From NCBI RefSeq assembly GCF_003966735.1, contig NZ_AP017378.1, positions 1,411,501 through 1,475,500 of the forward strand: a DNA stretch of 64,000 bases, given 5' to 3'. Under the pieces are notes generated by a model. The model ran no database searches and had not been told where the DNA came from. It saw only the letters and a program-made list of their open reading frames with translations. Positions 1 to 64,000 of the stretch are shown here, in pieces. Every line of letters starts with the position of its first letter. Positions within the stretch are counted from its first letter, which is position 1. Source of the DNA: Desulfovibrio ferrophilus (lineage in GTDB: Bacteria; Desulfobacterota; Desulfovibrionia; Desulfovibrionales; Desulfovibrionaceae). The position numbers were made by a program, and so were the translations under genes.

Positions 1-428
1 ACGAAATTCGACAGGTGCTGACGACAAATCTGGAGCGTGTCCCCGGGGCAGCGGGTGTGAACAACCACATGGGTTCCAAATTCACCCAAACCAGCAAAGC
101 CATGGCCGTTGTCATGCAAACGCTCAAGGGACGAAACATGTTTTTTCTGGATAGCCTGACGGCTCCGCGCAGTGTTGGTGCGCGCGAAGGTCTGGCCGCG
201 GGACTATCCGTTTACAAACGCAATGTCTTCCTGGACAACATACGGGATACAAACGCCATCCTTCGCCAACTGGAGAAGGCAGAGCGTATCGCTGCCACAA
301 CCGGGCAGGCAGTGGCCATCGGGCACCCCTACCCGGAAACACTGGCGGCACTGAAGACATGGGGGGAACGGCAGAACCGAACTGTACGGGTCGTGCCGGT
401 CCGGGAACTCAAACCTCTTCAACCATAA
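1..428 (+). CDS. Divergent polysaccharide deacetylase (YibQ/DUF610 type), C-terminal part
   Basis: The reading frame is open from the first bases of the window (frame starting at base 3), so the true start lies outside; a GTG at 15 is only internal. About 140 residues remain. The stretch GVNNHMGSKFT near the start is the hallmark of the divergent polysaccharide deacetylase family, whose NodB-like fold is thought to act on glycans in the periplasm. The rest (FFLDSLTA, then VAIGHPYPETL) matches the C-terminal half of that family. The ABC importer gene begins 13 bases downstream, so the two may be cotranscribed. The exact substrate is unknown for this family. Confidence 0.75.
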   Translation, partial: EIRQVLTTNLERVPGAAGVNNHMGSKFTQTSKAMAVVMQTLKGRNMFFLDSLTAPRSVGAREGLAAGLSVYKRNVFLDNIRDTNAILRQLEKAERIAATTGQAVAIGHPYPETLAALKTWGERQNRTVRVVPVRELKPLQP

Positions 429-441
429 GACGGAGTCCGCA

Positions 442-1407
442 ATGAAACGTTTGTCGATCCTTATTGCAGTCCTGCTCATGAGCCTCATGTGCACAGCGGC
501 ATGGGCCAAGACCTACACCATTTCAGTCAACCAGTTCGTCGAGCACCCGGCCTTGGACGCCGTACTCAAGGGTCTTCAGGATTCCCTGAAAGAGCAGGGC
601 CTGGAGGTGAAGTACAACGTGCATATCGCCCAGGCCAACATGGCCACTGCCAACCAGATTGCCCAGTCCATTGCCGGTGAAAATCCCGACATGGTCGTGG
701 CCATTGCCACTCCCTGCGCCCAAGCCTGTGCGCAGATCGTGAAGAAAGCCCCGCATATGGCCAAGGTGCCGCTGCTGTTCTCCGCCGTGACCGACCCCAA
801 GGGTGCCGGTCTGGTCAAGGATCTCAACCACCCCGGCGGCAATATCACCGGTGTGTCTGACATGACCCCCGTGGACAAGCATCTGGCCATGATCATGGAG
901 ACCGTCCCCGGCCTGAAGAGCCTGGGTGTGGTTTACAATTCCGGTGAAGCCAACTCCAAGACCCTGGTCAACATGCTGCGCGAGGCCTGTAAGGCAAAGG
1001 GCGTTTCCCTCGAAGAAACCACTGCCTCCAAGACATCCGACGTTTACCAGGCCACCAAGAGCCTTGTGGGTCGCACCCAGGCCGTCTACGTGCCCACTGA
1101 CAACACAGTGGTCTCCGCCCTGGAATCCATGGTCAAGGTCTGTGAGCAGAATCATCTGCCCCTGTTTGCTGCGGATGTGGATTCCGTGCCGCGCGGAGCC
1201 GTTGCTGCCCTCGGATTTGACTACTACCTGCACGGCAAGCAGACCGGCGCCATGGCTGGTCGCATCTTCGGCGGCGCTTCTGCTGCAACCACCCCCGTGG
1301 AGTTCCAGGAAGGCATGAGCCTGCACCTGAACCTGAAGGCCGCCAAGGCCCAGGGGCTGGTCATTCCCGAGGCCGTGATGGCCAAGGCTGACAAGATCGT
1401 CGAGTAG
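442..1407 (+). CDS. ABC transporter substrate-binding protein (ABC_sub_bind/TrpX type)
   Basis: 321 residues with a clear Sec signal peptide (MKRLSILIAVLLMSLMCTAAWA), so periplasmic. The body (FVEHPALDAVLKG, NPDMVVAIATPCAQ, GNITGVSDMTPV) fits the ABC_sub_bind family, which resembles the periplasmic binding fold used for amino-acid-like ligands; some members bind tryptophan or tyrosine. Start ATG has GGAG 7 bases upstream. A permease and an ATPase of the matching class follow, forming a complete importer. The ligand cannot be read from the sequence, so no symbol is given. Confidence 0.85.
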   Translation: MKRLSILIAVLLMSLMCTAAWAKTYTISVNQFVEHPALDAVLKGLQDSLKEQGLEVKYNVHIAQANMATANQIAQSIAGENPDMVVAIATPCAQACAQIVKKAPHMAKVPLLFSAVTDPKGAGLVKDLNHPGGNITGVSDMTPVDKHLAMIMETVPGLKSLGVVYNSGEANSKTLVNMLREACKAKGVSLEETTASKTSDVYQATKSLVGRTQAVYVPTDNTVVSALESMVKVCEQNHLPLFAADVDSVPRGAVAALGFDYYLHGKQTGAMAGRIFGGASAATTPVEFQEGMSLHLNLKAAKAQGLVIPEAVMAKADKIVE

Positions 1408-1490
1408 CCCAAACTTGCACTCCCTGAGTATTCAAGGTAAGGGCGCGTTCAACCGCGCCCTTCACCTTTTAGAGGAAATCATACATCGCA

Positions 1491-2378
1491 ATGAGCCTAT
1501 TCGCACTGCTAGGAGCCCTGGAACAAGGGCTCGTCTACGGAATCATGGTCCTGGGGGTCTATCTGACCTTCCGTATTCTGGACTTCCCGGACCTCACAGT
1601 TGACGGCAGCCTGCCTCTTGGTGCCGCTGTCTCTGCCGTATGCATTACCAATGGAATGCACCCTGTGGCCTCGCTGGGAATGGCCATGGGAGCCGGTTTT
1701 CTGGCAGGAGCCATGACCGGCATCCTGAACACCAAGCTGAAAATCCTGCACCTTCTGGCCTCCATCCTGACCATGACCGCGCTGTATTCGATCAACATTC
1801 GCGTCATGAGTGGTCCCAACGTTTCCCTCCTCGGCGTGGACACGGTCATCGACCCACTGATCAATGCCGGTTTACCCGGATACTGGGCTTCGCCCGTGCT
1901 GTTCGGTGGCTTTGTGATTGCCGTGGTCATGGGGCTGATCTGGTTCCTGTACACGGAGATCGGGCAGACCATGCTCGCCACGGGTGACAATCTGCAGATG
2001 ATCACCAGCCAGGGTGTGGACACCCACAAGGTCATCATCTTCGGCGTGGGCCTGTCCAACGCGCTGGTGGCTCTGTCGGGCGCGCTCATCGCGCAAAATC
2101 AAGGTGCAGCAGATGTAAACATGGGTGTGGGCACCATCGTGGCCGGACTGGCGTCCGTCATCGTCGGCGAAACCGTTTTTGGTGCGGGCTCCGTGCCCCG
2201 CGCCATCGTCGCCGCCATCGTGGGTTCGGTCATCTATCGCATCGCCATCGCCCTGGCGCTGGGGCTGAAAATCGGCTCCTTTGCCTTTACTCCCAGCGAC
2301 CTGAATATGATCACCGCCTTGCTCGTGGTCGCCGCCCTGACCGGACCCAAGCTCAAAGCGAGGCTGAAGCGATGCTAG
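1491..2378 (+). CDS. ABC transporter permease (branched-chain amino acid/TrpY class)
   Basis: 295 residues, strongly hydrophobic, with about eight predicted membrane segments. The N-terminus (LGALEQGLVYGIMVLGVYLT) and the motif YRNQ-like loop region ATGDNLQMITSQGVDT are typical of the BPD_transp_2 permeases that pair with ABC_sub_bind receptors. It forms the membrane channel of the importer. It starts 83 bases after the binding-protein gene and its last 7 bases overlap the ATPase gene, so translation of the two is probably coupled. GAGGAA lies unusually far (about 13 bases) from the ATG. Confidence 0.85.
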   Translation: MSLFALLGALEQGLVYGIMVLGVYLTFRILDFPDLTVDGSLPLGAAVSAVCITNGMHPVASLGMAMGAGFLAGAMTGILNTKLKILHLLASILTMTALYSINIRVMSGPNVSLLGVDTVIDPLINAGLPGYWASPVLFGGFVIAVVMGLIWFLYTEIGQTMLATGDNLQMITSQGVDTHKVIIFGVGLSNALVALSGALIAQNQGAADVNMGVGTIVAGLASVIVGETVFGAGSVPRAIVAAIVGSVIYRIAIALALGLKIGSFAFTPSDLNMITALLVVAALTGPKLKARLKRC

Positions 2379-3166
2379 AACTCAAAGATATCACCCTCTA
2401 TTTTCACAAGGGCAGCATCAATGAAGTGCGCGCTCTGAATAACGTCTCCCTGACCATCAACGAGGGCGACTTCATTACCGTCATCGGCTCCAACGGCGCG
2501 GGCAAATCCACGCTGCTGAACACCCTGGCGGGGACCCACATGCCCCAGAAAGGAACCATGAGCCTGAAGGGTGAAATCATCACCACCTGGCCGGAATACA
2601 AACGTGCCCGCCACATGGGCCGCGTTTTTCAGGATCCGCTCAAGGGCACCTGCTCCACCCTGTCCATCGAGCAGAACATGGCCCTGGCAAGACGCCGGGG
2701 GAAAATTCGTGGTCTGTCACGGGGCGTGACGGGTGAAGACCGTAAAATCTTCGCCAAGGAAGTCAAAAAGATTGGCCTGGGCCTGGAAACAAGACTGGCA
2801 GACAGCATCGGGCTGCTCTCCGGCGGCCAGCGTCAGGCCCTGACCCTGCTCATGGCGACCATGGTCCGTCCGGACATCCTGCTTCTGGACGAACACACTG
2901 CGGCCTTGGACCCCAAGACCGCCAACCAGACCCTGCTCCTGACCGAGCATCTGGTGACGTCCCAGAATCTGACCACGCTCATGGTCACACACAACATGAA
3001 TCAGGCCATCAAACTGGGTAACCGTTTGATCATGCTCCACCAAGGCGAAATCATTCTGGATATCTCCGGCGAGAAAAAGCAGGCGCTGTCTGTAAACGAT
3101 CTGTTGGCCCAGTTCTACGCCGTGAAGGGTGAGGAATTCAGCTCTGACAAGATGCTACTGACCTAG
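2372..3166 (+). CDS. ABC transporter ATP-binding protein
   Basis: 264 residues, a single nucleotide-binding domain. Walker A is GSNGAGKST (about residue 48), the signature is LSGGQRQALTLL and Walker B is DILLLDEHTAALD, followed by the H-loop VTH. The signature-Walker B spacing is normal, so it should be active. It energises import through the permease encoded just upstream, with which it overlaps by 7 bases. A hairpin lies 12 bases after the stop. The HTAALD in place of the usual PTAALD is seen in this ABC subclass. Confidence 0.88.
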   Translation: MLELKDITLYFHKGSINEVRALNNVSLTINEGDFITVIGSNGAGKSTLLNTLAGTHMPQKGTMSLKGEIITTWPEYKRARHMGRVFQDPLKGTCSTLSIEQNMALARRRGKIRGLSRGVTGEDRKIFAKEVKKIGLGLETRLADSIGLLSGGQRQALTLLMATMVRPDILLLDEHTAALDPKTANQTLLLTEHLVTSQNLTTLMVTHNMNQAIKLGNRLIMLHQGEIILDISGEKKQALSVNDLLAQFYAVKGEEFSSDKMLLT

Positions 3167-3177
3167 AGACCACTTGT

Positions 3178-3208
3178 GGAGCATGAGGGGTGTCAGCCTT
3201 CATGCTCC
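3178..3208 (+). terminator. Hairpin at the end of the ABC importer operon
   Basis: GGAGCATGAGG (from 3178) is complementary to CCTTCATGCTCC (ending 3208) around a short loop. There is no T-run after it, so it may be a weak or Rho-assisted terminator, or an RNA 3'-end stabiliser. Confidence 0.45.
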
Positions 3209-3364
3209 ATGGTTGATCATACTTCCCGCCACGCCCGGATCATCGCGTAAGGAATGGGCATGGCGGACGGAAAACGATGTGCGACGGGGCAGCGTAAGGC
3301 CTCGACGCGCAACACTCTGATTGAAATGGAGTTTCACCAGTAAGTCGTGTAAATGGAGGTTGAA

Positions 3365-3787
3365 ATGGCTATTGAACGTACTTTTTCCATCATCAAACCC
3401 AATGCGGTTGCCAAGAACGTCATCGGCAGCATCTTCAAAATCATCGAAGAAAGCGGCCTGAAGATTGTAGCAACCAAGAAGATCCAGATGACCAAAGCCC
3501 AGGCAGAAGGTTTTTACGCTGTTCACAGCGAACGCCCCTTCTTCGGCACCTTGTGTGATTTCATGTGCTCCGGCCCCTGCGTGGTCAGCGTGCTTGAAGG
3601 CGAAAACGCCATCGCCAAGTACCGCGAGATCATGGGCGCCACCAACCCGGCCGACGCCGCCGAGGGCACCATCCGCAAGCTGTACGCCGACGACATCGAG
3701 GCCAATGCAGTCCACGGTTCCGACGCCCCTGAGACCGCCGCCGTGGAGATCAGCTACTTCTTCAACGCCCTGGAATTGGTCGGCTAA
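3365..3787 (+). CDS. ndk: Nucleoside diphosphate kinase
   Basis: 140 residues. It transfers the gamma phosphate between nucleoside triphosphates and diphosphates through a phosphohistidine. The N-terminus [12 protein letters not shown], the segment [15 protein letters not shown] and the active-site [12 protein letters not shown] with catalytic His117 are diagnostic. A longer start at 3353 exists, but GGAGG at 3355-3359 is inside that extension and ideally placed for ATG 3365, which also gives the usual family length. proC follows after 31 bases and is probably cotranscribed. Confidence 0.95.
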
Positions 3788-3818
3788 TCCCAACCATCCT
3801 GTTAATGGGGACAAGAAC

Positions 3819-4616
3819 ATGACCACTGTAGGTTTCATCGGCACCGGCAACATGGGAGCGGCCATCATCAAAGGCCTGTCCACCCGTGACGACTTGAAGC
3901 TGCTCGGCTTCGACCTGAATCAGGACAGCCTTGCAGCTCTGGCTGAATATGGCCTGGAGGCCACCACTTCCACCCTGGAATTGGCTCGCCGCTCGGATTT
4001 CATCCTGCTGGCGATCAAGCCACACCAGGTTGCTGCTGTCCTCTCCGAAATCGAAGAGGAACTGGGCAAGGACAAATGCGTGCTCTCCATCGCAGCGGGA
4101 TTGACGACTGACAGCCTGCGCGAATGCTGCGGCGACCAGTGTGCCATCGTGCGCATCATGCCCAACACTCCGGCCATGGTCGGGGCGGGTGTGTTCGCCA
4201 TCTGCCTGGAAGACCAACGACTGGACGCCGAACGTGCAGCCTTGGTCAAGGAGATGTTCTCCGGCCTGGGACAGGTCCACATCCTGCCCGAAAAGCAGTT
4301 CGATGCCTTTACCGGCCTTGTGGGTTCCGGTCCGGCCTACGTGTTCTACTTCATGGAAGCCATGATCGAAGCTGGTGTGACCATGGGCCTGACCCGCGTT
4401 CAGGCCACGCAGATGACCGAGGGTTTATTCGCTGGCTCCGCCAAGCTGGCCGAAGAAAGCGAACACCACATCTCGGTACTGCGCGAAATGGTTTGTTCCC
4501 CCGGGGGCACCACCATTGCGGCGCTCAATGTCTTTGATGAATACGCTGTGCGCAGCGCAATCCTGCAAGGCACTCTGCGTTCCGCAGAGCGCTCCAAGGA
4601 GCTTGGCGGCAACTAA
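3819..4616 (+). CDS. proC: Pyrroline-5-carboxylate reductase
   Basis: 265 residues, the usual length. It reduces 1-pyrroline-5-carboxylate to proline with NAD(P)H, the last step of proline synthesis in the cytosol. The N-terminal Rossmann motif is GFIGTGNMG, followed by IKPHQV and VRIMPNTPAMVGAG; the C-terminal dimer domain contains LVGSGPAYVFYFMEAM and the family signature around REMVCSPGGTTIAAL. The frame is open far upstream, but ATG 3819 begins exactly at the conserved N-terminus. A strong terminator follows. Confidence 0.95.
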   Translation: MTTVGFIGTGNMGAAIIKGLSTRDDLKLLGFDLNQDSLAALAEYGLEATTSTLELARRSDFILLAIKPHQVAAVLSEIEEELGKDKCVLSIAAGLTTDSLRECCGDQCAIVRIMPNTPAMVGAGVFAICLEDQRLDAERAALVKEMFSGLGQVHILPEKQFDAFTGLVGSGPAYVFYFMEAMIEAGVTMGLTRVQATQMTEGLFAGSAKLAEESEHHISVLREMVCSPGGTTIAALNVFDEYAVRSAILQGTLRSAERSKELGGN

Positions 4617-4643
4617 ACGTCCCCGAAAAAGCAAGCATCTAAC

Positions 4644-4678
4644 AAGCCCCGGCCTGCGTCAGCAAGCCGGGGCTTTGA
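4644..4678 (+). terminator. Terminator after proC
   Basis: Perfect 10-bp stem AAGCCCCGGC / GCCGGGGCTT (4644-4653 with 4666-4675) followed by a short T-rich stretch. Rho-independent terminator for ndk-proC. Confidence 0.8.
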
Positions 4679-4730
4679 GTTTATATAATTGCCAAAACTT
4701 GAAAATAAACGGCTACATCAAAGCATGAGG

Positions 4731-4854
4731 CGTTTTGTTCAGAGTCGTGCGAGCGCAAGGCGCAAGGTATTCGCCGGACCGAGGGATATTCAGCATATCC
4801 GAGGATCGGCGAATACCGCAGGAACAAAGCGATCGTGCAACTATGGACGAAACG
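4731..4854. repeat. 124-bp imperfect palindrome between convergent proC and rel
   Basis: The two arms, about 60 bases each, are imperfect inverted copies meeting at about 4792. The most conserved parts are GGTATTCGCCG (left) with CGGCGAATACC (right), the central GGATAT / ATATCC, and the outer ends CGTTTTGTTC / GGACGAAACG. Mismatches are spread along the arms, many of them C/T changes that would keep G-U pairing in RNA. It ends 8 bases from the rel stop codon and sits after the proC terminator. It looks like a mobile-type intergenic palindrome or a bidirectional transcript end. No second copy was noticed in this window. Confidence 0.7.
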
Positions 4855-4862
4855 ACAACTGA

Positions 4863-7034
4863 TTATTCATCCTTCTTGGACGTCACGCGCGTAACCTCGA
4901 TGACATTCTTGATGTCGGAGAGTCGTTTTACGGCCTGATAGAGGTGGTCGGAATCGCGGACATCCACCTTCATGATGATCTCCGAATTTCCATCCACATT
5001 GGACTGGAAAGAACCGGAATCGATATTGACCTCCAGCTTGTCCAGCGCCCCGGCGATGAGCATCAGCATGCCCTGCACATTCTTGCAGACCACTCGGATC
5101 TTGGCCGTATAAGTTCGGTCTTCCTGCTCGCCTTCCCAGGCAACGTTCAACAGACGCTCGGGCTCCATTGTCCCAACATTGGGACAATCCGTGGTGTGTA
5201 CGGTGACCCCCCGACCCCGGCTGATATAACCAATAATGGCGTCACCGGGCACAGGGTTGCAGCACTGAGCAAAGCGCACCAGAACGTCGTCCACGCCCTT
5301 GATGCTGACCTTTTCCGTGGGCCGGGCTTCCTTTTCCTTCTCAGTTGATTTCTTGTGCCGACCACGAACCTCGGCGCGTTCGCTCTCCTCCAGCTTGGGC
5401 ACCAGACGGTTCAGCACCTGGCGTGGAGTCAGCCGGGCGTAACCGATGGAAGCCAACAACTCATCGGTATCCTTGAAGGAGAAATGCCTGGAGATTTCAT
5501 CGAAGTCGCCAGCCTTCAGGCCCTTGGCCACATTGATGCTCATGCGGCGACCTTCTTTCTCCAACATCTCCCGGCCCAGAACCATGGCTCTGGATCGTTC
5601 CTCGGTACGAATAAAATGATTGATGCGCGTGCGAGCCTTGGCGGTTTTGACGAACTTGAGCCAATCCCGGCTCGGGCTGCGCTTCTTGTCCGTAATGATC
5701 TCGATCATGTCGCCGTTCTTGAGCTTGCGCGACAGAGGCACCAATCGGCCGTTAACCCGCGCTCCGGCGCAGCGATCGCCAACCTCGGAGTGAATGAGAT
5801 AGGCAAAGTCCACGGCAGTGGCCCCTTCGGGCAATTCACGCACATCACCGTTAGGCGTAAAGACGTAGACCTCATCCTTGAACAGGTCGAAGCGTAGAGA
5901 TTTCATGAACTCGCCAGGGTCGGATTCCTCCTTCTGCCAGTCCATCATCTCCCGCAACCACGAGAACCGCTCCAGATCGCGCGACACGGTCTTGGAGCCC
6001 TTTTCCTTGTAGCTCCAGTGCGCAGCCACACCAAATTCGGCCAGCTTGTGCATCTCTTCGGTACGAATCTGGATCTCGATGCGTTCGCCATCCGGCCCCA
6101 CCACCGTAGTGTGCAGAGACTGGTACATATTGGCCTTGGGCATCGAGATATAATCCTTGAAGCGGCCAGGCACGGGTTTGTAGTCTGCGTGCATCAACCC
6201 CAGCACGGAATAGCAGTCCTTGATGGACTCCACCACGATGCGGAAGGCGATCAGATCATGCACCTGATCCAGGGTCAGCCCCTGCTGTTCCATCTTGCGC
6301 CAAGTGGAGTAGACATGCTTCACCCGGCCCGAGACCTGAGCCGTGATCTTGTGCTTCTTGAGCTTCTTCTGGACCAGATCCTTGACCTTATCGATATACT
6401 CCTTGCCCTGCTCGGCATAATCCTTCAGCCCGTCGCCAATCTGATTGTAAACGTCGGGCCGCAAATACTTGAGAGAGATGTCTTCCAGCTCAATCTTGAG
6501 CAGGTGCAACCCCAGCCGGTTGGCAAGGGGCGCATAAATATCCATGGTTTCCTGGGCAATGAGTTTCTGCTTGTGAGACTTCTGGAAGTCCAGAGTGCGC
6601 ATGTTGTGCATGCGGTCGCAGAGCTTCACGAGCAGGACGCGAATGTCCTCACTCATGGCCATGATCATCTTGCGCAGGTTTTCTGCCTGTCGAGCCTCCT
6701 TGGAGTCGAAGGACATCTGCATCTGGCTGATCTTGGTCACGCCATCCACGATGTCGGCAACGTCTTCACCGAACTGGGAGTCGATTTCCTCCACCTCGGC
6801 TTTGGTGTCCTCCACCGTATCGTGCAGTAGGCCTGCGGCGATGGTAGCCGCGTCCAGACGCATCTCGGCCAGCTTGTTGGCCACTTCCAAGGGGTGGGAG
6901 AGATAGGGTTCACCAGACAGACGCATCTGCCCCGCATGGGCAGCAGCAGAAAACACGTAGGCCTTCTGGATCAAGGCCCGATCCTCTGCGGGAAGATACG
7001 AGACCTTATCGAGTATTTCGTGAATACGAATCAT
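4863..7034 (-). CDS. rel: Bifunctional (p)ppGpp synthetase/hydrolase (RSH)
   Basis: 723 residues, full-length Rel/SpoT architecture. The N-terminal HD hydrolase has an intact HD pair and ED motif (LLHDTVEDT, residues 69-77). The synthetase domain carries the RFKD motif (RFKDYISMPKAN) rather than the EXDD of monofunctional RelA, and EIQIRTEEMHKLAEFG. Then come a TGS domain (about 385-445, DVYVF-like), the Cys-containing QCCNPVPGDAIIGY region and a C-terminal ACT domain. Both activities should be present: making and degrading the stringent alarmone. The gene lies 13 bases after the binding-protein gene on the same strand, so it is probably transcribed from that promoter. Confidence 0.95.
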   Translation of the reverse strand: MIRIHEILDKVSYLPAEDRALIQKAYVFSAAAHAGQMRLSGEPYLSHPLEVANKLAEMRLDAATIAAGLLHDTVEDTKAEVEEIDSQFGEDVADIVDGVTKISQMQMSFDSKEARQAENLRKMIMAMSEDIRVLLVKLCDRMHNMRTLDFQKSHKQKLIAQETMDIYAPLANRLGLHLLKIELEDISLKYLRPDVYNQIGDGLKDYAEQGKEYIDKVKDLVQKKLKKHKITAQVSGRVKHVYSTWRKMEQQGLTLDQVHDLIAFRIVVESIKDCYSVLGLMHADYKPVPGRFKDYISMPKANMYQSLHTTVVGPDGERIEIQIRTEEMHKLAEFGVAAHWSYKEKGSKTVSRDLERFSWLREMMDWQKEESDPGEFMKSLRFDLFKDEVYVFTPNGDVRELPEGATAVDFAYLIHSEVGDRCAGARVNGRLVPLSRKLKNGDMIEIITDKKRSPSRDWLKFVKTAKARTRINHFIRTEERSRAMVLGREMLEKEGRRMSINVAKGLKAGDFDEISRHFSFKDTDELLASIGYARLTPRQVLNRLVPKLEESERAEVRGRHKKSTEKEKEARPTEKVSIKGVDDVLVRFAQCCNPVPGDAIIGYISRGRGVTVHTTDCPNVGTMEPERLLNVAWEGEQEDRTYTAKIRVVCKNVQGMLMLIAGALDKLEVNIDSGSFQSNVDGNSEIIMKVDVRDSDHLYQAVKRLSDIKNVIEVTRVTSKKDE

Positions 7035-7047
7035 GTTTATCAGGCCC

Positions 7048-8721
7048 CTACTGCTGCATTGCCGTGTTTTTCTGGAGGGCCTTGGGAATCCACCACTCCT
7101 CGAAATTATACGAAATGCCTGCCGGAGCTGGTTCGATGCCCTGGATACGGGCCGAGACCACGTTCAGAGACTTAGGCGAATACAGAAAACAGTAAGGCTG
7201 GTCCTGATGCAGAATTTCCTGGGCACGGTCATACAGCTTCTTGCGCTCTGCGCGATCAACCAGATGCCTGCCCTTCTCCAGCAACACGTCCAGCTCAGGA
7301 TTCTTGTAGCCGATGAAATTCAAACCACCAGGCACCGCCTTGGAGGAGTGCCAGACATTATACAAATCAGGATCAATAATGGTGGTCCACCCCATGACAA
7401 GGGCATCGAAGTTGCCGGTATCGATGAACTCCTTCAGGAAGGCAGCCCACTCCACGGTACGGATCTTCACAGAGATACCCACATCCTTCAGATTGGACTG
7501 GACAATGGTCGCGATCTTGATGCGCTGTTCATTGCCCTGATTGGTCAGGATGGTGAAGGCAAAGGGGGAGCCATCCTTGTCCAGCACGCCGTCGCCATCG
7601 CTATCCGTCCATCCAGCCTCTGCAAGCATGGCCTTGGCCACGGCAACATCATAGGGATAAGGTTCAATCTTGTCGTTGACCCAATAGGTTCCAGGTTTGT
7701 AAGGGCCGGAGGTCACGCTCCCCTGCCCCAGCAGGACACCCTTGATAACATCCTCCCGGTTGACGGCATGAGCCAAAGCTCGACGAACCCGTGCATCCTG
7801 AAAGAGCGGCCGGTTCAGATTCCAGCCAAGATACGTGTAGGCAAACGCCTGATACGTGTACTTTCTAAAATCCTGTTCCCACTGAGGCCCCTTGGTCTGG
7901 AACAGGTACTGTTGCGGCGTCACCCCCATGATGTCCAGGTTGCGGGCCTTGAGCTCCAGAAACATGGTGGCCTGATCAGGAATGATGCGATAGACGACCT
8001 CGTCGAAATACGGACGCCCCTTGAAATAGTTCGGGTTGGCCTGCAATATCAGATGACTGCCGCCTTTCCATTCCTTGAGCATATATGGGCCATTGCCCAC
8101 GGGCTGCCGACTGTATTTTGTCTCCAGAAGATTCTCGTTCTCCAGAATATGCTTGGGCAGGATTTCACCACCCCAGGTCGACAGGGCACGGGCATAAGGC
8201 TGCTCGTAGACAACCTCGAAGGTGTATCGACCTGTGACCTTGAACTCCTTGATCAATTTGTAGGATTCCGCATAAGCTGTGGGAGTCTTGGGATCCACCA
8301 TCATCTTGTAGGTGTATTCCACATCCTCGGCAGTGGTTTCCACTCCGTCGGTCCACATGATTCCCGGATGCAGCTCGAAGGTCAGCCGACGCCCGCCATC
8401 CAGAACTTCAAATTTCTTTGCTGCCCACGGGACAAGCTCAAGATTTTTATTGTATTTAAGTAAAGAAACATACAACAACCCAGTGATCTCGCTGGAAGCC
8501 GAATCAGAGGCCAACCGAGGAATCAAATTCGAAGGTTCACCAATGCTTCCGGTGACATAGTTACCACCATAGTCAGGCGTCGAGGGAACTGATGAAGCAG
8601 GTGCTGATGATGTGGCGTCACCGCCGGAGCCAGCCTTGCCAGCATCAGTATCAGAGCCACAACCAGTCAGAGAAGCAACGAGAAAGAGAAGAGTCAGCCA
8701 GAGACATATTAATCGGCGCAT
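7048..8721 (-). CDS. Oligopeptide/nickel-type ABC substrate-binding lipoprotein (SBP_bac_5)
   Basis: 557 residues. The N-terminus has a lipoprotein signal (LFLVASLTGCGS) with the lipidated Cys at residue 21, then a Gly/Ser/Ala-rich linker. The body shows SBP_bac_5 features: LIPRLASDSASSEI, WTDGVETTAEDVEYTYKMM, PVGNGPYMLKEW and the later INYSF-like ending. It would bind peptides or similar ligands outside the inner membrane. No permease or ATPase genes adjoin it, so it must serve a transporter encoded elsewhere. Its only operon partner here is rel, 13 bases downstream. Confidence 0.87.
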   Translation of the reverse strand: MRRLICLWLTLLFLVASLTGCGSDTDAGKAGSGGDATSSAPASSVPSTPDYGGNYVTGSIGEPSNLIPRLASDSASSEITGLLYVSLLKYNKNLELVPWAAKKFEVLDGGRRLTFELHPGIMWTDGVETTAEDVEYTYKMMVDPKTPTAYAESYKLIKEFKVTGRYTFEVVYEQPYARALSTWGGEILPKHILENENLLETKYSRQPVGNGPYMLKEWKGGSHLILQANPNYFKGRPYFDEVVYRIIPDQATMFLELKARNLDIMGVTPQQYLFQTKGPQWEQDFRKYTYQAFAYTYLGWNLNRPLFQDARVRRALAHAVNREDVIKGVLLGQGSVTSGPYKPGTYWVNDKIEPYPYDVAVAKAMLAEAGWTDSDGDGVLDKDGSPFAFTILTNQGNEQRIKIATIVQSNLKDVGISVKIRTVEWAAFLKEFIDTGNFDALVMGWTTIIDPDLYNVWHSSKAVPGGLNFIGYKNPELDVLLEKGRHLVDRAERKKLYDRAQEILHQDQPYCFLYSPKSLNVVSARIQGIEPAPAGISYNFEEWWIPKALQKNTAMQQ

Positions 8722-8951
8722 GCATCATCCATTTTACAAAAGTATAATTTGCGTGATATAGGCCTTCGCCCTAGGAGTTCCCGGGCATTGCCGGGACTTA
8801 CGATTATGAACCAGAGTTGGGAAAAAGCCAAGGGCCTTGCCAAGTCACATTTTTCTGCTACCATCAATAGATGGTCGAAAGTACGAGATTCCCTGACGGC
8901 TCTAACTCGTTGGCTGGATAGACAATCATTGCAAGTGAGGCACACCGCATC

Positions 8952-11900
8952 ATGGACAGCCCGGACGAGAAGGTCGTAGAAAGCCTTCTCCAGGAATTTA
9001 TCAACTTCACCGTCCCCGACTACATCGTGGAAGGGGCGAGAAATATCCTCTCTTCTGGCGGGGTTCAGAAGCTTTCGCTCAATAAGCGCGAAGGCTATTG
9101 GGACGTTGAAGGACAAATCCAAGGGGACGACTTCCAGTCGTACAGCCCCGAGCTGGGCCTGAACCTCGGTGAAGGCACCATCAATTTCTATTGCAATTGC
9201 CCGGACTCGTTCTCCGGCGTCTGCCGCCACGTGGCAGCCACTGCGCTGAAGCTGCACCAGACCTTCGAGGTCAAGGAAGACGGAACTCCCGGCCCCATCC
9301 GCTCCGACTGGCGACAGACCTTCCGCTCCTATTTCGCCACCGAGCCCGAACCCGAGGCTGGCAAGCACTATCTCCTTTTCCGCTTCTACCCGGAGCATGG
9401 CAGACTTCAGGTTGCCTTCTTCCGTGCACGCCAGAACAAATCGGGCCTGTCCACGGTGCAGAACGAAGTTACCCTGGAACAAATCATCGCCAATCCCGAC
9501 TGGTGCGAGATGTCTCCCATGCTGCCCATGGTGGCCGAGCAGATCAGCCATTACCTCGATTATGCCGGACACAGGGTGGAAATCCCCTCGGGTCTGCATT
9601 CCTGGTTCTTCCGCACCATTCGAGACGAATATTACCTGTTCATGGGAGAAACCGAACAGCCCGTTCGCATTCAGTCCAAGACCATGCGCCTGCGGCTCTC
9701 TCCGGTGCTCACGGACGACGGACTTTCCTTTGAAGTTCTCTTGGGCCGCGAGGGCAAGGTGCCCTTCCCCATCGGAGGCGAAGAAGTCTTCTTCTACGGG
9801 CGTACCCCCATCTGGGTGTGCTGGAAACAGGCGTTCTATCCAGTACAGACGAGCCTGTCTCCGGAACTGATCATGGAGATGGCCGAGGCACCTCCCATCA
9901 TCCCCCAGGATGCAATTTCCGAATTTTTGGACCGCGTATGGACAAAGCTCCCGGCCAGCGACCTGCACAACCAGGATCAATTCCTGGAGAAGATGAAACC
10001 CATCTTCGTGCCGGCGCAGTACAAGCCCAAGTTGTACCTGGATGAGGAAGGCAGCCTGCTGACCATGCGTATCTCCAACGTGTACGAAACCGAACACGGC
10101 GAAGCCGTGCTGACAGGCCCCAACCCGGACCTGCAGACCGGAAGCTACCAGTACAGCGGCAAGTCTTATCTGATCCTGCGTGCTCAGGATGAAGAGAGTG
10201 ACCTGACCCAGCAACTGGTGGACATGAATTTTCAGCCTCGCAACAACGAGAACTGGTTCCTGGAGCCCGAAGAAGCCATCAATTTCCTGCTGGATTCCTA
10301 CCCGAATCTGGTGGAGAAATATCGCATCTACGGTGAAAAGAACCTTGCTCGTTACAAGGTCCGCCTGACTACGCCCAACATTGTGGCCGAAGTGGAAACC
10401 GAAGAAGGCGAAAAGTGGTTCAACCTGGATCTGGCCGTGGATTACGACGGACAGCGGGTTCCCATCGACATCATCTGGGACGCCTGGACCAGCGGTAAAC
10501 GCTATGTCCAATTGAAGGACGGCACTTACACCAGTCTGCCTGAATCCTGGCTCAAGAAGCTGGGGCACAAATTGAAGGCCATGGGCCTGGACCCCGACGA
10601 ACCGCCCAAGACCGAATACAAGCAGTTCGAAGCTCCGGTGCTGGACAAGATTCTGGAAGATCTGCCTGATGTCACGGTGGACTCTTTCTGGGAGAATCTG
10701 CGCTCCAAGATTCACAGCTTTGAGGAGATCGAGACCCTGCCTCAGCCCAAGGGGCTGCAGGCCGAGCTTCGCCCATATCAGGCACAGGGCCTCTCTTTCA
10801 TGTATTTCCTCAAGGAATACGGCTTCGGAGGCATCCTTGCTGACGAAATGGGCCTGGGTAAAACCATCCAGACCCTGTCCTTCATCCAGTATATGCGAGA
10901 ACGAGGGCAGGAGGGGCCCAACCTCATCGTAATGCCCACCTCGGTGCTGCCCAACTGGGCGCGCGAGGCTGACAAGTTCGTTCCCGATCTGAAACAACTG
11001 ACTATTTACGGCTCCAGGCGTGAAAATCTGTTCAAACAGATCGAGGGGGCGGACCTTGTTCTGACCACCTACGCCCTGATGCGACGCGATCTGGAAGAAC
11101 TCCAGAAATACGAATTCAACTCCGTCATTCTGGACGAAGCCCAGAATATCAAGAACCCGAACACCATCACGGCACGTAGCGTTCGCCAATTGGACTCCAA
11201 GCTGCGCGTCTGTCTCTCGGGAACGCCCATTGAGAACAATCTGTTCGAGTTATGGAGCTTGTTCGAGTTCCTGATGCCCGGATTCCTGGGATCTCAGCAT
11301 TCCTTCCAGCGTGGAATCGTCAAACCCATCAAGGATGGCGACGAGGAGACACTGGATTACCTGCGCTCACGCGTGAAGCCTTTCATCCTGCGCCGCACCA
11401 AGGCCGAAGTTGCCAAGGACCTGCCGCCCAAGATCGAAAACGTCCAGTACTGCGCTCTGGCCGAAGAGCAGATGGAACTTTACTCTGCGCTGGCCAAGAA
11501 GCTCAAGAATCAGGTCCTCAAGGACGTGGATGACAAGGGCATGGCCAAGAGCCAGATGTCCATTCTGGATGCGCTCTTGAAGCTCCGTCAGATCTGTTGC
11601 CACCCGCGCCTGTTGAAACTCGATATCCCGGGTGTCTCCACAAACCTGCCCTCGGGCAAGTTCGACGCCTTCAAGGATATGATCCAGGACATCATCGAGG
11701 AAGGACACAAGGTTCTGGTCTTCTCGCAGTTCGTGCCGATGCTGCACATCATCCGCTCCTGGCTGCAAATCAGTGACATTCCCTTCTCCTACCTGGACGG
11801 TGCATCCAAAGACCGCTTCGAACAGGTGGACAATTTCAACAACAACCCGGACATCCCGATCTTCCTGATTTCCCTGAAGGCGGGCGGCACGGGCCTCAAC

Positions 11901-12158
11901 CTGACCAGCGCAGACTACGTCATCCACTACGATCCCTGGTGGAACCCGGCTGTGGAAAGTCAGGCCACTGACCGCACACACCGTATCGGTCAGACCCGTC
12001 AAGTCTTCTCCTACAAGATGATCTGCCAGAACACCGTGGAAGAGAAAATCCTGCAACTTCAGGACATGAAGCGCGGAGTGGCCGAGTCCATCATCCCAGG
12101 CAAGGACACCTGGAAATCACTCACGCGAGACGATCTGGAGATGCTCTTCGACGTCTAG
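8952..12158 (+). CDS. SWIM zinc-finger SNF2-family helicase/ATPase
   Basis: 1068 residues. An N-terminal SWIM zinc finger (Cys81, Cys83, Cys91, His93: YCNCPDSFSGVCRH) precedes a roughly 500-residue bacterial SNF2-associated region. The SNF2 motor follows: motif I ADEMGLGKTIQ near residue 628, motif II DEAQ near 728, SGTPIENNLFELWSL, then the helicase C half with QFVPMLHIIR, LKAGGTGLNL and DRTHRIGQTRQV. Such proteins translocate on double-stranded DNA and remodel nucleoprotein complexes; the biological role of this bacterial class is not settled. It is a single-gene unit with its own terminator. Confidence 0.9.
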   Translation: MDSPDEKVVESLLQEFINFTVPDYIVEGARNILSSGGVQKLSLNKREGYWDVEGQIQGDDFQSYSPELGLNLGEGTINFYCNCPDSFSGVCRHVAATALKLHQTFEVKEDGTPGPIRSDWRQTFRSYFATEPEPEAGKHYLLFRFYPEHGRLQVAFFRARQNKSGLSTVQNEVTLEQIIANPDWCEMSPMLPMVAEQISHYLDYAGHRVEIPSGLHSWFFRTIRDEYYLFMGETEQPVRIQSKTMRLRLSPVLTDDGLSFEVLLGREGKVPFPIGGEEVFFYGRTPIWVCWKQAFYPVQTSLSPELIMEMAEAPPIIPQDAISEFLDRVWTKLPASDLHNQDQFLEKMKPIFVPAQYKPKLYLDEEGSLLTMRISNVYETEHGEAVLTGPNPDLQTGSYQYSGKSYLILRAQDEESDLTQQLVDMNFQPRNNENWFLEPEEAINFLLDSYPNLVEKYRIYGEKNLARYKVRLTTPNIVAEVETEEGEKWFNLDLAVDYDGQRVPIDIIWDAWTSGKRYVQLKDGTYTSLPESWLKKLGHKLKAMGLDPDEPPKTEYKQFEAPVLDKILEDLPDVTVDSFWENLRSKIHSFEEIETLPQPKGLQAELRPYQAQGLSFMYFLKEYGFGGILADEMGLGKTIQTLSFIQYMRERGQEGPNLIVMPTSVLPNWAREADKFVPDLKQLTIYGSRRENLFKQIEGADLVLTTYALMRRDLEELQKYEFNSVILDEAQNIKNPNTITARSVRQLDSKLRVCLSGTPIENNLFELWSLFEFLMPGFLGSQHSFQRGIVKPIKDGDEETLDYLRSRVKPFILRRTKAEVAKDLPPKIENVQYCALAEEQMELYSALAKKLKNQVLKDVDDKGMAKSQMSILDALLKLRQICCHPRLLKLDIPGVSTNLPSGKFDAFKDMIQDIIEEGHKVLVFSQFVPMLHIIRSWLQISDIPFSYLDGASKDRFEQVDNFNNNPDIPIFLISLKAGGTGLNLTSADYVIHYDPWWNPAVESQATDRTHRIGQTRQVFSYKMICQNTVEEKILQLQDMKRGVAESIIPGKDTWKSLTRDDLEMLFDV

Positions 12159-12200
12159 CAGGACACTCGCACAAGTAGTCCCCAACAACGATTATTCCCA

Positions 12201-12233
12201 GCGGCCGATCATCATGATCGGCCGCTTCTTTTT
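12201..12233 (+). terminator. Terminator after the SNF2 gene
   Basis: Stem GCGGCCGATCA / TGATCGGCCGC (12201-12211 with 12215-12225) followed by TTCTTTTT. Strong Rho-independent terminator. The rest of the 340-base gap up to 12498 is AT-richer leader containing the sigma-54 promoter listed next. Confidence 0.9.
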
Positions 12234-12354
12234 GCTCATTCGAAGCTCATAAATGCCAACTCAAGTTAGCACCAATTGCATCCAAGGTGGCACCGCCACC
12301 CCAACACTCAGATAAAAATCTCAACAATTACAGATTAATATAAACTCAAATGCT

Positions 12355-12370
12355 TGGCACACCCCTTGCT
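12355..12370 (+). promoter_or_regulatory. Sigma-54 (-24/-12) promoter of the YeiH-type transporter
   Basis: TGGCAC-ACCCC-TTGCT matches the consensus TGGCAC-N5-TTGCW at every defined position, with GG and GC exactly 10 bases apart. It lies 128 bases upstream of the transporter start. A perfect inverted repeat GGTGGC-ACC-GCCACC (12286-12300) about 55 bases further upstream could be the activator binding site. Confidence 0.85.
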
Positions 12371-12498
12371 CATGGAGCCGGGAGTTTCGCATTCGCATTT
12401 CGGATTCATTCAGGCATCCACTGAGATGATCCCAAACGCAGATGCAAAACAATGGCAGGAGCATTTGAACGAAATAGTTTCATGGAGGATCTTCAAAG

Positions 12499-14238
12499 AT
12501 GTCTGAACAGAATACCGAAGTTGTGGTTGACGAGGGCAAAAGCTCCTGGTCCGACCTCTGGAAAACCGAGGACTACTGGGCCATCTGGCTGGGCTTTGCG
12601 CTACTCATCATCGGCGCCATAATCTATCTGCCCCGTACCCCCGAAAACATGGCCGAAAAATTCGAGAAGGCCAATGCAGTGATGCAGGCAGAGGCTGATC
12701 GCTCTCCCTTCAAGACTGTGGCCTACTACAAGGCTCAGGATTCCAAGGAAAAGATCAAGGCCAAAAGCATGCCTCACGGCAAAGCCATTACTGCTTTCAT
12801 GGCAAAACCCAAGACCTGGGTCAGCAATCCTCTTGATTCCTTCATGCAGGACAAGGACGCTGCCGACGCCAAGAACGCCAAGGGCATGGCCAAGTACGAA
12901 GCCGCCAAGGCCAAGTCCGACGCCCTGAAACTCGAAGCTCTTGAAGCCGAGCAGATTGCAGCCGAAGCAAGCTTTGCCAATCAGGCCTTGAACGAAACCG
13001 CTCAAGATAAGATTTCGGCTTGGCGCACCCAGTACATGAAGGCCAAAAAAGCCAAGAAGAAGATTGGGAACAAGCCCTACAACCTGCTGACCAGCCTGCC
13101 GCTGCTCATGATCGGCATGGGCCTGTTGTTCTCCATCGGTATGGCATTTATGGGCAAGAGCCCCGCCGCCTTCATGAAAGGCTTCGTTTTCGTGTTTGCC
13201 ATTGGCGTTCTGTCCTACATGATGAGCTACCAGGCCACCATGAAACATTACGGCATCGGCTACGCAGCCTGGGCCATCTTCTTCGGCATGCTCATCTCCA
13301 ACACCGTCGGCACACCCAAATGGGTCAAGCCCGCCCTTGAAGTCGAATTCTTCATCAAGACCGGTCTGGTGCTGCTGGGCGCCGAAGTTCTGTTCAACAA
13401 GATCATCTCCATTGGCGTACCCGGAATCTTCGTGGCCTGGGTTGTCACTCCTGTCGTCCTGATCTCTACCTTCATCTTTGGTCAGAAGGTTCTTAAGATC
13501 AAATCCAAGACTCTGAACATGGTCATCTCGGCGGACATGTCCGTTTGCGGTACCTCCGCAGCCATCGCCACCGCTGCCGCCTGTAAGGCCAAGAAAGAAG
13601 AACTGACGGCCTCCATCGGCCTGTCCCTGGTCTTCACCTCGATCATGATGATCATCATGCCCATGATCATTAAAGCCACCGGCATGCCGTACATCCTGGG
13701 CGGCGCATGGCTGGGTGGCACCATCGACGCCACTGGCGCCGTTGCCGCTGCTGGCGCGTTCCTGTCCGAAAAGGCCATGTTCGTGGCTGCCACCATCAAA
13801 ATGATCCAGAACGTACTCATCGGTGTGACCGCATTTGGTGTGGCCGTGTACTGGACCGCCAAGGTCGAAGCCAAGGCCGGCCAGTCCGTGGGCTGGATCG
13901 AAATCTGGCACCGCTTCCCCAAGTTCGTGCTGGGCTTCCTGACCGCCTCCGTTGTGGCTTCCGTGGTCTACGGTTCCATGGGTTCCGACGCTGGTTTCAC
14001 CATGATCGACCAGGGTGTCATTCGCGGCTGGAGTAAAGTCTTCCGTGGCTGGTTCTTCTGCCTTTCCTTCGCAGCCATTGGTCTGGCCACCAACTTCCGT
14101 GAGTTGCGCAAGCACTTCCAGGGCGGCAGACCGCTGTTGCTGTACGTTTGCGGCCAGACCCTGAACCTGGTCCTGACTCTGGGCATGGCCTACGTCATGT
14201 TCTACCTGGTGTTCCCTGAAATCACTGCCAAGATCTAA
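12499..14238 (+). CDS. Putative sulfate/sulfite exporter, YeiH family (UPF0324), long form
   Basis: 579 residues against roughly 330-350 for the compact YeiH family. One membrane segment (about residues 29-47) is followed by about 140 residues of Ala/Lys/Glu-rich, charged, probably helical sequence, then the conserved multi-pass core from about residue 195: GTPKWVKPALEVEFFIKTGLVLLGAEVLF, VISADMSVCGTSAAIATAAA, GGTIDATGAVAAAGAFL. Family members are proposed anion exporters tied to sulfite or taurine/isethionate metabolism; transport has not been shown here. GGAGG precedes ATG 12499. A perfect sigma-54 promoter lies upstream and a small membrane protein gene follows. Confidence 0.83.
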   Translation: MSEQNTEVVVDEGKSSWSDLWKTEDYWAIWLGFALLIIGAIIYLPRTPENMAEKFEKANAVMQAEADRSPFKTVAYYKAQDSKEKIKAKSMPHGKAITAFMAKPKTWVSNPLDSFMQDKDAADAKNAKGMAKYEAAKAKSDALKLEALEAEQIAAEASFANQALNETAQDKISAWRTQYMKAKKAKKKIGNKPYNLLTSLPLLMIGMGLLFSIGMAFMGKSPAAFMKGFVFVFAIGVLSYMMSYQATMKHYGIGYAAWAIFFGMLISNTVGTPKWVKPALEVEFFIKTGLVLLGAEVLFNKIISIGVPGIFVAWVVTPVVLISTFIFGQKVLKIKSKTLNMVISADMSVCGTSAAIATAAACKAKKEELTASIGLSLVFTSIMMIIMPMIIKATGMPYILGGAWLGGTIDATGAVAAAGAFLSEKAMFVAATIKMIQNVLIGVTAFGVAVYWTAKVEAKAGQSVGWIEIWHRFPKFVLGFLTASVVASVVYGSMGSDAGFTMIDQGVIRGWSKVFRGWFFCLSFAAIGLATNFRELRKHFQGGRPLLLYVCGQTLNLVLTLGMAYVMFYLVFPEITAKI

Positions 14239-14250
14239 CCATGAATTCTT

Positions 14251-14276
14251 CCTGGCGGGGTCACGGCCCCGCCAGG
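14251..14276 (+). promoter_or_regulatory. GC-rich hairpin between the transporter and small membrane protein genes
   Basis: CCTGGCGGGG (14251-14260) pairs with CCCCGCCAGG (14267-14276) around a 6-base loop. No T-run follows; the next gene starts 27 bases on with AAGGAG. It probably trims or protects the mRNA so the two genes are made in different amounts. Confidence 0.6.
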
Positions 14277-14302
14277 ATCATCCTTCAAGGAGATACAGCA
14301 TC

Positions 14303-14551
14303 ATGGAAAACCAAAGCGCCCTGACCCGCTGGTCGGCCCTGGTTCTTGGATTGGTTCTGGCATGGTTCGTGACCTTTGTCGCTGGTCCGGCCTTGACCCG
14401 GCAGTCTGCAGCCATCACTCATCTGGCCAACGTCATCGATGAAGGTAATATCGAAACCGGTGAATTCTATTACACCGATGTGGAAGCCTGCATCGTTGCC
14501 AACCTGAACACCCGCAGCACCATCGAGTATCCGCCCCACGGCGGACAGTAG
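14303..14551 (+). CDS. Small membrane protein, unknown function
   Basis: 82 residues. One membrane segment (about residues 10-29, WSALVLGLVLAWFVTFVAGP) and a C-terminal domain of about 50 residues containing EFYYTDVEACIVANLN. AAGGAG lies 10 bases before ATG. It follows the YeiH-type transporter by 64 bases and is enclosed between that gene and a terminator-like hairpin, so it is probably its accessory partner. I do not recognise the family. Confidence 0.7.
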   Translation: MENQSALTRWSALVLGLVLAWFVTFVAGPALTRQSAAITHLANVIDEGNIETGEFYYTDVEACIVANLNTRSTIEYPPHGGQ

Positions 14552-14560
14552 CACTTATCG

Positions 14561-14612
14561 CCGGGGAGACGGACAAGCCACTGATATTCCGGTGGTCTGC
14601 CCATCTCCCCGG
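14561..14612 (+). terminator. Long hairpin ending the YeiH operon
   Basis: CCGGGGAGA (14561-14569) pairs with TCTCCCCGG (14604-14612), with an inner stem CCAC / GTGG around 14578-14594. A pyrimidine-rich stretch follows but no clean T-run. The remainder to 14807 shows nothing else I recognise. Confidence 0.6.
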
Positions 14613-14807
14613 GGGTTCTACCCCCTCTCTCACTTCCGCTCTTTCTACTCCAAAGGGCAAGTCTCAATCTCATCTGTAGGGCGTCGTGTGCATCCCCCCC
14701 GTGCACGGCGCCCCTTTTCGTGCATTGACAGCACCGCTCGCGGGCTGCATGATCGTCCCCCATGTCGCCTACGCCCCCCTGGTGCGACGCACCTCCGAGA
14801 TAACGCC

Positions 14808-15344
14808 GTGAACGCCATCCTCATCGACAACCACGACAGCTTCACCCACAACCTCGAGCATTTGCTGGCCGCACACCTGGGCCACGGCCCGGAAGTGGTC
14901 TGCTATGACGATCTGCCCCATCTGTCGCCAGTGGGCAGAGAGTTGATCATCATCTCCCCCGGTCCGGGAAGGCCTGCTGAGTATCCTGGTTATGGCCTCT
15001 GGATCGATTCCGGCATTCCGGTGCTAGGGATCTGCCTCGGCTTGCAGATCATCAATGAACATTTCGGAGGCCGAACCGACCGCCTGCAACACTGCGTGCA
15101 CGGCAAGACCGAAGACATCAACTTTTTGGGGCAGACCCAAACCGTGGCTCGCTACCATTCACTCTACTGCTCAAATCTGGGCACAGGACTGGAAGTAATC
15201 GCTGCCAACACCAACGGCGTCCCCATGGCACTGGCACACCGGAACCGGCCGATCATGGGCTACCAGTTTCATCCCGAATCATTTTTGACTAAACAGGGCG
15301 GAGTCTTCATTGACCATGCGCTACAATCATTCGGTATCGCTTAG
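14808..15344 (+). CDS. pabA: Aminodeoxychorismate/anthranilate synthase glutamine amidotransferase subunit
   Basis: 178 residues, class I glutamine amidotransferase. It hydrolyses glutamine and channels ammonia to the chorismate-binding subunit. The nucleophile is Cys76 in LGICLGLQ and the His-Glu pair is in GYQFHPES (His155, Glu157); ISPGPGRP forms the oxyanion region. The open frame extends upstream to 14592, but GTG 14808 begins right at the conserved ILIDNHDSFT. The gene overlaps pabB by 29 bases. TrpG is an alternative, but the partner's PIKGT motif points to folate synthesis. Confidence 0.88.
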   Translation: MNAILIDNHDSFTHNLEHLLAAHLGHGPEVVCYDDLPHLSPVGRELIIISPGPGRPAEYPGYGLWIDSGIPVLGICLGLQIINEHFGGRTDRLQHCVHGKTEDINFLGQTQTVARYHSLYCSNLGTGLEVIAANTNGVPMALAHRNRPIMGYQFHPESFLTKQGGVFIDHALQSFGIA

Positions 15345-16584
15345 CGTGCAGGCCTTCACTGCGCTTGCCTACCGACTGGCGCAGGATGGACAGGCTGATC
15401 TGTTCCTGTCCGGCTCAGGCAGATCGGACGAGACGCGTTGTGTTATCGGCTTCATTCCCCGATCGGAACTGATCATCACGGATCGGACGACCCGCCAGGA
15501 CATCAAGGACTACTGCTTCGGCACGCAGGAACCAACTCTGGGATTTATCTCATACACCTACGGCCTGAAGCTCCGTGGGGTAAAAACAACCAAGACAACG
15601 GACTTTCCGCTGGGACATCTGAAACAATACGGCGCCGTGCTGGAGCACGACCTATCCACAGGCAGAGGAGAAATTCATGGCCCGGACGAGAATGCCGCCC
15701 GCAAACTCGCAGCATTGGCAACAGCACAGCTTGACATGCCGCCCTTATTTGCCTCATCCCCAGCCAAACAAGTCCAGCAAAGCCTTACCCAAGAAGCCTA
15801 CGAATCCGGAGTTCGCAAAACCCTTGAGGCCATCCGCGACGGCCACACCTATCAGCTCAACCTCTCGCTCAAATTTTCGCGCACGGCCAAAGACATGGAT
15901 ATGCCGGGACTGGCCATGGACTTCTGGCAGCGCCACCCGGCACCTTTCTATGCTTTTTTCAATAGCGGGACGCACACAATCCTCTCAACTTCTCCGGAGC
16001 GCTTCCTGCGCGTCACGGACGGTGAGGTCCTGTCTCAACCCATCAAGGGCACGTTGCACTTCAAGCAGTACACGCCGGAACTGGAGCACAAAGTCACCAG
16101 CTCAGCCAAGGAAAGTGCCGAATTATCCATGATCGTGGATCTTGTCCGCAACGATATCTCGCAAAACTGCGAATACGGTTCGGTCCGGGTCGAAGGGCAC
16201 AAGTCCACTTTCATCGTGGATAATCTGGTACAGATGTACTCCAATGTGCATGGCCGCTTACGGGAGGATTCCACCGTGATCGACCTGCTGCTGGATGCCT
16301 TTCCCGGGGGCTCGATCACAGGGTGCCCCAAGCGGCGCAGCATGGAGCTCATCGAAACGCTGGAACCGCATACGCGCGATGTCTACTGCGGCAGCTTTGT
16401 CATCATCCGTGGCAAACGAGACATGGACTCGTCCATTGCCATCCGCACCTGCTGGCATGACAGTCGCACGGACACCTTCTCGTTCCATGCCGGCAGCGGC
16501 ATTGTTGTGGACTCCGCCCCCCGGAAGGAGTACCGGGAGACAATGGCAAAAGCGCATAAATTCCTGGCCTTGGGGAAATCATGA
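15316..16584 (+). CDS. pabB: Aminodeoxychorismate synthase component I
   Basis: 422 residues, chorismate-binding fold. Lys244 in PIKGT is the residue that distinguishes aminodeoxychorismate synthase from anthranilate synthase (PIAGT). Other signatures are SPERFLR, ELSMIVDLVRND, AFPGGSITGCPK and RTCWHDSRTDTFSFHAGSGIV. With PabA it converts chorismate and glutamine to 4-amino-4-deoxychorismate, the branch to p-aminobenzoate and folate. ATG 15316 is chosen over an upstream TTG. The C-terminal stop overlaps the pabC start (ATGA). Confidence 0.92.
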   Translation: MRYNHSVSLSVQAFTALAYRLAQDGQADLFLSGSGRSDETRCVIGFIPRSELIITDRTTRQDIKDYCFGTQEPTLGFISYTYGLKLRGVKTTKTTDFPLGHLKQYGAVLEHDLSTGRGEIHGPDENAARKLAALATAQLDMPPLFASSPAKQVQQSLTQEAYESGVRKTLEAIRDGHTYQLNLSLKFSRTAKDMDMPGLAMDFWQRHPAPFYAFFNSGTHTILSTSPERFLRVTDGEVLSQPIKGTLHFKQYTPELEHKVTSSAKESAELSMIVDLVRNDISQNCEYGSVRVEGHKSTFIVDNLVQMYSNVHGRLREDSTVIDLLLDAFPGGSITGCPKRRSMELIETLEPHTRDVYCGSFVIIRGKRDMDSSIAIRTCWHDSRTDTFSFHAGSGIVVDSAPRKEYRETMAKAHKFLALGKS

Positions 16585-17366
16585 TCTTCTACCGGAACGG
16601 CGAATATCACAAAGACCGCATCGACCTCTCCGTGACAAGTCCTGCCCTGCGCTATGGATTCGGATTTTTCGAAACCCTGTATTGGGACGGCGGGCGTGTC
16701 TGCCGCCTTGAGGCTCACCAGAAACGAATATTCAGCAGCCTCAAGGCGTTCGATCTGGACTACGTCGATGAAAATTTTGCCACAATCATCCCCCAGGTAG
16801 CCCACGACAACGGCCTCTCAGGCCAGACCGCGCGCATCAACATCCAGTACCCCATCGATGACACCGGGCCAGCCCAGGCCATCGTCATGGCCGCACCCTA
16901 TAGCCCGCCAGACAAACCGCTCCGTCTGGTCCTGACACCCAGGCCCTTTCATTCCTGGCTGGGACTCCACAAAAGCACCAGTCATCTGCCGTATTTTCTT
17001 GAGCACAAGAAAGCCCTGGCTGCAGGGATGAATGGAGCAGTCCTGGCCGCGCCCAGCGGACATGTACTGGAAGTCACACACGCGGCCCTGCTCTTCCAGG
17101 ATGGGAATACATTGCTGACCCCAGCCCCACCCCTTCAAGGTGAACAAGCGCCAGGGATACTTCCCAGTACGGCCCTGGCCGCAGCGAGTGAAACGCTTGA
17201 AATCACCGCTCGGCCCGTCAGGGTGGATGAAATCGGCAATTTCAAGTGCGCCTGGGCCCTCAACTCGCTCATGGGAATGCAGCCCATTGCTGCCATCGGT
17301 CAGAACACATTCACGCTTGACGACGAGACAGCCAAGGCCATAACCACTGTCATCCACGGATCATAA
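16581..17366 (+). CDS. pabC: Aminodeoxychorismate lyase, class IV aminotransferase fold
   Basis: 261 residues, PLP enzyme of fold type IV. The N-terminal RYGFGFFETLYWDGGRVCRLEAH is typical, the Lys in HKSTSHLPYF is the likely PLP lysine, and GHVLEVTHAALLF corresponds to the usual GxVxExTxxNIF. It would release pyruvate from aminodeoxychorismate to give p-aminobenzoate. Overlap of 4 bases with pabB and the complete pabA-pabB-pabC order support lyase rather than branched-chain aminotransferase activity. Confidence 0.87.
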   Translation: MIFYRNGEYHKDRIDLSVTSPALRYGFGFFETLYWDGGRVCRLEAHQKRIFSSLKAFDLDYVDENFATIIPQVAHDNGLSGQTARINIQYPIDDTGPAQAIVMAAPYSPPDKPLRLVLTPRPFHSWLGLHKSTSHLPYFLEHKKALAAGMNGAVLAAPSGHVLEVTHAALLFQDGNTLLTPAPPLQGEQAPGILPSTALAAASETLEITARPVRVDEIGNFKCAWALNSLMGMQPIAAIGQNTFTLDDETAKAITTVIHGS

Positions 17367-17394
17367 GCCTCAAGCCACGAGAAAGAGAGATCAC

Positions 17395-17787
17395 ATGCAA
17401 ATCACCGTCACGACACCCGCCTTGCTCTTCCCGGCCATATCCTTGTTCATGCTGGCTTTCACCAACCGCTTCCTGTCACTCGGGGCACGCATCCGCAGCC
17501 TGCATGACCAGTATCGGCAGGGTGGCGACGATTCGCTTCGCAAGCAGATTCGCAATTTACGCAAACGGGTCCACATGATCCGCAACATGCAGGGCTTGGG
17601 TGTTCTGTCCATGTGTTCCTGCGTGCTGTCCATGATCTGCCTGTTTGAAGACATGATTGTAACCGGCCAGGTGCTGTTCGCCCTGTCCCTGCTCTTCCTG
17701 CTGTCCTCTCTGTTCATCTCCTTCCTGGAAATCAGGATTTCCGTGCAGGCCTTGGACATCCTGCTGGAAGATCTGGAACAGGATTAA
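17395..17787 (+). CDS. DUF2721-type membrane protein
   Basis: 130 residues with an N-terminal membrane segment, a basic cytosolic stretch (SLRKQIRNLRKRVHMIRNM) and two more membrane segments (about 67-112). The layout, starting TTPALLFPAISLFMLAFTNRFLSLGARIR, matches the DUF2721 family of unknown function. It starts 28 bases after pabC and ends at a strong terminator, so it is the last gene of the pab operon. Confidence 0.75.
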   Translation: MQITVTTPALLFPAISLFMLAFTNRFLSLGARIRSLHDQYRQGGDDSLRKQIRNLRKRVHMIRNMQGLGVLSMCSCVLSMICLFEDMIVTGQVLFALSLLFLLSSLFISFLEIRISVQALDILLEDLEQD

Positions 17788-17797
17788 CAAACAGAAA

Positions 17798-17832
17798 GCC
17801 CCGCACAATGATCATGTGCGGGGCCGGATTTT
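17798..17832 (+). terminator. Terminator of the pab operon
   Basis: GCCCCGCACA (17798-17807) pairs with TGTGCGGGGC (17815-17824), followed by CGGATTTTC. Rho-independent. Confidence 0.85.
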
Positions 17833-17864
17833 CTTACCAGCGAAAAACTATAAGCGTCCTCTGC

Positions 17865-18185
17865 CTACCGCTCCCCATCCCGATTACGCACATTCTCGCG
17901 CCATGGATTGAACCGGGCGCAACAACCTTCCCCCTGATACAGGGCCTTGCGATACTGCTCGCGCTTCTCGTCATCCCGCATCAACAGGCAGACGTACCTG
18001 CCCAGAGCCTCGTCCCAATAAAGATCGGGACAGGGCTGGCTGTAGCCATACAGATCATGAGAAACATTGCATTGGTCCGTCAGGCAACACCAACCACAGC
18101 CAATGCAGTCCGGGGCTTGTGACGGGGAAGGCGCCTGAGGATCAGAAGAATCGCTGGATTCTGAAGGGGGATTGAAATCGGTCAA
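17865..18185 (-). CDS. Small Cys-rich protein (YkgJ/zinc-iron chelating-like)
   Basis: 106 residues. A Ser/Pro/Asp-rich N-terminus of about 25 residues precedes a compact Cys-rich core: CIGCGWCCLTDQC, then QPCPDLYWDE, YVCLL and GEGCCARFNPWRE, nine cysteines in all. This resembles the YkgJ family proposed to chelate zinc or iron, though it is short. It stands alone, facing away from the following gene. Function unproven. Confidence 0.6.
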   Translation of the reverse strand: MTDFNPPSESSDSSDPQAPSPSQAPDCIGCGWCCLTDQCNVSHDLYGYSQPCPDLYWDEALGRYVCLLMRDDEKREQYRKALYQGEGCCARFNPWRENVRNRDGER

Positions 18186-18363
18186 GAGGGACTCCTGGCT
18201 AAAGTAACGTCGGAGCCCGACAACTGCCGACTACGCCTTTTGTTCCGTGTTGGACAGCTATATCTTCCCGACCATTTGACCTGAACCGATTCCAAGGACT
18301 AAAGTATAGGCAAAATAATAATCTTCAACCAGGCCATCAACCTTCCCAACGAGGAGGGGAGGC

Positions 18364-18711
18364 ATGGAATCAATCGTCATTCTCCTGCTCGCCGCCGGGA
18401 TGGGCCTTGTCTCCGTTGAAATGTTCGGACGGACTTGGCTTGGCTTTCTAGGGCTGATCGCCGCTGCCTTCCTGAAATCAAACGGAAGCATATCCTCAAG
18501 AACCTTTGCCGGACGCATGCACGAATCCCTCCTGCAACTGCTGTTATGCGGTGGGTTACTTCTGCTGGCATTCACAGTCTATGTCCGGCTGCTCGGCCTT
18601 GGTTTTTCCAAACCCGAGATGGTCTTCTATCTCATTGCCGCGGTCATCCGTCTGACAACCTTCATCCGCAGCCTGGAGCAGAGCATCGACGACATGTTCG
18701 AAACGGACTGA
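18364..18711 (+). CDS. Small integral membrane protein, unknown function
   Basis: 115 residues with three hydrophobic segments (about 3-19, 24-38, 55-78) and an acidic C-terminus (IDDMFETD). ATG is preceded by a strong purine-rich site (GAGGAGGGGAGG). No family recognised. bioA begins 119 bases downstream without a visible terminator between them. Confidence 0.6.
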   Translation: MESIVILLLAAGMGLVSVEMFGRTWLGFLGLIAAAFLKSNGSISSRTFAGRMHESLLQLLLCGGLLLLAFTVYVRLLGLGFSKPEMVFYLIAAVIRLTTFIRSLEQSIDDMFETD

Positions 18712-18830
18712 GAAAGCAAAACCAGACCTTGTATCAACAACTCGGTTTCGAACATTGCCAGACACAAACCTACCCATCCCCCAAAACCATCGTTGACATC
18801 ACCCGTCCACTGCCCCACAAATGAGGCGTG

Positions 18831-20129
18831 ATGCAGACATTACCCCAAACAATCCTCGACTTTGATCGCGAGCACCTCTGGCACCCGTACACCTCCATGC
18901 GGGACCCACTGCCCGTCTATGAAGTGGCAAGAGCACAAGGCGTTCGCTTATGCTTGGCCGACGGGCGTGAACTCATTGATGGCATGGCCTCCTGGTGGAG
19001 CGCCATCCACGGTTATTCCCATCCCTTCATCATTTCAGCCATCCAGAAACAGGCTTCGAGCATGGCGCATGTCATGTTTGGCGGCATCACGCACCGCCCA
19101 GCCGTGGAACTGGCCAAGCGTCTGATTGACCTCGCTCCGCATGGACTGGACAGGGTCTTTCTGGCGGACTCGGGATCGGTCTCCGTGGAAGTGGGCATGA
19201 AAATGGCCTACCAATACTGGTTGTCCAAGGGGGTCAAAGGCCGCACACGCATGCTCACCGTCCGTGGGGGCTACCACGGAGACACCTTTCGCACCATGAG
19301 TGTCTGTGACCCCGAAGGCGGGATGCACCAGTTTTTCAAGGGCATCGTGTTCGAGCATCTCTTCGCCCCCAAGCCGGAACCATGTTTTGGTGATTCTTGG
19401 GAAGAAAAACATATCGAGGCCTTTGCCAAGCTCATCCGCCTGCATACCGACGAACTGGCTGCCGTGATCCTTGAACCTGTGGTCCAGGGCGCGGGCGGGA
19501 TGCGTTTCTACTCACCGGAATTCCTGAGCCGGGTACGCGAACTCTGCGACGAGACAGGGATTCTGCTCATCGCTGATGAGATTGCCACAGGGTTCGGACG
19601 CTCGGGCCAGATGTTCGCCTGCGACTGGGCTGGCATATCCCCGGATATCATGTGCGTCGGCAAGGCCTTGACCGGCGGAACCATGACATTGGCTGCCACT
19701 CTGGCCAACCGCCGCGTCTCCGACGGCATCTCCAATGGAACCCACGGCATCCTGAATCACGGACCAACCTTCATGGGCAACCCCCTGGCCTGTGCTGCAG
19801 CCAATGCCAGCCTGGAACTGCTTGTCAATTCCCCATGGGAGGAGCGAGTGGACCAGATCGAGGGACAACTGCGAGCGGAACTGTCCCCCTGCGCGGAACT
19901 GCCCACAGTCCAGGATGTTCGGGTTCTCGGGGCCATTGGCGTCATCGAATGCAGACGTCCAGCAGACGCAGCGGCCATGCAGCAATTCTTCGTGGATCGT
20001 GGGGTCTGGGTCCGACCTTTCGGGCGCCTGGTCTACATCATGCCACCGTATATCATCAGCCCAGAAGACTTATCGGAAGTCACAGCTGCCATGGCCGATG
20101 CCGTGGCCCAAAAGGAATTATTCACATGA
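18831..20129 (+). CDS. bioA: Adenosylmethionine-8-amino-7-oxononanoate aminotransferase
   Basis: About 432 residues, class III PLP aminotransferase. It converts 8-amino-7-oxononanoate to 7,8-diaminononanoate in biotin synthesis. Diagnostic BioA segments: HLWHPYTSM at the N-terminus, DGMASWWSAIHGYSHP, FLADSGSVSVEVGMKMA, RGGYHGDTF, LIADEIATGFGRSG and the PLP lysine in VGKALTGGTMTLA. GTG 18828 and ATG 18831 are adjacent; GAGG at 18823 favours ATG. Overlaps bioD by 4 bases. Confidence 0.95.
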   Translation: MQTLPQTILDFDREHLWHPYTSMRDPLPVYEVARAQGVRLCLADGRELIDGMASWWSAIHGYSHPFIISAIQKQASSMAHVMFGGITHRPAVELAKRLIDLAPHGLDRVFLADSGSVSVEVGMKMAYQYWLSKGVKGRTRMLTVRGGYHGDTFRTMSVCDPEGGMHQFFKGIVFEHLFAPKPEPCFGDSWEEKHIEAFAKLIRLHTDELAAVILEPVVQGAGGMRFYSPEFLSRVRELCDETGILLIADEIATGFGRSGQMFACDWAGISPDIMCVGKALTGGTMTLAATLANRRVSDGISNGTHGILNHGPTFMGNPLACAAANASLELLVNSPWEERVDQIEGQLRAELSPCAELPTVQDVRVLGAIGVIECRRPADAAAMQQFFVDRGVWVRPFGRLVYIMPPYIISPEDLSEVTAAMADAVAQKELFT

Positions 20130-20755
20130 GTACCCTGCCCTCGAAACTATTCATCACCGGAACGGACACAGACATCGGCAAGACCGTGGTCAGCGCCATG
20201 CTCATGGCAGGTCGCGGTGGCTACTACTGGAAACCCATTCAGAGTGGGTGCCGAGACATGACCGACACGACCACGGTGCAGAATCTGACGGATCTGGCCA
20301 AGCATCGTTTTCTGCCCGAGGCCTATCGCTTGACCGAACCGCTTTCACCCCACGCCGCCGCAGAATTGGACGGAATCAACGTGGATGTGGAGGCCATCGG
20401 TATCCCGGAGTTTCCCGATGGTGAGCCGTTGATAGTGGAAGGAGCTGGTGGAGTGATGGTCCCCCTCGGGCCCGGCCATTTCATGCTGGATCTGATGCGC
20501 ATCCTGGACCTCCCCGTCCTTGTGGTGGCTCGTAGCGGTCTTGGGACCATCAACCACACCCTGCTGACCCTGTCGGCCATCCGCCGTGCGGGACTGACCA
20601 TCGCAGGAGTCGTCCTGAACGGCGAACTTAACGCAGGCAATCATGCTGCAATCGAGGTCTTCGGCAACATCCAGGTGGTGGCGGAAATACCGCCTCTGGA
20701 CGACCTCTCGCCCAAAGCCCTGACCCAGGGGTACCGGGATTTCTTCACGGTCTGA
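20126..20755 (+). CDS. bioD: Dethiobiotin synthetase
   Basis: 209 residues. P-loop enzyme that closes the ureido ring of dethiobiotin with CO2 and ATP. The modified P-loop is GTDTDIGKTVVSA, with YWKPIQSG and VEGAGGVMVPL as further signatures. The start codon overlaps the bioA stop (ATGA), confirming the start although the frame is open far upstream. It is the last gene of the plus-strand biotin operon and meets bioC head-on. Confidence 0.95.
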   Translation: MSTLPSKLFITGTDTDIGKTVVSAMLMAGRGGYYWKPIQSGCRDMTDTTTVQNLTDLAKHRFLPEAYRLTEPLSPHAAAELDGINVDVEAIGIPEFPDGEPLIVEGAGGVMVPLGPGHFMLDLMRILDLPVLVVARSGLGTINHTLLTLSAIRRAGLTIAGVVLNGELNAGNHAAIEVFGNIQVVAEIPPLDDLSPKALTQGYRDFFTV

Positions 20756-20841
20756 CCAAAACCTGAGCCTCGGGCAGTTTCTGCCAATACTCAAAAGTAC
20801 GTCCACGACCATGAGCATCATTGCCCATAGGTCAGATGTCG

Positions 20842-20870
20842 GAGGTGCGTCCTTGTGGGGGGCGCACCTC
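20842..20870. terminator. Hairpin between convergent bioD and bioC
   Basis: GAGGTGCGTCC pairs with GGGGCGCACCTC (one mismatch or wobble). No long T-run on either strand. Probably a shared end of both convergent biotin operons. Confidence 0.5.
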
Positions 20871-20908
20871 TGATCAAAACGAAATACACAGACAGGGAAA
20901 GACAGGAA

Positions 20909-21664
20909 TCAGGCCCGACGGCCCCACAAGAATAGCACACGGTAGGTGGCACGCACGCCACAACCGGAAGCATACCGACATTCGTACAATTGGCGGAAGG
21001 ATTCCCAGCGCTGGCGTGAAAAAGCCCGCTTGCCTGCAGTGCAAGTAGCCCCCGTGAATTGCAATTGTCTCAGGAAAGATCGGGCATCAGGATATTCGCG
21101 CACATAATCGGTCACACGGTGCGAGCATTCGATTCCTTTTTCGGCATCAAGAATGCTCGTATAAAGATCAGTATCCGGCATCTCCAGCACGGAGCCAAAC
21201 CCGGTCTCGGTACTGGTGGCTTCCAATTCAGCCAAAGTTCCCCGCACAAACAGGCACAGGGCAAAGCGCCCGCCAGGCTTCAACATCCGCAAGTTGGCTG
21301 GCAGCGAAATGCGCGGAGAGGCATACCATTGCATGGTCGAGGCACTGATCAGTAAATCCGCTGATTCCTCACGCAGAGGCGCGGCTTCGCCGTCAGCCAC
21401 GATCAAGGCCTCGCCTGGGCCGGAAACAGCACTTGGAACCAGCATCCCCCGGGCGATGTCCAACCCCAGATACCGCTCCCATGTTGCATGAGAGCGCACC
21501 TGCTGAGTCAAAAGTCCACCCCCGGCGCCGATCTCCACGGCCACGGGATAATGCCCCACGGGCACCAACCCGGCACAATGAGCAGCGACTTCGCGCTGCA
21601 CATCGGCAGCGGCGGCGTACGTGCTACCGGCTCGGCTGAAATGCGTTGCGACCTGTTTCTTCAT
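20909..21664 (-). CDS. bioC: Malonyl-ACP O-methyltransferase
   Basis: 251 residues from ATG 21664; the open frame runs 45 codons further but the conserved BioC start is MKKQVATHFSRAGSTYAAAADVQ. SAM-binding motif I is VEIGAGGGLL and the post-motif LISASTMQWYASP is typical of BioC. It methylates the free carboxyl of malonyl-ACP so fatty acid synthase can build the pimelate chain. The start overlaps the end of the upstream esterase gene by 41 bases. Confidence 0.88.
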   Translation of the reverse strand: MKKQVATHFSRAGSTYAAAADVQREVAAHCAGLVPVGHYPVAVEIGAGGGLLTQQVRSHATWERYLGLDIARGMLVPSAVSGPGEALIVADGEAAPLREESADLLISASTMQWYASPRISLPANLRMLKPGGRFALCLFVRGTLAELEATSTETGFGSVLEMPDTDLYTSILDAEKGIECSHRVTDYVREYPDARSFLRQLQFTGATCTAGKRAFSRQRWESFRQLYECRYASGCGVRATYRVLFLWGRRA

Positions 21665-22262
21665 ACAGAATGCCCAAGAGAAGATCTTCAGAAGGATAAT
21701 GGCCATAGGCCATGAGCGACAGCCAGGAACCAGACAGCAAGCTAGACACATCACTGGCCGCCGATGGGGGCACAATGACATCATCGACACCATGAACAAT
21801 ACGCACGTTGGCTCCGCTCTCTCCAGGTTCGATCAGCGCTGAAGAGTCCAGCAAGTAGTCAAGGCCGTCCGCCAAAGCGCGGGAGTCATCATCATGGTCA
21901 AATGTCACTTTGGGAGCGGTACAGTTCCGCCAGAAGGCCCGTACGGTTCGCTTGGGACCTTCGTTCATGATGGTATCGCGCATTTGCTCAACCGTGTTGC
22001 GCGGCACATGCACACAGAAATTCATGAACGGTGACAACAGCACCACCCGCCGCCAACGGGGAAACAAGTCCTGCCGATGCTTGAGTACCAGATGCGCCCC
22101 TGTGGACCAGGCCATGAGCACCTCGCCCCCCTGGCGCAAACGCTCCACCACCTCGGTCTCGGAACCATCATGAAACGGGGTCACAAATTCCGTTAATGCG
22201 GAGACCTGCGGAAACAATTCAGGATATCCGGCCCAACCGGACACAAACACGATCCTGCTCAT
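21624..22262 (-). CDS. Alpha/beta hydrolase, likely pimeloyl-ACP methyl ester esterase (BioG/BioH analogue)
   Basis: 212 residues. Probable catalytic triad: Ser53 in AWSTGAHL, Asp160 or Asp161 in HGVDDVIVPP, and His188 in AYGHYPSED. This is the compact BioG-like layout. Position between bioF and bioC, with a 4-base overlap with bioF and 41 bases with bioC, strongly suggests it removes the methyl group after chain elongation, ending the BioC cycle. The elbow reads A-W-S-T-G, so the first Gly of GxSxG is replaced by Ala. Which named esterase family it belongs to is not certain. Confidence 0.78.
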   Translation of the reverse strand: MSRIVFVSGWAGYPELFPQVSALTEFVTPFHDGSETEVVERLRQGGEVLMAWSTGAHLVLKHRQDLFPRWRRVVLLSPFMNFCVHVPRNTVEQMRDTIMNEGPKRTVRAFWRNCTAPKVTFDHDDDSRALADGLDYLLDSSALIEPGESGANVRIVHGVDDVIVPPSAASDVSSLLSGSWLSLMAYGHYPSEDLLLGILYEETGRNAFQPSR

Positions 22263-23440
22263 CGTCCGCTCTCCCCGGCAAGGGCTTCAAGCCCGGCGCA
22301 CAACAAATCCATATCTTTCCCCCCCAGATCGGCCCGAAGCGACAGGCGCAGGCGAGAGGTTCCCTCGGGCACCGTCGGCGGCCTGATGGCGGGGGCGAAG
22401 ACGCCATGGTCCATCAGAAAATCCCGAGCTGCCAGGGCCACATCATTGGCCCCAAGCATAATGGGAATAATCTGGGTTGTGCTTGGACCAAAATCAAACC
22501 CCAAGCGGCGGAGTACGGCCCGCAACTGGCTGCTGAGCAGCATCAGTCGCTCACTACGGTCCTGATTGCTCCGCACCAGTTCAAGGGCAGCGAGTCCGGC
22601 ACCCACGGCAGCAGGAGGCAGGGAGGTGGAAAAAATGAAAGCACGGCCGAAATTTCGCACGGCATCCACAATATCGCGCCGCCCGGCGATGAACGCGCCG
22701 TAGGAGCCCAGAGCCTTGGAGAATGTGCCCATATGCACATCGACCTCGTCCTGAACTCCCAACTCATGCGCCAGTCCGCGACCACGGCCCATCACGCCGG
22801 TTGCATGAGCCTCGTCCAGCACCAGCAGCGCACCATAATCCCGACACAGCGGCACAAGTTCATGCAGATGGGCAACGTCGCCATCCATGCTGAAAACCGT
22901 ATCCGTCACCACGAGTTTACGGGGGGCATCGACGTATCGATCCATCAACCCGGCCAAATGCTCGAGGTCGTTATGGCGATAACGCACATGCGTGGCTCGT
23001 GACAGCAAGATGCCATCCACGATGCTGGCATGATTCAGACGATCGGAAAACACAACGGTGTTGCGATCCGCCAACGAGGTCAGCACGCAGAGATTGGCCG
23101 CATAGCCGGAGCCGACACACACGGCATCGTCCTGCTCCTTGAACTCGGCAACGGCACGATCCAATTGGTCATAAAGAGCGAAATTTCCCGTAACCAACCG
23201 TGAAGCTCCGCTGGATGCGCCGTATTTTTGCACGGCCTGGATAGCTCCATCCCGCAATTCTGACGCGCCAGCAAGGCCCAGATAATTGTTGGAAGCCAGA
23301 TTGAGCAGTCTACGCCCATCGTATTCAATATACAGGTCCGCCCCACGATCCACGGGAGGAATCTCCCGAAATTGTGAGCGCTGTTCCAGCTCGGCGAACC
23401 GGCTGGCGAAAAATTCATTCCAAGCAGTGTTTCTTGCCAT
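22259..23440 (-). CDS. bioF: 8-amino-7-oxononanoate synthase
   Basis: 393 residues, alpha-oxoamine synthase family. It condenses pimeloyl-ACP with alanine. The PLP lysine is Lys242 in GTFSKALGSYG; other signatures are NLASNNYLGLA, YGASSGASRLVTG, FSDRLNHASIVDG and VLDEAHATGVMG. First gene of the minus-strand biotin operon; the ribosome binding site is weak. The 261 bases upstream, shared with the chemoreceptor gene, show no obvious BirA-type operator. Confidence 0.93.
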   Translation of the reverse strand: MARNTAWNEFFASRFAELEQRSQFREIPPVDRGADLYIEYDGRRLLNLASNNYLGLAGASELRDGAIQAVQKYGASSGASRLVTGNFALYDQLDRAVAEFKEQDDAVCVGSGYAANLCVLTSLADRNTVVFSDRLNHASIVDGILLSRATHVRYRHNDLEHLAGLMDRYVDAPRKLVVTDTVFSMDGDVAHLHELVPLCRDYGALLVLDEAHATGVMGRGRGLAHELGVQDEVDVHMGTFSKALGSYGAFIAGRRDIVDAVRNFGRAFIFSTSLPPAAVGAGLAALELVRSNQDRSERLMLLSSQLRAVLRRLGFDFGPSTTQIIPIMLGANDVALAARDFLMDHGVFAPAIRPPTVPEGTSRLRLSLRADLGGKDMDLLCAGLEALAGESGR

Positions 23441-23701
23441 AGGTCGTGGTGAGCTACCTCAAAACATGTGCTTTCGCAACGCGCGCCAATCCCGTCCTTC
23501 GTTCAAACAGCACCGGATAATTATTATTTAACCAGTGGTCTTCAACTTCTATCAAAAATTTCATCAAATTCCTCTTGATCTATGGCGCAATCGAGAATAG
23601 TTACCATTAAGAATTAAGAGCTAACGAAGCCTGAAACCACATATGAGCCCCAGAACTACGCGACAAAACGCCTGCTCCTTAATGGCGCCTGAGAGGTTAC
23701 C

Positions 23702-25867
23702 TTGAAATTGTCCACCCGAATTACAGCCTCAGTCATCATCATTTTTCTGATAACCGTCACCATGTCTGGACTGACCTGGTACGTATCTTCTGCACAAAAG
23801 CATGACAGCCAAGTGCTCAATCTGGCAGGCCGCCAACGCATGCTTAGCCAGAAGCTGACCAAGGAAGTTCTTTTCTACGTCAATCAGTCTCAATCGGGCA
23901 AACCCACAGCTGAAATCGTCACACAAATCACAAGGACATCCATCCTTTTCAGAGTCACACTGGATGCCCTCAGCAAATCCGGAAAGGCCCCGACAACACT
24001 GAATCCGAACGGACCCAAGGCATACATCCCTGTTCCCTCCGAAGGAGTCAAAACACAGCTCGATGCCGTTCGCAACAAATGGAACGATTTGCACAACGAT
24101 GTGGGCAACACTATCAATAGTAATGATGCCAAGGCCATTCAACAACTCATCCCGGACAGTGTCGAGCTACTCAAGGAAATGAACAAGGCAGTGGTCATGA
24201 TGCAGACCGAAGCTGAAGCCAAAGTTTCCTTTTTGCTGACCGCACAGGCTGCAGGAACAGCTTTCGCCCTCATCACATTGATTATCATCCTGTTCAATCT
24301 GCGCAGACACTTTGCCATCCCTTTGGCCAGTTTGGGTGAATATGCACACGAGGTTGCTTCCGGTAAACTGGACGCCAGGGTCAAATGCGTCCTGCGCATG
24401 GAGTTCAAAGCCCTGGCTGACACCATTGGTCAAATGATCGCCAGCCTGCGCTCGGCAATTGAACAGGCAGACCAGCGCAGCGATGATGCTGAGCAGAGTG
24501 CCCAGTTCGCCACCACCGCTTTGCGCGAGGCTGAGGCAAAGCAAACCAAGATCAACACACTCATCGAGACCATGAAAGATACGGCCAATCGTGCCTCGGA
24601 CACTTCGCGCGACGTCTTCGCCGCAGTGGAGGAACTCAGCACACAGGTCGATCAAGTCAATGGAGGAGTGGAAATCCAACGGGATCGCATGGCCGAGACC
24701 GCCACGGCCATGGAAGAAATGAACAGCACGGTCATGGAGGTCGCCCGCAACGCTTCGGATGCCGCGGATAGTGCTTCCCGCTCACGCGAGAACGCCCAGA
24801 CCGGTGCGGATGAAGTACGCAAGGCAGTCGCTTCCATGCAGCAAATCGAGACCCGCATGGGGACCCTTAAGCAGACCATGGATCAATTGGGCTCCAAGGC
24901 CGATGGCATCGGCCAGATCATCAATGTCATCAATGATATCGCCGATCAGACCAACCTCCTGGCCCTGAATGCGGCCATCGAAGCTGCCCGGGCTGGAGAA
25001 GCCGGGCGAGGTTTCGCGGTCGTAGCCGACGAGGTGCGGAAACTGGCAGAAAAAACCATGACTGCCACCCAGGAAGTTTCCTCGGCCATCAAGGAAATCC
25101 AAACCACAGCCACAGACAATATTGCGGCCGTGGAATCCACAGCCACCTACATCACCGAGAGCACCATGGCGGCAACCGAAGCCGGACAGTTCATGGAGGA
25201 AATCGTCTCCTTCGTTCAAAACACCGCTTCGCAGGTGGAGTCCATTGCGACGGCCTCCGAAGAACAATCCGCTGCCAGTGAAGAAATCAATATGGCTGTA
25301 TCAGACGTAACCCGTGTCGCCGGAGAGACTGCCGAAGGCATGGGCCGGGCCGCTGGCGCCCTGATGGAGATAACAAGCCTTGTGCAGGAATTGGACTCCG
25401 TGATCCAGATCATGGCCGCTGGCAAGGCAGAGGCCATTGGCACCCGATTGGGCGATGGAGACAAACTTCTGGAATGGTTCGATGAGTTATCCGTAAGGGT
25501 CGGTTCCATCGACGATCAACACAAGGTACTCATTGATCTGATCAACGAACTGCATGCCGCCATGCGTCAGCGCAAAGGCAACGAAGTCATGCTGGATGTG
25601 GTTGATCGCCTGAAGGACTACACGGTAAAACACTTCGGATACGAGGAGCAGCTGTTCGATCGCCATCGCTACGCGGAAACCGAGGAGCACAAGAAGGCAC
25701 ATCGGATGTTCGTACAGAAAGTCGTGGATTTCGAAAAAGGCCTGAAGACAGGCAAAGCCACTGTCTCCATGGATGTGATGAAATTCCTGAAGGACTGGCT
25801 GGTCCAACACATTCAGGGCGTGGATCAACGCTACAGCGACTTTATGCTGAACAAGGGCATCAAATAA
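23702..25867 (+). CDS. Methyl-accepting chemoreceptor with PilJ/NarX-type sensor and C-terminal hemerythrin
   Basis: 721 residues. Membrane segment 1 (about 9-29), a periplasmic PilJ-type helical domain with [16 protein letters not shown], membrane segment 2 (about 183-199), HAMP, a coiled coil, and the MCP hairpin tip [24 protein letters not shown]-terminal hemerythrin domain (about 600-718) keeps the di-iron ligands: DQHK, HFGYEE, EHKKAH and HIQGVD. This is the DcrH-like plan for sensing O2 and moving away from it. The start is TTG with GAGAGG upstream; the next ATG would remove the first membrane segment. Confidence 0.9.
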
Positions 25868-25885
25868 AAACGCTCAACGTACACC

Positions 25886-25921
25886 AAAGCCCCTCGTGTT
25901 CTGGACACGAGGGGCTTTTTC
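25886..25921 (+). terminator. Terminator after the hemerythrin chemoreceptor
   Basis: Perfect 14-bp stem AAAGCCCCTCGTGT / ACACGAGGGGCTTT followed by TTTCTG. Strong Rho-independent terminator. Confidence 0.92.
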
Positions 25922-26046
25922 TGTGAATCATCTTTCATGCTGCTCGGCCGGATAGCGCTCCCTCTCCGAGCCCCGGGCACCCAGCTGTACAAACGGGGGA
26001 GCTAGCGTATCCACCAGTGATGCGCAGACGCCACGGAGGTCAATCC

Positions 26047-27153
26047 ATGGCTTTCACCTTGCCCACCTATGTCGAACCCGATTTCAACCGTCCGGACCTG
26101 AAAGACGCCCCTCTGGCGCTGTTCAAACCCGTTGAATTGCCCGGTGTAGCCCCCGAAGGCTACCATGCTACAGCTATTTTCCCGGAGTACTACCACCTGC
26201 GCCCCGGCGTTTGGAAACTTCCCCGGCTGTCCCGCATGGATTGCGTCGTTGTGCTCCAGGAAAACGATCACCTTGAAATCAAGGAATTCAGGAATCTTGC
26301 CAAGGGCGACCTGGTTGCCTGTGGTCGCCGCGAGGACGGCGAAGACGGTATCTATGTCCATACCGAGCCCTTTGGGGGAACGGCCTCGGAAAAAGAAAAA
26401 TTCGCCTTTCGCACACGCATGAGCCGCGAAACCTCTTTTTCCATCGATTATGACGAACTCTATGACTTGCTGGAGCACGAGCGCGAACACGGATTCATCT
26501 GCTGGGTACTCGGGCCCGCCGTAGTTTTTGATCGCGACTCACGCGAAGCCATGGCAAAGCTCGTGAAAGACGGCTATGTCCACGGCTTGTTGGCGGGCAA
26601 CGCCCTGGCAACCCATGACCTGGAAGGAGCCTTCTACACCACTGCCCTGGGCCAGGAAATCTACACCAAACGATCTGCCAGCCTGGGCCATTATCATCAT
26701 CTGGATGCCCTGAACCGAATCCGTGCCCTTGGTTCCATGAAGCAGGCCGTGCAATCCGGGCAGGTCAAAGACGGAGTCATGAAGGCAATCATCGAACAGA
26801 ATATTCCCTACGTCCTGGCTGGCTCCATTCGGGACGACGGGCCCATGCCCGAAGTCATCCCCAGCGCCTATGACGCTCAGGACGCCATGCGCGGTGTAGT
26901 CAAGCAGGCCACCACAGTCATTGCCATGGCCACCCAACTGCATTCCATCGCCGTGGGCAATATGACTCCCTCCTATACCACCATGAAGGACGACAGTGTT
27001 CGCCCCGTATTTTTCTATAGCGTCGACATGTCGGAGTTCGTGGTCAACAAACTGGCCAACCGGGGTTCTCTGTCTGCACGCTCAATCCTGACCAACGTCC
27101 AGGATTTCGTTGTCACCACGGCACGAGGACTTGACTCCAGGCGGAACTGCTAA
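26047..27153 (+). CDS. Archaeal-type ornithine cyclodeaminase-like protein (TIGR00300, LOR/SDH domain)
   Basis: 368 residues. The N-terminal half (EGYHATAIFPEYYHLRPGVW, MDCVVVL, KGDLVACG) matches the LOR/SDH-type domain and the C-terminal half carries its NAD-binding segment: LLAGNALATHDLEGAFYTTALG, HYHHLDALNRIRALGS and YVLAGSIRDDGPMPEVI. Related archaeal proteins convert ornithine to proline and ammonia, and a similar domain ends the cyanobacterial arginine-guanidine-removing enzymes. Whether this one uses ornithine is inferred. ATG 26047 has GGAGG and is preferred to the earlier in-frame ATG at 26017. Confidence 0.75.
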   Translation: MAFTLPTYVEPDFNRPDLKDAPLALFKPVELPGVAPEGYHATAIFPEYYHLRPGVWKLPRLSRMDCVVVLQENDHLEIKEFRNLAKGDLVACGRREDGEDGIYVHTEPFGGTASEKEKFAFRTRMSRETSFSIDYDELYDLLEHEREHGFICWVLGPAVVFDRDSREAMAKLVKDGYVHGLLAGNALATHDLEGAFYTTALGQEIYTKRSASLGHYHHLDALNRIRALGSMKQAVQSGQVKDGVMKAIIEQNIPYVLAGSIRDDGPMPEVIPSAYDAQDAMRGVVKQATTVIAMATQLHSIAVGNMTPSYTTMKDDSVRPVFFYSVDMSEFVVNKLANRGSLSARSILTNVQDFVVTTARGLDSRRNC

Positions 27154-27187
27154 ATCTGCACAGGGGACACCCCAAACATCCTTTCCG

Positions 27188-27230
27188 AAGCACGTTGCTT
27201 GACATCACGTTCAATCAACGTGCTTTTTAT
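27188..27230 (+). terminator. Terminator after the ornithine cyclodeaminase-like gene
   Basis: AAGCACGTTG (27188-27197) pairs with CAACGTGCTT (27216-27225), followed by TTTATT. The remaining 290 bases before the next gene are AT-rich and hold nothing else that I recognise. Confidence 0.82.
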
Positions 27231-27521
27231 TATGCCTAAACAATTCAGATCATTACAATCCAGACACCCAGCCAATAACATCATAACAACATGAATTTAT
27301 TGAACATTAGAATCAGCCAAGCCTTCACTGGCCACCCAATTCACATCCACCTCGACACCATCACATCTGCCACTCTCAAACAAATCACAAGCAATTCTTA
27401 TATTTATGGCATTTACCCATTGAAATGCCCCCAGAATTTCTTTTATGAAAACAAGCAAAGACAGGACAACCTGTCTGAGGGTTTTGCACGAGCGGCTTGC
27501 ATCTGGGGGAGGGATAAGAGC

Positions 27522-28937
27522 ATGGCGGACAGAAAGCACAACGAACAGTTGATTACGGAAATCATCAATCTTCCGGTTTCAACATCCATCAACTACAGCT
27601 TTTATGAAGAAACCATCCGCCAGTACGTTCTGGAGAGTAACGGCAGGTTTCTGATCTACTCCACGGACAGGAACTTCACCGCGTTCCTGCGCAAGACCTT
27701 GAGCCTGGCCAGTGTGAACCCAAAAAGCCTGGGCATCATCCGCAAAGAAAACGATATTCTTCGACACATCCGCCTGGAGACAAATCATGGGCGTAATGTA
27801 ATTCTGTTTATCGATGGCGATTATGTGAGCAAGGAGATGGGAGCCGTCATCAAGCAGCTCAAATCTGCATATGACAACCTCAAGATCATTGTCCTGACTG
27901 GCGAAGCCGACGTAGACGACATCGCTCTACTCCATGAGATCGGTGCGGACAATTTCATCATCAAACCCATCTCTACCAACTCACTGGTGGTCAAGATTGC
28001 CTTCACCATCAAACCGCATGGCAAGATCGGCAAATACATCGACGAGGGCAAAAAGTTCATGGCCCTGCGCCTGTTCGATGAGGCTGCTGCCATCGCCGGG
28101 AAGGTCCTCAAGGTAAAGCCCGACAGCGCAGCGGCATTCATGCTCATGGGAGACGCCCTCTCCGCCATGGGGCAGACCGACCAAGCTCTTCAGGCCTATG
28201 AGCAAGCCAGCGACTGTGCCCGGATGTATCTTGAACCGCTCAAAAAACTGGCGAATTTCCACCGCCAACAGGGGCATAAAGAAAACGAACTCAGCTTTCT
28301 AGAGCGTCTGGATGAACTTTCCCCACTCAATGTGAGCCGCAAGGTCGACATGGGTGAACTCTATCTGGAGTTGGGGCGCGAAGAAGAAGCCGACAACACC
28401 TTTGAGCAAGCCATGGAACATGTCACCCGGGCAGCCATGACCCAGGTGGCCATGATCTCCGTCCAGATAGCTGATGCCTATCTGAAAAAGAATCCATCCA
28501 AATCCGAGGAATTCTATAAAAAAGCAATGAATGTGAAAGGCTTCGACTTAAAGGCCAATATCGACATCTTCAACCGCCTGGGCACGGCTCTGCGCAAGCA
28601 GGGCAAATGGGAAGAGGCCGTCCGGGAATATGGAAAGGCGCTTGAGCTCTCCCCCAACGATGAGAACCTGTATTACAATACCGCCATGGCCTACGCTGAT
28701 GGCGGTCATGCTCAAAAAGCCTTCCATAGCCTGGAAAAAACTTTGGAACTCAACGACAACTTCCTGAAGAAGAACCACATCATCACGTTCAATTGCGCAC
28801 TTATTGCTTCCAACAGCGGACGTAAGGAACGCGCAGCGATCATGTGCAAGGCTGCGTTGAAACTGAATCCCAACTATGAAAAAGCCACAAAAATGCTTAA
28901 GGAACTTTCACCCGATGCAACCTTAGCAGGAATCTAG
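27522..28937 (+). CDS. Response-regulator receiver protein with TPR repeats
   Basis: 471 residues from ATG 27522, which has GGGGGAGGG upstream; the open frame begins at 27291 but that extension has no ribosome binding site and AT-rich codons. Residues about 38-165 look like a receiver: phospho-acceptor Asp in LFIDGD, switch Thr in VLTGEAD and Lys in IIKPIS. About six TPR-like repeats follow (KVKPDSAAAFMLMGDALSAMG, LGTALRKQGKWEEAVREYGKAL). Probably a phosphorylation-controlled scaffold. A hybrid kinase gene follows on the same strand after 271 bases. Confidence 0.83.
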   Translation: MADRKHNEQLITEIINLPVSTSINYSFYEETIRQYVLESNGRFLIYSTDRNFTAFLRKTLSLASVNPKSLGIIRKENDILRHIRLETNHGRNVILFIDGDYVSKEMGAVIKQLKSAYDNLKIIVLTGEADVDDIALLHEIGADNFIIKPISTNSLVVKIAFTIKPHGKIGKYIDEGKKFMALRLFDEAAAIAGKVLKVKPDSAAAFMLMGDALSAMGQTDQALQAYEQASDCARMYLEPLKKLANFHRQQGHKENELSFLERLDELSPLNVSRKVDMGELYLELGREEEADNTFEQAMEHVTRAAMTQVAMISVQIADAYLKKNPSKSEEFYKKAMNVKGFDLKANIDIFNRLGTALRKQGKWEEAVREYGKALELSPNDENLYYNTAMAYADGGHAQKAFHSLEKTLELNDNFLKKNHIITFNCALIASNSGRKERAAIMCKAALKLNPNYEKATKMLKELSPDATLAGI

Positions 28938-29208
28938 ACGTCCACAACACCGCACCAAATCCCCGCCTATCGCCAGATCGGAGCCACCCCGTCCAACGGA
29001 TGCCAAGTTGCAGGTGGTCATTTCGTCTGGCCTGAGGCGCCCCCGTTGAACTACATCACACCCCGACATCACCTGTGACATTTTCGTTGCAGGACCTTTC
29101 ACTGTTCCTTCCCGGTTTTCCATCCTCCAGAAGTATGCTAGATTAAGGAACTCATTGTTTTTCAGAATTGGACCAACATATAAAAATGTCCCTAATGGAA
29201 GATACGCA

Positions 29209-31503
29209 GTGCTGACCAGATTCAACCTTACTGCCAAACTTGGGTTCGGCTTCGGGACAGTCATCCTATTGCTCGCCATTGTTGGTGCGGTAGGAATCTA
29301 CGAAGTACAGACCATCGGCGCACTGAACCAGAAAATGTACCAACACCCATTCACCGTCAGCAACATGGTGCGCAAGCTGGACGCCAACATCATACGCATG
29401 CACCGTGCCATGAAGGATATCGCCCTGGCGCAAAACATCGGTGAGATGGAACATGCCATTGCCTTGGTGGACCGCCTGGAGACCGATGTACTCGACAGCT
29501 TCGAAATCGTGCAGCAGCGTTTTCTTGGTGACACAGTCATGGTCGAACGTACAAAATCACTGGTACAGGAGTGGAAGCCCATTCGGGACGAAGTCATCCA
29601 GCTCATGCGCCAGGATAAACGTACAGAAGCCGCAGATATCACCAAAGGACGCGGGGCAGTCCATGTGGATCGTATCATTGACGCCATGCGAGAACTCACC
29701 GACTTCGCGCAGCTCAAAGCCATTCAATTTCATACAGAGACCAAGCGGACAGGCCGGCTGCTGATCATCTTTCTGGTCAGCCTGATCATTTTGTCCATTG
29801 TGATAAGCATGGTGTTCACGTCGTACGTTACCCGTTCCATCACGGTTCCCGCCCGGGAAATCATTCAGGTTTCCAACGCCATTGCCCGGGGTGATTTCTC
29901 AAAGACCATCACCTACGCCAGCGGCAATGAAATGGGAGAAATGGCAACCAGTCTACGGCGTATGCTGACCGGCGTCGTGGGGAAAGGCCAATCCATCATC
30001 AACAGCATTCCCATCCATTTCTGGACGGCTGACACCAACTTCAATCTCACGTTCATCAATGACATGGCCGCCAACGCCGTCGGACTTCCACCCCAATTCG
30101 AAAACGAACACAATGCACCGCCTCTGACTATTTCCCAAGCCCTGAGAGACGATGAGGCCATCACCTTTTCACTTGCCCAGCGAAGTCTGAGTACCGGCAG
30201 ACGCATGAAACATGAGGTCCGCTACACGCGAAACGACAGCACAACACACTTGTATCAGGTGATCTCGCCCCTCCGGGGCAATGACGGAGAGTTCGCCGGA
30301 GTCATGGGTTTTGCTCTGGATATCAGTCAGCACAAGAAATCCGAAGAAGATTTGCGCGTCGCCATCGAAGCCGCCAAGCAGGCAAGCAGGGCCAAGGGAG
30401 AATTCCTGTCCAACATGAGCCATGAAATCCGCACTCCTTTGTCCGGAATACATGGCATGCTCCAACTTCTACAGGACTCCCCCGTGAACAAGGAACAGGA
30501 GCAATGGATATCCATGGCCCTGGCATCGGAGAAAAGCCTGCTTACGGTCATCAACGACATTCTGGACCTCTCCAGGCTTGAAGCGGGCAGACTGGAGCTG
30601 TCAGACACGCCTTTCTCCCTGATCGACAGCCTGGAGACTGTCATCAATACTTTCAAAATCCAGGCCGACAGCCAAGGCATAGATCTGCGCTACGAACTGG
30701 ACCCTGGTCTCCCCAAACGAATCAGTGGTGACGAGACCCGCCTCAGACAGGTTCTCTTCAATCTTGTGGGCAATGCCATTAAATTCACTCCCAGTGGTGA
30801 AATCATCCTCAAAGCCTTCCTCTACGAGGAGCAATCTGAAGTCCTGACACTTGGATTTACCGTTTCGGACACCGGTATTGGCATCCCGAAAGACAGACTC
30901 GAAGATATCTTCAGAGAATTTGTCCAGGTGCACTCCACATGCAATCGAAACTATCAGGGTTCAGGGCTCGGACTGACCATCGTCAAACAATTGATTACAC
31001 TGATGCGCGGAGACATCACCATAGACAGCACTCCTCGATTGGGCACAACCGTGCGCCTCACTGCCCGCTTCGGCAAAGCCCAAGACCTTGACGCAGAGCT
31101 TCAGGAAGAGCTTGAGACTCCAGTGACACACCATCTGCGCATTCTCGTTGCCGAAGATGACCGCATCAACCAGATGGCTATCGTCGCCATGCTTGAAAAG
31201 TCGGGACACCATGTGTTGGCCGTAAACAATGGGCATGAAGCGGTGAAAGCCTTTCAGAGTTCCCATTATGACTGCATTCTGATGGACATCCAGATGCCCC
31301 AAGTCGATGGATTGGAGGCTACAAAAATCATTAGAGAGCAGTATTCCAAAGACATCCCCATCATTGCCCTCACAGCTCATGCCATGAAGGGAGATCGGGA
31401 ATCATTCATTGAACAAGGCTTATCGGACTACATTTCCAAGCCAATCAATATGGAAAAATTACACGAGCTACTCAGCCAAATCGCCCCTCAGAGCCAGGAA
31501 TAA
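29209..31503 (+). CDS. Hybrid sensor histidine kinase
   Basis: 764 residues from GTG 29209 (GGAAGA upstream); an in-frame TTG at 29155 is less likely. Membrane segment 1 (about 9-30), a four-helix-bundle periplasmic sensor, membrane segment 2 (about 185-206), HAMP, a PAS domain (IINSIPIHFWTAD), the dimerisation domain with phospho-His in NMSHEIRTPL, the ATPase (NLVGNAIKFTP, DTGIGIP, GSGLGLTI) and a C-terminal receiver with Asp in LMDIQMPQVDG. The receiver-TPR gene upstream is a plausible partner. Its stop is 35 bases from that of arcC. Confidence 0.92.
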   Translation: MLTRFNLTAKLGFGFGTVILLLAIVGAVGIYEVQTIGALNQKMYQHPFTVSNMVRKLDANIIRMHRAMKDIALAQNIGEMEHAIALVDRLETDVLDSFEIVQQRFLGDTVMVERTKSLVQEWKPIRDEVIQLMRQDKRTEAADITKGRGAVHVDRIIDAMRELTDFAQLKAIQFHTETKRTGRLLIIFLVSLIILSIVISMVFTSYVTRSITVPAREIIQVSNAIARGDFSKTITYASGNEMGEMATSLRRMLTGVVGKGQSIINSIPIHFWTADTNFNLTFINDMAANAVGLPPQFENEHNAPPLTISQALRDDEAITFSLAQRSLSTGRRMKHEVRYTRNDSTTHLYQVISPLRGNDGEFAGVMGFALDISQHKKSEEDLRVAIEAAKQASRAKGEFLSNMSHEIRTPLSGIHGMLQLLQDSPVNKEQEQWISMALASEKSLLTVINDILDLSRLEAGRLELSDTPFSLIDSLETVINTFKIQADSQGIDLRYELDPGLPKRISGDETRLRQVLFNLVGNAIKFTPSGEIILKAFLYEEQSEVLTLGFTVSDTGIGIPKDRLEDIFREFVQVHSTCNRNYQGSGLGLTIVKQLITLMRGDITIDSTPRLGTTVRLTARFGKAQDLDAELQEELETPVTHHLRILVAEDDRINQMAIVAMLEKSGHHVLAVNNGHEAVKAFQSSHYDCILMDIQMPQVDGLEATKIIREQYSKDIPIIALTAHAMKGDRESFIEQGLSDYISKPINMEKLHELLSQIAPQSQE

Positions 31504-31538
31504 GACCCCAACTCTCGTGAACGGGACCAAGCCCCTCA

Positions 31539-32480
31539 TTAAGCAGATCCCACAATTTGAGTTCCCGCTCGACCGGCCACGGCCTCCTCAATGTGCTCAA
31601 TGGAGCAGATCACGGCCCGGCCGCCGCCAGACTCCAAAAACCGAAGACAGGCCAGGACTTTTGGCCCCATCGATCCGGCCGGAAAGGCACCGGCTTCCAT
31701 GAGCTCCCTGCCTTGCGTTACCGTCAAATCCTTCAGTAACCGCTCGCCGGGACCACCATAATCCAGATAAACCCCTGCGACATCAGTCGCCACAACGAAC
31801 AGGTCCACCCCTACCTCACGAGCCAGCTTTGCGCTGGCCAGATCCTTGTCGATAACCGCATCAACGCCACAGAAACGACGGCCTTCGCGTACGACGGGGA
31901 TACCCCCGCCTCCACAGCAGATAACGATGAATCCGGCATCGATGAGTCGACTGATCTCCTGTTTCTCGACGATGGTCACAGGTTCGGGTGACGCCACCAC
32001 CCTTCGCCACCCCTTGGCGGTCTTGCGAACTGGATATGGAGCCAAGGAGACACGCTCCTCATCCAGAACAGGACCGATGGGTTTGGTGGGATGCAAGAAA
32101 GCAGGATCACTGGGCCTGACCACAACATAACTGAGCAGGCTGACCAGAGGGCGATGATCCAGAGGAGCCAAGTGCATCAACTCGGTATCAAGGGTCGACT
32201 CGATCATGTATCCGATCTGCCCCTGAGTCTGCGCCACAAGAATTTCCAGCGGTAACGGCCGAGAATCACCACAGCATTCCTGGCGCAACAGCAGATCACC
32301 CACCTGCGGACCATTGCCGTGGGTGATGATCAGCCGATACTCATGGGCCAGAGTTGCAGCCTGGGCCAAAGGCAGACGCAGGTTCTCGAACTGCTCATCA
32401 ATGGTTCCTGTCTGGCCTTTGCGTATCAGAGCGTTCCCTCCAAAGGCCAAAAGCAGCGTCTTGCGATCGTCGCGGAGCAT
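31539..32480 (-). CDS. arcC: Carbamate kinase
   Basis: 313 residues, amino acid kinase fold. It interconverts carbamoyl phosphate + ADP and ATP + carbamate. Signatures: AFGGNALIRKG, THGNGPQVGDLLLRQE, AQTQGQIGYMI, CCGGGGIPVV, DKDLASAKLA and the C-terminal GSMGPKVLACLRFLESGG. No arginine deiminase or ornithine carbamoyltransferase gene is nearby. It starts 2 bases after the upstream P-loop protein gene, so the two are translationally linked. Confidence 0.94.
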   Translation of the reverse strand: MLRDDRKTLLLAFGGNALIRKGQTGTIDEQFENLRLPLAQAATLAHEYRLIITHGNGPQVGDLLLRQECCGDSRPLPLEILVAQTQGQIGYMIESTLDTELMHLAPLDHRPLVSLLSYVVVRPSDPAFLHPTKPIGPVLDEERVSLAPYPVRKTAKGWRRVVASPEPVTIVEKQEISRLIDAGFIVICCGGGGIPVVREGRRFCGVDAVIDKDLASAKLAREVGVDLFVVATDVAGVYLDYGGPGERLLKDLTVTQGRELMEAGAFPAGSMGPKVLACLRFLESGGGRAVICSIEHIEEAVAGRAGTQIVGSA

Positions 32481-32482
32481 GA

Positions 32483-33811
32483 CTAGCCTTTTGCCTTGGA
32501 ATTCAGGCGGCTCAGTAGCGCCTGTTCCAGCGTCAGCCCCGGGGCGTCCCCATACTCGTAGCGTACGCGCATGAACGGCTTGTCCACCTTGATGATACGT
32601 GACAGATCCACCGGTGTTCCAAACAACACGAGATCACAATCCACGGCCGCAATGGTCGCTTCCAGATCGGCCACCTGATCATCACTGTAGCCCATGGCGG
32701 GTAGAACCTGACCAATGTGCGGGTAGCGATCAAAAACTTCGGCAATGGATCCCGCAAGGTATGGCCGCGGGTCCACCAGTTCAGCGGCGCCGTACTGCCG
32801 TGCAGCAACGCTGCCCGCGCCAAAGGGCATTCCACCATGGGTGATGGTCGGTCCATCTTCCACGACGAGAACCCTTTTGCCCTTCAGGCGATCAGGGGCA
32901 TCCACCGTCACCGGCGATGCGGCGCACACAATGTCTGCCTTCGGATTGTGTTCACGGATGTTGTGCCGCACCTCTTCAACCCGGTCCAGCGAGGCTGTGT
33001 CCACCTTGTTGATAAGCGCGATATCGGCCATAAGCAGATTGGTTTCGCCCGGATAATAGGACAGTTCATGCCCCGCACGGTGGGGGTCGAAGACCGTGAT
33101 CTGAACGTCCGGGCGGTAGAAGGACGTGTCGTTGTTGCCGCCATCCCAAACCACCACATCGGCCTCGGCCTCGGCCTGGCGCAAAATCAATTCATAGTCC
33201 ACGCCCGCATAGACAATAACGCCCATTTCAACCAGAGGCTCGTACTCCTCACGCTCCTCGATGGTGCATTTGTGGCGATCAAAATCTTCCAGCTCGGCAA
33301 AACGCTGCACGACCTGTCGCGAGAGATCGCCATAGGGCATGGGATGCCGCACGGCCACCACCTTCCTGCCCTGCCCCTGAAGAATGCGGCAGACCTTTCG
33401 TGTCGTCTGGGATTTGCCACAGCCCGTCCGGACCGCGCACACGGCAACAACGGGCTTTGTGGATTCGAGCATGGTGTACGTGGCTCCGATCATGATAAAA
33501 TCTGCGCCGTCGGCCATGCAGGCCGACGCCTTATGCATGACCTCGGTATGGGGAACGTCGGAATAGGAAAAGGCCACCAGATCCACATGCTGTTTGCGGA
33601 TCAACTCGCGCAACCTGTCTTCGGGATAGATGGGAATGCCCTGAGGATAGCCTTTCCCTGCCAGAATGGCCGGGTAGACACGGTCTTCGATGCCCTCGAT
33701 CTGAGTGGCGGTAAAGGCCACCACTTCGTACCGGGGATTGCTCTTGAAATACACATTGAAGTTGTGGAAATCGCGACCTGCCGCCCCCATGATAATGACC
33801 TTTTCGACCAT
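32483..33811 (-). CDS. Cyclic 2,3-diphosphoglycerate synthetase-like P-loop protein
   Basis: 442 residues. N-terminal Rossmann-like part (VIIMGAAGRDFHNFNVYF), then a P-loop VRTGCGKSQTTRKV near residue 130, WDGGNNDTSFYRPD, NKVDTAS and a distinctive EDGPTITHGGMPFGAG. This matches proteins called cyclic 2,3-bisphosphoglycerate synthetase after the archaeal thermoprotectant enzyme. In bacteria that pathway is not expected, and the steady pairing with carbamate kinase suggests another role linked to carbamoyl phosphate or nucleotide use. GAGGGGAG precedes the ATG. Confidence 0.78.
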   Translation of the reverse strand: MVEKVIIMGAAGRDFHNFNVYFKSNPRYEVVAFTATQIEGIEDRVYPAILAGKGYPQGIPIYPEDRLRELIRKQHVDLVAFSYSDVPHTEVMHKASACMADGADFIMIGATYTMLESTKPVVAVCAVRTGCGKSQTTRKVCRILQGQGRKVVAVRHPMPYGDLSRQVVQRFAELEDFDRHKCTIEEREEYEPLVEMGVIVYAGVDYELILRQAEAEADVVVWDGGNNDTSFYRPDVQITVFDPHRAGHELSYYPGETNLLMADIALINKVDTASLDRVEEVRHNIREHNPKADIVCAASPVTVDAPDRLKGKRVLVVEDGPTITHGGMPFGAGSVAARQYGAAELVDPRPYLAGSIAEVFDRYPHIGQVLPAMGYSDDQVADLEATIAAVDCDLVLFGTPVDLSRIIKVDKPFMRVRYEYGDAPGLTLEQALLSRLNSKAKG

Positions 33812-33823
33812 GCTCCCCTCGCT

Positions 33824-34810
33824 TTATTTTGACTCTTTCGCCTCGCTCTTCCCTGAATTGCACTGCTCTGCGCAAGGCGCGTTGTCATGACCCAATTTTG
33901 CGCCACAGGCCCCGCCAATCACCCACCCGTCATGGGAGGCAGCGTCCTCGTGAGGCTCCACGTGAATGGTCACCTGCGTCCCAGGCAAATGTGCATGAAT
34001 CTCGCTTTCAATGGCACAGCACAGGGCATGCGACTGAGCAACAGAAGCCATGCCCGGTACCAGCAAATGGAAATCAATAAAACGCCTGGCCCCGGATTTG
34101 CGTGTACGCAGGGCGTGGTACTCGGCCTGCGGCCCGGCATGAGTCCTAATGGCCATGTCAACGGCTTTGAGTTCCGCCTCTGGCAGCGCCATATCCATCA
34201 GCCCCCAGAAAGATCGGCGGATGAGTGACACGCCTGTGAACACGATATTCACGGCCATCAGAACGGCAATGGCCGGATCCAGAACGGCCCATGAAGCTGG
34301 TGCAACCATCAGCACCGACAGACCGACGACCAATCCCACCGAGGTCCAGACATCCGTCATCAGGTGTTTGGCATCGGCTTCCAGAGTGATCGAATCAAAC
34401 CGCTTGGCCGCTCCGAGCATGGCCTTGGCCGTGGCAAAGTTGACCACAGAAGCCAGCAGAGCCATGCCCAGCCCCAATCCCAATCGCTGAGGCAGCACAG
34501 GGTCCATAAATCTGCCCACTGATGCGCTGACAATACCAATGGCAGCGACAATAATCAGGATACCCTCGACGCCGCTGGAAAAATACTCCGCCTTGCCGTG
34601 GCCATAGGCGTGACTGTCATCCGCAGGACGCATGGCATGCGTCAAAACGACCAGCGCCAGCATGGCGGCGGCCAGATTCACCAGAGATTCCGTGGCATCG
34701 GACAATATACCGACCGAGCCCGTCAGAAAGTACGCCCCGAATTTCAACACCAGAGTGGTCACGGATGCTGCGATGGAATAGAGCGCGTAGCGTGTGGGTG
34801 AAGTGGCCAT
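33824..34810 (-). CDS. Cation diffusion facilitator (CDF) metal efflux transporter
   Basis: 328 residues from ATG 34810. Six membrane segments; site A residues lie in LSDATESLVN and LEADAKHLMTDV, and YGHGKAEY is the family signature between segments 2 and 3. The cytosolic C-terminal domain includes SGARRFIDFHLLVPG and HVEPHED, followed by a Cys/His-containing tail (CGAKLGHDNAPCAEQC) that could bind metal. It exports divalent metals such as Zn or Fe by proton exchange. The frame extends 23 codons upstream but the family N-terminus is here. Confidence 0.88.
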   Translation of the reverse strand: MATSPTRYALYSIAASVTTLVLKFGAYFLTGSVGILSDATESLVNLAAAMLALVVLTHAMRPADDSHAYGHGKAEYFSSGVEGILIIVAAIGIVSASVGRFMDPVLPQRLGLGLGMALLASVVNFATAKAMLGAAKRFDSITLEADAKHLMTDVWTSVGLVVGLSVLMVAPASWAVLDPAIAVLMAVNIVFTGVSLIRRSFWGLMDMALPEAELKAVDMAIRTHAGPQAEYHALRTRKSGARRFIDFHLLVPGMASVAQSHALCCAIESEIHAHLPGTQVTIHVEPHEDAASHDGWVIGGACGAKLGHDNAPCAEQCNSGKSEAKESK

Positions 34811-35002
34811 GAATTGCCTGGGTTGACGTGGACCGCAGCCGTGCGATTCCCCGTCACGCCGGGGCGCGGCTACGCTCACTGTATAGCGGAATCACCATCG
34901 ATTCAAGGCAGTAATCGTTCTCGAACAGGATGTGGAATCAAAAAGCACTTGCCTTGTCGGTCACGCGGTTGTATCCGATGGACGTCTTGGAAATCGGATG
35001 AA

Positions 35003-35165
35003 GGTAGCAGGAGAGTCCCCACCTCGAGTGGAGCGCCGAAGAAGTAAATCTTTCAGGCAAATGGACTGCTACCGGACGAGCCTCTGGAGAGACCCCCAAA
35101 AGGGGGCGCCGAAGGAGCAAGCCGGATCACACCGGTGAAACTCTCAGGCAAAAGGACAGAGGAAG
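35003..35165 (+). ncRNA. Tandem glycine riboswitch (gcvT element) without a downstream gene
   Basis: Two aptamers in series. The first spans about 35003-35075 with GGAGAGTCCCC, GCGCCGAAGAAG and CTTTCAGGCAAATGGACTGC. The second spans about 35090-35163 with CTCTGGAGAG, GGGCGCCGAAGGAGCAAG, CTCTCAGGCAAAAGGAC and a closing stem CCTCTG / CAGAGG. A large hairpin, GGAAGC (35161-35166) with GCTTCC (35196-35201) and an inner ACGCA / TGCGT, overlaps the closing stem and looks like the expression platform. No convincing gene follows on this strand; the next gene is on the other strand, beyond a terminator. The wider gap 34811-35442 holds nothing else recognised. Confidence 0.9.
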
Positions 35166-35358
35166 CCAACGCATGTAACCACGTGCGTTCTCTTAGCTTC
35201 CCCACCACCACTTCAGACGTATTCTGGTTCCCATCGCCCGCTCCGGTAGCGGGTCGTTTGCGCATGATGTCGTACACGGCCACACCAGTCCCTTGCACTG
35301 CGGGGGACCAGCCGGAGACACGTACCGATGGCACCCGGTTCCCTCCTTGGGAATCGAC

Positions 35359-35397
35359 AAAGGCCGCCGCCCCTGGGGAGGGGCAGCGGCCTTTCTG
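35359..35397. terminator. Strong terminator after the glycine riboswitch
   Basis: AAAGGCCGC-C-GCCCC (35359-35373) pairs with GGGGC-A-GCGGCCTTT (35380-35394), one mismatch, then CTGATT. It would end a riboswitch transcript of roughly 400-450 bases, and on the other strand may end the metallophosphoesterase operon. Confidence 0.85.
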
Positions 35398-35442
35398 ATT
35401 CATTATCTGAAAAACACTATCAATTCTGACAATGCACCAGCA

Positions 35443-36279
35443 CTACACGGGCGAAACCACATCCTTGAAAGGATACGGTCCGGCAAACTCATGCCCACCG
35501 CCCGGGATCAACCCGAAGTGAGTCACCAACTCGGGAGGACGACCGCCCAAGGGTTCATAGAGGTGCAGGGCCAAGCCTCCCGGTTCCATCACAAATTGGG
35601 ATGGAGCCTGTTGAGTCAAATCCAGCACCAACTGCATACTCACTGAAGGGGCGATGCAGGCCAGCGTCCCACCAAATCCGCGCAGCACCGGACGATGCAT
35701 ATGCCCGCAGCAGACTCGCAGCACATTGGGGAAACGACGGATCACTCCCTCCAATTCATCGGCCAGCCTGAAGGGTTCGGCATCCATATTACCAATCCCC
35801 ACAGGAAACGGGGGATGGTGCATGAATACCACCGTGGGCTTGCCGTCACTCAGGGCTGATTCAAGCCAGACCAACGTCCGCTTATCAACTCCACCGCTAT
35901 GGGCTCCCGGGAGCAGGGTATCAAGGCCCAGCAACCGGAGAGGGAAACGATCTTCCACAAAGCAGGCACGTGCCTCGGCACACTGTCCGCTGAGATAGTC
36001 GTGATCAGGAAAGGCTTCCCTCAGATTGTCGCGCTGGTCATGATTCCCCGGCACCATCCAGAACGGCGCATCAAGATCACTCAGAATACGCGCAGCCATG
36101 GCATAGGCATCGGGATTTCCGGCATCGGCCACATCTCCTGTGATGATCACGGCATCGGGGGCGGGAACAAGTGCATTCAGATGGGCCACCGCCCGTTTCA
36201 GGGCCGCATTGGTATCGGCCTGTCCATAAGCCACTCCGCTGGCACTGATATGAAAATCAGAGATCTGGGCAATCAACAT
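35443..36279 (-). CDS. Calcineurin-like metallophosphoesterase (GpdQ/CpdA type)
   Basis: 278 residues. All five metal-binding blocks are present: ISDFH, GDVADAG, PGNHD, FMHHPP and CGHMHRP. This arrangement is that of class III cyclic nucleotide and glycerophosphodiester phosphodiesterases. No signal peptide, so cytosolic. It is the last gene of the LacI-controlled ABC operon (7-base overlap with the fused ABC gene), which suggests it hydrolyses the imported compound, perhaps a phosphodiester head group. Confidence 0.85.
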   Translation of the reverse strand: MLIAQISDFHISASGVAYGQADTNAALKRAVAHLNALVPAPDAVIITGDVADAGNPDAYAMAARILSDLDAPFWMVPGNHDQRDNLREAFPDHDYLSGQCAEARACFVEDRFPLRLLGLDTLLPGAHSGGVDKRTLVWLESALSDGKPTVVFMHHPPFPVGIGNMDAEPFRLADELEGVIRRFPNVLRVCCGHMHRPVLRGFGGTLACIAPSVSMQLVLDLTQQAPSQFVMEPGGLALHLYEPLGGRPPELVTHFGLIPGGGHEFAGPYPFKDVVSPV

Positions 36280-38204
36280 ACTCCGCCCCCGCCCAGTGAA
36301 CGAAGAGATCTGGAGGACACGTTGAACGACACCGAATCACCCAAGGCAAAAGCCTTATCTCCCGGGGCATCCACAGTACACACGGCTCCGTCTTCCAATC
36401 GAACTCTGAGTCTGGTCTTCTCACCCAGGAAACTGGCCGCAGCAACCTCACCGGTCAACAATCCTTCCCCCGGATTCACGATGCTCACGGCCTCGGGTCT
36501 GAAGAACAGTTCGACCAATGACTGTCCGTTATCACAGACGTCCTCCAAATCGGCTATGGACAGAGACTGCCCACCGGGAAACTGGATTTGACCGGCCTGC
36601 ACAGGACAGGTCAGCGTATTCACCGTGCCGATGAAGTCCGCCACAAACCGATTGGAGGGGGTGAAGTAAATGTCACGCGGCGAACCGGATTGCACCACTT
36701 CGCCATGGTCCATCACCACGATAACATCACCCAGGGCCATGGCCTCACCCTGATCATGGGTCACGTAGACGGCGGTAATTCCCAATCGCTTGAGCAATTG
36801 GTCGATCTCAGTGCGCAACGAATCGCGCAGCTTGGCGTCCAGAGCGGTCAGGGGTTCATCCAACAGCAACACGCGCGGACGCACGGCAATGGCACGGGAC
36901 AGGGCTACGCGCTGCCGCTGACCACCAGACAATTGATCCACTCTGCGATCAGCCAGATGCTCGATTTGCATCATGGCCAGCATCTCCTTGACCCGCGCGC
37001 TACGCTTGGCACTGTCGTCGCCTCGAACACGCAAGCCATACTCGATATTGCGGGAAACAGTCATATTCGGGAACAGGGCATAGCTCTGGAAGACCATACC
37101 CACGTTACGCTTCTCGATGGGCACATCGGTGACATCATCGTCTCCGAACATGACCCGACCACCTTTGTCCGGTGATTCCAACCCGGCGATGATGCGCAGG
37201 GTCGTGGTCTTGCCGCAGCCCGAGGGGCCAAGCAACACCACAGTCTGACCGGCAGTGATCGTCAGGTCAAAGGGCTTCAGGCCCACGGTACCGTCCGGGA
37301 AGGTCTTGCCGCAGGATTTCAAAATAACGGGAACGCCACGGCTTTCCCGTTCAATATTCGCAGTCGTCATGGGTGTTACCTCCAGCAGGTCGGATTGGTC
37401 CGAATCATCGGCGGCGACCTTGTCAACGCTTCTGGAACCGACCCATTGCATGGCCGTCAGAAGCGGAATAATCAAAACAAAAAAGTACAACGTATAGGCC
37501 GAACCGATTTCCATGCGCATGGATGCGTAGCTGTCCGCCAATCCCACCGGCAGGGTCTTGGTCAGCGGTGTATGCAGCATCCAGGTCAGGTTGAATTCAC
37601 CGATGGACAAGGTGAACACCATCAACGCGCCCGAGACGATGCCGGGCATGGAGTTCGGTACAACCACGTTCAGAAACCGCCGTCCAAATCCAGCTCCGAG
37701 GCTGGCCGCCCCCTCTTCCAGGGCGTCCAGATCGATCATGGACATAACGGCTGCCACGGAACGCACCATGAACGGCAGGCAGAACAATACGTGACCAGCC
37801 AGGATGAACAGCCAGCTCATGCGGAAGTCCTTGAACCCTCCGTAGCTGAGCAGCAGCCCCAGAGCGATGGCCAGCCCTGGGATGGCCAATGGCAAGACCA
37901 GCAGTTCTTCCAACAGTTTGGTCCAACGGCTTTTCATGCGCACCATGAAATAGGCTGCGGGCACTCCCACCACCAGGCACACCGCCAAACAGGCCAAACC
38001 GATATACAGACTACGGAAGATGGTATCGCTATACAGCACCCAAACTTCGCCCACCCAACGCAAGGTCAGGCCACTGGAGATGCCCTTGAAGGCATTGACG
38101 GTCACACCAGCCAGCACGGACTGACAGACAGGCACAATAAGAAAGGCACAGCATGCCAGGGTCAGGCCCAGCTGAGTGCCAAACAGAACTCCATTTTTCT
38201 TCAT
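36273..38204 (-). CDS. ABC importer permease fused to its ATPase
   Basis: 643 residues in one frame. Residues 1-265 are a MetI-type permease with six membrane segments and the EAA loop EEGAASLGAGFGRRFLNVVVP. Residues about 285-643 are a full Pot/Fbp-type ATPase: Walker A GPSGCGKTT, LSGGQRQRVALSRA, LLLDEPLTALD, VTHDQGEAMALGD and a C-terminal regulatory domain. The linker (DDSDQSDLLEVTP) leads straight to Met279, which has its own Shine-Dalgarno (see 37368-37383). Overlaps the upstream permease by 4 bases and the phosphoesterase by 7. Confidence 0.9.
   Translation of the reverse strand: MKKNGVLFGTQLGLTLACCAFLIVPVCQSVLAGVTVNAFKGISSGLTLRWVGEVWVLYSDTIFRSLYIGLACLAVCLVVGVPAAYFMVRMKSRWTKLLEELLVLPLAIPGLAIALGLLLSYGGFKDFRMSWLFILAGHVLFCLPFMVRSVAAVMSMIDLDALEEGAASLGAGFGRRFLNVVVPNSMPGIVSGALMVFTLSIGEFNLTWMLHTPLTKTLPVGLADSYASMRMEIGSAYTLYFFVLIIPLLTAMQWVGSRSVDKVAADDSDQSDLLEVTPMTTANIERESRGVPVILKSCGKTFPDGTVGLKPFDLTITAGQTVVLLGPSGCGKTTTLRIIAGLESPDKGGRVMFGDDDVTDVPIEKRNVGMVFQSYALFPNMTVSRNIEYGLRVRGDDSAKRSARVKEMLAMMQIEHLADRRVDQLSGGQRQRVALSRAIAVRPRVLLLDEPLTALDAKLRDSLRTEIDQLLKRLGITAVYVTHDQGEAMALGDVIVVMDHGEVVQSGSPRDIYFTPSNRFVADFIGTVNTLTCPVQAGQIQFPGGQSLSIADLEDVCDNGQSLVELFFRPEAVSIVNPGEGLLTGEVAAASFLGEKTRLRVRLEDGAVCTVDAPGDKAFALGDSVSFNVSSRSLRSLGGGGVC
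37368..37383 (-). promoter_or_regulatory. Internal ribosome binding site and ATG at the permease-ATPase junction
   Basis: On the minus strand GGAGG (37383-37379) is followed by 8 bases and then ATG (37370-37368), encoding Met279 of the fusion at the exact start of the ATPase domain. Internal initiation would give a free 365-residue ATPase (36273-37370). Confidence 0.6.
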
Positions 38205-39022
38205 CCTGCCGCTCCAATACTTTCTTCACGCGCCGCGATGCGCGCGCCAAACAATGCCGCCCAGGTGATCACACCCAAAATCACGGACAGGCATGAAGCC
38301 ATGGCGATATTGGCCGACAGGGTAAACTCCGTATAGATGGTGATAGGCAACACATCGATATCGGTGGCCAGGGTAAAGGCCGTACCGAACGCCCCCATGG
38401 ACGTGGCAAAACAAATGGCGCCAGAGGAGATGAAAGCCGGAACCAAAGCCGGAATGATGACGTCAATCACAACCCGCCAAGGCGATGCCCCGAGCGATCT
38501 GGCGGCTTCTTCCAGCTCGATATCAATCTTCTCGGCAGCGGCCATGACCGTGACCACCACCCGGGGGATGGAAAAATACAGATAGCCCAAAAACAGGCCG
38601 GTCAGGGAATAGGCCAGCACGATCTTGTCTCCGGACATGGCCTTGGTCATCTGGCCCAGCAGCCCTTGCCGCCCCGCCCAGATAATCACCATGAAACCCA
38701 CGACAACGCCGGGAAAGGCCAAAGGAAAAGTCAGCATGGCAACAAGCAATCGCCTGCCGCGAAATTCATTGCGTGCCAGGAACACACCCACCACGCCAGA
38801 CAAAGCCAGAGACACTGCCGTGACCGCCACGGAGACACCAAGGGTATAGCCCAGACTATGCACGTATTGCGGATTGGTCAGGGCCTCCACATACAGTTCC
38901 ATGCCGCCACCCTGGCCCGTTTCAATAATCAGGCGCGTGATCGGCAGTATAAAAAACGCCACAAGTACGGCGCCCAGAGGAACGGCCATAAGCATGGCCT
39001 GTTTTCTTATCTTGAGTGACAT
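38201..39022 (-). CDS. ABC importer permease (MetI-type)
   Basis: 273 residues, six membrane segments, with the coupling loop EEAARSLGASPWRVVIDVIIPALVPA. It is the partner of the permease half of the fused protein, and the two genes overlap by 4 bases. The relation to iron(III), polyamine and 2-aminoethylphosphonate importers is visible, but the substrate is not. A terminator-like hairpin in front of it probably lowers its expression relative to the binding protein. Confidence 0.9.
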   Translation of the reverse strand: MSLKIRKQAMLMAVPLGAVLVAFFILPITRLIIETGQGGGMELYVEALTNPQYVHSLGYTLGVSVAVTAVSLALSGVVGVFLARNEFRGRRLLVAMLTFPLAFPGVVVGFMVIIWAGRQGLLGQMTKAMSGDKIVLAYSLTGLFLGYLYFSIPRVVVTVMAAAEKIDIELEEAARSLGASPWRVVIDVIIPALVPAFISSGAICFATSMGAFGTAFTLATDIDVLPITIYTEFTLSANIAMASCLSVILGVITWAALFGARIAAREESIGAAG

Positions 39023-39035
39023 AGACGAATCCTTT

Positions 39036-39061
39036 GAAAAAAGCGGGGCCGAAGCCCCGCT
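39036..39061 (-). terminator. Attenuating terminator between binding-protein and permease genes
   Basis: On the minus strand AGCGGGGC-TTCG-GCCCCGCT is followed by TTTTTTC. A tetraloop hairpin with T-run: a real intra-operon terminator that should make the binding protein more abundant than the membrane subunits. Confidence 0.85.
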
Positions 39062-39081
39062 CTAGAGACAAGAGAAAGAAG

Positions 39082-40089
39082 TTATCGCACCTCGGCGCGG
39101 TAACGGTCGCGGAAGTTGTCCTGCACCACGGCCATCTTTCCATAGTCGATGGGCTTGGCGCGGGCATAGTCGGACTCGGGCAGGAACTTGGCAGCCACTT
39201 CCTTGCTCATGGCAGAGGCGCGCACGGGCTTCAGGAAGGCGTTGGCCCATACGGCCTGGCCCTTGTCACTCATGATGAAGTCCAGAATCTTCTTGCCGAG
39301 CTCGGGGTGCTCACTGTTCTTCACGAGACTCATGACGTAAGGCACGATGATAGAACCTTCGGCGGGAATCACGAACTCAACGTTGGCTTCATCCTTGTAC
39401 TTGGCGCGGTAAGCATTGAAATCATAGTCGAACAGAATTGGAATCTCACCGGAGAGCACACGGGCATAGGACGTCTGCTTGGGCACGATGGGATCGTTCT
39501 TCTTCAGCTTCTTCATGAACTCGATACCAGGACCGAAATCATCAAGGCTGCCACCCATGGCCAGGTTGACTGCCGTGGCGGAAGCATAGCCCACGAAAGC
39601 GGAGGTGGGATCAAGGTAACCGACCATGCCCTTGTAGCGAGGATCCAGCAGGTCATTCCAGGAACGGGGAACGGGGTTGCCCTCCAGGGCATCCTTGTTC
39701 ACGAAGAAGCCGATGGTTCCGGAGTGAATGGTGAACCAGTAGCCTTCGGAATCCTTCAAACCGGCAGGAATATCGTCCCAATGTGCGGGTTTGTAAGGAG
39801 CAACGACACCGGACTCCTTGGCCTTGATACCAAAGGACACACCATAGTAGGCCACATCGGCAACAGGATGATCCTTTTCGGCGATCAACTGGGACAGAGT
39901 CTGCCCGGAGTTCTTGTTGTCATGAGGCAGTTTGATGTCCAATTCCTTTTCGATGGTCTTCAACTGGGTACCCCAGTCAGCCCATTCAGGAGGACAGTTG
40001 TAGCAGATGGCATCTTCGGAAGCGCTAGCCATGCCAGCGCTGAAGAGGGCAAACATGGCCATGGCAAGGAATAATGCGACACGTTTCAT
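39082..40089 (-). CDS. ABC substrate-binding protein (iron/2-aminoethylphosphonate-like, SBP class with PF13343-type fold)
   Basis: 335 residues from ATG 40089, with AAGGAG upstream; the frame is open 22 codons further but without a signal peptide there. MKRVALFLAMAMFALFSAGMASA is a Sec signal. The body (YYGVSFGIKAKESGVVAPY, RSWNDLLDPRYKGMVGY, SYARVLSGEIPILFDYDFNAYR) fits ferric/spermidine/phosphonate-type receptors. Mature protein has Cys6-like pair in AICYNCPPEW. The operon's phosphoesterase suggests a phosphorus-containing ligand. Confidence 0.85.
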   Translation of the reverse strand: MKRVALFLAMAMFALFSAGMASASEDAICYNCPPEWADWGTQLKTIEKELDIKLPHDNKNSGQTLSQLIAEKDHPVADVAYYGVSFGIKAKESGVVAPYKPAHWDDIPAGLKDSEGYWFTIHSGTIGFFVNKDALEGNPVPRSWNDLLDPRYKGMVGYLDPTSAFVGYASATAVNLAMGGSLDDFGPGIEFMKKLKKNDPIVPKQTSYARVLSGEIPILFDYDFNAYRAKYKDEANVEFVIPAEGSIIVPYVMSLVKNSEHPELGKKILDFIMSDKGQAVWANAFLKPVRASAMSKEVAAKFLPESDYARAKPIDYGKMAVVQDNFRDRYRAEVR

Positions 40090-40151
40090 TTCAATCTCCT
40101 TAGGTGGCAGGTCCGGGAACATCAGAAAGTCCCCTCCACTCCGGGCCCCAC

Positions 40152-41165
40152 TCAAGCCCGGCGCAGGGAAGCGGTGGACTCTCTTACAACCAGCTCATGA
40201 TCGAGAATCAAATGCCGGGGAACGCTCTGCCCTCCCCGGTCCAAGGCATCCAGAACCATCTGCGCGGCTCGCCGCCCCATCTCGTAGACAGGTTGCCGAA
40301 TCGTCGTCAGTCTTGGGGCGACATACGATGACATGAGAACGTCATCGAACCCCACCACAGACACATCACGAGGAACAGACAAGCCAAAGGCCCGCAGTTC
40401 TCCCATGACACCGATGGCCATCAAATCATTGGATGCGAAGATCGCAGTAGGCGGTTGTGCGGCCTCCATCAGGCGCGCAACACCCTCTCGGCAATGTTCA
40501 AGGCCGTAGGGGATTTCAACAACCAGCCCAGGTTCAAACTCCAATCCACGCTCAGATAAACAGCGCCGGTAGCCATCATAACGATGACGACTTCGATCCG
40601 AAGATGTGAAAGATCCGGCGAGCATGGCGATGCGCTCATGCCCAAGGTCTGCCAGATGCGCGGTGGCATCGAAGCCGCCACGTTCATTGTCGATGCCCAC
40701 GCTGGACACCGGCCCCTCGGACAGGGTGCTATACAGGAAAACAGCCGGAATCCCCGCAGTTGCGAGTTCTCCGGCAATGGCCCCATGCGGGTCCGAAGCG
40801 GTAATCACCAGTCCATCCACCTGCCGCTCCAGCAGATGGCGCACCAACTCACCCTCGGCGTCGGGATCGTAATCCGCATTGACCATCAACACCTGATAGC
40901 CACGCCGGGTCGCCTCGTCCTGTAATCCACGTGTGGAATCCGCGAACACGGTATTGGTGATAGTGGGAATCACCAGCCCGATGGTCTGGGTGCGTTGCGT
41001 GGCAAAAACCTTGGCCACGTAGTTATAGCGGTAGTTGCATTCTTGCATAGCCAAGCGAATGCGTTCACGAGTCTCGGCCCGTACTTTGTCCGGGCTGTTG
41101 ATGAATCGCGAAACACTGGCTACCGAAACACCTGCCATTTCTGCTACGTCTCTGATTGTTGCCAT
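40152..41165 (-). CDS. LacI-family transcriptional regulator
   Basis: 337 residues from ATG 41165; the conserved N-terminus is ATIRDVAEMAGVSVASVSRFIN, a LacI helix-turn-helix with hinge. The effector domain shows GLVIPTITNTVFADSTRGLQ, VDGLVITASDP, GIDNERGG and the typical ending PRLTTIRQPVYEMGRRAAQM. It lies 62 bases before the ABC operon on the same strand and two operator-like palindromes sit at and above its start, so it probably represses itself and the importer until the ligand appears. Confidence 0.92.
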   Translation of the reverse strand: MATIRDVAEMAGVSVASVSRFINSPDKVRAETRERIRLAMQECNYRYNYVAKVFATQRTQTIGLVIPTITNTVFADSTRGLQDEATRRGYQVLMVNADYDPDAEGELVRHLLERQVDGLVITASDPHGAIAGELATAGIPAVFLYSTLSEGPVSSVGIDNERGGFDATAHLADLGHERIAMLAGSFTSSDRSRHRYDGYRRCLSERGLEFEPGLVVEIPYGLEHCREGVARLMEAAQPPTAIFASNDLMAIGVMGELRAFGLSVPRDVSVVGFDDVLMSSYVAPRLTTIRQPVYEMGRRAAQMVLDALDRGGQSVPRHLILDHELVVRESTASLRRA

Positions 41166-41168
41166 AAC

Positions 41169-41184
41169 ATGTAACCGTTTACAT
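41169..41184. promoter_or_regulatory. LacI-type operator 1
   Basis: ATGTAACCGTTTACAT, a near-perfect 16-bp palindrome with central CG, as usual for LacI-family sites. It begins 3 bases upstream of the regulator's start codon, in a position to block its transcription or early elongation. Confidence 0.75.
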
Positions 41185-41248
41185 CGAGGTTGATAAAAAG
41201 GGAAGGGGGAGGTCAAATTTAATAGCATTTCCCCGTGCTCAAATCAAA

Positions 41249-41264
41249 ATGTAACCGATTTCAT
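41249..41264. promoter_or_regulatory. LacI-type operator 2
   Basis: ATGTAACCGATTTCAT, the same motif with two changes, centred 80 bases above operator 1. Spacing near eight helical turns would allow DNA looping between the two sites. Confidence 0.65.
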
Positions 41265-41401
41265 TTCACGAGGAATGACGGGACGGTGACAAACACAACA
41301 AGGTTGTATGGCGATGCGATTTTTTTCATGCCTTTAGTTATTGATATTGATGATTCTGGCGACATTGGCCTCTTCCTTCATCTGCCATCTCCAGGTGGCT
41401 G

Positions 41402-41434
41402 CAAAAAAAAGGGATGCCCTGATGGCATCCCTTT
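41402..41434 (-). terminator. Terminator of the Cache chemoreceptor gene
   Basis: On the minus strand AAAGGGATGCC / GGCATCCCTTT is followed by eight T. The gap 41166-41493 holds only this and the two LacI operators. Confidence 0.9.
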
Positions 41435-41493
41435 GGAATTGGCTTCTACGCATGATTATTGATCAGAGGCTGAACCACTCTTGGATTATCGAA

Positions 41494-43305
41494 TTACACG
41501 CTGCCTTCTTCCTTCAATTCCCGAACCACGGTGCTCAGCTCGGACATCTGTTCGGACAAATCACGCAAGGCCTCAGCAGACTGAGCGACACCTGCGGCTG
41601 TTTCCGAGGTAATGCGATTGATCTCATCCACCGAACGGTTGATCTCTTCGGAAGTGGCGGACTGTTCTTCGGCTGCAGTGGCAATGCTATTGATCTGCTG
41701 TGAAGAATCTTCCACACCGGCCACGATGCGCTGCAAAGCCTCGCCGGACTCATGAGTCAACTGCACGGCCTTTTCAAGATCACGAACGGCTTTGTCCATG
41801 GATTCAATATTCTGACTAGCCACGCCCTGAATGGAGCGAATGGAATCGCCAACTTCCTTAGTGGCTCCCATGGTCTTCTCGGCCAATTTGCGTACCTCGT
41901 CGGCAACAACGGCAAAGCCTCGACCAGCCTCACCTGCCCGGGCCGCCTCAATGGCTGCGTTCAGGGCCAACAGGTTTGTCTGATCCGCAATATCCTCAAT
42001 AACGGTCATGATGGCACCGATGGATTCAGCTTGTTGGCCGAGGACTTCCATATTGTCCTTAAGCTCTGCGGCCTGATCGCGAGTGGTATTCATGGCCTCG
42101 ATTGACATGCCGACCACTCGAGCACCATCCTGAGCTTCCTGACGGGCCTCATCGCCTCTCTGGGCAGCCTCGGCAGAATTACGGGCGACTTCAAGCACGG
42201 TAGCGTTCATTTCTTCCATGGCCGTTGCTGTGGAAGCAATCCGCTCAGACTGTACGTCAGTACCCTGCCTAATTTCCTCGCCCTGGCTGGACATTTCCTC
42301 AGAGGCAGCGGAAATGCGTTCGACAATCACCTCAAGGCGAGTCGCTGCCTGGAACATGCCCTCGGCCTTGGCGGTTTCAGCCTTGGCCTTGGCTTCATTG
42401 GCTTCCTGGGTAGCGATCTCAGCTTGAGCGGCCTTGTTCTCGGCTTCCTCGGTCTTGGCGTTGATCTCTTCAATGTTCGTGGCAAGTGTACTCGCCATGG
42501 CATTGAGAGCCTTAGCCAACTGAGCCGCTTCGTCACGCCCACTTTCATCAACATGAACAGCGAAATCGCCATTGGCAATATCCTGCGAAGCCTGGGTGGC
42601 TTCGCGAATCGGCCCGACCACACTTCGCACGATCAACCACGACAGCGGAATCACGACCAGTACAAGCAGGGACCCCACCACCCCCAGAATGACCGTTGTA
42701 TTCCTGCTGACGTTGTCTTCAATCACACCGGCAACTTCCAACTTCCGGGCTTCGATGTTGTCAATATATACGCCCGTTCCTGTCCAAAGATCAGTTCCGG
42801 GAATCTTCTGGGCATAGCTCAGCTTGGGTTGATCTCCTGCCCCGGGTTTGGGCCAGACGTACTCGACATAACCACCACCGGAAGCCGCCTTCTGGGCTAA
42901 TTCGCCCATAAACAACAGACCGTTCTTGTCCTTGGTCTGACCAAGATCCTTACCCACAAGTGAAGCCTTCAAGTGGGCAACCAATACCGTCTTACGGGCC
43001 ACGAAAAAATATCCGGACCCATCCTCTTCAAAGACAAAGCCTTCGAGCAATGAGCGAGCTTTTTCGTCCCGTTCCTCGCCATCCAGTCCTTTCAAAGCCT
43101 TACCCAAAGTGTGCGCCAAGGCATCGGAGGCCACTTTGAGTTTTACCTTCTGCCCCTCAAGCATTTCGGCATTAAGGTTTTCCAGACCAATATCCTTGAT
43201 CTTCATTGAATTGGAATAAAAGCCAGCAACAACGCCCCCCACAAACAAAACCAACAGGACGAGGATGGAAAACACCCTTACTGAGATGGAAAAACGTCGA
43301 AACAT
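41494..43305 (-). CDS. Methyl-accepting chemoreceptor with single Cache domain
   Basis: 603 residues from ATG 43305 (AGGAG 5 bases upstream). Membrane segment 1 (about 8-31), a periplasmic Cache domain with [16 protein letters not shown] and [19 protein letters not shown], membrane segment 2 (about 208-230), HAMP, coiled coil and the MCP signalling tip ([21 protein letters not shown]). sCache receptors of this kind often bind small carboxylates. The C-terminus ELKEEGSV has no CheR-binding pentapeptide. Confidence 0.92.
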
Positions 43306-43679
43306 GCACACTCCTTTTTGCCCAACTCCCGGCTATAAACACCACACTTGCCAACATCACTTTGGTTGACAAGTAATCAAATTCTAGCTTCATTTTTCCT
43401 TTAAAGACAACACTTATGAGAATAAATGGGGGGAATACCCATAACCGAGCAATGCTGCTTGTGACATATCAGCCCTACTCATTAGAAAACCCACATACAA
43501 AGCATAACTATCTAATTTATTGTGATAAATAACAAAATCTTCATAAGTTTCACCCAAACCATCACCATATCCGGCCGTAAAATTATATTTTTTATCCAAT
43601 ATTTACAGACAGATGCCTAAACCTTCCGATGATACTGCAACCATTGCATACGCTGCTAAAAAACCATGTCAGCGTTCCA

Positions 43680-43707
43680 CCCTACCATCGGAGGTAGGGG
43701 AAACCCC
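43680..43707. promoter_or_regulatory. Two overlapping stems in the long gap before the formate dehydrogenase locus
   Basis: CCCTACC (43680-43686) pairs with GGTAGGG (43693-43699), while GGGG (43697-43700) can instead pair with the CCCC after AAA. The two stems exclude each other, as in a leader switch. I could not assign it to a known riboswitch class. The rest of the AT-rich gap 43306-43975 shows only the possible promoter listed next. Confidence 0.35.
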
Positions 43708-43891
43708 CAGAGCTTCACCTATCACATTAGCCTTCAGTATCACAAATTAAACTCATTCGTCATGGGTCCCGCTACGTCCGATAGATAAACACAGCCCGCC
43801 ACACCAACACGATGAAAGATAATAATGAACAGTAAAATCGGAACAAAATAGATATTTATCGTGTGCAAAACATTGAACACTTAACATCTCG

Positions 43892-43920
43892 TTGACTTGA
43901 ACCTGCCTCAAGGCTAGCGG
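43892..43920 (+). promoter_or_regulatory. Possible sigma-70 promoter for the formate dehydrogenase locus
   Basis: TTGACT, 17 bases, TAGCGG, ending 55 bases before the GTG start of the FmdE/MoeA gene. The -35 is good, the -10 weak. Confidence 0.35.
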
Positions 43921-43975
43921 CTATTTTATATGTCTAAATAGGCACAATAAAAATAGCACTCAGGAGACCTCAACT

Positions 43976-45616
43976 GTGAATCAAGCAACCGTCGGAACAG
44001 ATACCTTTGATGAATTCGTTGAACGCGCCAGACAGTTTCACGGATATCCGGCACCGGGTCTGTTACTCGGGGGGTTCATGGTGGAAGAAGCCAAATCCCA
44101 CATCCCCGAAGGGGTATTATTCGATGCCATTGCCGAAACAGCATGGTGTCTGCCCGATGCCGTACAGATGCTTACTCCGTGTACAGTTGGGAATGGCTGG
44201 CTCAAGGTTCTGAATCTGGGAATCTATGCGGTCACCCTCTATGATAAAAGCAATGGTATCGGTGTCCGGGTTGCTGTGGACGAGAAGCTCCTGTCGCGCT
44301 GGTCCGAGATGCACACCTGGCTCATGAAGACCAAGCCCAAGCGGGAACAGGATTCTGTTCTGCTGCGCCAGCAAATTGCACAGGCAGGAATCAATGTCTG
44401 CCGTATTACTCCCGTCAACGTCCAAACACAGGCCGTGGCCCGCAAAGGCAAGGGACGCATCGCCAGTTGTCCATTATGCAATCAGCCCTACCCCCTTGAT
44501 CACGGGCGCATCTGCCGATTCTGCCAGGGAGAGGCCCCGTACGATATTACGCCCAATCCCGGATCAGCCTTCGACGGCCCCGCAGATCTGACTGTTCTGC
44601 CCGTGGACGAGGCAGTGGGCCAGGCTGCGCTGCACGACATGACCCGCATCGATCCCGGAGTTGAAAAAGGGCCAGCCTTCACTCGAGGTCAGGTACTGAG
44701 CGCAGGAGATGTCTGTCGCCTGCAACAGATGGGCAAGAACCATATTTATGTCGAACGGACCACCGCGGCCTCCGAGGGGTGGGTCCATGAAGATGATGCG
44801 GCCCGGGCCTTTGCCCTGGGGCTCTCTGGTACCGGAGTGGAACTCATGGGAGACATCCGGGAGGGCAAGGCAAATCTTGTTGCTGCCTGCGACGGACTTC
44901 TTCAGATCAACACCGATATCCTGGAAGCCTTCAACATGGTCTCCGGCGTCATGGCTGCCACACGGCATGATGGTCTCCTCGTGAAACAGGGTGCACGCAT
45001 CGGTGCGACAAGGGCCATTCCGCTCTACCTCCCTGAGAGCGCTCTGGGGCAGGCCACGCGCATCCTCGATGATAGCCCCGTTCTGAATGTACTGCCTTTG
45101 CGCCCGGCTCAGGTTGGTATCCTCGTCACAGGAACCGAGGTCGCCAACGGTCTGATCGAGGATAAATTCGAACCCGTCATTTCCAATAAACTCGAGGCAC
45201 TGGGATGTACTGCTGGTGGAACCACCGTCGTGCCTGATGATCGCAGTGCCGTTTGTGAAGGTATTCAGAAATTTATCGCCACCGGCTGTGACCTGATCAT
45301 TACCACAGCAGGCCTGAGCGTTGATCCCGATGATGTGACCCGTCAGGGCCTCGTCGATGCCGGGGCCGAGGACGTTCTCTACGGCGCCCCGATCCTGCCC
45401 GGCGCCATGACCCTGCTTGCCAAAATCGGCGAAGTGCAGGTTTTGGGCGTTCCCGCCTGTGCGCTCTTTTACAAAACCACCAGCCTGGATCTTTTATTGC
45501 CCAGGCTGCTGGCAGGATGTGAGCTGAACAGGCGCGACCTGGCTCGGCTCGGACACGGCGGCATGTGCAGCGAATGCAAGACCTGCACATTCCCCAAGTG
45601 CCCCTTCGGTAAATAA
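43976..45616 (+). CDS. FmdE-domain/MoeA-like molybdopterin-binding fusion protein
   Basis: 546 residues from GTG (AGGAG upstream). Residues about 5-135 are an FmdE domain (RARQFHGYPAPGLLLGGFM), but the family's usual Cys after HG is replaced. A zinc ribbon follows (CPLCNQPYPLDHGRICRFC). Residues about 380-520 form a MoCF/MoeA-type molybdopterin-binding domain (VGILVTGTEVANG, DLIITTAGLSVDPDD). The C-terminus has a Cys cluster (MCSECKTCTFPKCPFG). Placed before fdhA, it probably inserts, sulfurates or hands over the Mo/W cofactor. Confidence 0.82.
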   Translation: MNQATVGTDTFDEFVERARQFHGYPAPGLLLGGFMVEEAKSHIPEGVLFDAIAETAWCLPDAVQMLTPCTVGNGWLKVLNLGIYAVTLYDKSNGIGVRVAVDEKLLSRWSEMHTWLMKTKPKREQDSVLLRQQIAQAGINVCRITPVNVQTQAVARKGKGRIASCPLCNQPYPLDHGRICRFCQGEAPYDITPNPGSAFDGPADLTVLPVDEAVGQAALHDMTRIDPGVEKGPAFTRGQVLSAGDVCRLQQMGKNHIYVERTTAASEGWVHEDDAARAFALGLSGTGVELMGDIREGKANLVAACDGLLQINTDILEAFNMVSGVMAATRHDGLLVKQGARIGATRAIPLYLPESALGQATRILDDSPVLNVLPLRPAQVGILVTGTEVANGLIEDKFEPVISNKLEALGCTAGGTTVVPDDRSAVCEGIQKFIATGCDLIITTAGLSVDPDDVTRQGLVDAGAEDVLYGAPILPGAMTLLAKIGEVQVLGVPACALFYKTTSLDLLLPRLLAGCELNRRDLARLGHGGMCSECKTCTFPKCPFGK

Positions 45617-45622
45617 CCGGAG

Positions 45623-45717
45623 AGATGCTCTGCGGGGTAATCCCGCATCTGATCTGAAGGCAGCGAGGTGCGCCGCCTTCAGTCAGTCACAGAAGCTATT
45701 ATGCTCGTTTGAGCATA
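45623..45717 (+). promoter_or_regulatory. Three consecutive hairpins in the fdhA leader
   Basis: Hairpin 1: GCGGG / CCCGC with outer AGAT / ATCT (45623-45650). Hairpin 2: CTGAAGGC / GCCTTCAG (45654-45682). Hairpin 3: TATGCTC / GAGCATA with a GTTT loop (45700-45717). None is followed by a T-run. They fill most of the 178-base gap before fdhA and may set mRNA stability or respond to a cofactor. Confidence 0.6.
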
Positions 45718-45794
45718 GCAATACGGTACCGTTTCATACCCCACGGCAAGCCGGCCGGCTCGCTCAAGCCGAGGGAAACAACGGAGGAAAGGAT

Positions 45795-48700
45795 ATGAAG
45801 ATCACCAGACGAGGATTCATGAAAGCAACGGGAGTAGGCGTCGTCGGCCTGACTCTCGGGCAGCTCGGCCTCGATCTTACTCCCGTTGAGGCTCAGGCCT
45901 ACGGGATGAAGATCGAGGGGGCCAAGGAGGTCATTTCCATATGTCCCTTCTGTGCCTGCTGCTGCAACGTGCTGATGCACGTCAAGGACGGCAAGGTCAT
46001 TAGTGTGGAAGGCGACCCGGATTATCCGGTGAGCGAAGGCGCGTTGTGCGCCAAGGGGGCAGCGCTGTTGTCCATGCACACCGGCAAACATCGCCTTGAA
46101 AAGCCCCTGTATCGTGCTGCACATTCCGACCATTGGGAAGAAAAGGACTGGGATTGGACGCTCAAGAGGATCGCTCGCAAGGTCAAGGATACCCGCGACC
46201 GCGACTTCAAGAAGTTCAATGATGAAGGCAAGCGGGTCAACCGGGTGGAATCCATTTTCCAGCTGGGCACCTCGCAGATGGACAACGAAGAGTGTACCCT
46301 TGCTCACCAAGGGTTGCGCGGCCTGGGTGTCGTCCACATGGACCACCAGGCACGTATCTGACACAGCGCTACTGTTGCGGCTCTGGCAGAGTCGTTCGGA
46401 CGCGGCGCGATGACCAACCACTGGACCGATATCGCTAACGCAGACGCCATCCTCATCATGGGGAGTAACGCGGCTGAGCACCATCCCATCTCATTCAAGT
46501 GGGTGCTCAAGGCCAAGGACAAGGGCGCCAAGGTGATGCATGTCGATCCCAAATTCTCCAGAACTTCGGCACGCAGCGACTTCCATGTTCCCCTGCGCTC
46601 CGGCACCGATATCGCCTTCATGGGCGGTCTGGTGAAATACATCCTCGACAACGACAAGTACTTCCATGAGTACGTGGCCGAGTACACCAACGCCGCCTTC
46701 ATCGTGGGCAAGGACTTCTCGTTCTCCAACGGTCTGTTTGCTGGTTTCGACAAATCCAAGAAGTCGTACAACAAAAAGAAATGGGCCTTTGAAATGGATA
46801 AAAACGGCGTGCCCAGAAGGGACAAGACCTTCAAGCACGACCGTTGTGTCCTGAACCTGATGCACAAGCATTACTCCCGCTACAACCTGGACAAGGTTTC
46901 CAGCACCACCGGCGTGCCCAAGAAAGAGCTGATGAGGGTCTACGAGACCTTTGCAGCAACGGGCAAGCGGGATCAGGCCGGAACCATCATGTATGCCCTG
47001 GGCTGGACTCAGCACACTGTGGGCGTGCAGAACATCCGCCTGTCGGCCATCGTGCAGTTGCTGCTCGGCAACATCGGCGTGGCAGGTGGTGGTATCAACG
47101 CCCTGCGTGGCGAGCCCAACGTGCAGGGCTCCACAGACCACTGTATTCTGTACCACATCCTGCCCGGCTACCTGCCGGTGCCCAGGGCCAAGTGGGACAG
47201 CCTGGAGTCTTACAACAAGGCCAACACCCCGGTCAGTAATGACCCGCAAAGTGCCAACTGGTGGCAACACAAACCCAAGTACATGGTCAGCCTGTTGAAG
47301 GGTTGGTTCGGCGACAATGCCACCCCCGAGAACGGCTTTGGCTATGACTGGCTGCCCCGTTGCGATGACAACGGCGACTACTCCTACATCTTCCTGTTCG
47401 ACAGGATGTACAAGGGAGAGGTCAAGGGCGGCTTCGTGTACGGCACCAACCCGGCCCAGAGCGCGCCCAATACCAACAAGGTGCGCAAGGCCATGGAGAA
47501 CCTGGATTGGCTGGTGGTGGGCGAGCTTCACCACACCGAAACCAGCGACTTCTGGCGCAGGCCAGGTGCGGACCCCGAAAAGATCGGCACCGAGGTCTTC
47601 CTGCTACCCAGCGCTCAGCGCGGCGAAAAGGAAGGTAGCGTGACCAACTCCGGGCGCTGGATGATGTGGCATTACATGGCACAGCCTCCCATTGCCCAAT
47701 CCAAGCCCATGGGCGCCATGGTGGTGGACATCATGAATGCGGTCCGCCGCCTGTATCGTGAAGAAAACGGTGTCTTCCCCGAACCCATCGTGAACATGGA
47801 TTGGCCCACGGACTACAACCCGGACATGATGGCCAAACGCAACAATGGCTGGTTCACCCGCGATGTCGAAATCGGCGGCAAGCTGTACAAGAAGGGCCAG
47901 CAGGTTCCGAGCTTCACCAAGCTGACCGACGACGGGTCCACCGTGAGCACCAACTGGCTGCAATGCGGTTCGTACCCTGACTCCGGCAACCTGGCCAAAC
48001 GCCGCGACCACGACCAGACTCCCATGCAGAAGAATATCGGGCTCTTCCCGAACTTCTCCTGGGCCTGGCCTGTGAATCGCCGCGTCCTCTACAACCGCGC
48101 CTCGGTGGATCCCAGCGGCAAGCCCTGGAATCCGGCCAAGGCCGTTATCGAATGGAAGAACGGCAAATGGGTCGGTGACATCCCTGACGGAGGCTGGCCG
48201 CCGCTGGATACCGGCAAGGGGCGCTATCCGTTCATCATGCACAAGGAAGGACATGCCCAACTCTTCGGCCCCGGTCGTCAGGACGGTCCTCTTCCCGAGC
48301 ATTATGAGCCCATGGAAACGCCGCTCAAATCCAACCCGTTCTCGCGTCAGCTGAACAACCCCTGCGCCAAGCAGGCTTTCAGTGATGCGGACGCGATGGC
48401 CAAGCCCGGTGACAAACGCTTCCCCATCGTGCTTACCACTTACTGCCTCACCGAACACTGGTGCGGCGGCGGCGAAACGCGCAACACCCCCGTGCTGCTT
48501 GAGGCCGAGCCCCAGCAGTATGTGGAGATGAGCCCGCAGCTTGCCAAGGAAAAGGACATTGAAAACGGTGACGTCGTCATCGTGGAAAGCGCCCGAGGTC
48601 GAGTGGAAGCCGTGGCCATGGTCACCGTACGCATGCGGCCATTCAAGGTCGAAGGCAGAATCATCCATGAAGTTGGAATGCCCTTCTGCTTTGGCTGGAC

Positions 48701-48827
48701 CACCCCCAAGTGCGGTGATGCCGTGAACAGACTGACCCCCTCGGTGGGCGATCCAAATACGACCATTCCGGAGTACAAGGCGTCACTGGTGAATATCCGA
48801 AAAGCCGACAAGGTGACGGAACTGTAG
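45795..48827 (+). CDS. fdhA: Formate dehydrogenase catalytic subunit, selenocysteine-containing
   Basis: 1010 residues when the in-frame TGA at 46359-46361 is read as selenocysteine (residue 189, ...QARI-U-HSATV). The N-terminus has a twin-arginine signal (RRGFMK), so the enzyme is periplasmic. A [4Fe-4S] site follows (CPFCACCC, then Cys of ALCAKG). After the Sec come FGRGAMTNHW, MGSNAAEHHP and the molybdopterin-dinucleotide domains, ending with ETRNTPVLLEAEPQQYVEMSP-like residues. Mo or W with Sec oxidises formate to CO2 for hydrogen/cytochrome electron flow. fdhB follows. Confidence 0.95.
46359..46400 (+). promoter_or_regulatory. Selenocysteine codon and candidate SECIS element
   Basis: TGA codon followed at 46379-46393 by GGCTCT-GGC-AGAGTC, a small stem-loop 17 bases behind the codon, in the position where SelB binds bacterial selenoprotein mRNA. 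The surrounding bases TGACACAGC resemble those of other formate dehydrogenases. The fold itself was judged by eye. Confidence 0.75.
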
Positions 48828-48882
48828 CGTTAACCGCCCGTCCGGGCCAGTCCCGGATCGGCACAGACTTAAGGAGTCGAAC

Positions 48883-49605
48883 ATGCCCAAGGCATTTCTC
48901 ATCGACACCACGCGCTGCACGGCTTGCCGGGGATGCCAGGTTGCCTGCAAGGAATGGCACAACCTCCCTGCCGTGGAGACAAAGCAACGAGGGACCCATC
49001 AGAATCCGGCGGACCTGACGCCGTTCAACTATAAACTGGTTCGCTTCAGCGAGCACCTGATCGACGGAGTCGTCAAATGGTACTTCTTCCCGGATCAGTG
49101 TCGCCACTGTCTGGCCCCGCCCTGCGTGCAGGTTGCCGAGGACTATGCACCCGGCGCCATGATCCAGGACGATGAAACCGGTGCGATCATCTACACCGAT
49201 CAGACAGCACGGCTGTCCGCTGAGGAGTTCGAGGAAATCCGGGAGTCATGCCCTTACGACATCCCGCGCCGAGATACAGCAACCGGGCGCGTGACCAAGT
49301 GCGACATGTGCATTGACCGCGTGAAGAACAACCTGAAGCCCATGTGCGTAACCACCTGCGCAATGGGTGCCATGGAGTTCGGCGAACGAGATGACATGCT
49401 GCGCCTGGCCGAAAAACGCCTGGCTACGGTCAAGAAGGAGTTCCCGAGAGCGTCGCTGGCAAACCCGGACGACGTCAACGTGATCTATCTTCTGGCCGAC
49501 GAACCTGAACGTCTGCACAAGTACGCCATTGCCTCAGGTCTCGGAAAGATGAGCCGCAAGGATCTCTTCGCCAGATTGGCACGGCCGCTGACCAGACTGG
49601 GTTAG
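48883..49605 (+). CDS. fdhB: Formate dehydrogenase iron-sulfur subunit
   Basis: 240 residues, four [4Fe-4S] binding clusters of Cys: CTACRGCQVACKEW, CRHCLAPPC, SCPYDIPR region and CDMCIDR with CVTTC. It carries electrons from FdhA to a periplasmic cytochrome. No membrane anchor or Sec signal, so it is exported with FdhA by the Tat route. AAGGAG precedes ATG. The gene begins 55 bases after fdhA. Confidence 0.93.
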   Translation: MPKAFLIDTTRCTACRGCQVACKEWHNLPAVETKQRGTHQNPADLTPFNYKLVRFSEHLIDGVVKWYFFPDQCRHCLAPPCVQVAEDYAPGAMIQDDETGAIIYTDQTARLSAEEFEEIRESCPYDIPRRDTATGRVTKCDMCIDRVKNNLKPMCVTTCAMGAMEFGERDDMLRLAEKRLATVKKEFPRASLANPDDVNVIYLLADEPERLHKYAIASGLGKMSRKDLFARLARPLTRLG

Positions 49606-49634
49606 GTTTCAGGAGACACCTCCCTGAGAACCGG

Positions 49635-49654
49635 TGGGGGGCAATTGCCCCCCA
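49635..49654. promoter_or_regulatory. Perfect 20-bp palindrome between fdhB and fdhE
   Basis: TGGGGGGCAA next to its exact complement TTGCCCCCCA. As RNA it would form a tight hairpin; no T-run follows. Probably a processing or stability element that lowers fdhE relative to the structural genes. Confidence 0.6.
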
Positions 49655-49681
49655 TCAACACCTGAAGAACAGGAGAGTCTC

Positions 49682-50593
49682 ATGCTCGGCAACGCAGAAA
49701 ACAAGCGTATCGAGAAAGGAATTGAGAGATTGGGAGCAACCAATGAATCATTGCGCGGCATCCTGGAAGCCTTCGAGCCCCTGCTCCTGGCTCAGGGACG
49801 CATGCGCACCGAACTGCTTACCGCTGGCCTGACGGCCATCCCTCCCGATCCTGCAGAGTTCACTCGTGGTATTCCCATCATGGTGGACAAACCCCTTGGC
49901 GATTGGGCCGATGCCTTCCTGACGGCAGCAAGAAAGATCTTCCCCGTCATGGCTCAAGCCTTTCCGGGGATATCCGACGCCCTCGGCCTGATCCTGCACA
50001 ATCTGGAAACCGGAATGCTCGATCCCACCCCACTCATGGAAGCCTGTATCACCGGTGACGAGACAACCATTCGTGCTCTGGCCAAAAAATCAAAGTTGAA
50101 CATCAAGGTTCTCGCCCTGGCGGGAGCCTACGCCATGCGCCCCATCATTCAGGTCTGCGGACGTGAGGCTCAGGAGGCCATGGCAGATCATAATTGGGAG
50201 CGTGGCTATTGCCCGGTCTGCGGTGGCCTGCCGCACGTCGCCTTGCTCAAACAGTCCGGTGTGGACGACCCATATTTGAAAGGTCATGGAGCACAGCGCT
50301 GGCTGTCCTGCTCCCGTTGCATCACGCAATGGAGGTTCAAGCGCCATGCCTGTCCGCATTGCGGTAATGAGGAAAACGATACGCTGGAATACTACCAGTC
50401 CCAAAGCAACACAACGGAACGGGCCGACCTGTGCAAAGCTTGTGGCCATTATCTGGTCACTCTGGATGTCCGTGAATATCTCGAGGAACCCCAGCCTGAT
50501 GTGGCCGCGCTGGGCTTGATCCCTCTGGATATTCTTATGCAGCGCAAAGGCTACACGCCAGTGGCCGACACCGCCTGGAACAAACTTGGATGA
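49682..50593 (+). CDS. fdhE: Formate dehydrogenase accessory protein FdhE
   Basis: 303 residues from ATG 49682 (AGGAGAG upstream); an earlier in-frame ATG at 49634 lacks a site and lies in the palindrome. Rubredoxin-like Cys pairs are seen in YCPVCGGLPHVA, SCSRC, ACPHCGNEEND and CKACGHYL. FdhE proteins bind iron and help mature the formate dehydrogenase before export. The C-terminal part IPLDILMQRKGYTP is conserved in the family. Confidence 0.9.
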   Translation: MLGNAENKRIEKGIERLGATNESLRGILEAFEPLLLAQGRMRTELLTAGLTAIPPDPAEFTRGIPIMVDKPLGDWADAFLTAARKIFPVMAQAFPGISDALGLILHNLETGMLDPTPLMEACITGDETTIRALAKKSKLNIKVLALAGAYAMRPIIQVCGREAQEAMADHNWERGYCPVCGGLPHVALLKQSGVDDPYLKGHGAQRWLSCSRCITQWRFKRHACPHCGNEENDTLEYYQSQSNTTERADLCKACGHYLVTLDVREYLEEPQPDVAALGLIPLDILMQRKGYTPVADTAWNKLG

Positions 50594-50634
50594 TCCGGCC
50601 CGGCCCGAAGCCAAGGCCGCCCGAGGGAGGAGAG

Positions 50635-50826
50635 ATGAGAACTTTGCTTATGCTGTTGGCCTTGGTCATCGTTACGGCGACGGGCTGTGCCCAACAGCAA
50701 TCCCAAGGCGTGAATGACGAGGTGCTGATGGACTGTCGCAGCCAGGCAGACGAGCACCACAAAGCCCGCTACAGTGATGACTGGGAAGCCGCTGTTCAAC
50801 AGTGTCTGGCCCGGAATGCCCAATAG
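50635..50826 (+). CDS. Small lipoprotein of the formate dehydrogenase operon
   Basis: 63 residues from ATG 50635 (GGAGGAGAG upstream). Signal MRTLLMLLALVIVTATGC with the lipidated Cys at 18, then QQQSQG and a short acidic domain with two further Cys (DCRSQAD, QQCLARN). It starts 41 bases after fdhE and a terminator follows, so it belongs to the operon. No function is known; a disulfide-closed helical pair is likely. Confidence 0.7.
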   Translation: MRTLLMLLALVIVTATGCAQQQSQGVNDEVLMDCRSQADEHHKARYSDDWEAAVQQCLARNAQ

Positions 50827-50849
50827 AAACACTCCCACCACTCCCCACG

Positions 50850-50889
50850 AGAAAGGGCGTCCCCCACTGAGGGGACGCCCTTTCTCTCT
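50850..50889. terminator. Bidirectional terminator between the fdh operon and the ModE-like gene
   Basis: AGAAAGGGCGTCCCC / GGGGACGCCCTTTCT, a perfect 15-bp stem, with T-rich flanks on the plus strand (TTTCTCTCTG) and a usable end on the minus strand. Confidence 0.9.
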
Positions 50890-50907
50890 GTCTATACTCA
50901 AACAGAA

Positions 50908-51261
50908 CTAGCGCTTCACAGGCCAGGGGAAATATTGCTGAGCCAGCTTGAGAGATGTCTCTTCCACGGCGGTGTACCAGGCTTCATAGGCCTCCAACAG
51001 TGTCTGACCCTGCTCGGACAGGCTGTAGCCGGATTTATTGCCCCCCTGCTTTTCCACAAGGTTCACACCCAGATTATCCTCGACCTTCTTGATATGCCCC
51101 CAGGCGGCCCGGTAGGACATTTTAAGCCCTTTCACGGCCCCGGCCAAGGAGCCACAGCGTTCAATCTCACGCAGCAGCATGGCACACCCCGGCCCGAATA
51201 TCATATTCTCATCCTCTTCGAGCCATATCTTGACCCGCATCCTGGGTGCCAATTGATCCAT
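50908..51261 (-). CDS. ModE-type DNA-binding domain protein
   Basis: 117 residues from ATG 51261 (GGAG upstream). It is the N-terminal winged helix of molybdate regulator ModE: MRVKIWLEEDENMIFGPGCAMLLREIERCGSLAGAVKGL, SYRAAWGHIKKVEDNLG, GGNKSGYSLSEQG. The two molybdate-binding MOP domains of full ModE are absent. Facing the formate dehydrogenase operon, it may control molybdenum or tungsten enzyme genes, sensing the metal through a partner or not at all. Confidence 0.85.
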   Translation of the reverse strand: MDQLAPRMRVKIWLEEDENMIFGPGCAMLLREIERCGSLAGAVKGLKMSYRAAWGHIKKVEDNLGVNLVEKQGGNKSGYSLSEQGQTLLEAYEAWYTAVEETSLKLAQQYFPWPVKR

Positions 51262-51385
51262 TGCTCCATCTCCGTGCTTGGTGTTGTTCACACAGCCTAC
51301 CAGCGATTGGGCACGGAGCCAAATTGCAGAGCAAGGCGGGAGTTCCGAACATCCCCCTTGGGCATGGAATATCTAGCTTTTGAAA

Positions 51386-52291
51386 TCATCCCTTGCCCGA
51401 GGTCCTCGTGTGTCCAGGTCTTGCATTCTTTTCAACAAACCGAATGATCTTGCCTGCCACATCCAAACCCGTGGCTTTCTCGATTCCTTCCAGCCCCGGA
51501 GAAGAATTAACCTCCATCACAACGGGGCCATGATTGGAACGCAAAATATCGACACCACAAACATTAAGTCCCATAATCTTCGAAGCCCGGACGGCAGTTG
51601 ATCGCTCCTCAGGGGTAATCTTGATAACCGAGGCCGTTCCACCACGATGAAGGTTGGAGCGAAACTCCCCCGCTGCCGCCTGACGCTCCATGGCCGCAAT
51701 AACCTTGCCTCCCACCACGAAACAGCGAATATCTCGTCCTTTGGCTTCCTTGATGTATTCCTGCACCAAAATGTTCACCTTAAGCCCCTGGAAAGCCTCG
51801 ATAACACTCTGTGCGGCCTGCCTGTTCTCGGCCAACACGACCCCGATGCCCTGGGTGCCTTCCAATATCTTGACCACCAGGGGCGCACCTCCGACCATGT
51901 CTATCAGGTCCTCGGTAAATTTGGTCGAGTTTGCAAAGCCGGTCACAGGCAAACCGATTCCCTTGCGGGCCAGGAGTTGCAGGCTCCTCAGTTTATCCCG
52001 CGAACGGGTGATGGCCACCGACTCATTCAGGCAATAGACCCCCATCATCTCGAACTGGCGGACAACAGCCGTGCCATAAAATGTTATGGATGCGCCGATA
52101 CGAGGAATCACTGCGTCCACATCTCTCAACTCCTCACCCTTATAGTGAATCGTCGGGTTATGCGACGCAATGTTCATATAACAACGCAAAGGGTTGACCA
52201 CGAGAACTTCATGACCGCGCTCTTCACAGGCCTCTATCAAAGAATTGGTAGAGTAGAGTTGTTTAGACTTCGAGAGGATGGCAATCTTCAT
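51386..52291 (-). CDS. rimK: RimK-family ATP-grasp amino-acid ligase
   Basis: 301 residues, the usual RimK length. RimK adds glutamate residues to a protein or small-molecule carboxylate, the model case being the C-terminus of ribosomal protein S6. ATP-grasp features: [47 protein letters not shown] and the metal-binding [15 protein letters not shown]. Overlaps the RimZ-type gene by 4 bases. A role on a substrate other than S6 is possible, given the ligase-rich neighbourhood. Confidence 0.9.
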
Positions 52292-52773
52292 GAATCAATC
52301 TCCGCAAGCTGGGGATAGAGTGTCTTCGTGTTTCTTTTTCCGCCCTGGTAGGACAGCTGCGGATCAACCAGCAGTTGTCCGCTCATGGCACTGCGCCCAA
52401 GCAACATGCGGAATTTCATCTGATCCCTGTTGGTCAGGGTCAATTCAATGGGCCAGCAACGTCCAGCCAACTCGACAGTGGTCCGCACCACATAGCGACG
52501 TTGCGTTTGCCCGCCAGAATTGGTGATCCTACGTCTTTCCACAAGCTCGGCTTCACAGGGAATGCTGACGTCATCCCTGTTCTGCAGGGGGTGAATCTGA
52601 AACCGGAGGAACCGCTTTGCATCACGTTCAAAGACCTCCGGTTCATAGACATGAAGCGCCGAAGTCTTTGCACCGGTATCGATCTTGGCCTTGAGGCCGG
52701 GGACTCCCCAATCGGGAAAAGCCACCCATTCACGCCAGCCAATGAGCATTTTGGGGTTCTTGATGCGCGCCAC
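52288..52773 (-). CDS. RimK-associated retropepsin-like ATP-dependent zinc protease homologue (RimZ/DUF785)
   Basis: 161 residues from GTG 52773, chosen because GGAGG stands 8 bases upstream, inside the tail of the preceding terminator. The aspartic-protease-like motif [13 protein letters not shown] is diagnostic; ending [11 protein letters not shown] is also conserved. These proteins always pair with RimK and are thought to act on or recycle the ligated product. Coupled to rimK by a 4-base overlap. Confidence 0.85.
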
Positions 52774-52785
52774 TATTGTGTCCTC

Positions 52786-52831
52786 CAAAAAAAAAGCCGC
52801 CCTGACCATCCTTGGGAGCATCAGGGCGGCT
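52786..52831 (-). terminator. Terminator of the KamA/ATP-grasp operon
   Basis: On the minus strand AGCCGCCCTGA / TCAGGGCGGCT around a 15-base loop, followed by nine T. It ends the eight-gene operon after uspA; some read-through to the RimZ/RimK pair is likely since no other promoter was seen. Confidence 0.9.
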
Positions 52832-52850
52832 GGTCATACTCGGGAAGTCG

Positions 52851-53297
52851 TCAATGCACAAGCGGTTTGATGGTCAACACCGGAATCGATGACTCCTTGA
52901 CCACCTTCTCTGCCACTGAGCCAAACAAAATCCGTCCAACCCCGCGCCGCCCGTGCGTGCCAATTACAATCAGGTCGCATTGTTCGTCGTAAGCTGTTTT
53001 TACGATGAGTTCCGCCGGGTAGCCAGTCAACACCCCACCATCGGCATCAAGCCCCGCAAAATATTTATCAAGCACCTGCTCCATACTTCTTTCAGCGCCG
53101 CTGACAATGGACTGGACAAACTCAGTCACTGACGAGGCTGAGACCTGAAAATCGCGGTATCTGCTCAAACTCGGGGCAACATACACCACCAACACCTGAG
53201 CATCCATCACTTCGGCGATCATTGCCGCATGTTCGGCAACAGTGGGAGTGGCTTCTGAAAAATCAACCGCACAGAGAATCCGACGATACTGTCTCAT
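52851..53297 (-). CDS. Universal stress protein (UspA family)
   Basis: 148 residues. The ATP-binding signature GTHGRRGVGRILFGSVAEKVV (G-2x-G-9x-G-S) puts it in the nucleotide-binding class. N-terminus RRILCAVDFSEAT and the ending IPVLTIKP are typical. It follows the CheW gene by 16 bases and precedes a strong terminator, so it is the last gene of the operon. Stress-linked signalling is the family role. Confidence 0.9.
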   Translation of the reverse strand: MRQYRRILCAVDFSEATPTVAEHAAMIAEVMDAQVLVVYVAPSLSRYRDFQVSASSVTEFVQSIVSGAERSMEQVLDKYFAGLDADGGVLTGYPAELIVKTAYDEQCDLIVIGTHGRRGVGRILFGSVAEKVVKESSIPVLTIKPLVH

Positions 53298-53313
53298 AAC
53301 CTACTCCATTCCG

Positions 53314-53844
53314 CTAGGCGGCTTTCTTCAGGGGCACGACAGAGGATTGAGCAGCTGGTTCCGGTTCCTGCCAATCCGGAATAACACTCATCAACGCCAA
53401 CGACGCACCGCTCTCTGCCACGCCTCGCAAATCAAGCAGACAAATCAGTTCATCCCCATGCCTGGCCACCCCGGAGATCAGCTCCGAGCCTTTGAGTGCT
53501 CCAAGGGCATCCACCGGCTCGATCACGTCCCAGGGCAGGCGGACGATTCCCGTGACTTCGTCCACGGCAAACCCCACAAGCGCTCCGGCAATCTCCATCA
53601 CCAGCGTACGACAGAGAGTGTTCTGCTCACGCTGCTGCATCCCGAGCTTCAATCGCAGATCGAGAACAGGGATCACATGCCCTCGCAGGTTTGTCACACC
53701 CAACACATGCACGGGCGATTTCGGAACACGCGTCGTACGCTGTGGCCTGACAATCTCTCGCACCGTGGAGATATCCACGGCGAACAGCCCTCTTTGCAGC
53801 CGGAAACAGACCAGCTCCCGCAACTTATTCACCCTGGACATCAT
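53314..53844 (-). CDS. CheW-domain coupling protein
   Basis: 176 residues. Signature segments ELVCFRLQRGLFAVDISTVREIVRP, VLGVTNLRGHVIPVLDLRLKLG and VDEVTGIVRL are those of CheW, the adaptor between chemoreceptors and CheA. About 25 extra residues at the C-terminus are Pro/Glu-rich. Its place inside a biosynthetic operon, 11 bases after the acetyltransferase gene, is unusual. Confidence 0.88.
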   Translation of the reverse strand: MMSRVNKLRELVCFRLQRGLFAVDISTVREIVRPQRTTRVPKSPVHVLGVTNLRGHVIPVLDLRLKLGMQQREQNTLCRTLVMEIAGALVGFAVDEVTGIVRLPWDVIEPVDALGALKGSELISGVARHGDELICLLDLRGVAESGASLALMSVIPDWQEPEPAAQSSVVPLKKAA

Positions 53845-53855
53845 CCCACTCCAGC

Positions 53856-54404
53856 TTACTGCTGTAATATTGTTCCTTTGTTTCCTGCATCATCACACAA
53901 GGCTCCTAGCCGCTTGTCGTAGATGCAACGATCATCGTCTTTGGCGTAATGATCGATGTCCACACGAGTCAGCAAAAAACCCTTGCGTTCATAGAAATTT
54001 CGAGTGGGCTCATAGCGTGGTTGAGAACTGGTCTCCACCCGCAGCCACACTCCACCGGAAGCACACACCCGTAGCTCGACTTCCGCGAGCAGCCGACTGC
54101 CTACCCCCTGACTCCGCTGGCTGCCACGCACAGCGATCCAGTAGAGGTCATGCCAATCGGATCGATTTTCAAAGGGGCCGTAGCAGGCAAAACCAAGGCA
54201 ACTGTCCGGCCCCTGCGCAAACAGAAAATGATACCCGCAACCCGGCCCATGTTCCAGACGCTCAACGACCAGGCTCATGGCGATCTCCACCTCCTTGGGG
54301 GTGAAGAACCCGGAGGAATCCGTCAGGACACGCACGGTCTCGACATCTTCCCAGCACACCTCGTCGCGTAGCCCAAGATCAATCACTGCCGTATCACTGT
54401 CCAT
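53856..54404 (-). CDS. GNAT-family N-acetyltransferase
   Basis: 182 residues from ATG 54404, two bases after the preceding stop. Acetyl-CoA-binding motif A reads YWIAVRGSQRSQGVGSRLLAEVE, followed by RVETSSQPRYEPTRNFYERKGF, both typical of GNAT. Next to a lysine 2,3-aminomutase this recalls AblB, which acetylates beta-lysine to the osmolyte N-epsilon-acetyl-beta-lysine. Here two ATP-grasp genes intervene, so the acetylated substrate may be a ligated product. Confidence 0.85.
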   Translation of the reverse strand: MDSDTAVIDLGLRDEVCWEDVETVRVLTDSSGFFTPKEVEIAMSLVVERLEHGPGCGYHFLFAQGPDSCLGFACYGPFENRSDWHDLYWIAVRGSQRSQGVGSRLLAEVELRVCASGGVWLRVETSSQPRYEPTRNFYERKGFLLTRVDIDHYAKDDDRCIYDKRLGALCDDAGNKGTILQQ

Positions 54405-54406
54405 CT

Positions 54407-55417
54407 TCAAGCCACCAGCCCCTGCGGGGCAACTCCAACTCTGGAGAAAGCAGCATCCACGATACACTCCACAGCTGTCCCAAAGGATATCCCGGCCTGT
54501 TTCAAAGCCGCCTGGAAACCCGCGTCCGGAGACAGACAAGGGTTGGCATTGACGTCGATAACCTGCGGCCCTCCACCCTCATCAACGCGATAGTCAACCC
54601 GAGCATATCCCGAAAGGCCAAAAGCCTTCCAGCACTCCAAGGTCTGCCGCTTCAGCGCCTCTTCAAGCTTGGCGTCCTGCAATTCAAAGCTACGGACCGT
54701 GCCTTGGTATTGAACCGAATCTTCGTCCCACTTCGCCTGATAGCCCACAATTGGGGTAGCTCCTGGGGGCAGTGTCTCGAACAGGATTTCTGCCAAGGGC
54801 AACACAATCAATCCTTCAGGGCTATCCAGAATGGCAACATTGAACTCGCGTCCTTCAACATAGCGCTCGGCAAAGCAATCACCGCCCATCCTTGCCCTCA
54901 GCCGTCGCATGGGATCAACCAGCTCGGAACTACTCCTCGCATCCACCAGGCAGTCGTCCTCCAATCCCAATGAGGCATGTTCCCATACCGACTTAATGAG
55001 ATACCGCCTGCTCTCGGAATAACGCACCTTCGACGAATCATTCGCGACGCACCACGGCGGAGTAGGTATACCTGCAGCCCTCATCACAACCTTGGCAAAG
55101 AGCTTGTTGGAAGACAGCGCCATGGCCGAACTACCTGAGCCGGTAAAGACCAGCCCCATATCCTCCAGGAGCGACGGGGCAAGGTGGATGTACCGCCCTT
55201 TGCCCTGCACGCCCTCCACAAGATTGAAAACCAGGTCCGGTGCCAACCCTCGCAGAGATGATGCCACGGCATTCATATCTAATGAGAAACAGACGGAATG
55301 GACCACATGCCCACGAGCCCGAAGCTCATCAGCAAGGCAACGCACCTGCAACAGCACGTCCAGATTATCTGCAGAAGCCCCCGCAAGCGGGGCATCATAC
55401 AACATGACGATCTTCAT
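54407..55417 (-). CDS. D-Ala-D-Ala ligase-like ATP-grasp enzyme 2
   Basis: 336 residues, carboxylate-amine ligase fold: N-terminal MKIVMLYDAP, PDLVFNLVEGVQGKGR, central YLIKSVWEHASLGLEDDC, FAERYVEGREFNVAI and metal-binding VIDVNANPCLSPDAGFQAAL. The last motif differs from true Ddl and resembles small-molecule peptide ligases. It overlaps the other ATP-grasp gene by 4 bases and would form an amide or peptide bond with an acyl phosphate intermediate. Substrates unknown. Confidence 0.85.
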   Translation of the reverse strand: MKIVMLYDAPLAGASADNLDVLLQVRCLADELRARGHVVHSVCFSLDMNAVASSLRGLAPDLVFNLVEGVQGKGRYIHLAPSLLEDMGLVFTGSGSSAMALSSNKLFAKVVMRAAGIPTPPWCVANDSSKVRYSESRRYLIKSVWEHASLGLEDDCLVDARSSSELVDPMRRLRARMGGDCFAERYVEGREFNVAILDSPEGLIVLPLAEILFETLPPGATPIVGYQAKWDEDSVQYQGTVRSFELQDAKLEEALKRQTLECWKAFGLSGYARVDYRVDEGGGPQVIDVNANPCLSPDAGFQAALKQAGISFGTAVECIVDAAFSRVGVAPQGLVA

Positions 55418-56451
55418 GCCACGTTCTCCGATTCGAACGCTGATAACTCTTCCAGCAGGAGTGCCACTTCCGGATCATCCAGAACCCGATCCAGAGCGCT
55501 GTTCACGATCTGCTCGATCAGGGAATCGTAAGAAACACCAATCAATCCGCAGAGAATCGGTAGGTCCGAATCCACGGGATGCAGCCCGGGGAGAGGGTTG
55601 ACCTCGATAAACGCGGGTCTATCGCTGCTGTCCATCCGGACATCAACACGTCCGCCATCCCGACAGCCCAAAGCCAGCCAGGAATCGAGCGCCAACTGAG
55701 CGGATGCCTCGGCTTCATCCCCCGAAGCCAACACATAGGAGACCCGGTCTTCATACTTGGCCTTGTTCTCGTAGCCGTAGTTTCCCCCTTCGTAGGCGCT
55801 GTCCACTAGCACTTCCATCACACCCACTACTCGGGCATTCCGACCGGTGCCCACAATACCCACAGTGAACTCGCGACCAGGAAGAAACTCTTCCACCAGA
55901 ACGGGCTGCCGGTGTTTTGCCAGCAACACCCGACAGGTCGCCTCCAACTCTTCAGGAGTCTTGATGAACGACTGTCCATCCACGCCCTTGCCTGTTCCCT
56001 CGGCAATGGGTTTGGCAAAGACCGGATAGTTCAGACCGGCATTCTCCAAATCCAGAGGTGTCTCCACCACAATGAAACGAGGAGTCTTCAGCCCGCAATC
56101 CCGCACGACCCGCTTGGCAGTAGCCTTGTGCAGGCTGACAGCCAAGACGAGGGGATCCGAAAAAGTATAAGGAATCTGGCGGGCATCCAGAATCGCCGGA
56201 ATGGCGGATTCTCGCCCGAAGCCATGCATCCCTTCTGCGATATTGAAGACCATGTCCCAACTTCGCCCTCGGCACAGTGCCGTCATCAGATCATCCAGCC
56301 CGCCAATCCTGACGGGTTGATGCCCCATGGACCGCAGTGCGTTCTCAATGGCTTGCACGGTCTCAAGGCTGTCAAATTCGGCGGTTTCTTCCAACGAATA
56401 ACCGGAGGAGAGCCATGCCTCTTTCAGGTCATAGGTGATGCCAATTCTCAT
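55414..56451 (-). CDS. D-Ala-D-Ala ligase-like ATP-grasp enzyme 1
   Basis: 345 residues from ATG 56451; the upstream in-frame part overlaps kamA more than needed. Features: MRIGITYDLKEAW, DMVFNIAEGMHGFGRES, PVFAKPIAEGTGKGVDGQS, LVEEFLPGREFTVGIVG and FIEVNPLPGLHPVDSDLP. The KYEDRVSY and EVNPLPG motifs are closest to Ddl, but a stand-alone murein role is unlikely in this context. Overlaps kamA by 4 bases. Only 20-25 percent resemblance to its neighbour by eye, so the two probably add different building blocks. Confidence 0.85.
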   Translation of the reverse strand: MRIGITYDLKEAWLSSGYSLEETAEFDSLETVQAIENALRSMGHQPVRIGGLDDLMTALCRGRSWDMVFNIAEGMHGFGRESAIPAILDARQIPYTFSDPLVLAVSLHKATAKRVVRDCGLKTPRFIVVETPLDLENAGLNYPVFAKPIAEGTGKGVDGQSFIKTPEELEATCRVLLAKHRQPVLVEEFLPGREFTVGIVGTGRNARVVGVMEVLVDSAYEGGNYGYENKAKYEDRVSYVLASGDEAEASAQLALDSWLALGCRDGGRVDVRMDSSDRPAFIEVNPLPGLHPVDSDLPILCGLIGVSYDSLIEQIVNSALDRVLDDPEVALLLEELSAFESENVA

Positions 56452-57740
56452 TGCAGAGGTCCTTGGTGACCGCTGTCGCACGGTCTGCTTTGAAAAGTCC
56501 CGACGGGATCCGCGATGGAATATTCCCGCCCCTCGTAGTTGCGAAAAACCAGTTTGTCGCCATCGCGACGGACCAGGTACTCGGGACAGACCGGGGTCTT
56601 GCCACCGCCTCCGGGCAAATCAACAACAAAGTGCGGCACGGCATACCCGGAGGTAAAACCTCGAATACTTCTGATAATCTCCAGCCCCCGAACCAACGTC
56701 GTCCTGAAGTGCGAGGTGCCTGCAACCTGATCACAATGATACAGGTAGTATGGACGCACACGCATCCTGAGCAGTCCCTGGAACAGAGATGTCAAAATCA
56801 GTTCATCATCATTCACGCCTGCCAGCAGTACCGTCTGGCTGCCCAAGGGAATGCCCGCGTCTGCCAGACGGTTGCAGGCCTGCGCCGCCTCGGGGGTCAA
56901 CTCCGCCGGATGGGTGCAATGAATGCTCACAAACAACGGATGATAACGCTTGAGCATCCGGGTCAAAGCAGGCGTAATCCGCTGAGGCAGCACCATCGGG
57001 GTCTTGGTTCCGAGCCGGATCATCTCCACATGGGGGATGGCCCTTAGCCGCGAGAGCAGATACTCCAGAGCCGCGTCCGACAAGGTCAGGGGGTCCCCCC
57101 CGGACAACAGGACGTCACGGACTTCCGGATGCTCACGGATGTACTCGATGGCGCGGTCCCAGACCCCGATGCGCCGACTTTTGGTCTCCGGCCTGCCCAC
57201 GCGGCGAGATCGCGTACAATAGCGGCAGTAGGCCGAGCAATAATCAGTGGTCAGAAAGAGTACCCTGTCCGGGTAGCGCTGCACGATACCAGGAACCGGA
57301 CTGTCATGCTCCTCGCCCAATGGATCGTTCAACTCGCTCATAGTGACAAACCCTTCAGCCAGACGGGGAATCATGCTGTATCGAAGAGCACTCCCCCCCA
57401 GAGACGATTCGTGCCTGATCAGAGCGGCATAGTACGGGGTCACCGCCGCCGGGAACTTGCACTGCTGCATGCGCAGAGCTTGGCGCTCGTCACCCGTCAA
57501 CTCAACCATGCGCTCAAAATCCTGCTCCGAGGTCAACCGGTGACGAATCTGCCAGCGCCAATCGTTCCAGTCCCTATCGCTCACATCAGCATGAAACAAT
57601 GCCCGGTATTCCCGGATGGCATCGCTTTCCACACTGAGCTGCAAACGCCGCCCAATCAACTCAGTCACCCTCTTCATGGAAGAAGAGGGAGGCTGATCGG
57701 GGTTCTCCACGACATCTACCGTCTGGGTTTGCTCAAACAT
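56448..57740 (-). CDS. kamA: Lysine 2,3-aminomutase (KamA-family radical SAM enzyme)
   Basis: 430 residues. The radical SAM cluster is Cys168, Cys172, Cys175 (CSAYCRYC). The residues that bind lysine's epsilon amino group in the clostridial enzyme, Asp293 and Asp330, correspond to Asp337 (HCDQVAG) and Asp374 (FVVDLPGGGG); the PLP lysine is Lys381. All are present at constant offset, so L-lysine to L-beta-lysine is the likely reaction, rather than the glutamate variant or the shorter EF-P enzyme EpmB. Fourth-from-top in an operon with two ligases and an acetyltransferase. Confidence 0.9.
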   Translation of the reverse strand: MFEQTQTVDVVENPDQPPSSSMKRVTELIGRRLQLSVESDAIREYRALFHADVSDRDWNDWRWQIRHRLTSEQDFERMVELTGDERQALRMQQCKFPAAVTPYYAALIRHESSLGGSALRYSMIPRLAEGFVTMSELNDPLGEEHDSPVPGIVQRYPDRVLFLTTDYCSAYCRYCTRSRRVGRPETKSRRIGVWDRAIEYIREHPEVRDVLLSGGDPLTLSDAALEYLLSRLRAIPHVEMIRLGTKTPMVLPQRITPALTRMLKRYHPLFVSIHCTHPAELTPEAAQACNRLADAGIPLGSQTVLLAGVNDDELILTSLFQGLLRMRVRPYYLYHCDQVAGTSHFRTTLVRGLEIIRSIRGFTSGYAVPHFVVDLPGGGGKTPVCPEYLVRRDGDKLVFRNYEGREYSIADPVGTFQSRPCDSGHQGPLQ

Positions 57741-57758
57741 ATCATCGTCTCCAAGCAG

Positions 57759-58112
57759 CTACTGGACCGCTTCGTTGGTCTTTTCGAGGGCCTCTTCGGT
57801 GTCATCCTCCTGAGAGACGAAAGACACCTCAATAACAGCCTCGCCAAATTCGTTTTCGACAACCCTGCCTACCACTTCGACAATGCTCTCGAGATACGGG
57901 CTCATGTCCAGTCCTTCGAGTCGATAGAGCACATCGTCCTCACTAATGAGAACAATTCCAACCTCACTCTCATAGACTAAACCACGGACCACATATTCAT
58001 CACCAGTCGCCTCAAATGCAGCGGAAGCAGGCAGGGCAATCACCATCGTTAATAATAAACTCAGAAAAACAGCCACAACACATTCATGGCTGGCCATCAT
58101 TGCGCTACGCAT
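57759..58112 (-). CDS. Secreted small OB-fold-like protein
   Basis: 117 residues from ATG 58112 (AAGGAG upstream). Signal peptide (VAVFLSLLLTMVIALPASA) then about 80 residues with a beta-rich pattern: EYVVRGLVYESEVGIVLISEDDVLYRLEGLDMSPYLESIVEVVGRV, split here only in words. The alternation G-x-V ... YRLEG ... VEVVGRVVE fits an OB fold of the periplasmic bacterial kind. Acidic C-terminus. Similar in outline to the two cytosolic proteins at 58145 and 61878. It lies 18 bases before kamA. Confidence 0.65.
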   Translation of the reverse strand: MRSAMMASHECVVAVFLSLLLTMVIALPASAAFEATGDEYVVRGLVYESEVGIVLISEDDVLYRLEGLDMSPYLESIVEVVGRVVENEFGEAVIEVSFVSQEDDTEEALEKTNEAVQ

Positions 58113-58144
58113 CACCAAACTCCTTGGACACTCGTGCTCACGGC

Positions 58145-58477
58145 TTATTGCCGCCACATTCGAGGAAAAGATTGGCCGACGTCTGAACCACCATCCCAAT
58201 TGAAGTCATAGCCACTGTCCACATCATCACCAAGAACCCGGCACTGACCAACGACAAGCAACCAGCGTCCCCGATTATCCAGTACCTGCTTGCCCTCGCA
58301 CTCCACACGATGATGACAGAGACCAAGTAAGGCAGTTTCCTTTGGACCTGAGATGACGAATTCGGATTCATCAGAACCGTAGAGGACAACCTCAATCAGG
58401 CTACCGTCCTGGTCCCAGTCATTGGGAAGGATAATACCGCTCACCTTCTTCATTGATTTTCCATGCATACTGGACAT
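58145..58477 (-). CDS. Small OB-fold-like protein, first gene of the KamA operon
   Basis: About 110 residues from ATG 58477 (GAGGCG upstream); ATG 58450 (MKKVSG) is also possible and would match the start of the paralogue at 61878. Core: MKKVSGIILPNDWDQDGSL, SEFVISGP, VECEGKQVLDNRGRWLLVVGQ. The paralogue shares the layout MKK-SG, P-DW, EFxI and VEaxG. No signal peptide. Function unknown; the strand pattern suggests a ligand- or nucleic-acid-binding barrel. Confidence 0.6.
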   Translation of the reverse strand: MSSMHGKSMKKVSGIILPNDWDQDGSLIEVVLYGSDESEFVISGPKETALLGLCHHRVECEGKQVLDNRGRWLLVVGQCRVLGDDVDSGYDFNWDGGSDVGQSFPRMWRQ

Positions 58478-58540
58478 CAGTCGCCTCGCCATTTTTGAGG
58501 TTCACTTCTGGGCACGTTACCGCCGTACTCCAAAGAAATA

Positions 58541-58556
58541 AGCAACCTTCGGACCA
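58541..58556 (-). promoter_or_regulatory. Probable sigma-54 promoter of the KamA operon
   Basis: On the minus strand TGGTCC-GAAGG-TTGCT: the invariant GG and GC are exactly 10 bases apart and the -12 element is perfect, while the -24 element has two changes. It lies 64 bases upstream of the first gene. Confidence 0.6.
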
Positions 58557-58670
58557 AGTAATAAACCACCTATATATTTGATTTTTATGCTCACCAATGA
58601 GAATAAAACAGCACTAACAGTACTGCTTTTTTAAACTCAATATATACTGTTATTAAAGATGGTTACATCA

Positions 58671-58687
58671 AATCAATGCAATTGATT
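58671..58687. promoter_or_regulatory. Candidate upstream activator site
   Basis: AATCAAT-GCA-ATTGATT, a perfect inverted repeat, about 115 bases upstream of the KamA-operon sigma-54 promoter and in the gap before the activator gene. This distance suits an enhancer-binding protein. The rest of the gap 58478-58882 is AT-rich with no other clear signal. Confidence 0.5.
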
Positions 58688-58882
58688 GAGAATCGGCATC
58701 TGGCTCAACCAGGACGATGCGATAAAAACTCTGAGAATCTAGACTGTTACAACAAACAGGAACATTCGATTCCTCTTCAAGACGACAAGCCCCTGCTGTT
58801 CTTCATGGCTCATTGAAAGAATGGTTATTGCGTCTCCAAACAGCAGCGAGTAAAGTGCTGCCCACCAACCAAGGGGATTGCG

Positions 58883-60286
58883 ATGAACCAAGTGCTCGCC
58901 GTTACCGGCAATCAGGATGCCAGACAAACAATCAAGGATTGCTTCGGTCTGGGTGCCACGGTGCATTCAGTCACCGGGCAACGGGAGCTGGACCGAACAC
59001 TGGCCTCTCACATCTATGACCTGGTTTTCATCGACATCAGCTTCATCGAAAAGCAATCCGCAGGTAACGGACGATGTTCTCGCGAAGGTTTGCAACGCCT
59101 ATGGAACATCAATCCCCATATCATCATTGTCGTCCTGTCAGAGCAGGACCGAATTCGCGACGCAGTCAAGGCCGTCAAGGAGGGTGCAGACAACTATCTG
59201 ACCTACCCCATTGACCCGGCCGAAACCAACTACATCGTGGATAGTATTCTGGAAGCGCAACGCTTGCAGACTGAGGTGGATTATTTCCGCTCCACCAGTG
59301 GTCAGGGGGAGCACTCGGAAGTGGTTGGCACCCGGAACCCTCAGATGCGCACGGTCTTTGAAAAAGCCAGACTTGTCGCTCCCACCATTTCCACCGTTCT
59401 GCTCAGCGGTGAAACAGGCACAGGCAAAGGCGTCATCGCCCGTCTGATCCACACCCTGAGCAACCGCAAGGAGGGACCATTCGTCAACATTCACTGCGGT
59501 GCCATCCCGGACACGCTGGTTGAGAGTGAACTGTTTGGTCACGAGAAGGGATCGTTTACTGGGGCGATCAAGCGAAAACTCGGGCGCTTCGAAATCGCCT
59601 CTGGCGGCACAATCTTTCTGGACGAAGTGGGAACGGTATCAACATCGGCCCAGATTAAGCTTCTCCAGGTGTTACAAGAAAGAATTTTCCAAAGGGTTGG
59701 TGGCGACTCGGACATCCCCATGGATGCCCGCATCGTGGCCGCCACGAACATCGACTTGCAGAGCATGTGCGAGCGAGGAGAATTCAGGCAGGACCTGTTC
59801 TATCGCCTCAATGTCTTCCCCATTGAGATTCCCCCCCTGCGTGAACGTCGCGAGGACATTCCCCTGCTCACGGAAAACTTCCTGAAGCGACTCTCAAGGA
59901 TACAGCTCAAAGACATTCTGGGAATCCACCCCTTGGTTCTGAAGGCTTTCGAGCACTACCCTTGGCCCGGCAATGTCCGTGAACTCGAAAACCTTGTGGA
60001 GCGGGCTTTCATTCTTGAAACATCGCGAATCCTGACACCGGAGAGTTTCCCCGCGGAATTGTTCGAAAAGCAATCCTCTGGTTCAAGCATTTCACTAGAC
60101 ATGGATTTGACCCTGGCCGAATTCAGAGAGCGGGCCAAGGAAAGCGCCGAGCGGCACTATCTGAAAGAACTACTTTCCAGCAACCAGGGCCGAATCAACA
60201 AGTCCGCGAATCAGGCGGGCATCAGTACCCGGCAACTCCACAAACTCATGACCCGGCATGGACTGCACAAGGAAGACTTCAAATAA
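58883..60286 (+). CDS. Sigma-54-dependent transcriptional activator (NtrC family)
   Basis: 467 residues. N-terminal receiver-like domain with possible phospho-acceptor Asp in LVFIDISF, but the conserved Lys is replaced (NYLTYPIDP). The AAA+ domain has Walker A GETGTGKG, the sigma-54 contact motif as GSFTGA, Walker B GGTIFLDEVG, and the arginine-finger region FRQDLFYRLNVFPI. A Fis-type helix-turn-helix ends the protein (NKSANQAGISTRQLHKLM). Divergent from the KamA operon and followed by two more sigma-54-promoter genes, it is the likely local master regulator. Confidence 0.93.
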   Translation: MNQVLAVTGNQDARQTIKDCFGLGATVHSVTGQRELDRTLASHIYDLVFIDISFIEKQSAGNGRCSREGLQRLWNINPHIIIVVLSEQDRIRDAVKAVKEGADNYLTYPIDPAETNYIVDSILEAQRLQTEVDYFRSTSGQGEHSEVVGTRNPQMRTVFEKARLVAPTISTVLLSGETGTGKGVIARLIHTLSNRKEGPFVNIHCGAIPDTLVESELFGHEKGSFTGAIKRKLGRFEIASGGTIFLDEVGTVSTSAQIKLLQVLQERIFQRVGGDSDIPMDARIVAATNIDLQSMCERGEFRQDLFYRLNVFPIEIPPLRERREDIPLLTENFLKRLSRIQLKDILGIHPLVLKAFEHYPWPGNVRELENLVERAFILETSRILTPESFPAELFEKQSSGSSISLDMDLTLAEFRERAKESAERHYLKELLSSNQGRINKSANQAGISTRQLHKLMTRHGLHKEDFK

Positions 60287-60361
60287 CCCGAACGGAAGGC
60301 CCAGTTCCGTTTCACACCCCATTAAAAGTCTATTTTTCATTAATATCGAATAGTTACAATA

Positions 60362-60377
60362 TGGACCGCGTTTTGCT
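60362..60377 (+). promoter_or_regulatory. Probable sigma-54 promoter of the acyltransferase gene
   Basis: TGGACC-GCGTT-TTGCT: GG and GC exactly 10 bases apart, perfect -12, two changes in -24. It begins 39 bases before the acyltransferase ATG. A short hairpin AACGGAA / TTCCGTT (60291-60311) closes the activator gene just upstream. Confidence 0.55.
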
Positions 60378-60415
60378 CTTCTCACTCAGCATTTCTGAAT
60401 GCCGAGGAGGGTATC

Positions 60416-61555
60416 ATGGGGCTTATTCGATTATTCCTTGCGCTTGCAGTACTCACACATCATGAGCCGATCCTGAGCCGAGAACTCCTTCCCGGGGCAC
60501 TTTCCGTACGATTGTTTTTCATTATTTCAGGTTTCTACATGGCCTTGATCCTGAACGAACGATACAGCACTCAGCACAAAATACTTTTCTATTCCAGTCG
60601 TCTGTTGAGATTATTCCCAGGCTACCTTGCCATTGCCGCGCTTTCCCTGCTGGCTTTACTGCTGATGGACATTCACCCATTCATCACGCGGGAAGACATC
60701 GAAGCCCTACGCTGGGAATCGCCAGGCACCATTATCATTGCGGGACTCAGCAACTTACTCATTCTGGGTCAAAACCTGTTCTTTCTATTCGACTCCAATC
60801 CGGAATCCGGACTATCCTTCACCCCTTGCGCCGATTGCCCCACCCTCGGATTCTGGCTATTACTCATTCCCCAGGCTTGGTCCCTTGCTGTCGAACTCGG
60901 ATTCTACTTGCTTGCGCCATTTATCGTAAACCGCCACCCACTCCTCCTGATACTGCTCTTTTCATGCAGTCTCACACTACATCTTTCGATTGTGGCGTGG
61001 GTCCCGGACGGGGATAACATCGCACATCACACCCTACTGCCCCAGCTCCACCTATTCATCATGGGAGCACTGTCCTTCCGTCTTGTTCCCCTGGCGCGCC
61101 ACCTACCGCGTATCCTTGGTCTGGCAGGCCTACCATTACTATTGACCCTGCTCTGCACTTACCAAAGCATGACCATCACCTGGAAATACCCTCTGATGGC
61201 AATGATCCTTGCCGTGTCCATTCCCTTTATCTTCGAGAGCATGCGTCACGCCAGATGGGATCGCCTCATCGGTGAATTGTCATATCCCTTGTATATCTCG
61301 CAATTCCTGGTCATCGCCGTCTTCGATCATTTACTGGGAGAACCCAATCCCCTCTGGGTGCTGATCGGAGTTTGCTGCCTGGGCACGACGATCTACATCC
61401 TGATAGATCTCCCAATTGCACGATTCAAATCGAAACGCCTCCTCGCTCAATTGGTTATTCCTCGGAGCCGTGAAAAACAGGAACTTTTTGTTCCTATTCT
61501 TGTCTCACAGGGTCCCAGCGAAATCGAACTCACCCATGAACAACAGAAAATGTAA
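60416..61555 (+). CDS. Membrane-bound acyltransferase (OafA/YrhL family)
   Basis: 379 residues, about ten membrane segments, acyltransferase_3 family. The active-site His lies in LTHHEPI near the N-terminus and the conserved Arg and FFIISGFYMA in segment 2; LSYPLYISQFLVI is the typical C-terminal motif. It transfers acetyl or other acyl groups to cell-surface sugars. GAGGAGGG precedes ATG. Being downstream of a sigma-54 promoter, next to the activator gene, suggests a surface change made together with the KamA pathway. Confidence 0.88.
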   Translation: MGLIRLFLALAVLTHHEPILSRELLPGALSVRLFFIISGFYMALILNERYSTQHKILFYSSRLLRLFPGYLAIAALSLLALLLMDIHPFITREDIEALRWESPGTIIIAGLSNLLILGQNLFFLFDSNPESGLSFTPCADCPTLGFWLLLIPQAWSLAVELGFYLLAPFIVNRHPLLLILLFSCSLTLHLSIVAWVPDGDNIAHHTLLPQLHLFIMGALSFRLVPLARHLPRILGLAGLPLLLTLLCTYQSMTITWKYPLMAMILAVSIPFIFESMRHARWDRLIGELSYPLYISQFLVIAVFDHLLGEPNPLWVLIGVCCLGTTIYILIDLPIARFKSKRLLAQLVIPRSREKQELFVPILVSQGPSEIELTHEQQKM

Positions 61556-61708
61556 TAATCTGAAAATATTAACATATTTAAATGAGTCCTGCACCACGGC
61601 GCCGCAGCACCACTGAAAGAGCGCTGCCCAAGGGCATATCGGAATACCGACTTCCTGCTCCAACCAACACAAAACAAGTATATTCAATTAACTCAGATAG
61701 ATACATAC

Positions 61709-61724
61709 TGGCACACCGATTGCT
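61709..61724 (+). promoter_or_regulatory. Sigma-54 promoter of the OB protein/DksA-like operon
   Basis: TGGCAC-ACCGA-TTGCT, a full match to TGGCAC-N5-TTGCW, 154 bases before the OB-protein gene. Inverted half-sites GATTGAT (61735-61741) and ATCAATC (61754-61760), like those at 58671, lie just downstream. The rest of the gap 61556-61877 shows nothing else clear. Confidence 0.85.
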
Positions 61725-61877
61725 CACTAAACCAGATTGATGATCGTATCCTAATCAATCAGAGAGATTTGCCGGAACAACCCACCGCCATCCACTCCTG
61801 TAAACGGTTCGATCAACCTTGTAACTTTTCGTAAACCAGACAGTAGAAGGACCAACCAACCAGAACAGAGGTTTGCA

Positions 61878-62168
61878 ATGAAAAAGAACAGGTCCGGAAT
61901 GATCACCTTGGAAGGCTACGTTGCTCCCTGTGATTGGGGCGAGAACGGAGAAGTCTGTGGGGTTGAACTCGTCACCAACGACAGCCGGGAATTCGAAATC
62001 GAACATTCGGGGCAAGGCGCTGACCTTCTCGATTTTGTCGATGAATATGTCGAAGCTCGCGGTATCGTCAGCCGAAAACAGGACATCTATCGCATCAAGG
62101 TTCAATCCTTCGAAGTCATGGATGCCCCCGAAGTTTACGACTGGGATGAAGAAGATGATTACTATTGA
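61878..62168 (+). CDS. Small OB-fold-like protein (paralogue of 58145)
   Basis: 96 residues. Core MKKNRSGMITLEGYVAPCDWGENG, then EFEIEHSGQG, LLDFVDEYVEARGIVSR and IKVQSFEVMDA, with a very acidic tail (DWDEEDDYY). Layout shared with the protein at 58145: MKK-SG, P-DW, EFxI, VEaxG. No signal peptide. It overlaps the DksA-like gene by 14 bases. Unknown function; the family seems specific to this regulon. Confidence 0.65.
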   Translation: MKKNRSGMITLEGYVAPCDWGENGEVCGVELVTNDSREFEIEHSGQGADLLDFVDEYVEARGIVSRKQDIYRIKVQSFEVMDAPEVYDWDEEDDYY

Positions 62169-62580
62169 TCAGGTTCGCCACTTCAAATTCCCAAAAGGAG
62201 CTGAAGTCCGACCATTGAAGCCTGAGGAATTGGTACACATCAACAAGGAACTCAAACGAGTGCTTTCGGAGATATACAGCAAGGGAAAACTTACGGCTCA
62301 ATATGCGCCTTCGGGATCCGAACAATTTGCAGATCCTGCAGACCGGGCGTCATCAGAGGAGGTGAACTCCGTTGTTTTTCGATTGCGAGATCGGGAGCAC
62401 AAGATGATCCGAAAGATCAAAGGTGCGCTGAGCAGGATGGAAAACGGCGAATACGGAATCTGCGAAGAGTGTGGAGAGTATATCGCCCCGGCACGTCTGT
62501 TAGCCCGTCCTGTCACTTCCTACTGCCTTACCTGCAAGACAGAACAGGAAGTCGAGGAAAAACTCCGCCAGGACTCATAG
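62155..62580 (+). CDS. DksA/TraR-type zinc-finger protein
   Basis: 141 residues from ATG 62155, overlapping the OB-protein gene by 14 bases; the frame is open further upstream only as a shadow of that gene. The C-terminal C4 zinc finger is Cys103, Cys106, Cys124, Cys127 (CEECGEYIAPARLLARPVTSYCLTC in words: CEECG...YCLTC). A coiled coil of about 35-95 with an acidic tip (FADPADRASSEE) may reach into the RNA polymerase secondary channel, as DksA does with ppGpp. Confidence 0.88.
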   Translation: MITIDQVRHFKFPKGAEVRPLKPEELVHINKELKRVLSEIYSKGKLTAQYAPSGSEQFADPADRASSEEVNSVVFRLRDREHKMIRKIKGALSRMENGEYGICEECGEYIAPARLLARPVTSYCLTCKTEQEVEEKLRQDS

Positions 62581-62659
62581 GGCTTCAAAGAAAACAGAAT
62601 CAACCTGTGCAGGAGGATATCCCTCCGCCTTTTCGAACACGCAATCAAATTTCCCACAT

Positions 62660-62695
62660 AAAAAAAGGCCGGCTTTCCAGAGGAAGCCGGCCTTT
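62660..62695. terminator. Bidirectional terminator between the DksA-like gene and ssb
   Basis: AAAGGCCGGCTTTCC and GGAAGCCGGCCTTT pair around a 4-base loop. The minus-strand side is followed by seven T, so it mainly ends ssb. Confidence 0.88.
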
Positions 62696-62709
62696 ATGCT
62701 GCAAAAAAA

Positions 62710-63204
62710 CTAGAACGGTACGTCGTCCATACCCGAAGCTTCGGAAGGGAACGCGGGGCCGAGGTCATCGTCCTGCTGCTGGGGCTGGGGAGCAGCCTGT
62801 TGCTGCGGACGACCGCCGCCGCCCTGAGGAGCAGCCTGCTGACGCGGGGCGTCATAGCCACCCTGCGAAGCACCTTTGGGATCCAGGAACTGCACACGCT
62901 GAGCCTTGATCTCGGTGGTGTAGCGAGTGGCACCGTTCTGATCTTCCCACTGGCGGGTCTGGAGGCCACCTTCAACATAGGCCATGCTGCCCTTGTGCAG
63001 GTAGTTGGCCACAGGCTCAGCCTGCTTGCCGAAAACCACAACGCGATGCCATTCGGTGCGCTCAACCATATTGCCATCCTGGCCGCGATACGACTCGTCA
63101 GTAGCCATGCGGAAGTTAGCCACAGGCTGACCATTCTGAGTGTAACGAAGCTCGGGGTCGATCCCGAGGCGGCCGATGAGCATCACTTTATTCAAAGAAG
63201 CCAT
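62710..63204 (-). CDS. ssb: Single-stranded DNA-binding protein
   Basis: 164 residues. OB-fold core: [64 protein letters not shown]. The Gln/Gly/Pro-rich linker is followed by the acidic protein-docking tail ending DDVPF. It coats single-stranded DNA in replication and repair. Full family length; good site before ATG. Confidence 0.96.
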
Positions 63205-63224
63205 GGAATTCTCCTGTTCAAAAT

Positions 63225-63605
63225 TTATTCAGGTGGAGATACGACAAAAGGACGCTCGGGGGCAAGCTTTTCAAGCTCCCTGAGTTTCTCCTCAAGCCGC
63301 TGGGCAAGACTCTCGGCCTCGGACGGTTTCCAATCAGCCAGAGCAGTTTCCAGCCCCGTCTTGAGCGCTGCGGCTTCTTCCAGCCCCGGTCCCAGGTCCT
63401 GCTTCACGCCTGCATCGTCAATGACGAAACGCAGACGATCGTACAAGGTGGTCACCAGCTCCAGCACTCCCCGCTTCTCCATGGCCGGGCCAGCCACTTC
63501 GGCTCGATGCGGCCAAGCCAGGGCAGACAATCGGGGCAGCGCCTGTTCCACATCCTCGGGACTATAGGTCTGAGCCATAACCCGGATTTGCAGCAGTCTG
63601 GCCAT
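63225..63605 (-). CDS. Conserved hypothetical protein, helical
   Basis: 126 residues, mostly helical: [26 protein letters not shown] at the start, then [20 protein letters not shown] and a long coiled-coil region [18 protein letters not shown]. No catalytic motif. It begins immediately after the stop of the upstream gene (63606) and ends 20 bases before ssb, so the three are likely cotranscribed. Not recognised. Confidence 0.65.
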
Positions 63606-64000
63606 CTAGTCGCGCTCTTCCCATTCACTCTGAACGCGGCTGACCACGTCCTGAATCAATGACAGCTGATCCTCGGGGCAAACGCCAATCAATGGTGTCC
63701 CAGCCTCGATGCTCTCGTTGTGCTTGAAATACACGGCGTAGATCATGCCTTCGGGGCCGCTATAGACAAGTGGAGCCTCGCGCTTCATGCGCGAAACAAT
63801 AAACAACTCCATCCCGTCGTGTACCTTTACGGACTGCGGGCCTGAGGCCTTGATCTTGGTGTCCACCTCGGGGAAGAAATAGTACTTGGCCTGCTCGGGA
63901 GCATTGAACAGGTACAGAGTCTTCTTGAGGATGGCCTCGATAACCTCATCCTTGGTCAGATAATGTCGAATGGTCGCCAACAGCGTCCCGGCCTCGACAA
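63606..64000 (-). CDS. Hypothetical protein with biotinyl/lipoyl-like barrel, N-terminus outside the window
   Basis: The frame remains open to the window edge; the only in-window start (TTG 63980) lacks a ribosome binding site, so the 5' end is missing. About 131 residues are visible. SVKVHDGMELFIVSRMKREAPLVYSG followed by GMIYAVYFKHNESIEAGTPLIGV resembles the biotinyl/lipoyl-attachment fold, with Met-Lys in the place of the attachment AMKM but flanked by Arg. Modification is uncertain. Directly abuts the next gene. Confidence 0.55.
   Translation of the reverse strand, partial: VEAGTLLATIRHYLTKDEVIEAILKKTLYLFNAPEQAKYYFFPEVDTKIKASGPQSVKVHDGMELFIVSRMKREAPLVYSGPEGMIYAVYFKHNESIEAGTPLIGVCPEDQLSLIQDVVSRVQSEWEERD

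Follow-up and report, generated by a model that had tools for sequence, protein, structure and literature searches.

Gene content and layout of the kamA locus

What does a bacterium make with a lysine 2,3-aminomutase-like enzyme whose gene is followed by two ligase genes and an acetyltransferase gene? The question is raised by an operon of Desulfovibrio ferrophilus in the window (the whole 64,000-nucleotide stretch of DNA analyzed here), where four intact ORFs are arranged head-to-tail over positions 57740-53856 of the minus strand:

kamA, 57740-56448, minus strand, 430 aa: lysine 2,3-aminomutase-like radical SAM/PLP enzyme (TIGR00238 and alignment with 2A5H)
ligA, 56451-55414, minus strand, 345 aa: Ddl-fold ATP-grasp ligase, first type (PF07478)
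ligB, 55417-54407, minus strand, 336 aa: Ddl-fold ATP-grasp ligase, second type (PF07478)
GNAT gene, 54404-53856, minus strand, 182 aa: GNAT N-acetyltransferase (PF13508 and PF00583)

An ATGA overlap was found at both the kamA/ligA and the ligA/ligB junctions, and ligB and the GNAT gene are spaced by 2 bases, in agreement with the tight packing (4-base overlaps and a 2-base gap) described in an initial sequence-only reading of this DNA. The operon was not described in the papers found by our literature search, whose coverage left out most subscription journals and all preprints.

KamA and the comparison with AblA-AblB

KamA aligned with the lysine 2,3-aminomutase 2A5H over 375 residues (E 3.4e-126). 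Counted along this alignment, Asp293 and Asp330 of 2A5H, which we take to bind the side-chain amine of lysine, correspond to Asp337 and Asp374 of KamA. The equivalents of Asp293, Asp330 and Lys337 were retained in all 120 KamA sequences aligned (118 of them distinct), which bears out the earlier claim that both aspartates reading the lysine side chain are kept. KamA scored 322 bits with TIGR00238, over the cut-off of 199.2, and 451.5 with the AblA model TIGR03820, under its curated cut-off of 525.4. Operon KamAs did not form a single clade: 76 were placed at a distance from AblA, and 20 adjoined it. A glutamate 2,3-aminomutase identity was considered and rejected (415.4 bits vs a cut-off of 650, with both aspartates retained). 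KamA is thus predicted, on the strength of these residues, to use L-lysine and to yield beta-lysine.

The AblA-AblB system (Pfluger et al. 2003; described in PMC1224877 and PMC3543383) makes N-epsilon-acetyl-beta-lysine by a lysine 2,3-aminomutase followed by a GNAT. The window operon likewise combines an enzyme of the lysine 2,3-aminomutase type with a GNAT, but its KamA falls under the AblA cut-off, its GNAT is not AblB, and two ATP-grasp ligases are added. A canonical ablA-ablB pair is located elsewhere in the host genome, its AblB scoring 300.7 vs a cut-off of 205.1. A simple AblAB pathway was therefore rejected for the window operon, and the two are different pathways, as had been proposed. 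Because the host genome also carries canonical ablA-ablB, the window operon would be a second use of beta-lysine in this organism.

Two Ddl-fold ligases without the D-alanine triad

The AlphaFold2 models of LigA (pLDDT 91.3) and LigB (pLDDT 92.8) each had Ddl-family proteins as all of the 50 PDB matches listed. Neither ligase reached the curated Ddl cut-off of 243: the highest score was 151.7 for LigA (among the best 25 of 38 matches) and 115.1 for LigB (among the best 25 of 26 matches). LigB formed a clade distinct from both the LigA clade and Ddl, and the host genome has a separate Ddl-like gene at C1:1364312.

Active-site residues were numbered after an E. coli DdlB reference sequence. The equivalents of K97, K144, E180, E187, K215, R255, D257 and N272 were present in at least 117 of 119 LigA and at least 95 of 97 LigB sequences. 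The E270 equivalent was Glu in 118 of the 119 LigA; of the 97 LigB, 79 have Glu at this position and 18 have Asp, window LigB being one of the 18. Glu15, Ser150 and Tyr216 are presumably the D-alanine recognition triad of Ddl, and their equivalents are A/T/A in window LigA and D/A/W in window LigB. Across the families, the E15 and Y216 equivalents were replaced in most or all LigA and LigB. At the S150 position most LigA carry Thr, with Ser retained by 24 of the 119, and most LigB carry Ala. The equivalent of Ser281, which we assume holds the acceptor carboxylate in Ddl, was Ser in 107 of 119 LigA, while 67 of the 97 LigB have Ala there and 25 have Ser; in the residue comparison, the group outside the arginine-decarboxylase loci described below includes a few loci without kamA or decarboxylase in view.

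In short, LigA and LigB share with Ddl the fold and the ATP and magnesium residues, and differ from it in their replaced D-alanine recognition residues, separate clades and scores under the Ddl cut-offs (among the best 25 matches each). Because the ATP and magnesium residues are retained but the triad is lost, both are, as judged from their aligned active sites, non-Ddl members of the Ddl fold. A D-Ala ligase role was rejected on the loss of the triad, which also upholds the earlier suggestion that the ligases are other than D-alanine ligases.

Conservation of the gene set

A LigA search yielded 80 loci, 52 of which were roomy (more than 1.8 kb before ligA and more than 3.5 kb after). In 44 of these 52, all four genes shared one strand and fell inside a 6.5-kb span; 39 of the complete sets were plain, four had a ligB-GNAT fusion and one a kamA-ligA fusion. 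Among loci in general, LigB-GNAT fusions occurred in six, a KamA-LigA fusion in one and HDAC-GNAT fusions in two, a count that leaves out a LigA-LigB fusion frame (L049) on account of an unread base between the domains. Pairwise distances of KamA, LigA and LigB were correlated (r 0.76-0.83, 56 loci). The operon was found in many phyla, its carriers including groundwater, freshwater-lake and sludge-digester genomes (habitats read from genome record titles), and no LigA match was obtained on plasmids at E 1e-40.

Co-occurrence was analyzed in a phylum sample of 297 genomes. LigA was present in at least 104 and LigB in at least 106, approximately one third; only 4 to 7 candidates at most were scored per genome, and these counts may be low. 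Both ligases were found in 100 genomes, LigA only in 4, LigB only in 6 and neither in 187, at E-value cut-offs set post hoc from the gap between LigA (E <1e-130) and Ddl-like matches in relatives; at 1e-60 LigB may include a paralog, as LigB-like matches without LigA occurred in G094, G130, G236 and G247. The corresponding numbers for LigA and KamA were 94, 10, 11 and 182. Two of the 10 LigA-containing genomes without KamA at E 1e-150 (G139 and G241) had a lower-scoring KamA beside LigA (L120 and L141). Among relatives, LigB was present in 16 of 17 genomes with LigA and in none of 22 without it. LigA stood without an adjacent LigB in eight genomes, six of which had LigB elsewhere; Rhizobium setariae (L035), the MAG of L033 and G025 had LigA without any LigB, and G110 contained LigA as a fragment only.

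The four-gene association exceeds chance. Since the genes are conserved together across phyla, co-occur even when unlinked and are sometimes fused, kamA, ligA, ligB and the GNAT gene appear to act together, and the joint action first proposed from their packing is supported on these wider grounds.

The GNAT and a GNAT-deacetylase fusion

The family profile of the operon GNAT matched PDB 2R7H (E 1.4e-60), a member of the same family that its depositors named, by name only, a putative D-alanine N-acetyltransferase. It had no match to the AblB model TIGR03827, giving only a weak rimI match (E 4.5e-6).

A fifth gene, encoding a fusion of GNAT and a deacetylase (GNAT-HDAC), was associated with the set and found almost only with LigA. 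It was present in 14 of 17 relatives with LigA and 0 of 22 without; in the phylum sample, 27 genomes had both, 77 of the 104 with LigA lacked it, one had it without LigA and 192 had neither. The gene adjoins the operon in some genomes and is located elsewhere in the host genome, whose copy matches PF00850. The solved chains closest to its HDAC domain were acetylpolyamine amidohydrolases (9GKZ, 6PHR and 3Q9B), and its HDAC-type motif columns, presumably the zinc ligands and the catalytic tyrosine, were invariant in 15 of 15 relatives. This deacetylase differs from these amidohydrolases in being fused behind a GNAT and tied to genomes with LigA and LigB.

Arginine decarboxylase variants

In nine loci, sister ligase pairs adjoin a pyruvoyl arginine decarboxylase, accompanied by an agmatinase in seven and by a GNAT (GNAT') in five. 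None of the nine genomes contained GNAT-HDAC. All nine carry kamA elsewhere, and no ablB-like gene was found around it in the nine loci at E 1e-8; the idea that putrescine replaces beta-lysine in these variants was dropped because of both observations. In addition, three LigA loci belong to genomes without LigB, and two of them have a PotD-type binding protein approximately 3 to 4 kb away.

Upstream region and candidate regulation

Upstream of kamA, the following features were recognized:

57759..58100, minus strand: short ORF immediately upstream of kamA, its product weakly similar to DUF5818
58145..58492, minus strand: small ORF in the same direction, possibly the first gene of the transcript
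58541..58556, minus strand: candidate sigma-54 promoter, differing from the consensus at 2 positions
58883..60286, plus strand: divergent sigma-54-dependent regulator, a candidate controller

A PF19135 match below the cut-off was obtained on a longer frame of the first ORF (57759-58199); ORFs resembling it precede kamA in L005/L102 (a single contig) and, with weak similarity, in L034, L007 and L014. The second ORF matched a congener (193 bits) and, weakly, one other locus (L015). Sigma-54 matches in the window did not exceed chance, whereas those of a many-locus comparison did. The best site of the congener lies at a similar distance upstream of kamA, and L104 has a perfect site, which was dropped from the many-locus set because de-duplication kept first copies. 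The regulator had matches in 24 loci; 13 of the best 14 lie within approximately 1.5 kb upstream of kamA (two pairs among these 13 being copies) and one lies elsewhere.

Proposed pathway and alternatives

From these data we infer an order of steps, ligase partners, acetylation site, product and role. KamA would convert L-lysine to beta-lysine; LigA and LigB would form two amide bonds at the expense of ATP, beta-lysine being one of the compounds joined; the GNAT would place an acetyl group on a free amine; and the GNAT-deacetylase fusion would probably trim or recycle acetyl groups. We estimate a probability of roughly 0.6 that this is a dedicated pathway to an intracellular N-acetylated beta-lysine di- or tripeptide, or to a beta-lysine-amine conjugate.

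Several alternatives should be considered. The product might be a beta-lysine-polyamine conjugate, in which the ligases attach putrescine, agmatine or a related compound to beta-lysine, perhaps via one further amino acid, with the GNAT and the deacetylase governing acetylation as in polyamine metabolism. Such a partner is a possibility because the deacetylase is of the acetylpolyamine amidohydrolase type and arginine decarboxylase variants exist, with agmatinase in most, kamA retained and no ablB-like gene around it; the PotD-type proteins and the contrast at the Ser281 position (Ser in most LigA, Ala in most LigB) point the same way. However, the window operon has no polyamine gene, GNAT-HDAC is missing from every decarboxylase genome and GNAT' from some of those loci, gene neighborhood may mean shared regulation, and acetyl-beta-lysine could be a further substrate of acetylpolyamine amidohydrolases; we regard this explanation as tentative. 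An osmoprotectant peptide, as suggested in the initial reading, is about equally conjectural. The osmolytes known from PMC1224877 include derivatives of beta-lysine as well as acetylated dipeptides, and dedicated ligases plus an acetyltransferase would mask charges. On the other hand, the host already has ablAB, and neither an osmolyte transporter nor a salt regulator was recognized by eye among the neighbor families present in at least 4 of 80 loci. Because groundwater, freshwater-lake and sludge-digester genomes are among the carriers, a purely high-salt role is not favored. Osmoprotection by the product is a possibility. The N-acetylglutaminylglutamine amide pathway, in which a ligase and an acetyltransferase together yield an acetylated dipeptide, may serve as a model by analogy only. 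TIGR03103, which we take to be the GNAT/ATP-grasp synthetase of that system with an asparagine-synthetase-type partner, had no match in the window GNAT, and no such partner was recognized by eye beside the genes among recurring neighbor families.

Two further explanations seem improbable. Synthesis of a D-alanine dipeptide or of a precursor for the cell wall by the ligases, with the GNAT as a D-alanine acetyltransferase, would fit the Ddl fold, the best database matches and the depositors' name of 2R7H, but is very hard to reconcile with the triad replaced in both window ligases, the scores under all Ddl cut-offs (best 25 matches each), the separate Ddl-like gene and the tight link to KamA. 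Beta-lysine is also a component of known antibiotics, and a secondary metabolite of that kind could be imagined; it appears just as improbable, since no peptide or polyketide synthetase or resistance gene was recognized by eye among neighbor families in at least 4 of 80 loci, and the gene set is very widely distributed (record titles). As a separate observation, a family named by eye as a LysE-like exporter occurs in five loci, approximately 5 kb away on the opposite strand, which could be compatible with such a product.

Returning to the dedicated pathway, one specific form of it, which we put forward with considerable reserve, is that two Ddl-derived ligases build a widespread class of intracellular metabolites, N-acetylated conjugates in which beta-lysine is combined with an amino acid and with a diamine (putrescine, for example), and that the GNAT-deacetylase fusion, dedicated to this task, unmakes them. 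If true, this conjugate class would connect the metabolism of beta-amino acids with that of polyamines in environmental bacteria, anaerobes among them, and whether the two meet in one product would be open to direct test. More generally, a four- or five-gene pathway in approximately one third of the sampled phylum genomes would make a small molecule from beta-lysine, and functions would be provided for two ATP-grasp families that here match D-alanine ligase models best, as well as for a GNAT family whose nearest structural match, 2R7H, is named a D-alanine acetyltransferase.

Organization and conservation of the operon

The operon lies in the window (C1:1411501-1475500 of a 3.72 Mb genome) as a tight minus-strand run of four genes, with a further group downstream:

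57740-56448, minus strand, kamA, lysine 2,3-aminomutase-like enzyme
56451-55414, minus strand, ligA, Ddl-fold ATP-grasp ligase
55417-54407, minus strand, ligB, Ddl-fold ATP-grasp ligase
54404-53856, minus strand, GNAT gene
51386-53297, RimK-type S6 glutamate ligase, RimB-type retropepsin-like protease and Usp protein

The gene junctions are ATGA overlaps and one 2-base gap, which confirms the sequence-only reading that kamA, two ATP-grasp ligases and a GNAT gene are joined in this way. A LigA search yielded 116 relatives, and 80 loci were retained. According to record titles, the carriers included deltaproteobacteria, Planctomycetes, Bacteroidota, Marinimicrobia, Spirochaetales, Acidobacteriota, Nitrospinota, Elusimicrobia, alphaproteobacteria and others. 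The gene set was counted in the 52 loci with room on both sides of ligA, and 44 of them contained all four genes (39 plain sets, four with a GNAT-LigB fusion and one with a KamA-LigA fusion). LigB was then searched in nine genomes, those of the eight incomplete loci (L033, L035, L050, L052, L068, L070, L072 and L076) and of L026. It was next door to the locus in L050 and elsewhere in the genome in six of the other eight (E 1.8e-100 or better), whereas the genome search detected no LigB elsewhere for L033 and L035. The distances of KamA, of LigA and of LigB across 56 loci were correlated with one another (r 0.76-0.83; the top of 1000 permutations was 0.17).

LigA (E below 1e-130) was found in 17 of 39 relatives; LigB accompanied it in 16, and none of the 22 relatives lacking LigA had LigB. 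In an evenly drawn phylum sample of 297 genomes, 100 had both LigA and LigB, four LigA only, six LigB only and 187 neither; the corresponding numbers for LigA and KamA (called at E 1e-150) were 94, 10, 11 and 182. In two of the ten genomes with LigA only (G139 and G241), a weaker-scoring KamA adjoins LigA. Six of the 11 genomes with KamA only probably possess the osmolyte pathway, because an ablB-like gene adjoins their KamA, and in G110 KamA and LigB flank what is only a short fragment of LigA. Neither explanation applies to G081, G089, G125 and G128. A number of phylum genomes also carry a second paralog resembling LigB, with E values of about 1e-61 to 1e-70, on a contig different from that of the main LigB (G058:C27:5550-6509 and like places).

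Predicted properties of the enzymes

The alignment of the window KamA with 2A5H spans 375 residues. As the sequence-only reading had proposed, both aspartates for the lysine side chain are retained: equivalents of Asp293 and Asp330, as well as Lys337, were present in all 120 aligned KamAs (118 distinct; 96 from operons, nine from arginine-decarboxylase genomes and 15 others). The window KamA scored 451.5 against the AblA model, under the cut-off of 525.4. In a midpoint-rooted tree of the 120 sequences, 76 operon KamAs were placed apart from AblA and 20 beside it; judging from this tree, the operon KamAs are not a single clade. A third kamA-like gene of this genome lies in two overlapping pieces within a group of genes at 4750-9486 of L088 (G000:C1:1512000-1527000). 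In the congener G001 its counterpart is a single 543-aa open frame, and seven other matched relatives likewise have it in one frame, of 520-604 aa. Its neighbours are an ATP-grasp-like protein that had no Pfam match at E 1e-4 and, as judged by eye, a peptidase of the M20 type and a GNAT; the group is possibly another beta-amino-acid ligase cluster.

The structure models of LigA and LigB were confident (pLDDT 91.3 and 92.8), and all 50 PDB matches listed per ligase belong to the Ddl family. In the tree, LigA (128 sequences, support 0.954) and LigB (106, support 0.992) formed clades, both separate from 10 Ddl sequences. Both retain the ATP and magnesium residues, the Glu270 equivalent being Asp in 18 of 97 LigBs, including that of the window. 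Glu15, Ser150 and Tyr216 of E. coli DdlB, which bind the first D-alanine, are replaced by A/T/A in the LigA of the window and by D/A/W in its LigB, and the His63 equivalent is Glu in 117/119 LigAs and 95/97 LigBs. The equivalent of Ser281, the residue holding the second carboxylate, is Ser in 107/119 LigAs, and Ala in 67/97 and Ser in 25/97 LigBs; the following position is Asp in 111/119 LigAs and Cys in all nine LigAs of arginine-decarboxylase loci. On the basis of these residues, both ligases look active, neither looks like a D-alanine ligase, and their acceptors are probably different from each other. Two loci (L119 and L138) encode two tandem LigA-like domains in single frames of ~680-700 aa, with no kamA within the stretch examined.

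The operon GNAT family profile matched PDB 2R7H (E 1.4e-60), labeled by its depositors as a putative D-alanine N-acetyltransferase; we infer that this name was probably taken from the annotation of neighbouring ligases.

Associated genes and possible control

A GNAT-deacetylase fusion protein (GNAT-HDAC; ~600 residues, with GNAT and histone-deacetylase domains) was encoded in 18 of the 80 LigA loci, at three or more different places within the operon and, in L044, over two frames; in two loci the deacetylase protein was also fused to the operon GNAT. In the window's genome it lies away from the operon (C1:2262220-2263968). It occurred in 14/17 relatives with LigA versus 0/22 without, and in 27/104 phylum genomes with LigA versus 1/193 others, the sole exception being G110, the carrier of KamA and LigB.

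Apart from the core genes, the neighbour families that recurred in at least four of the 80 loci included, as named by eye, TetR-type regulators, a phosphate transporter of the PiT type together with its partner, and a LysE-like exporter. The LysE-like family was found in five loci (L013 and four others), ~5 kb before ligA on the opposite strand; its possible cargo is lysine or a compound derived from it. In the downstream group, the RimK-type ligase was over its cut-off and the RimB-type protease under its own; no strong match to this group was found near kamA beyond the genus in the examined loci.

In the window, the gene for a sigma-54-dependent regulator is oriented divergently to the operon, and matches to this regulator were present in 24 loci. 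Of the 14 best matches listed, 13 were no more than about 1.5 kb upstream of kamA (two pairs being copies of one another) and one was elsewhere. Within 1500 bases upstream of kamA in 77 de-duplicated loci, sigma-54-like sites with up to two mismatches occurred on the coding strand in 27 loci versus six on the other strand, and with up to one mismatch in nine versus none. Taken alone, the window site (58556-58541) was not above chance (9 hits versus 12.8 expected).

Variants with a possible polyamine link

Among 32 other loci chosen for variety, sister LigA'-LigB' pairs adjoin a pyruvoyl arginine decarboxylase in nine, with an agmatinase in seven and GNAT' in five of these; the L117 and L122 decarboxylases, as well as the agmatinase of L117, were above curated cut-offs. 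Each of the nine genomes has one KamA, located elsewhere, which nests with the operon type (support 0.999), and no ablB-like gene was found in the examined kamA locus. Thus, beta-lysine probably remains a partner in these variants, with putrescine or agmatine as a possible further one. The closest relatives of the GNAT-HDAC deacetylase domain are acetylpolyamine amidohydrolases; however, none of the nine genomes has GNAT-HDAC, which argues against the polyamine link. Among the three loci with LigA in genomes without LigB, a PotD-type binding protein was located ~3 to 4 kb away in L035 and G025 (364 bits against PotD in G025, under the cut-off of 582), but not in L033. In L165-L169, from arginine-decarboxylase genomes, the lone kamA is immediately preceded by a small gene for a MerR-like regulator (judged by eye; weak match).

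Proposed pathway

Literature searches revealed no description of the kamA-ligA-ligB-GNAT operon; the main text of a deacylase survey (PMC11532494) leaves aminomutases unmentioned and refers to GNATs in general terms. The operon product might serve as an osmolyte. Acetyl-beta-lysine and an acetylated glutamine dipeptide are described as osmolytes (PMC1224877), and ablA-ablB of Pelobacter carbinolicus was named an osmolyte pathway (PMC3543383). However, the window's genome already has ablAB for this purpose, in the form of a second kamA paired with ablB (scores of 769.2 versus a cut-off of 525.4, and 300.7 versus 205.1, respectively), and, as read from record titles, both freshwater and saline settings are represented among the carriers. 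The operon most likely encodes a biosynthetic pathway in which lysine is converted into beta-lysine, and this in turn into an acetylated conjugate containing two new amide bonds. The peptide proposed in the sequence-only reading would be one form of this product, and a beta-lysine-amine conjugate another.
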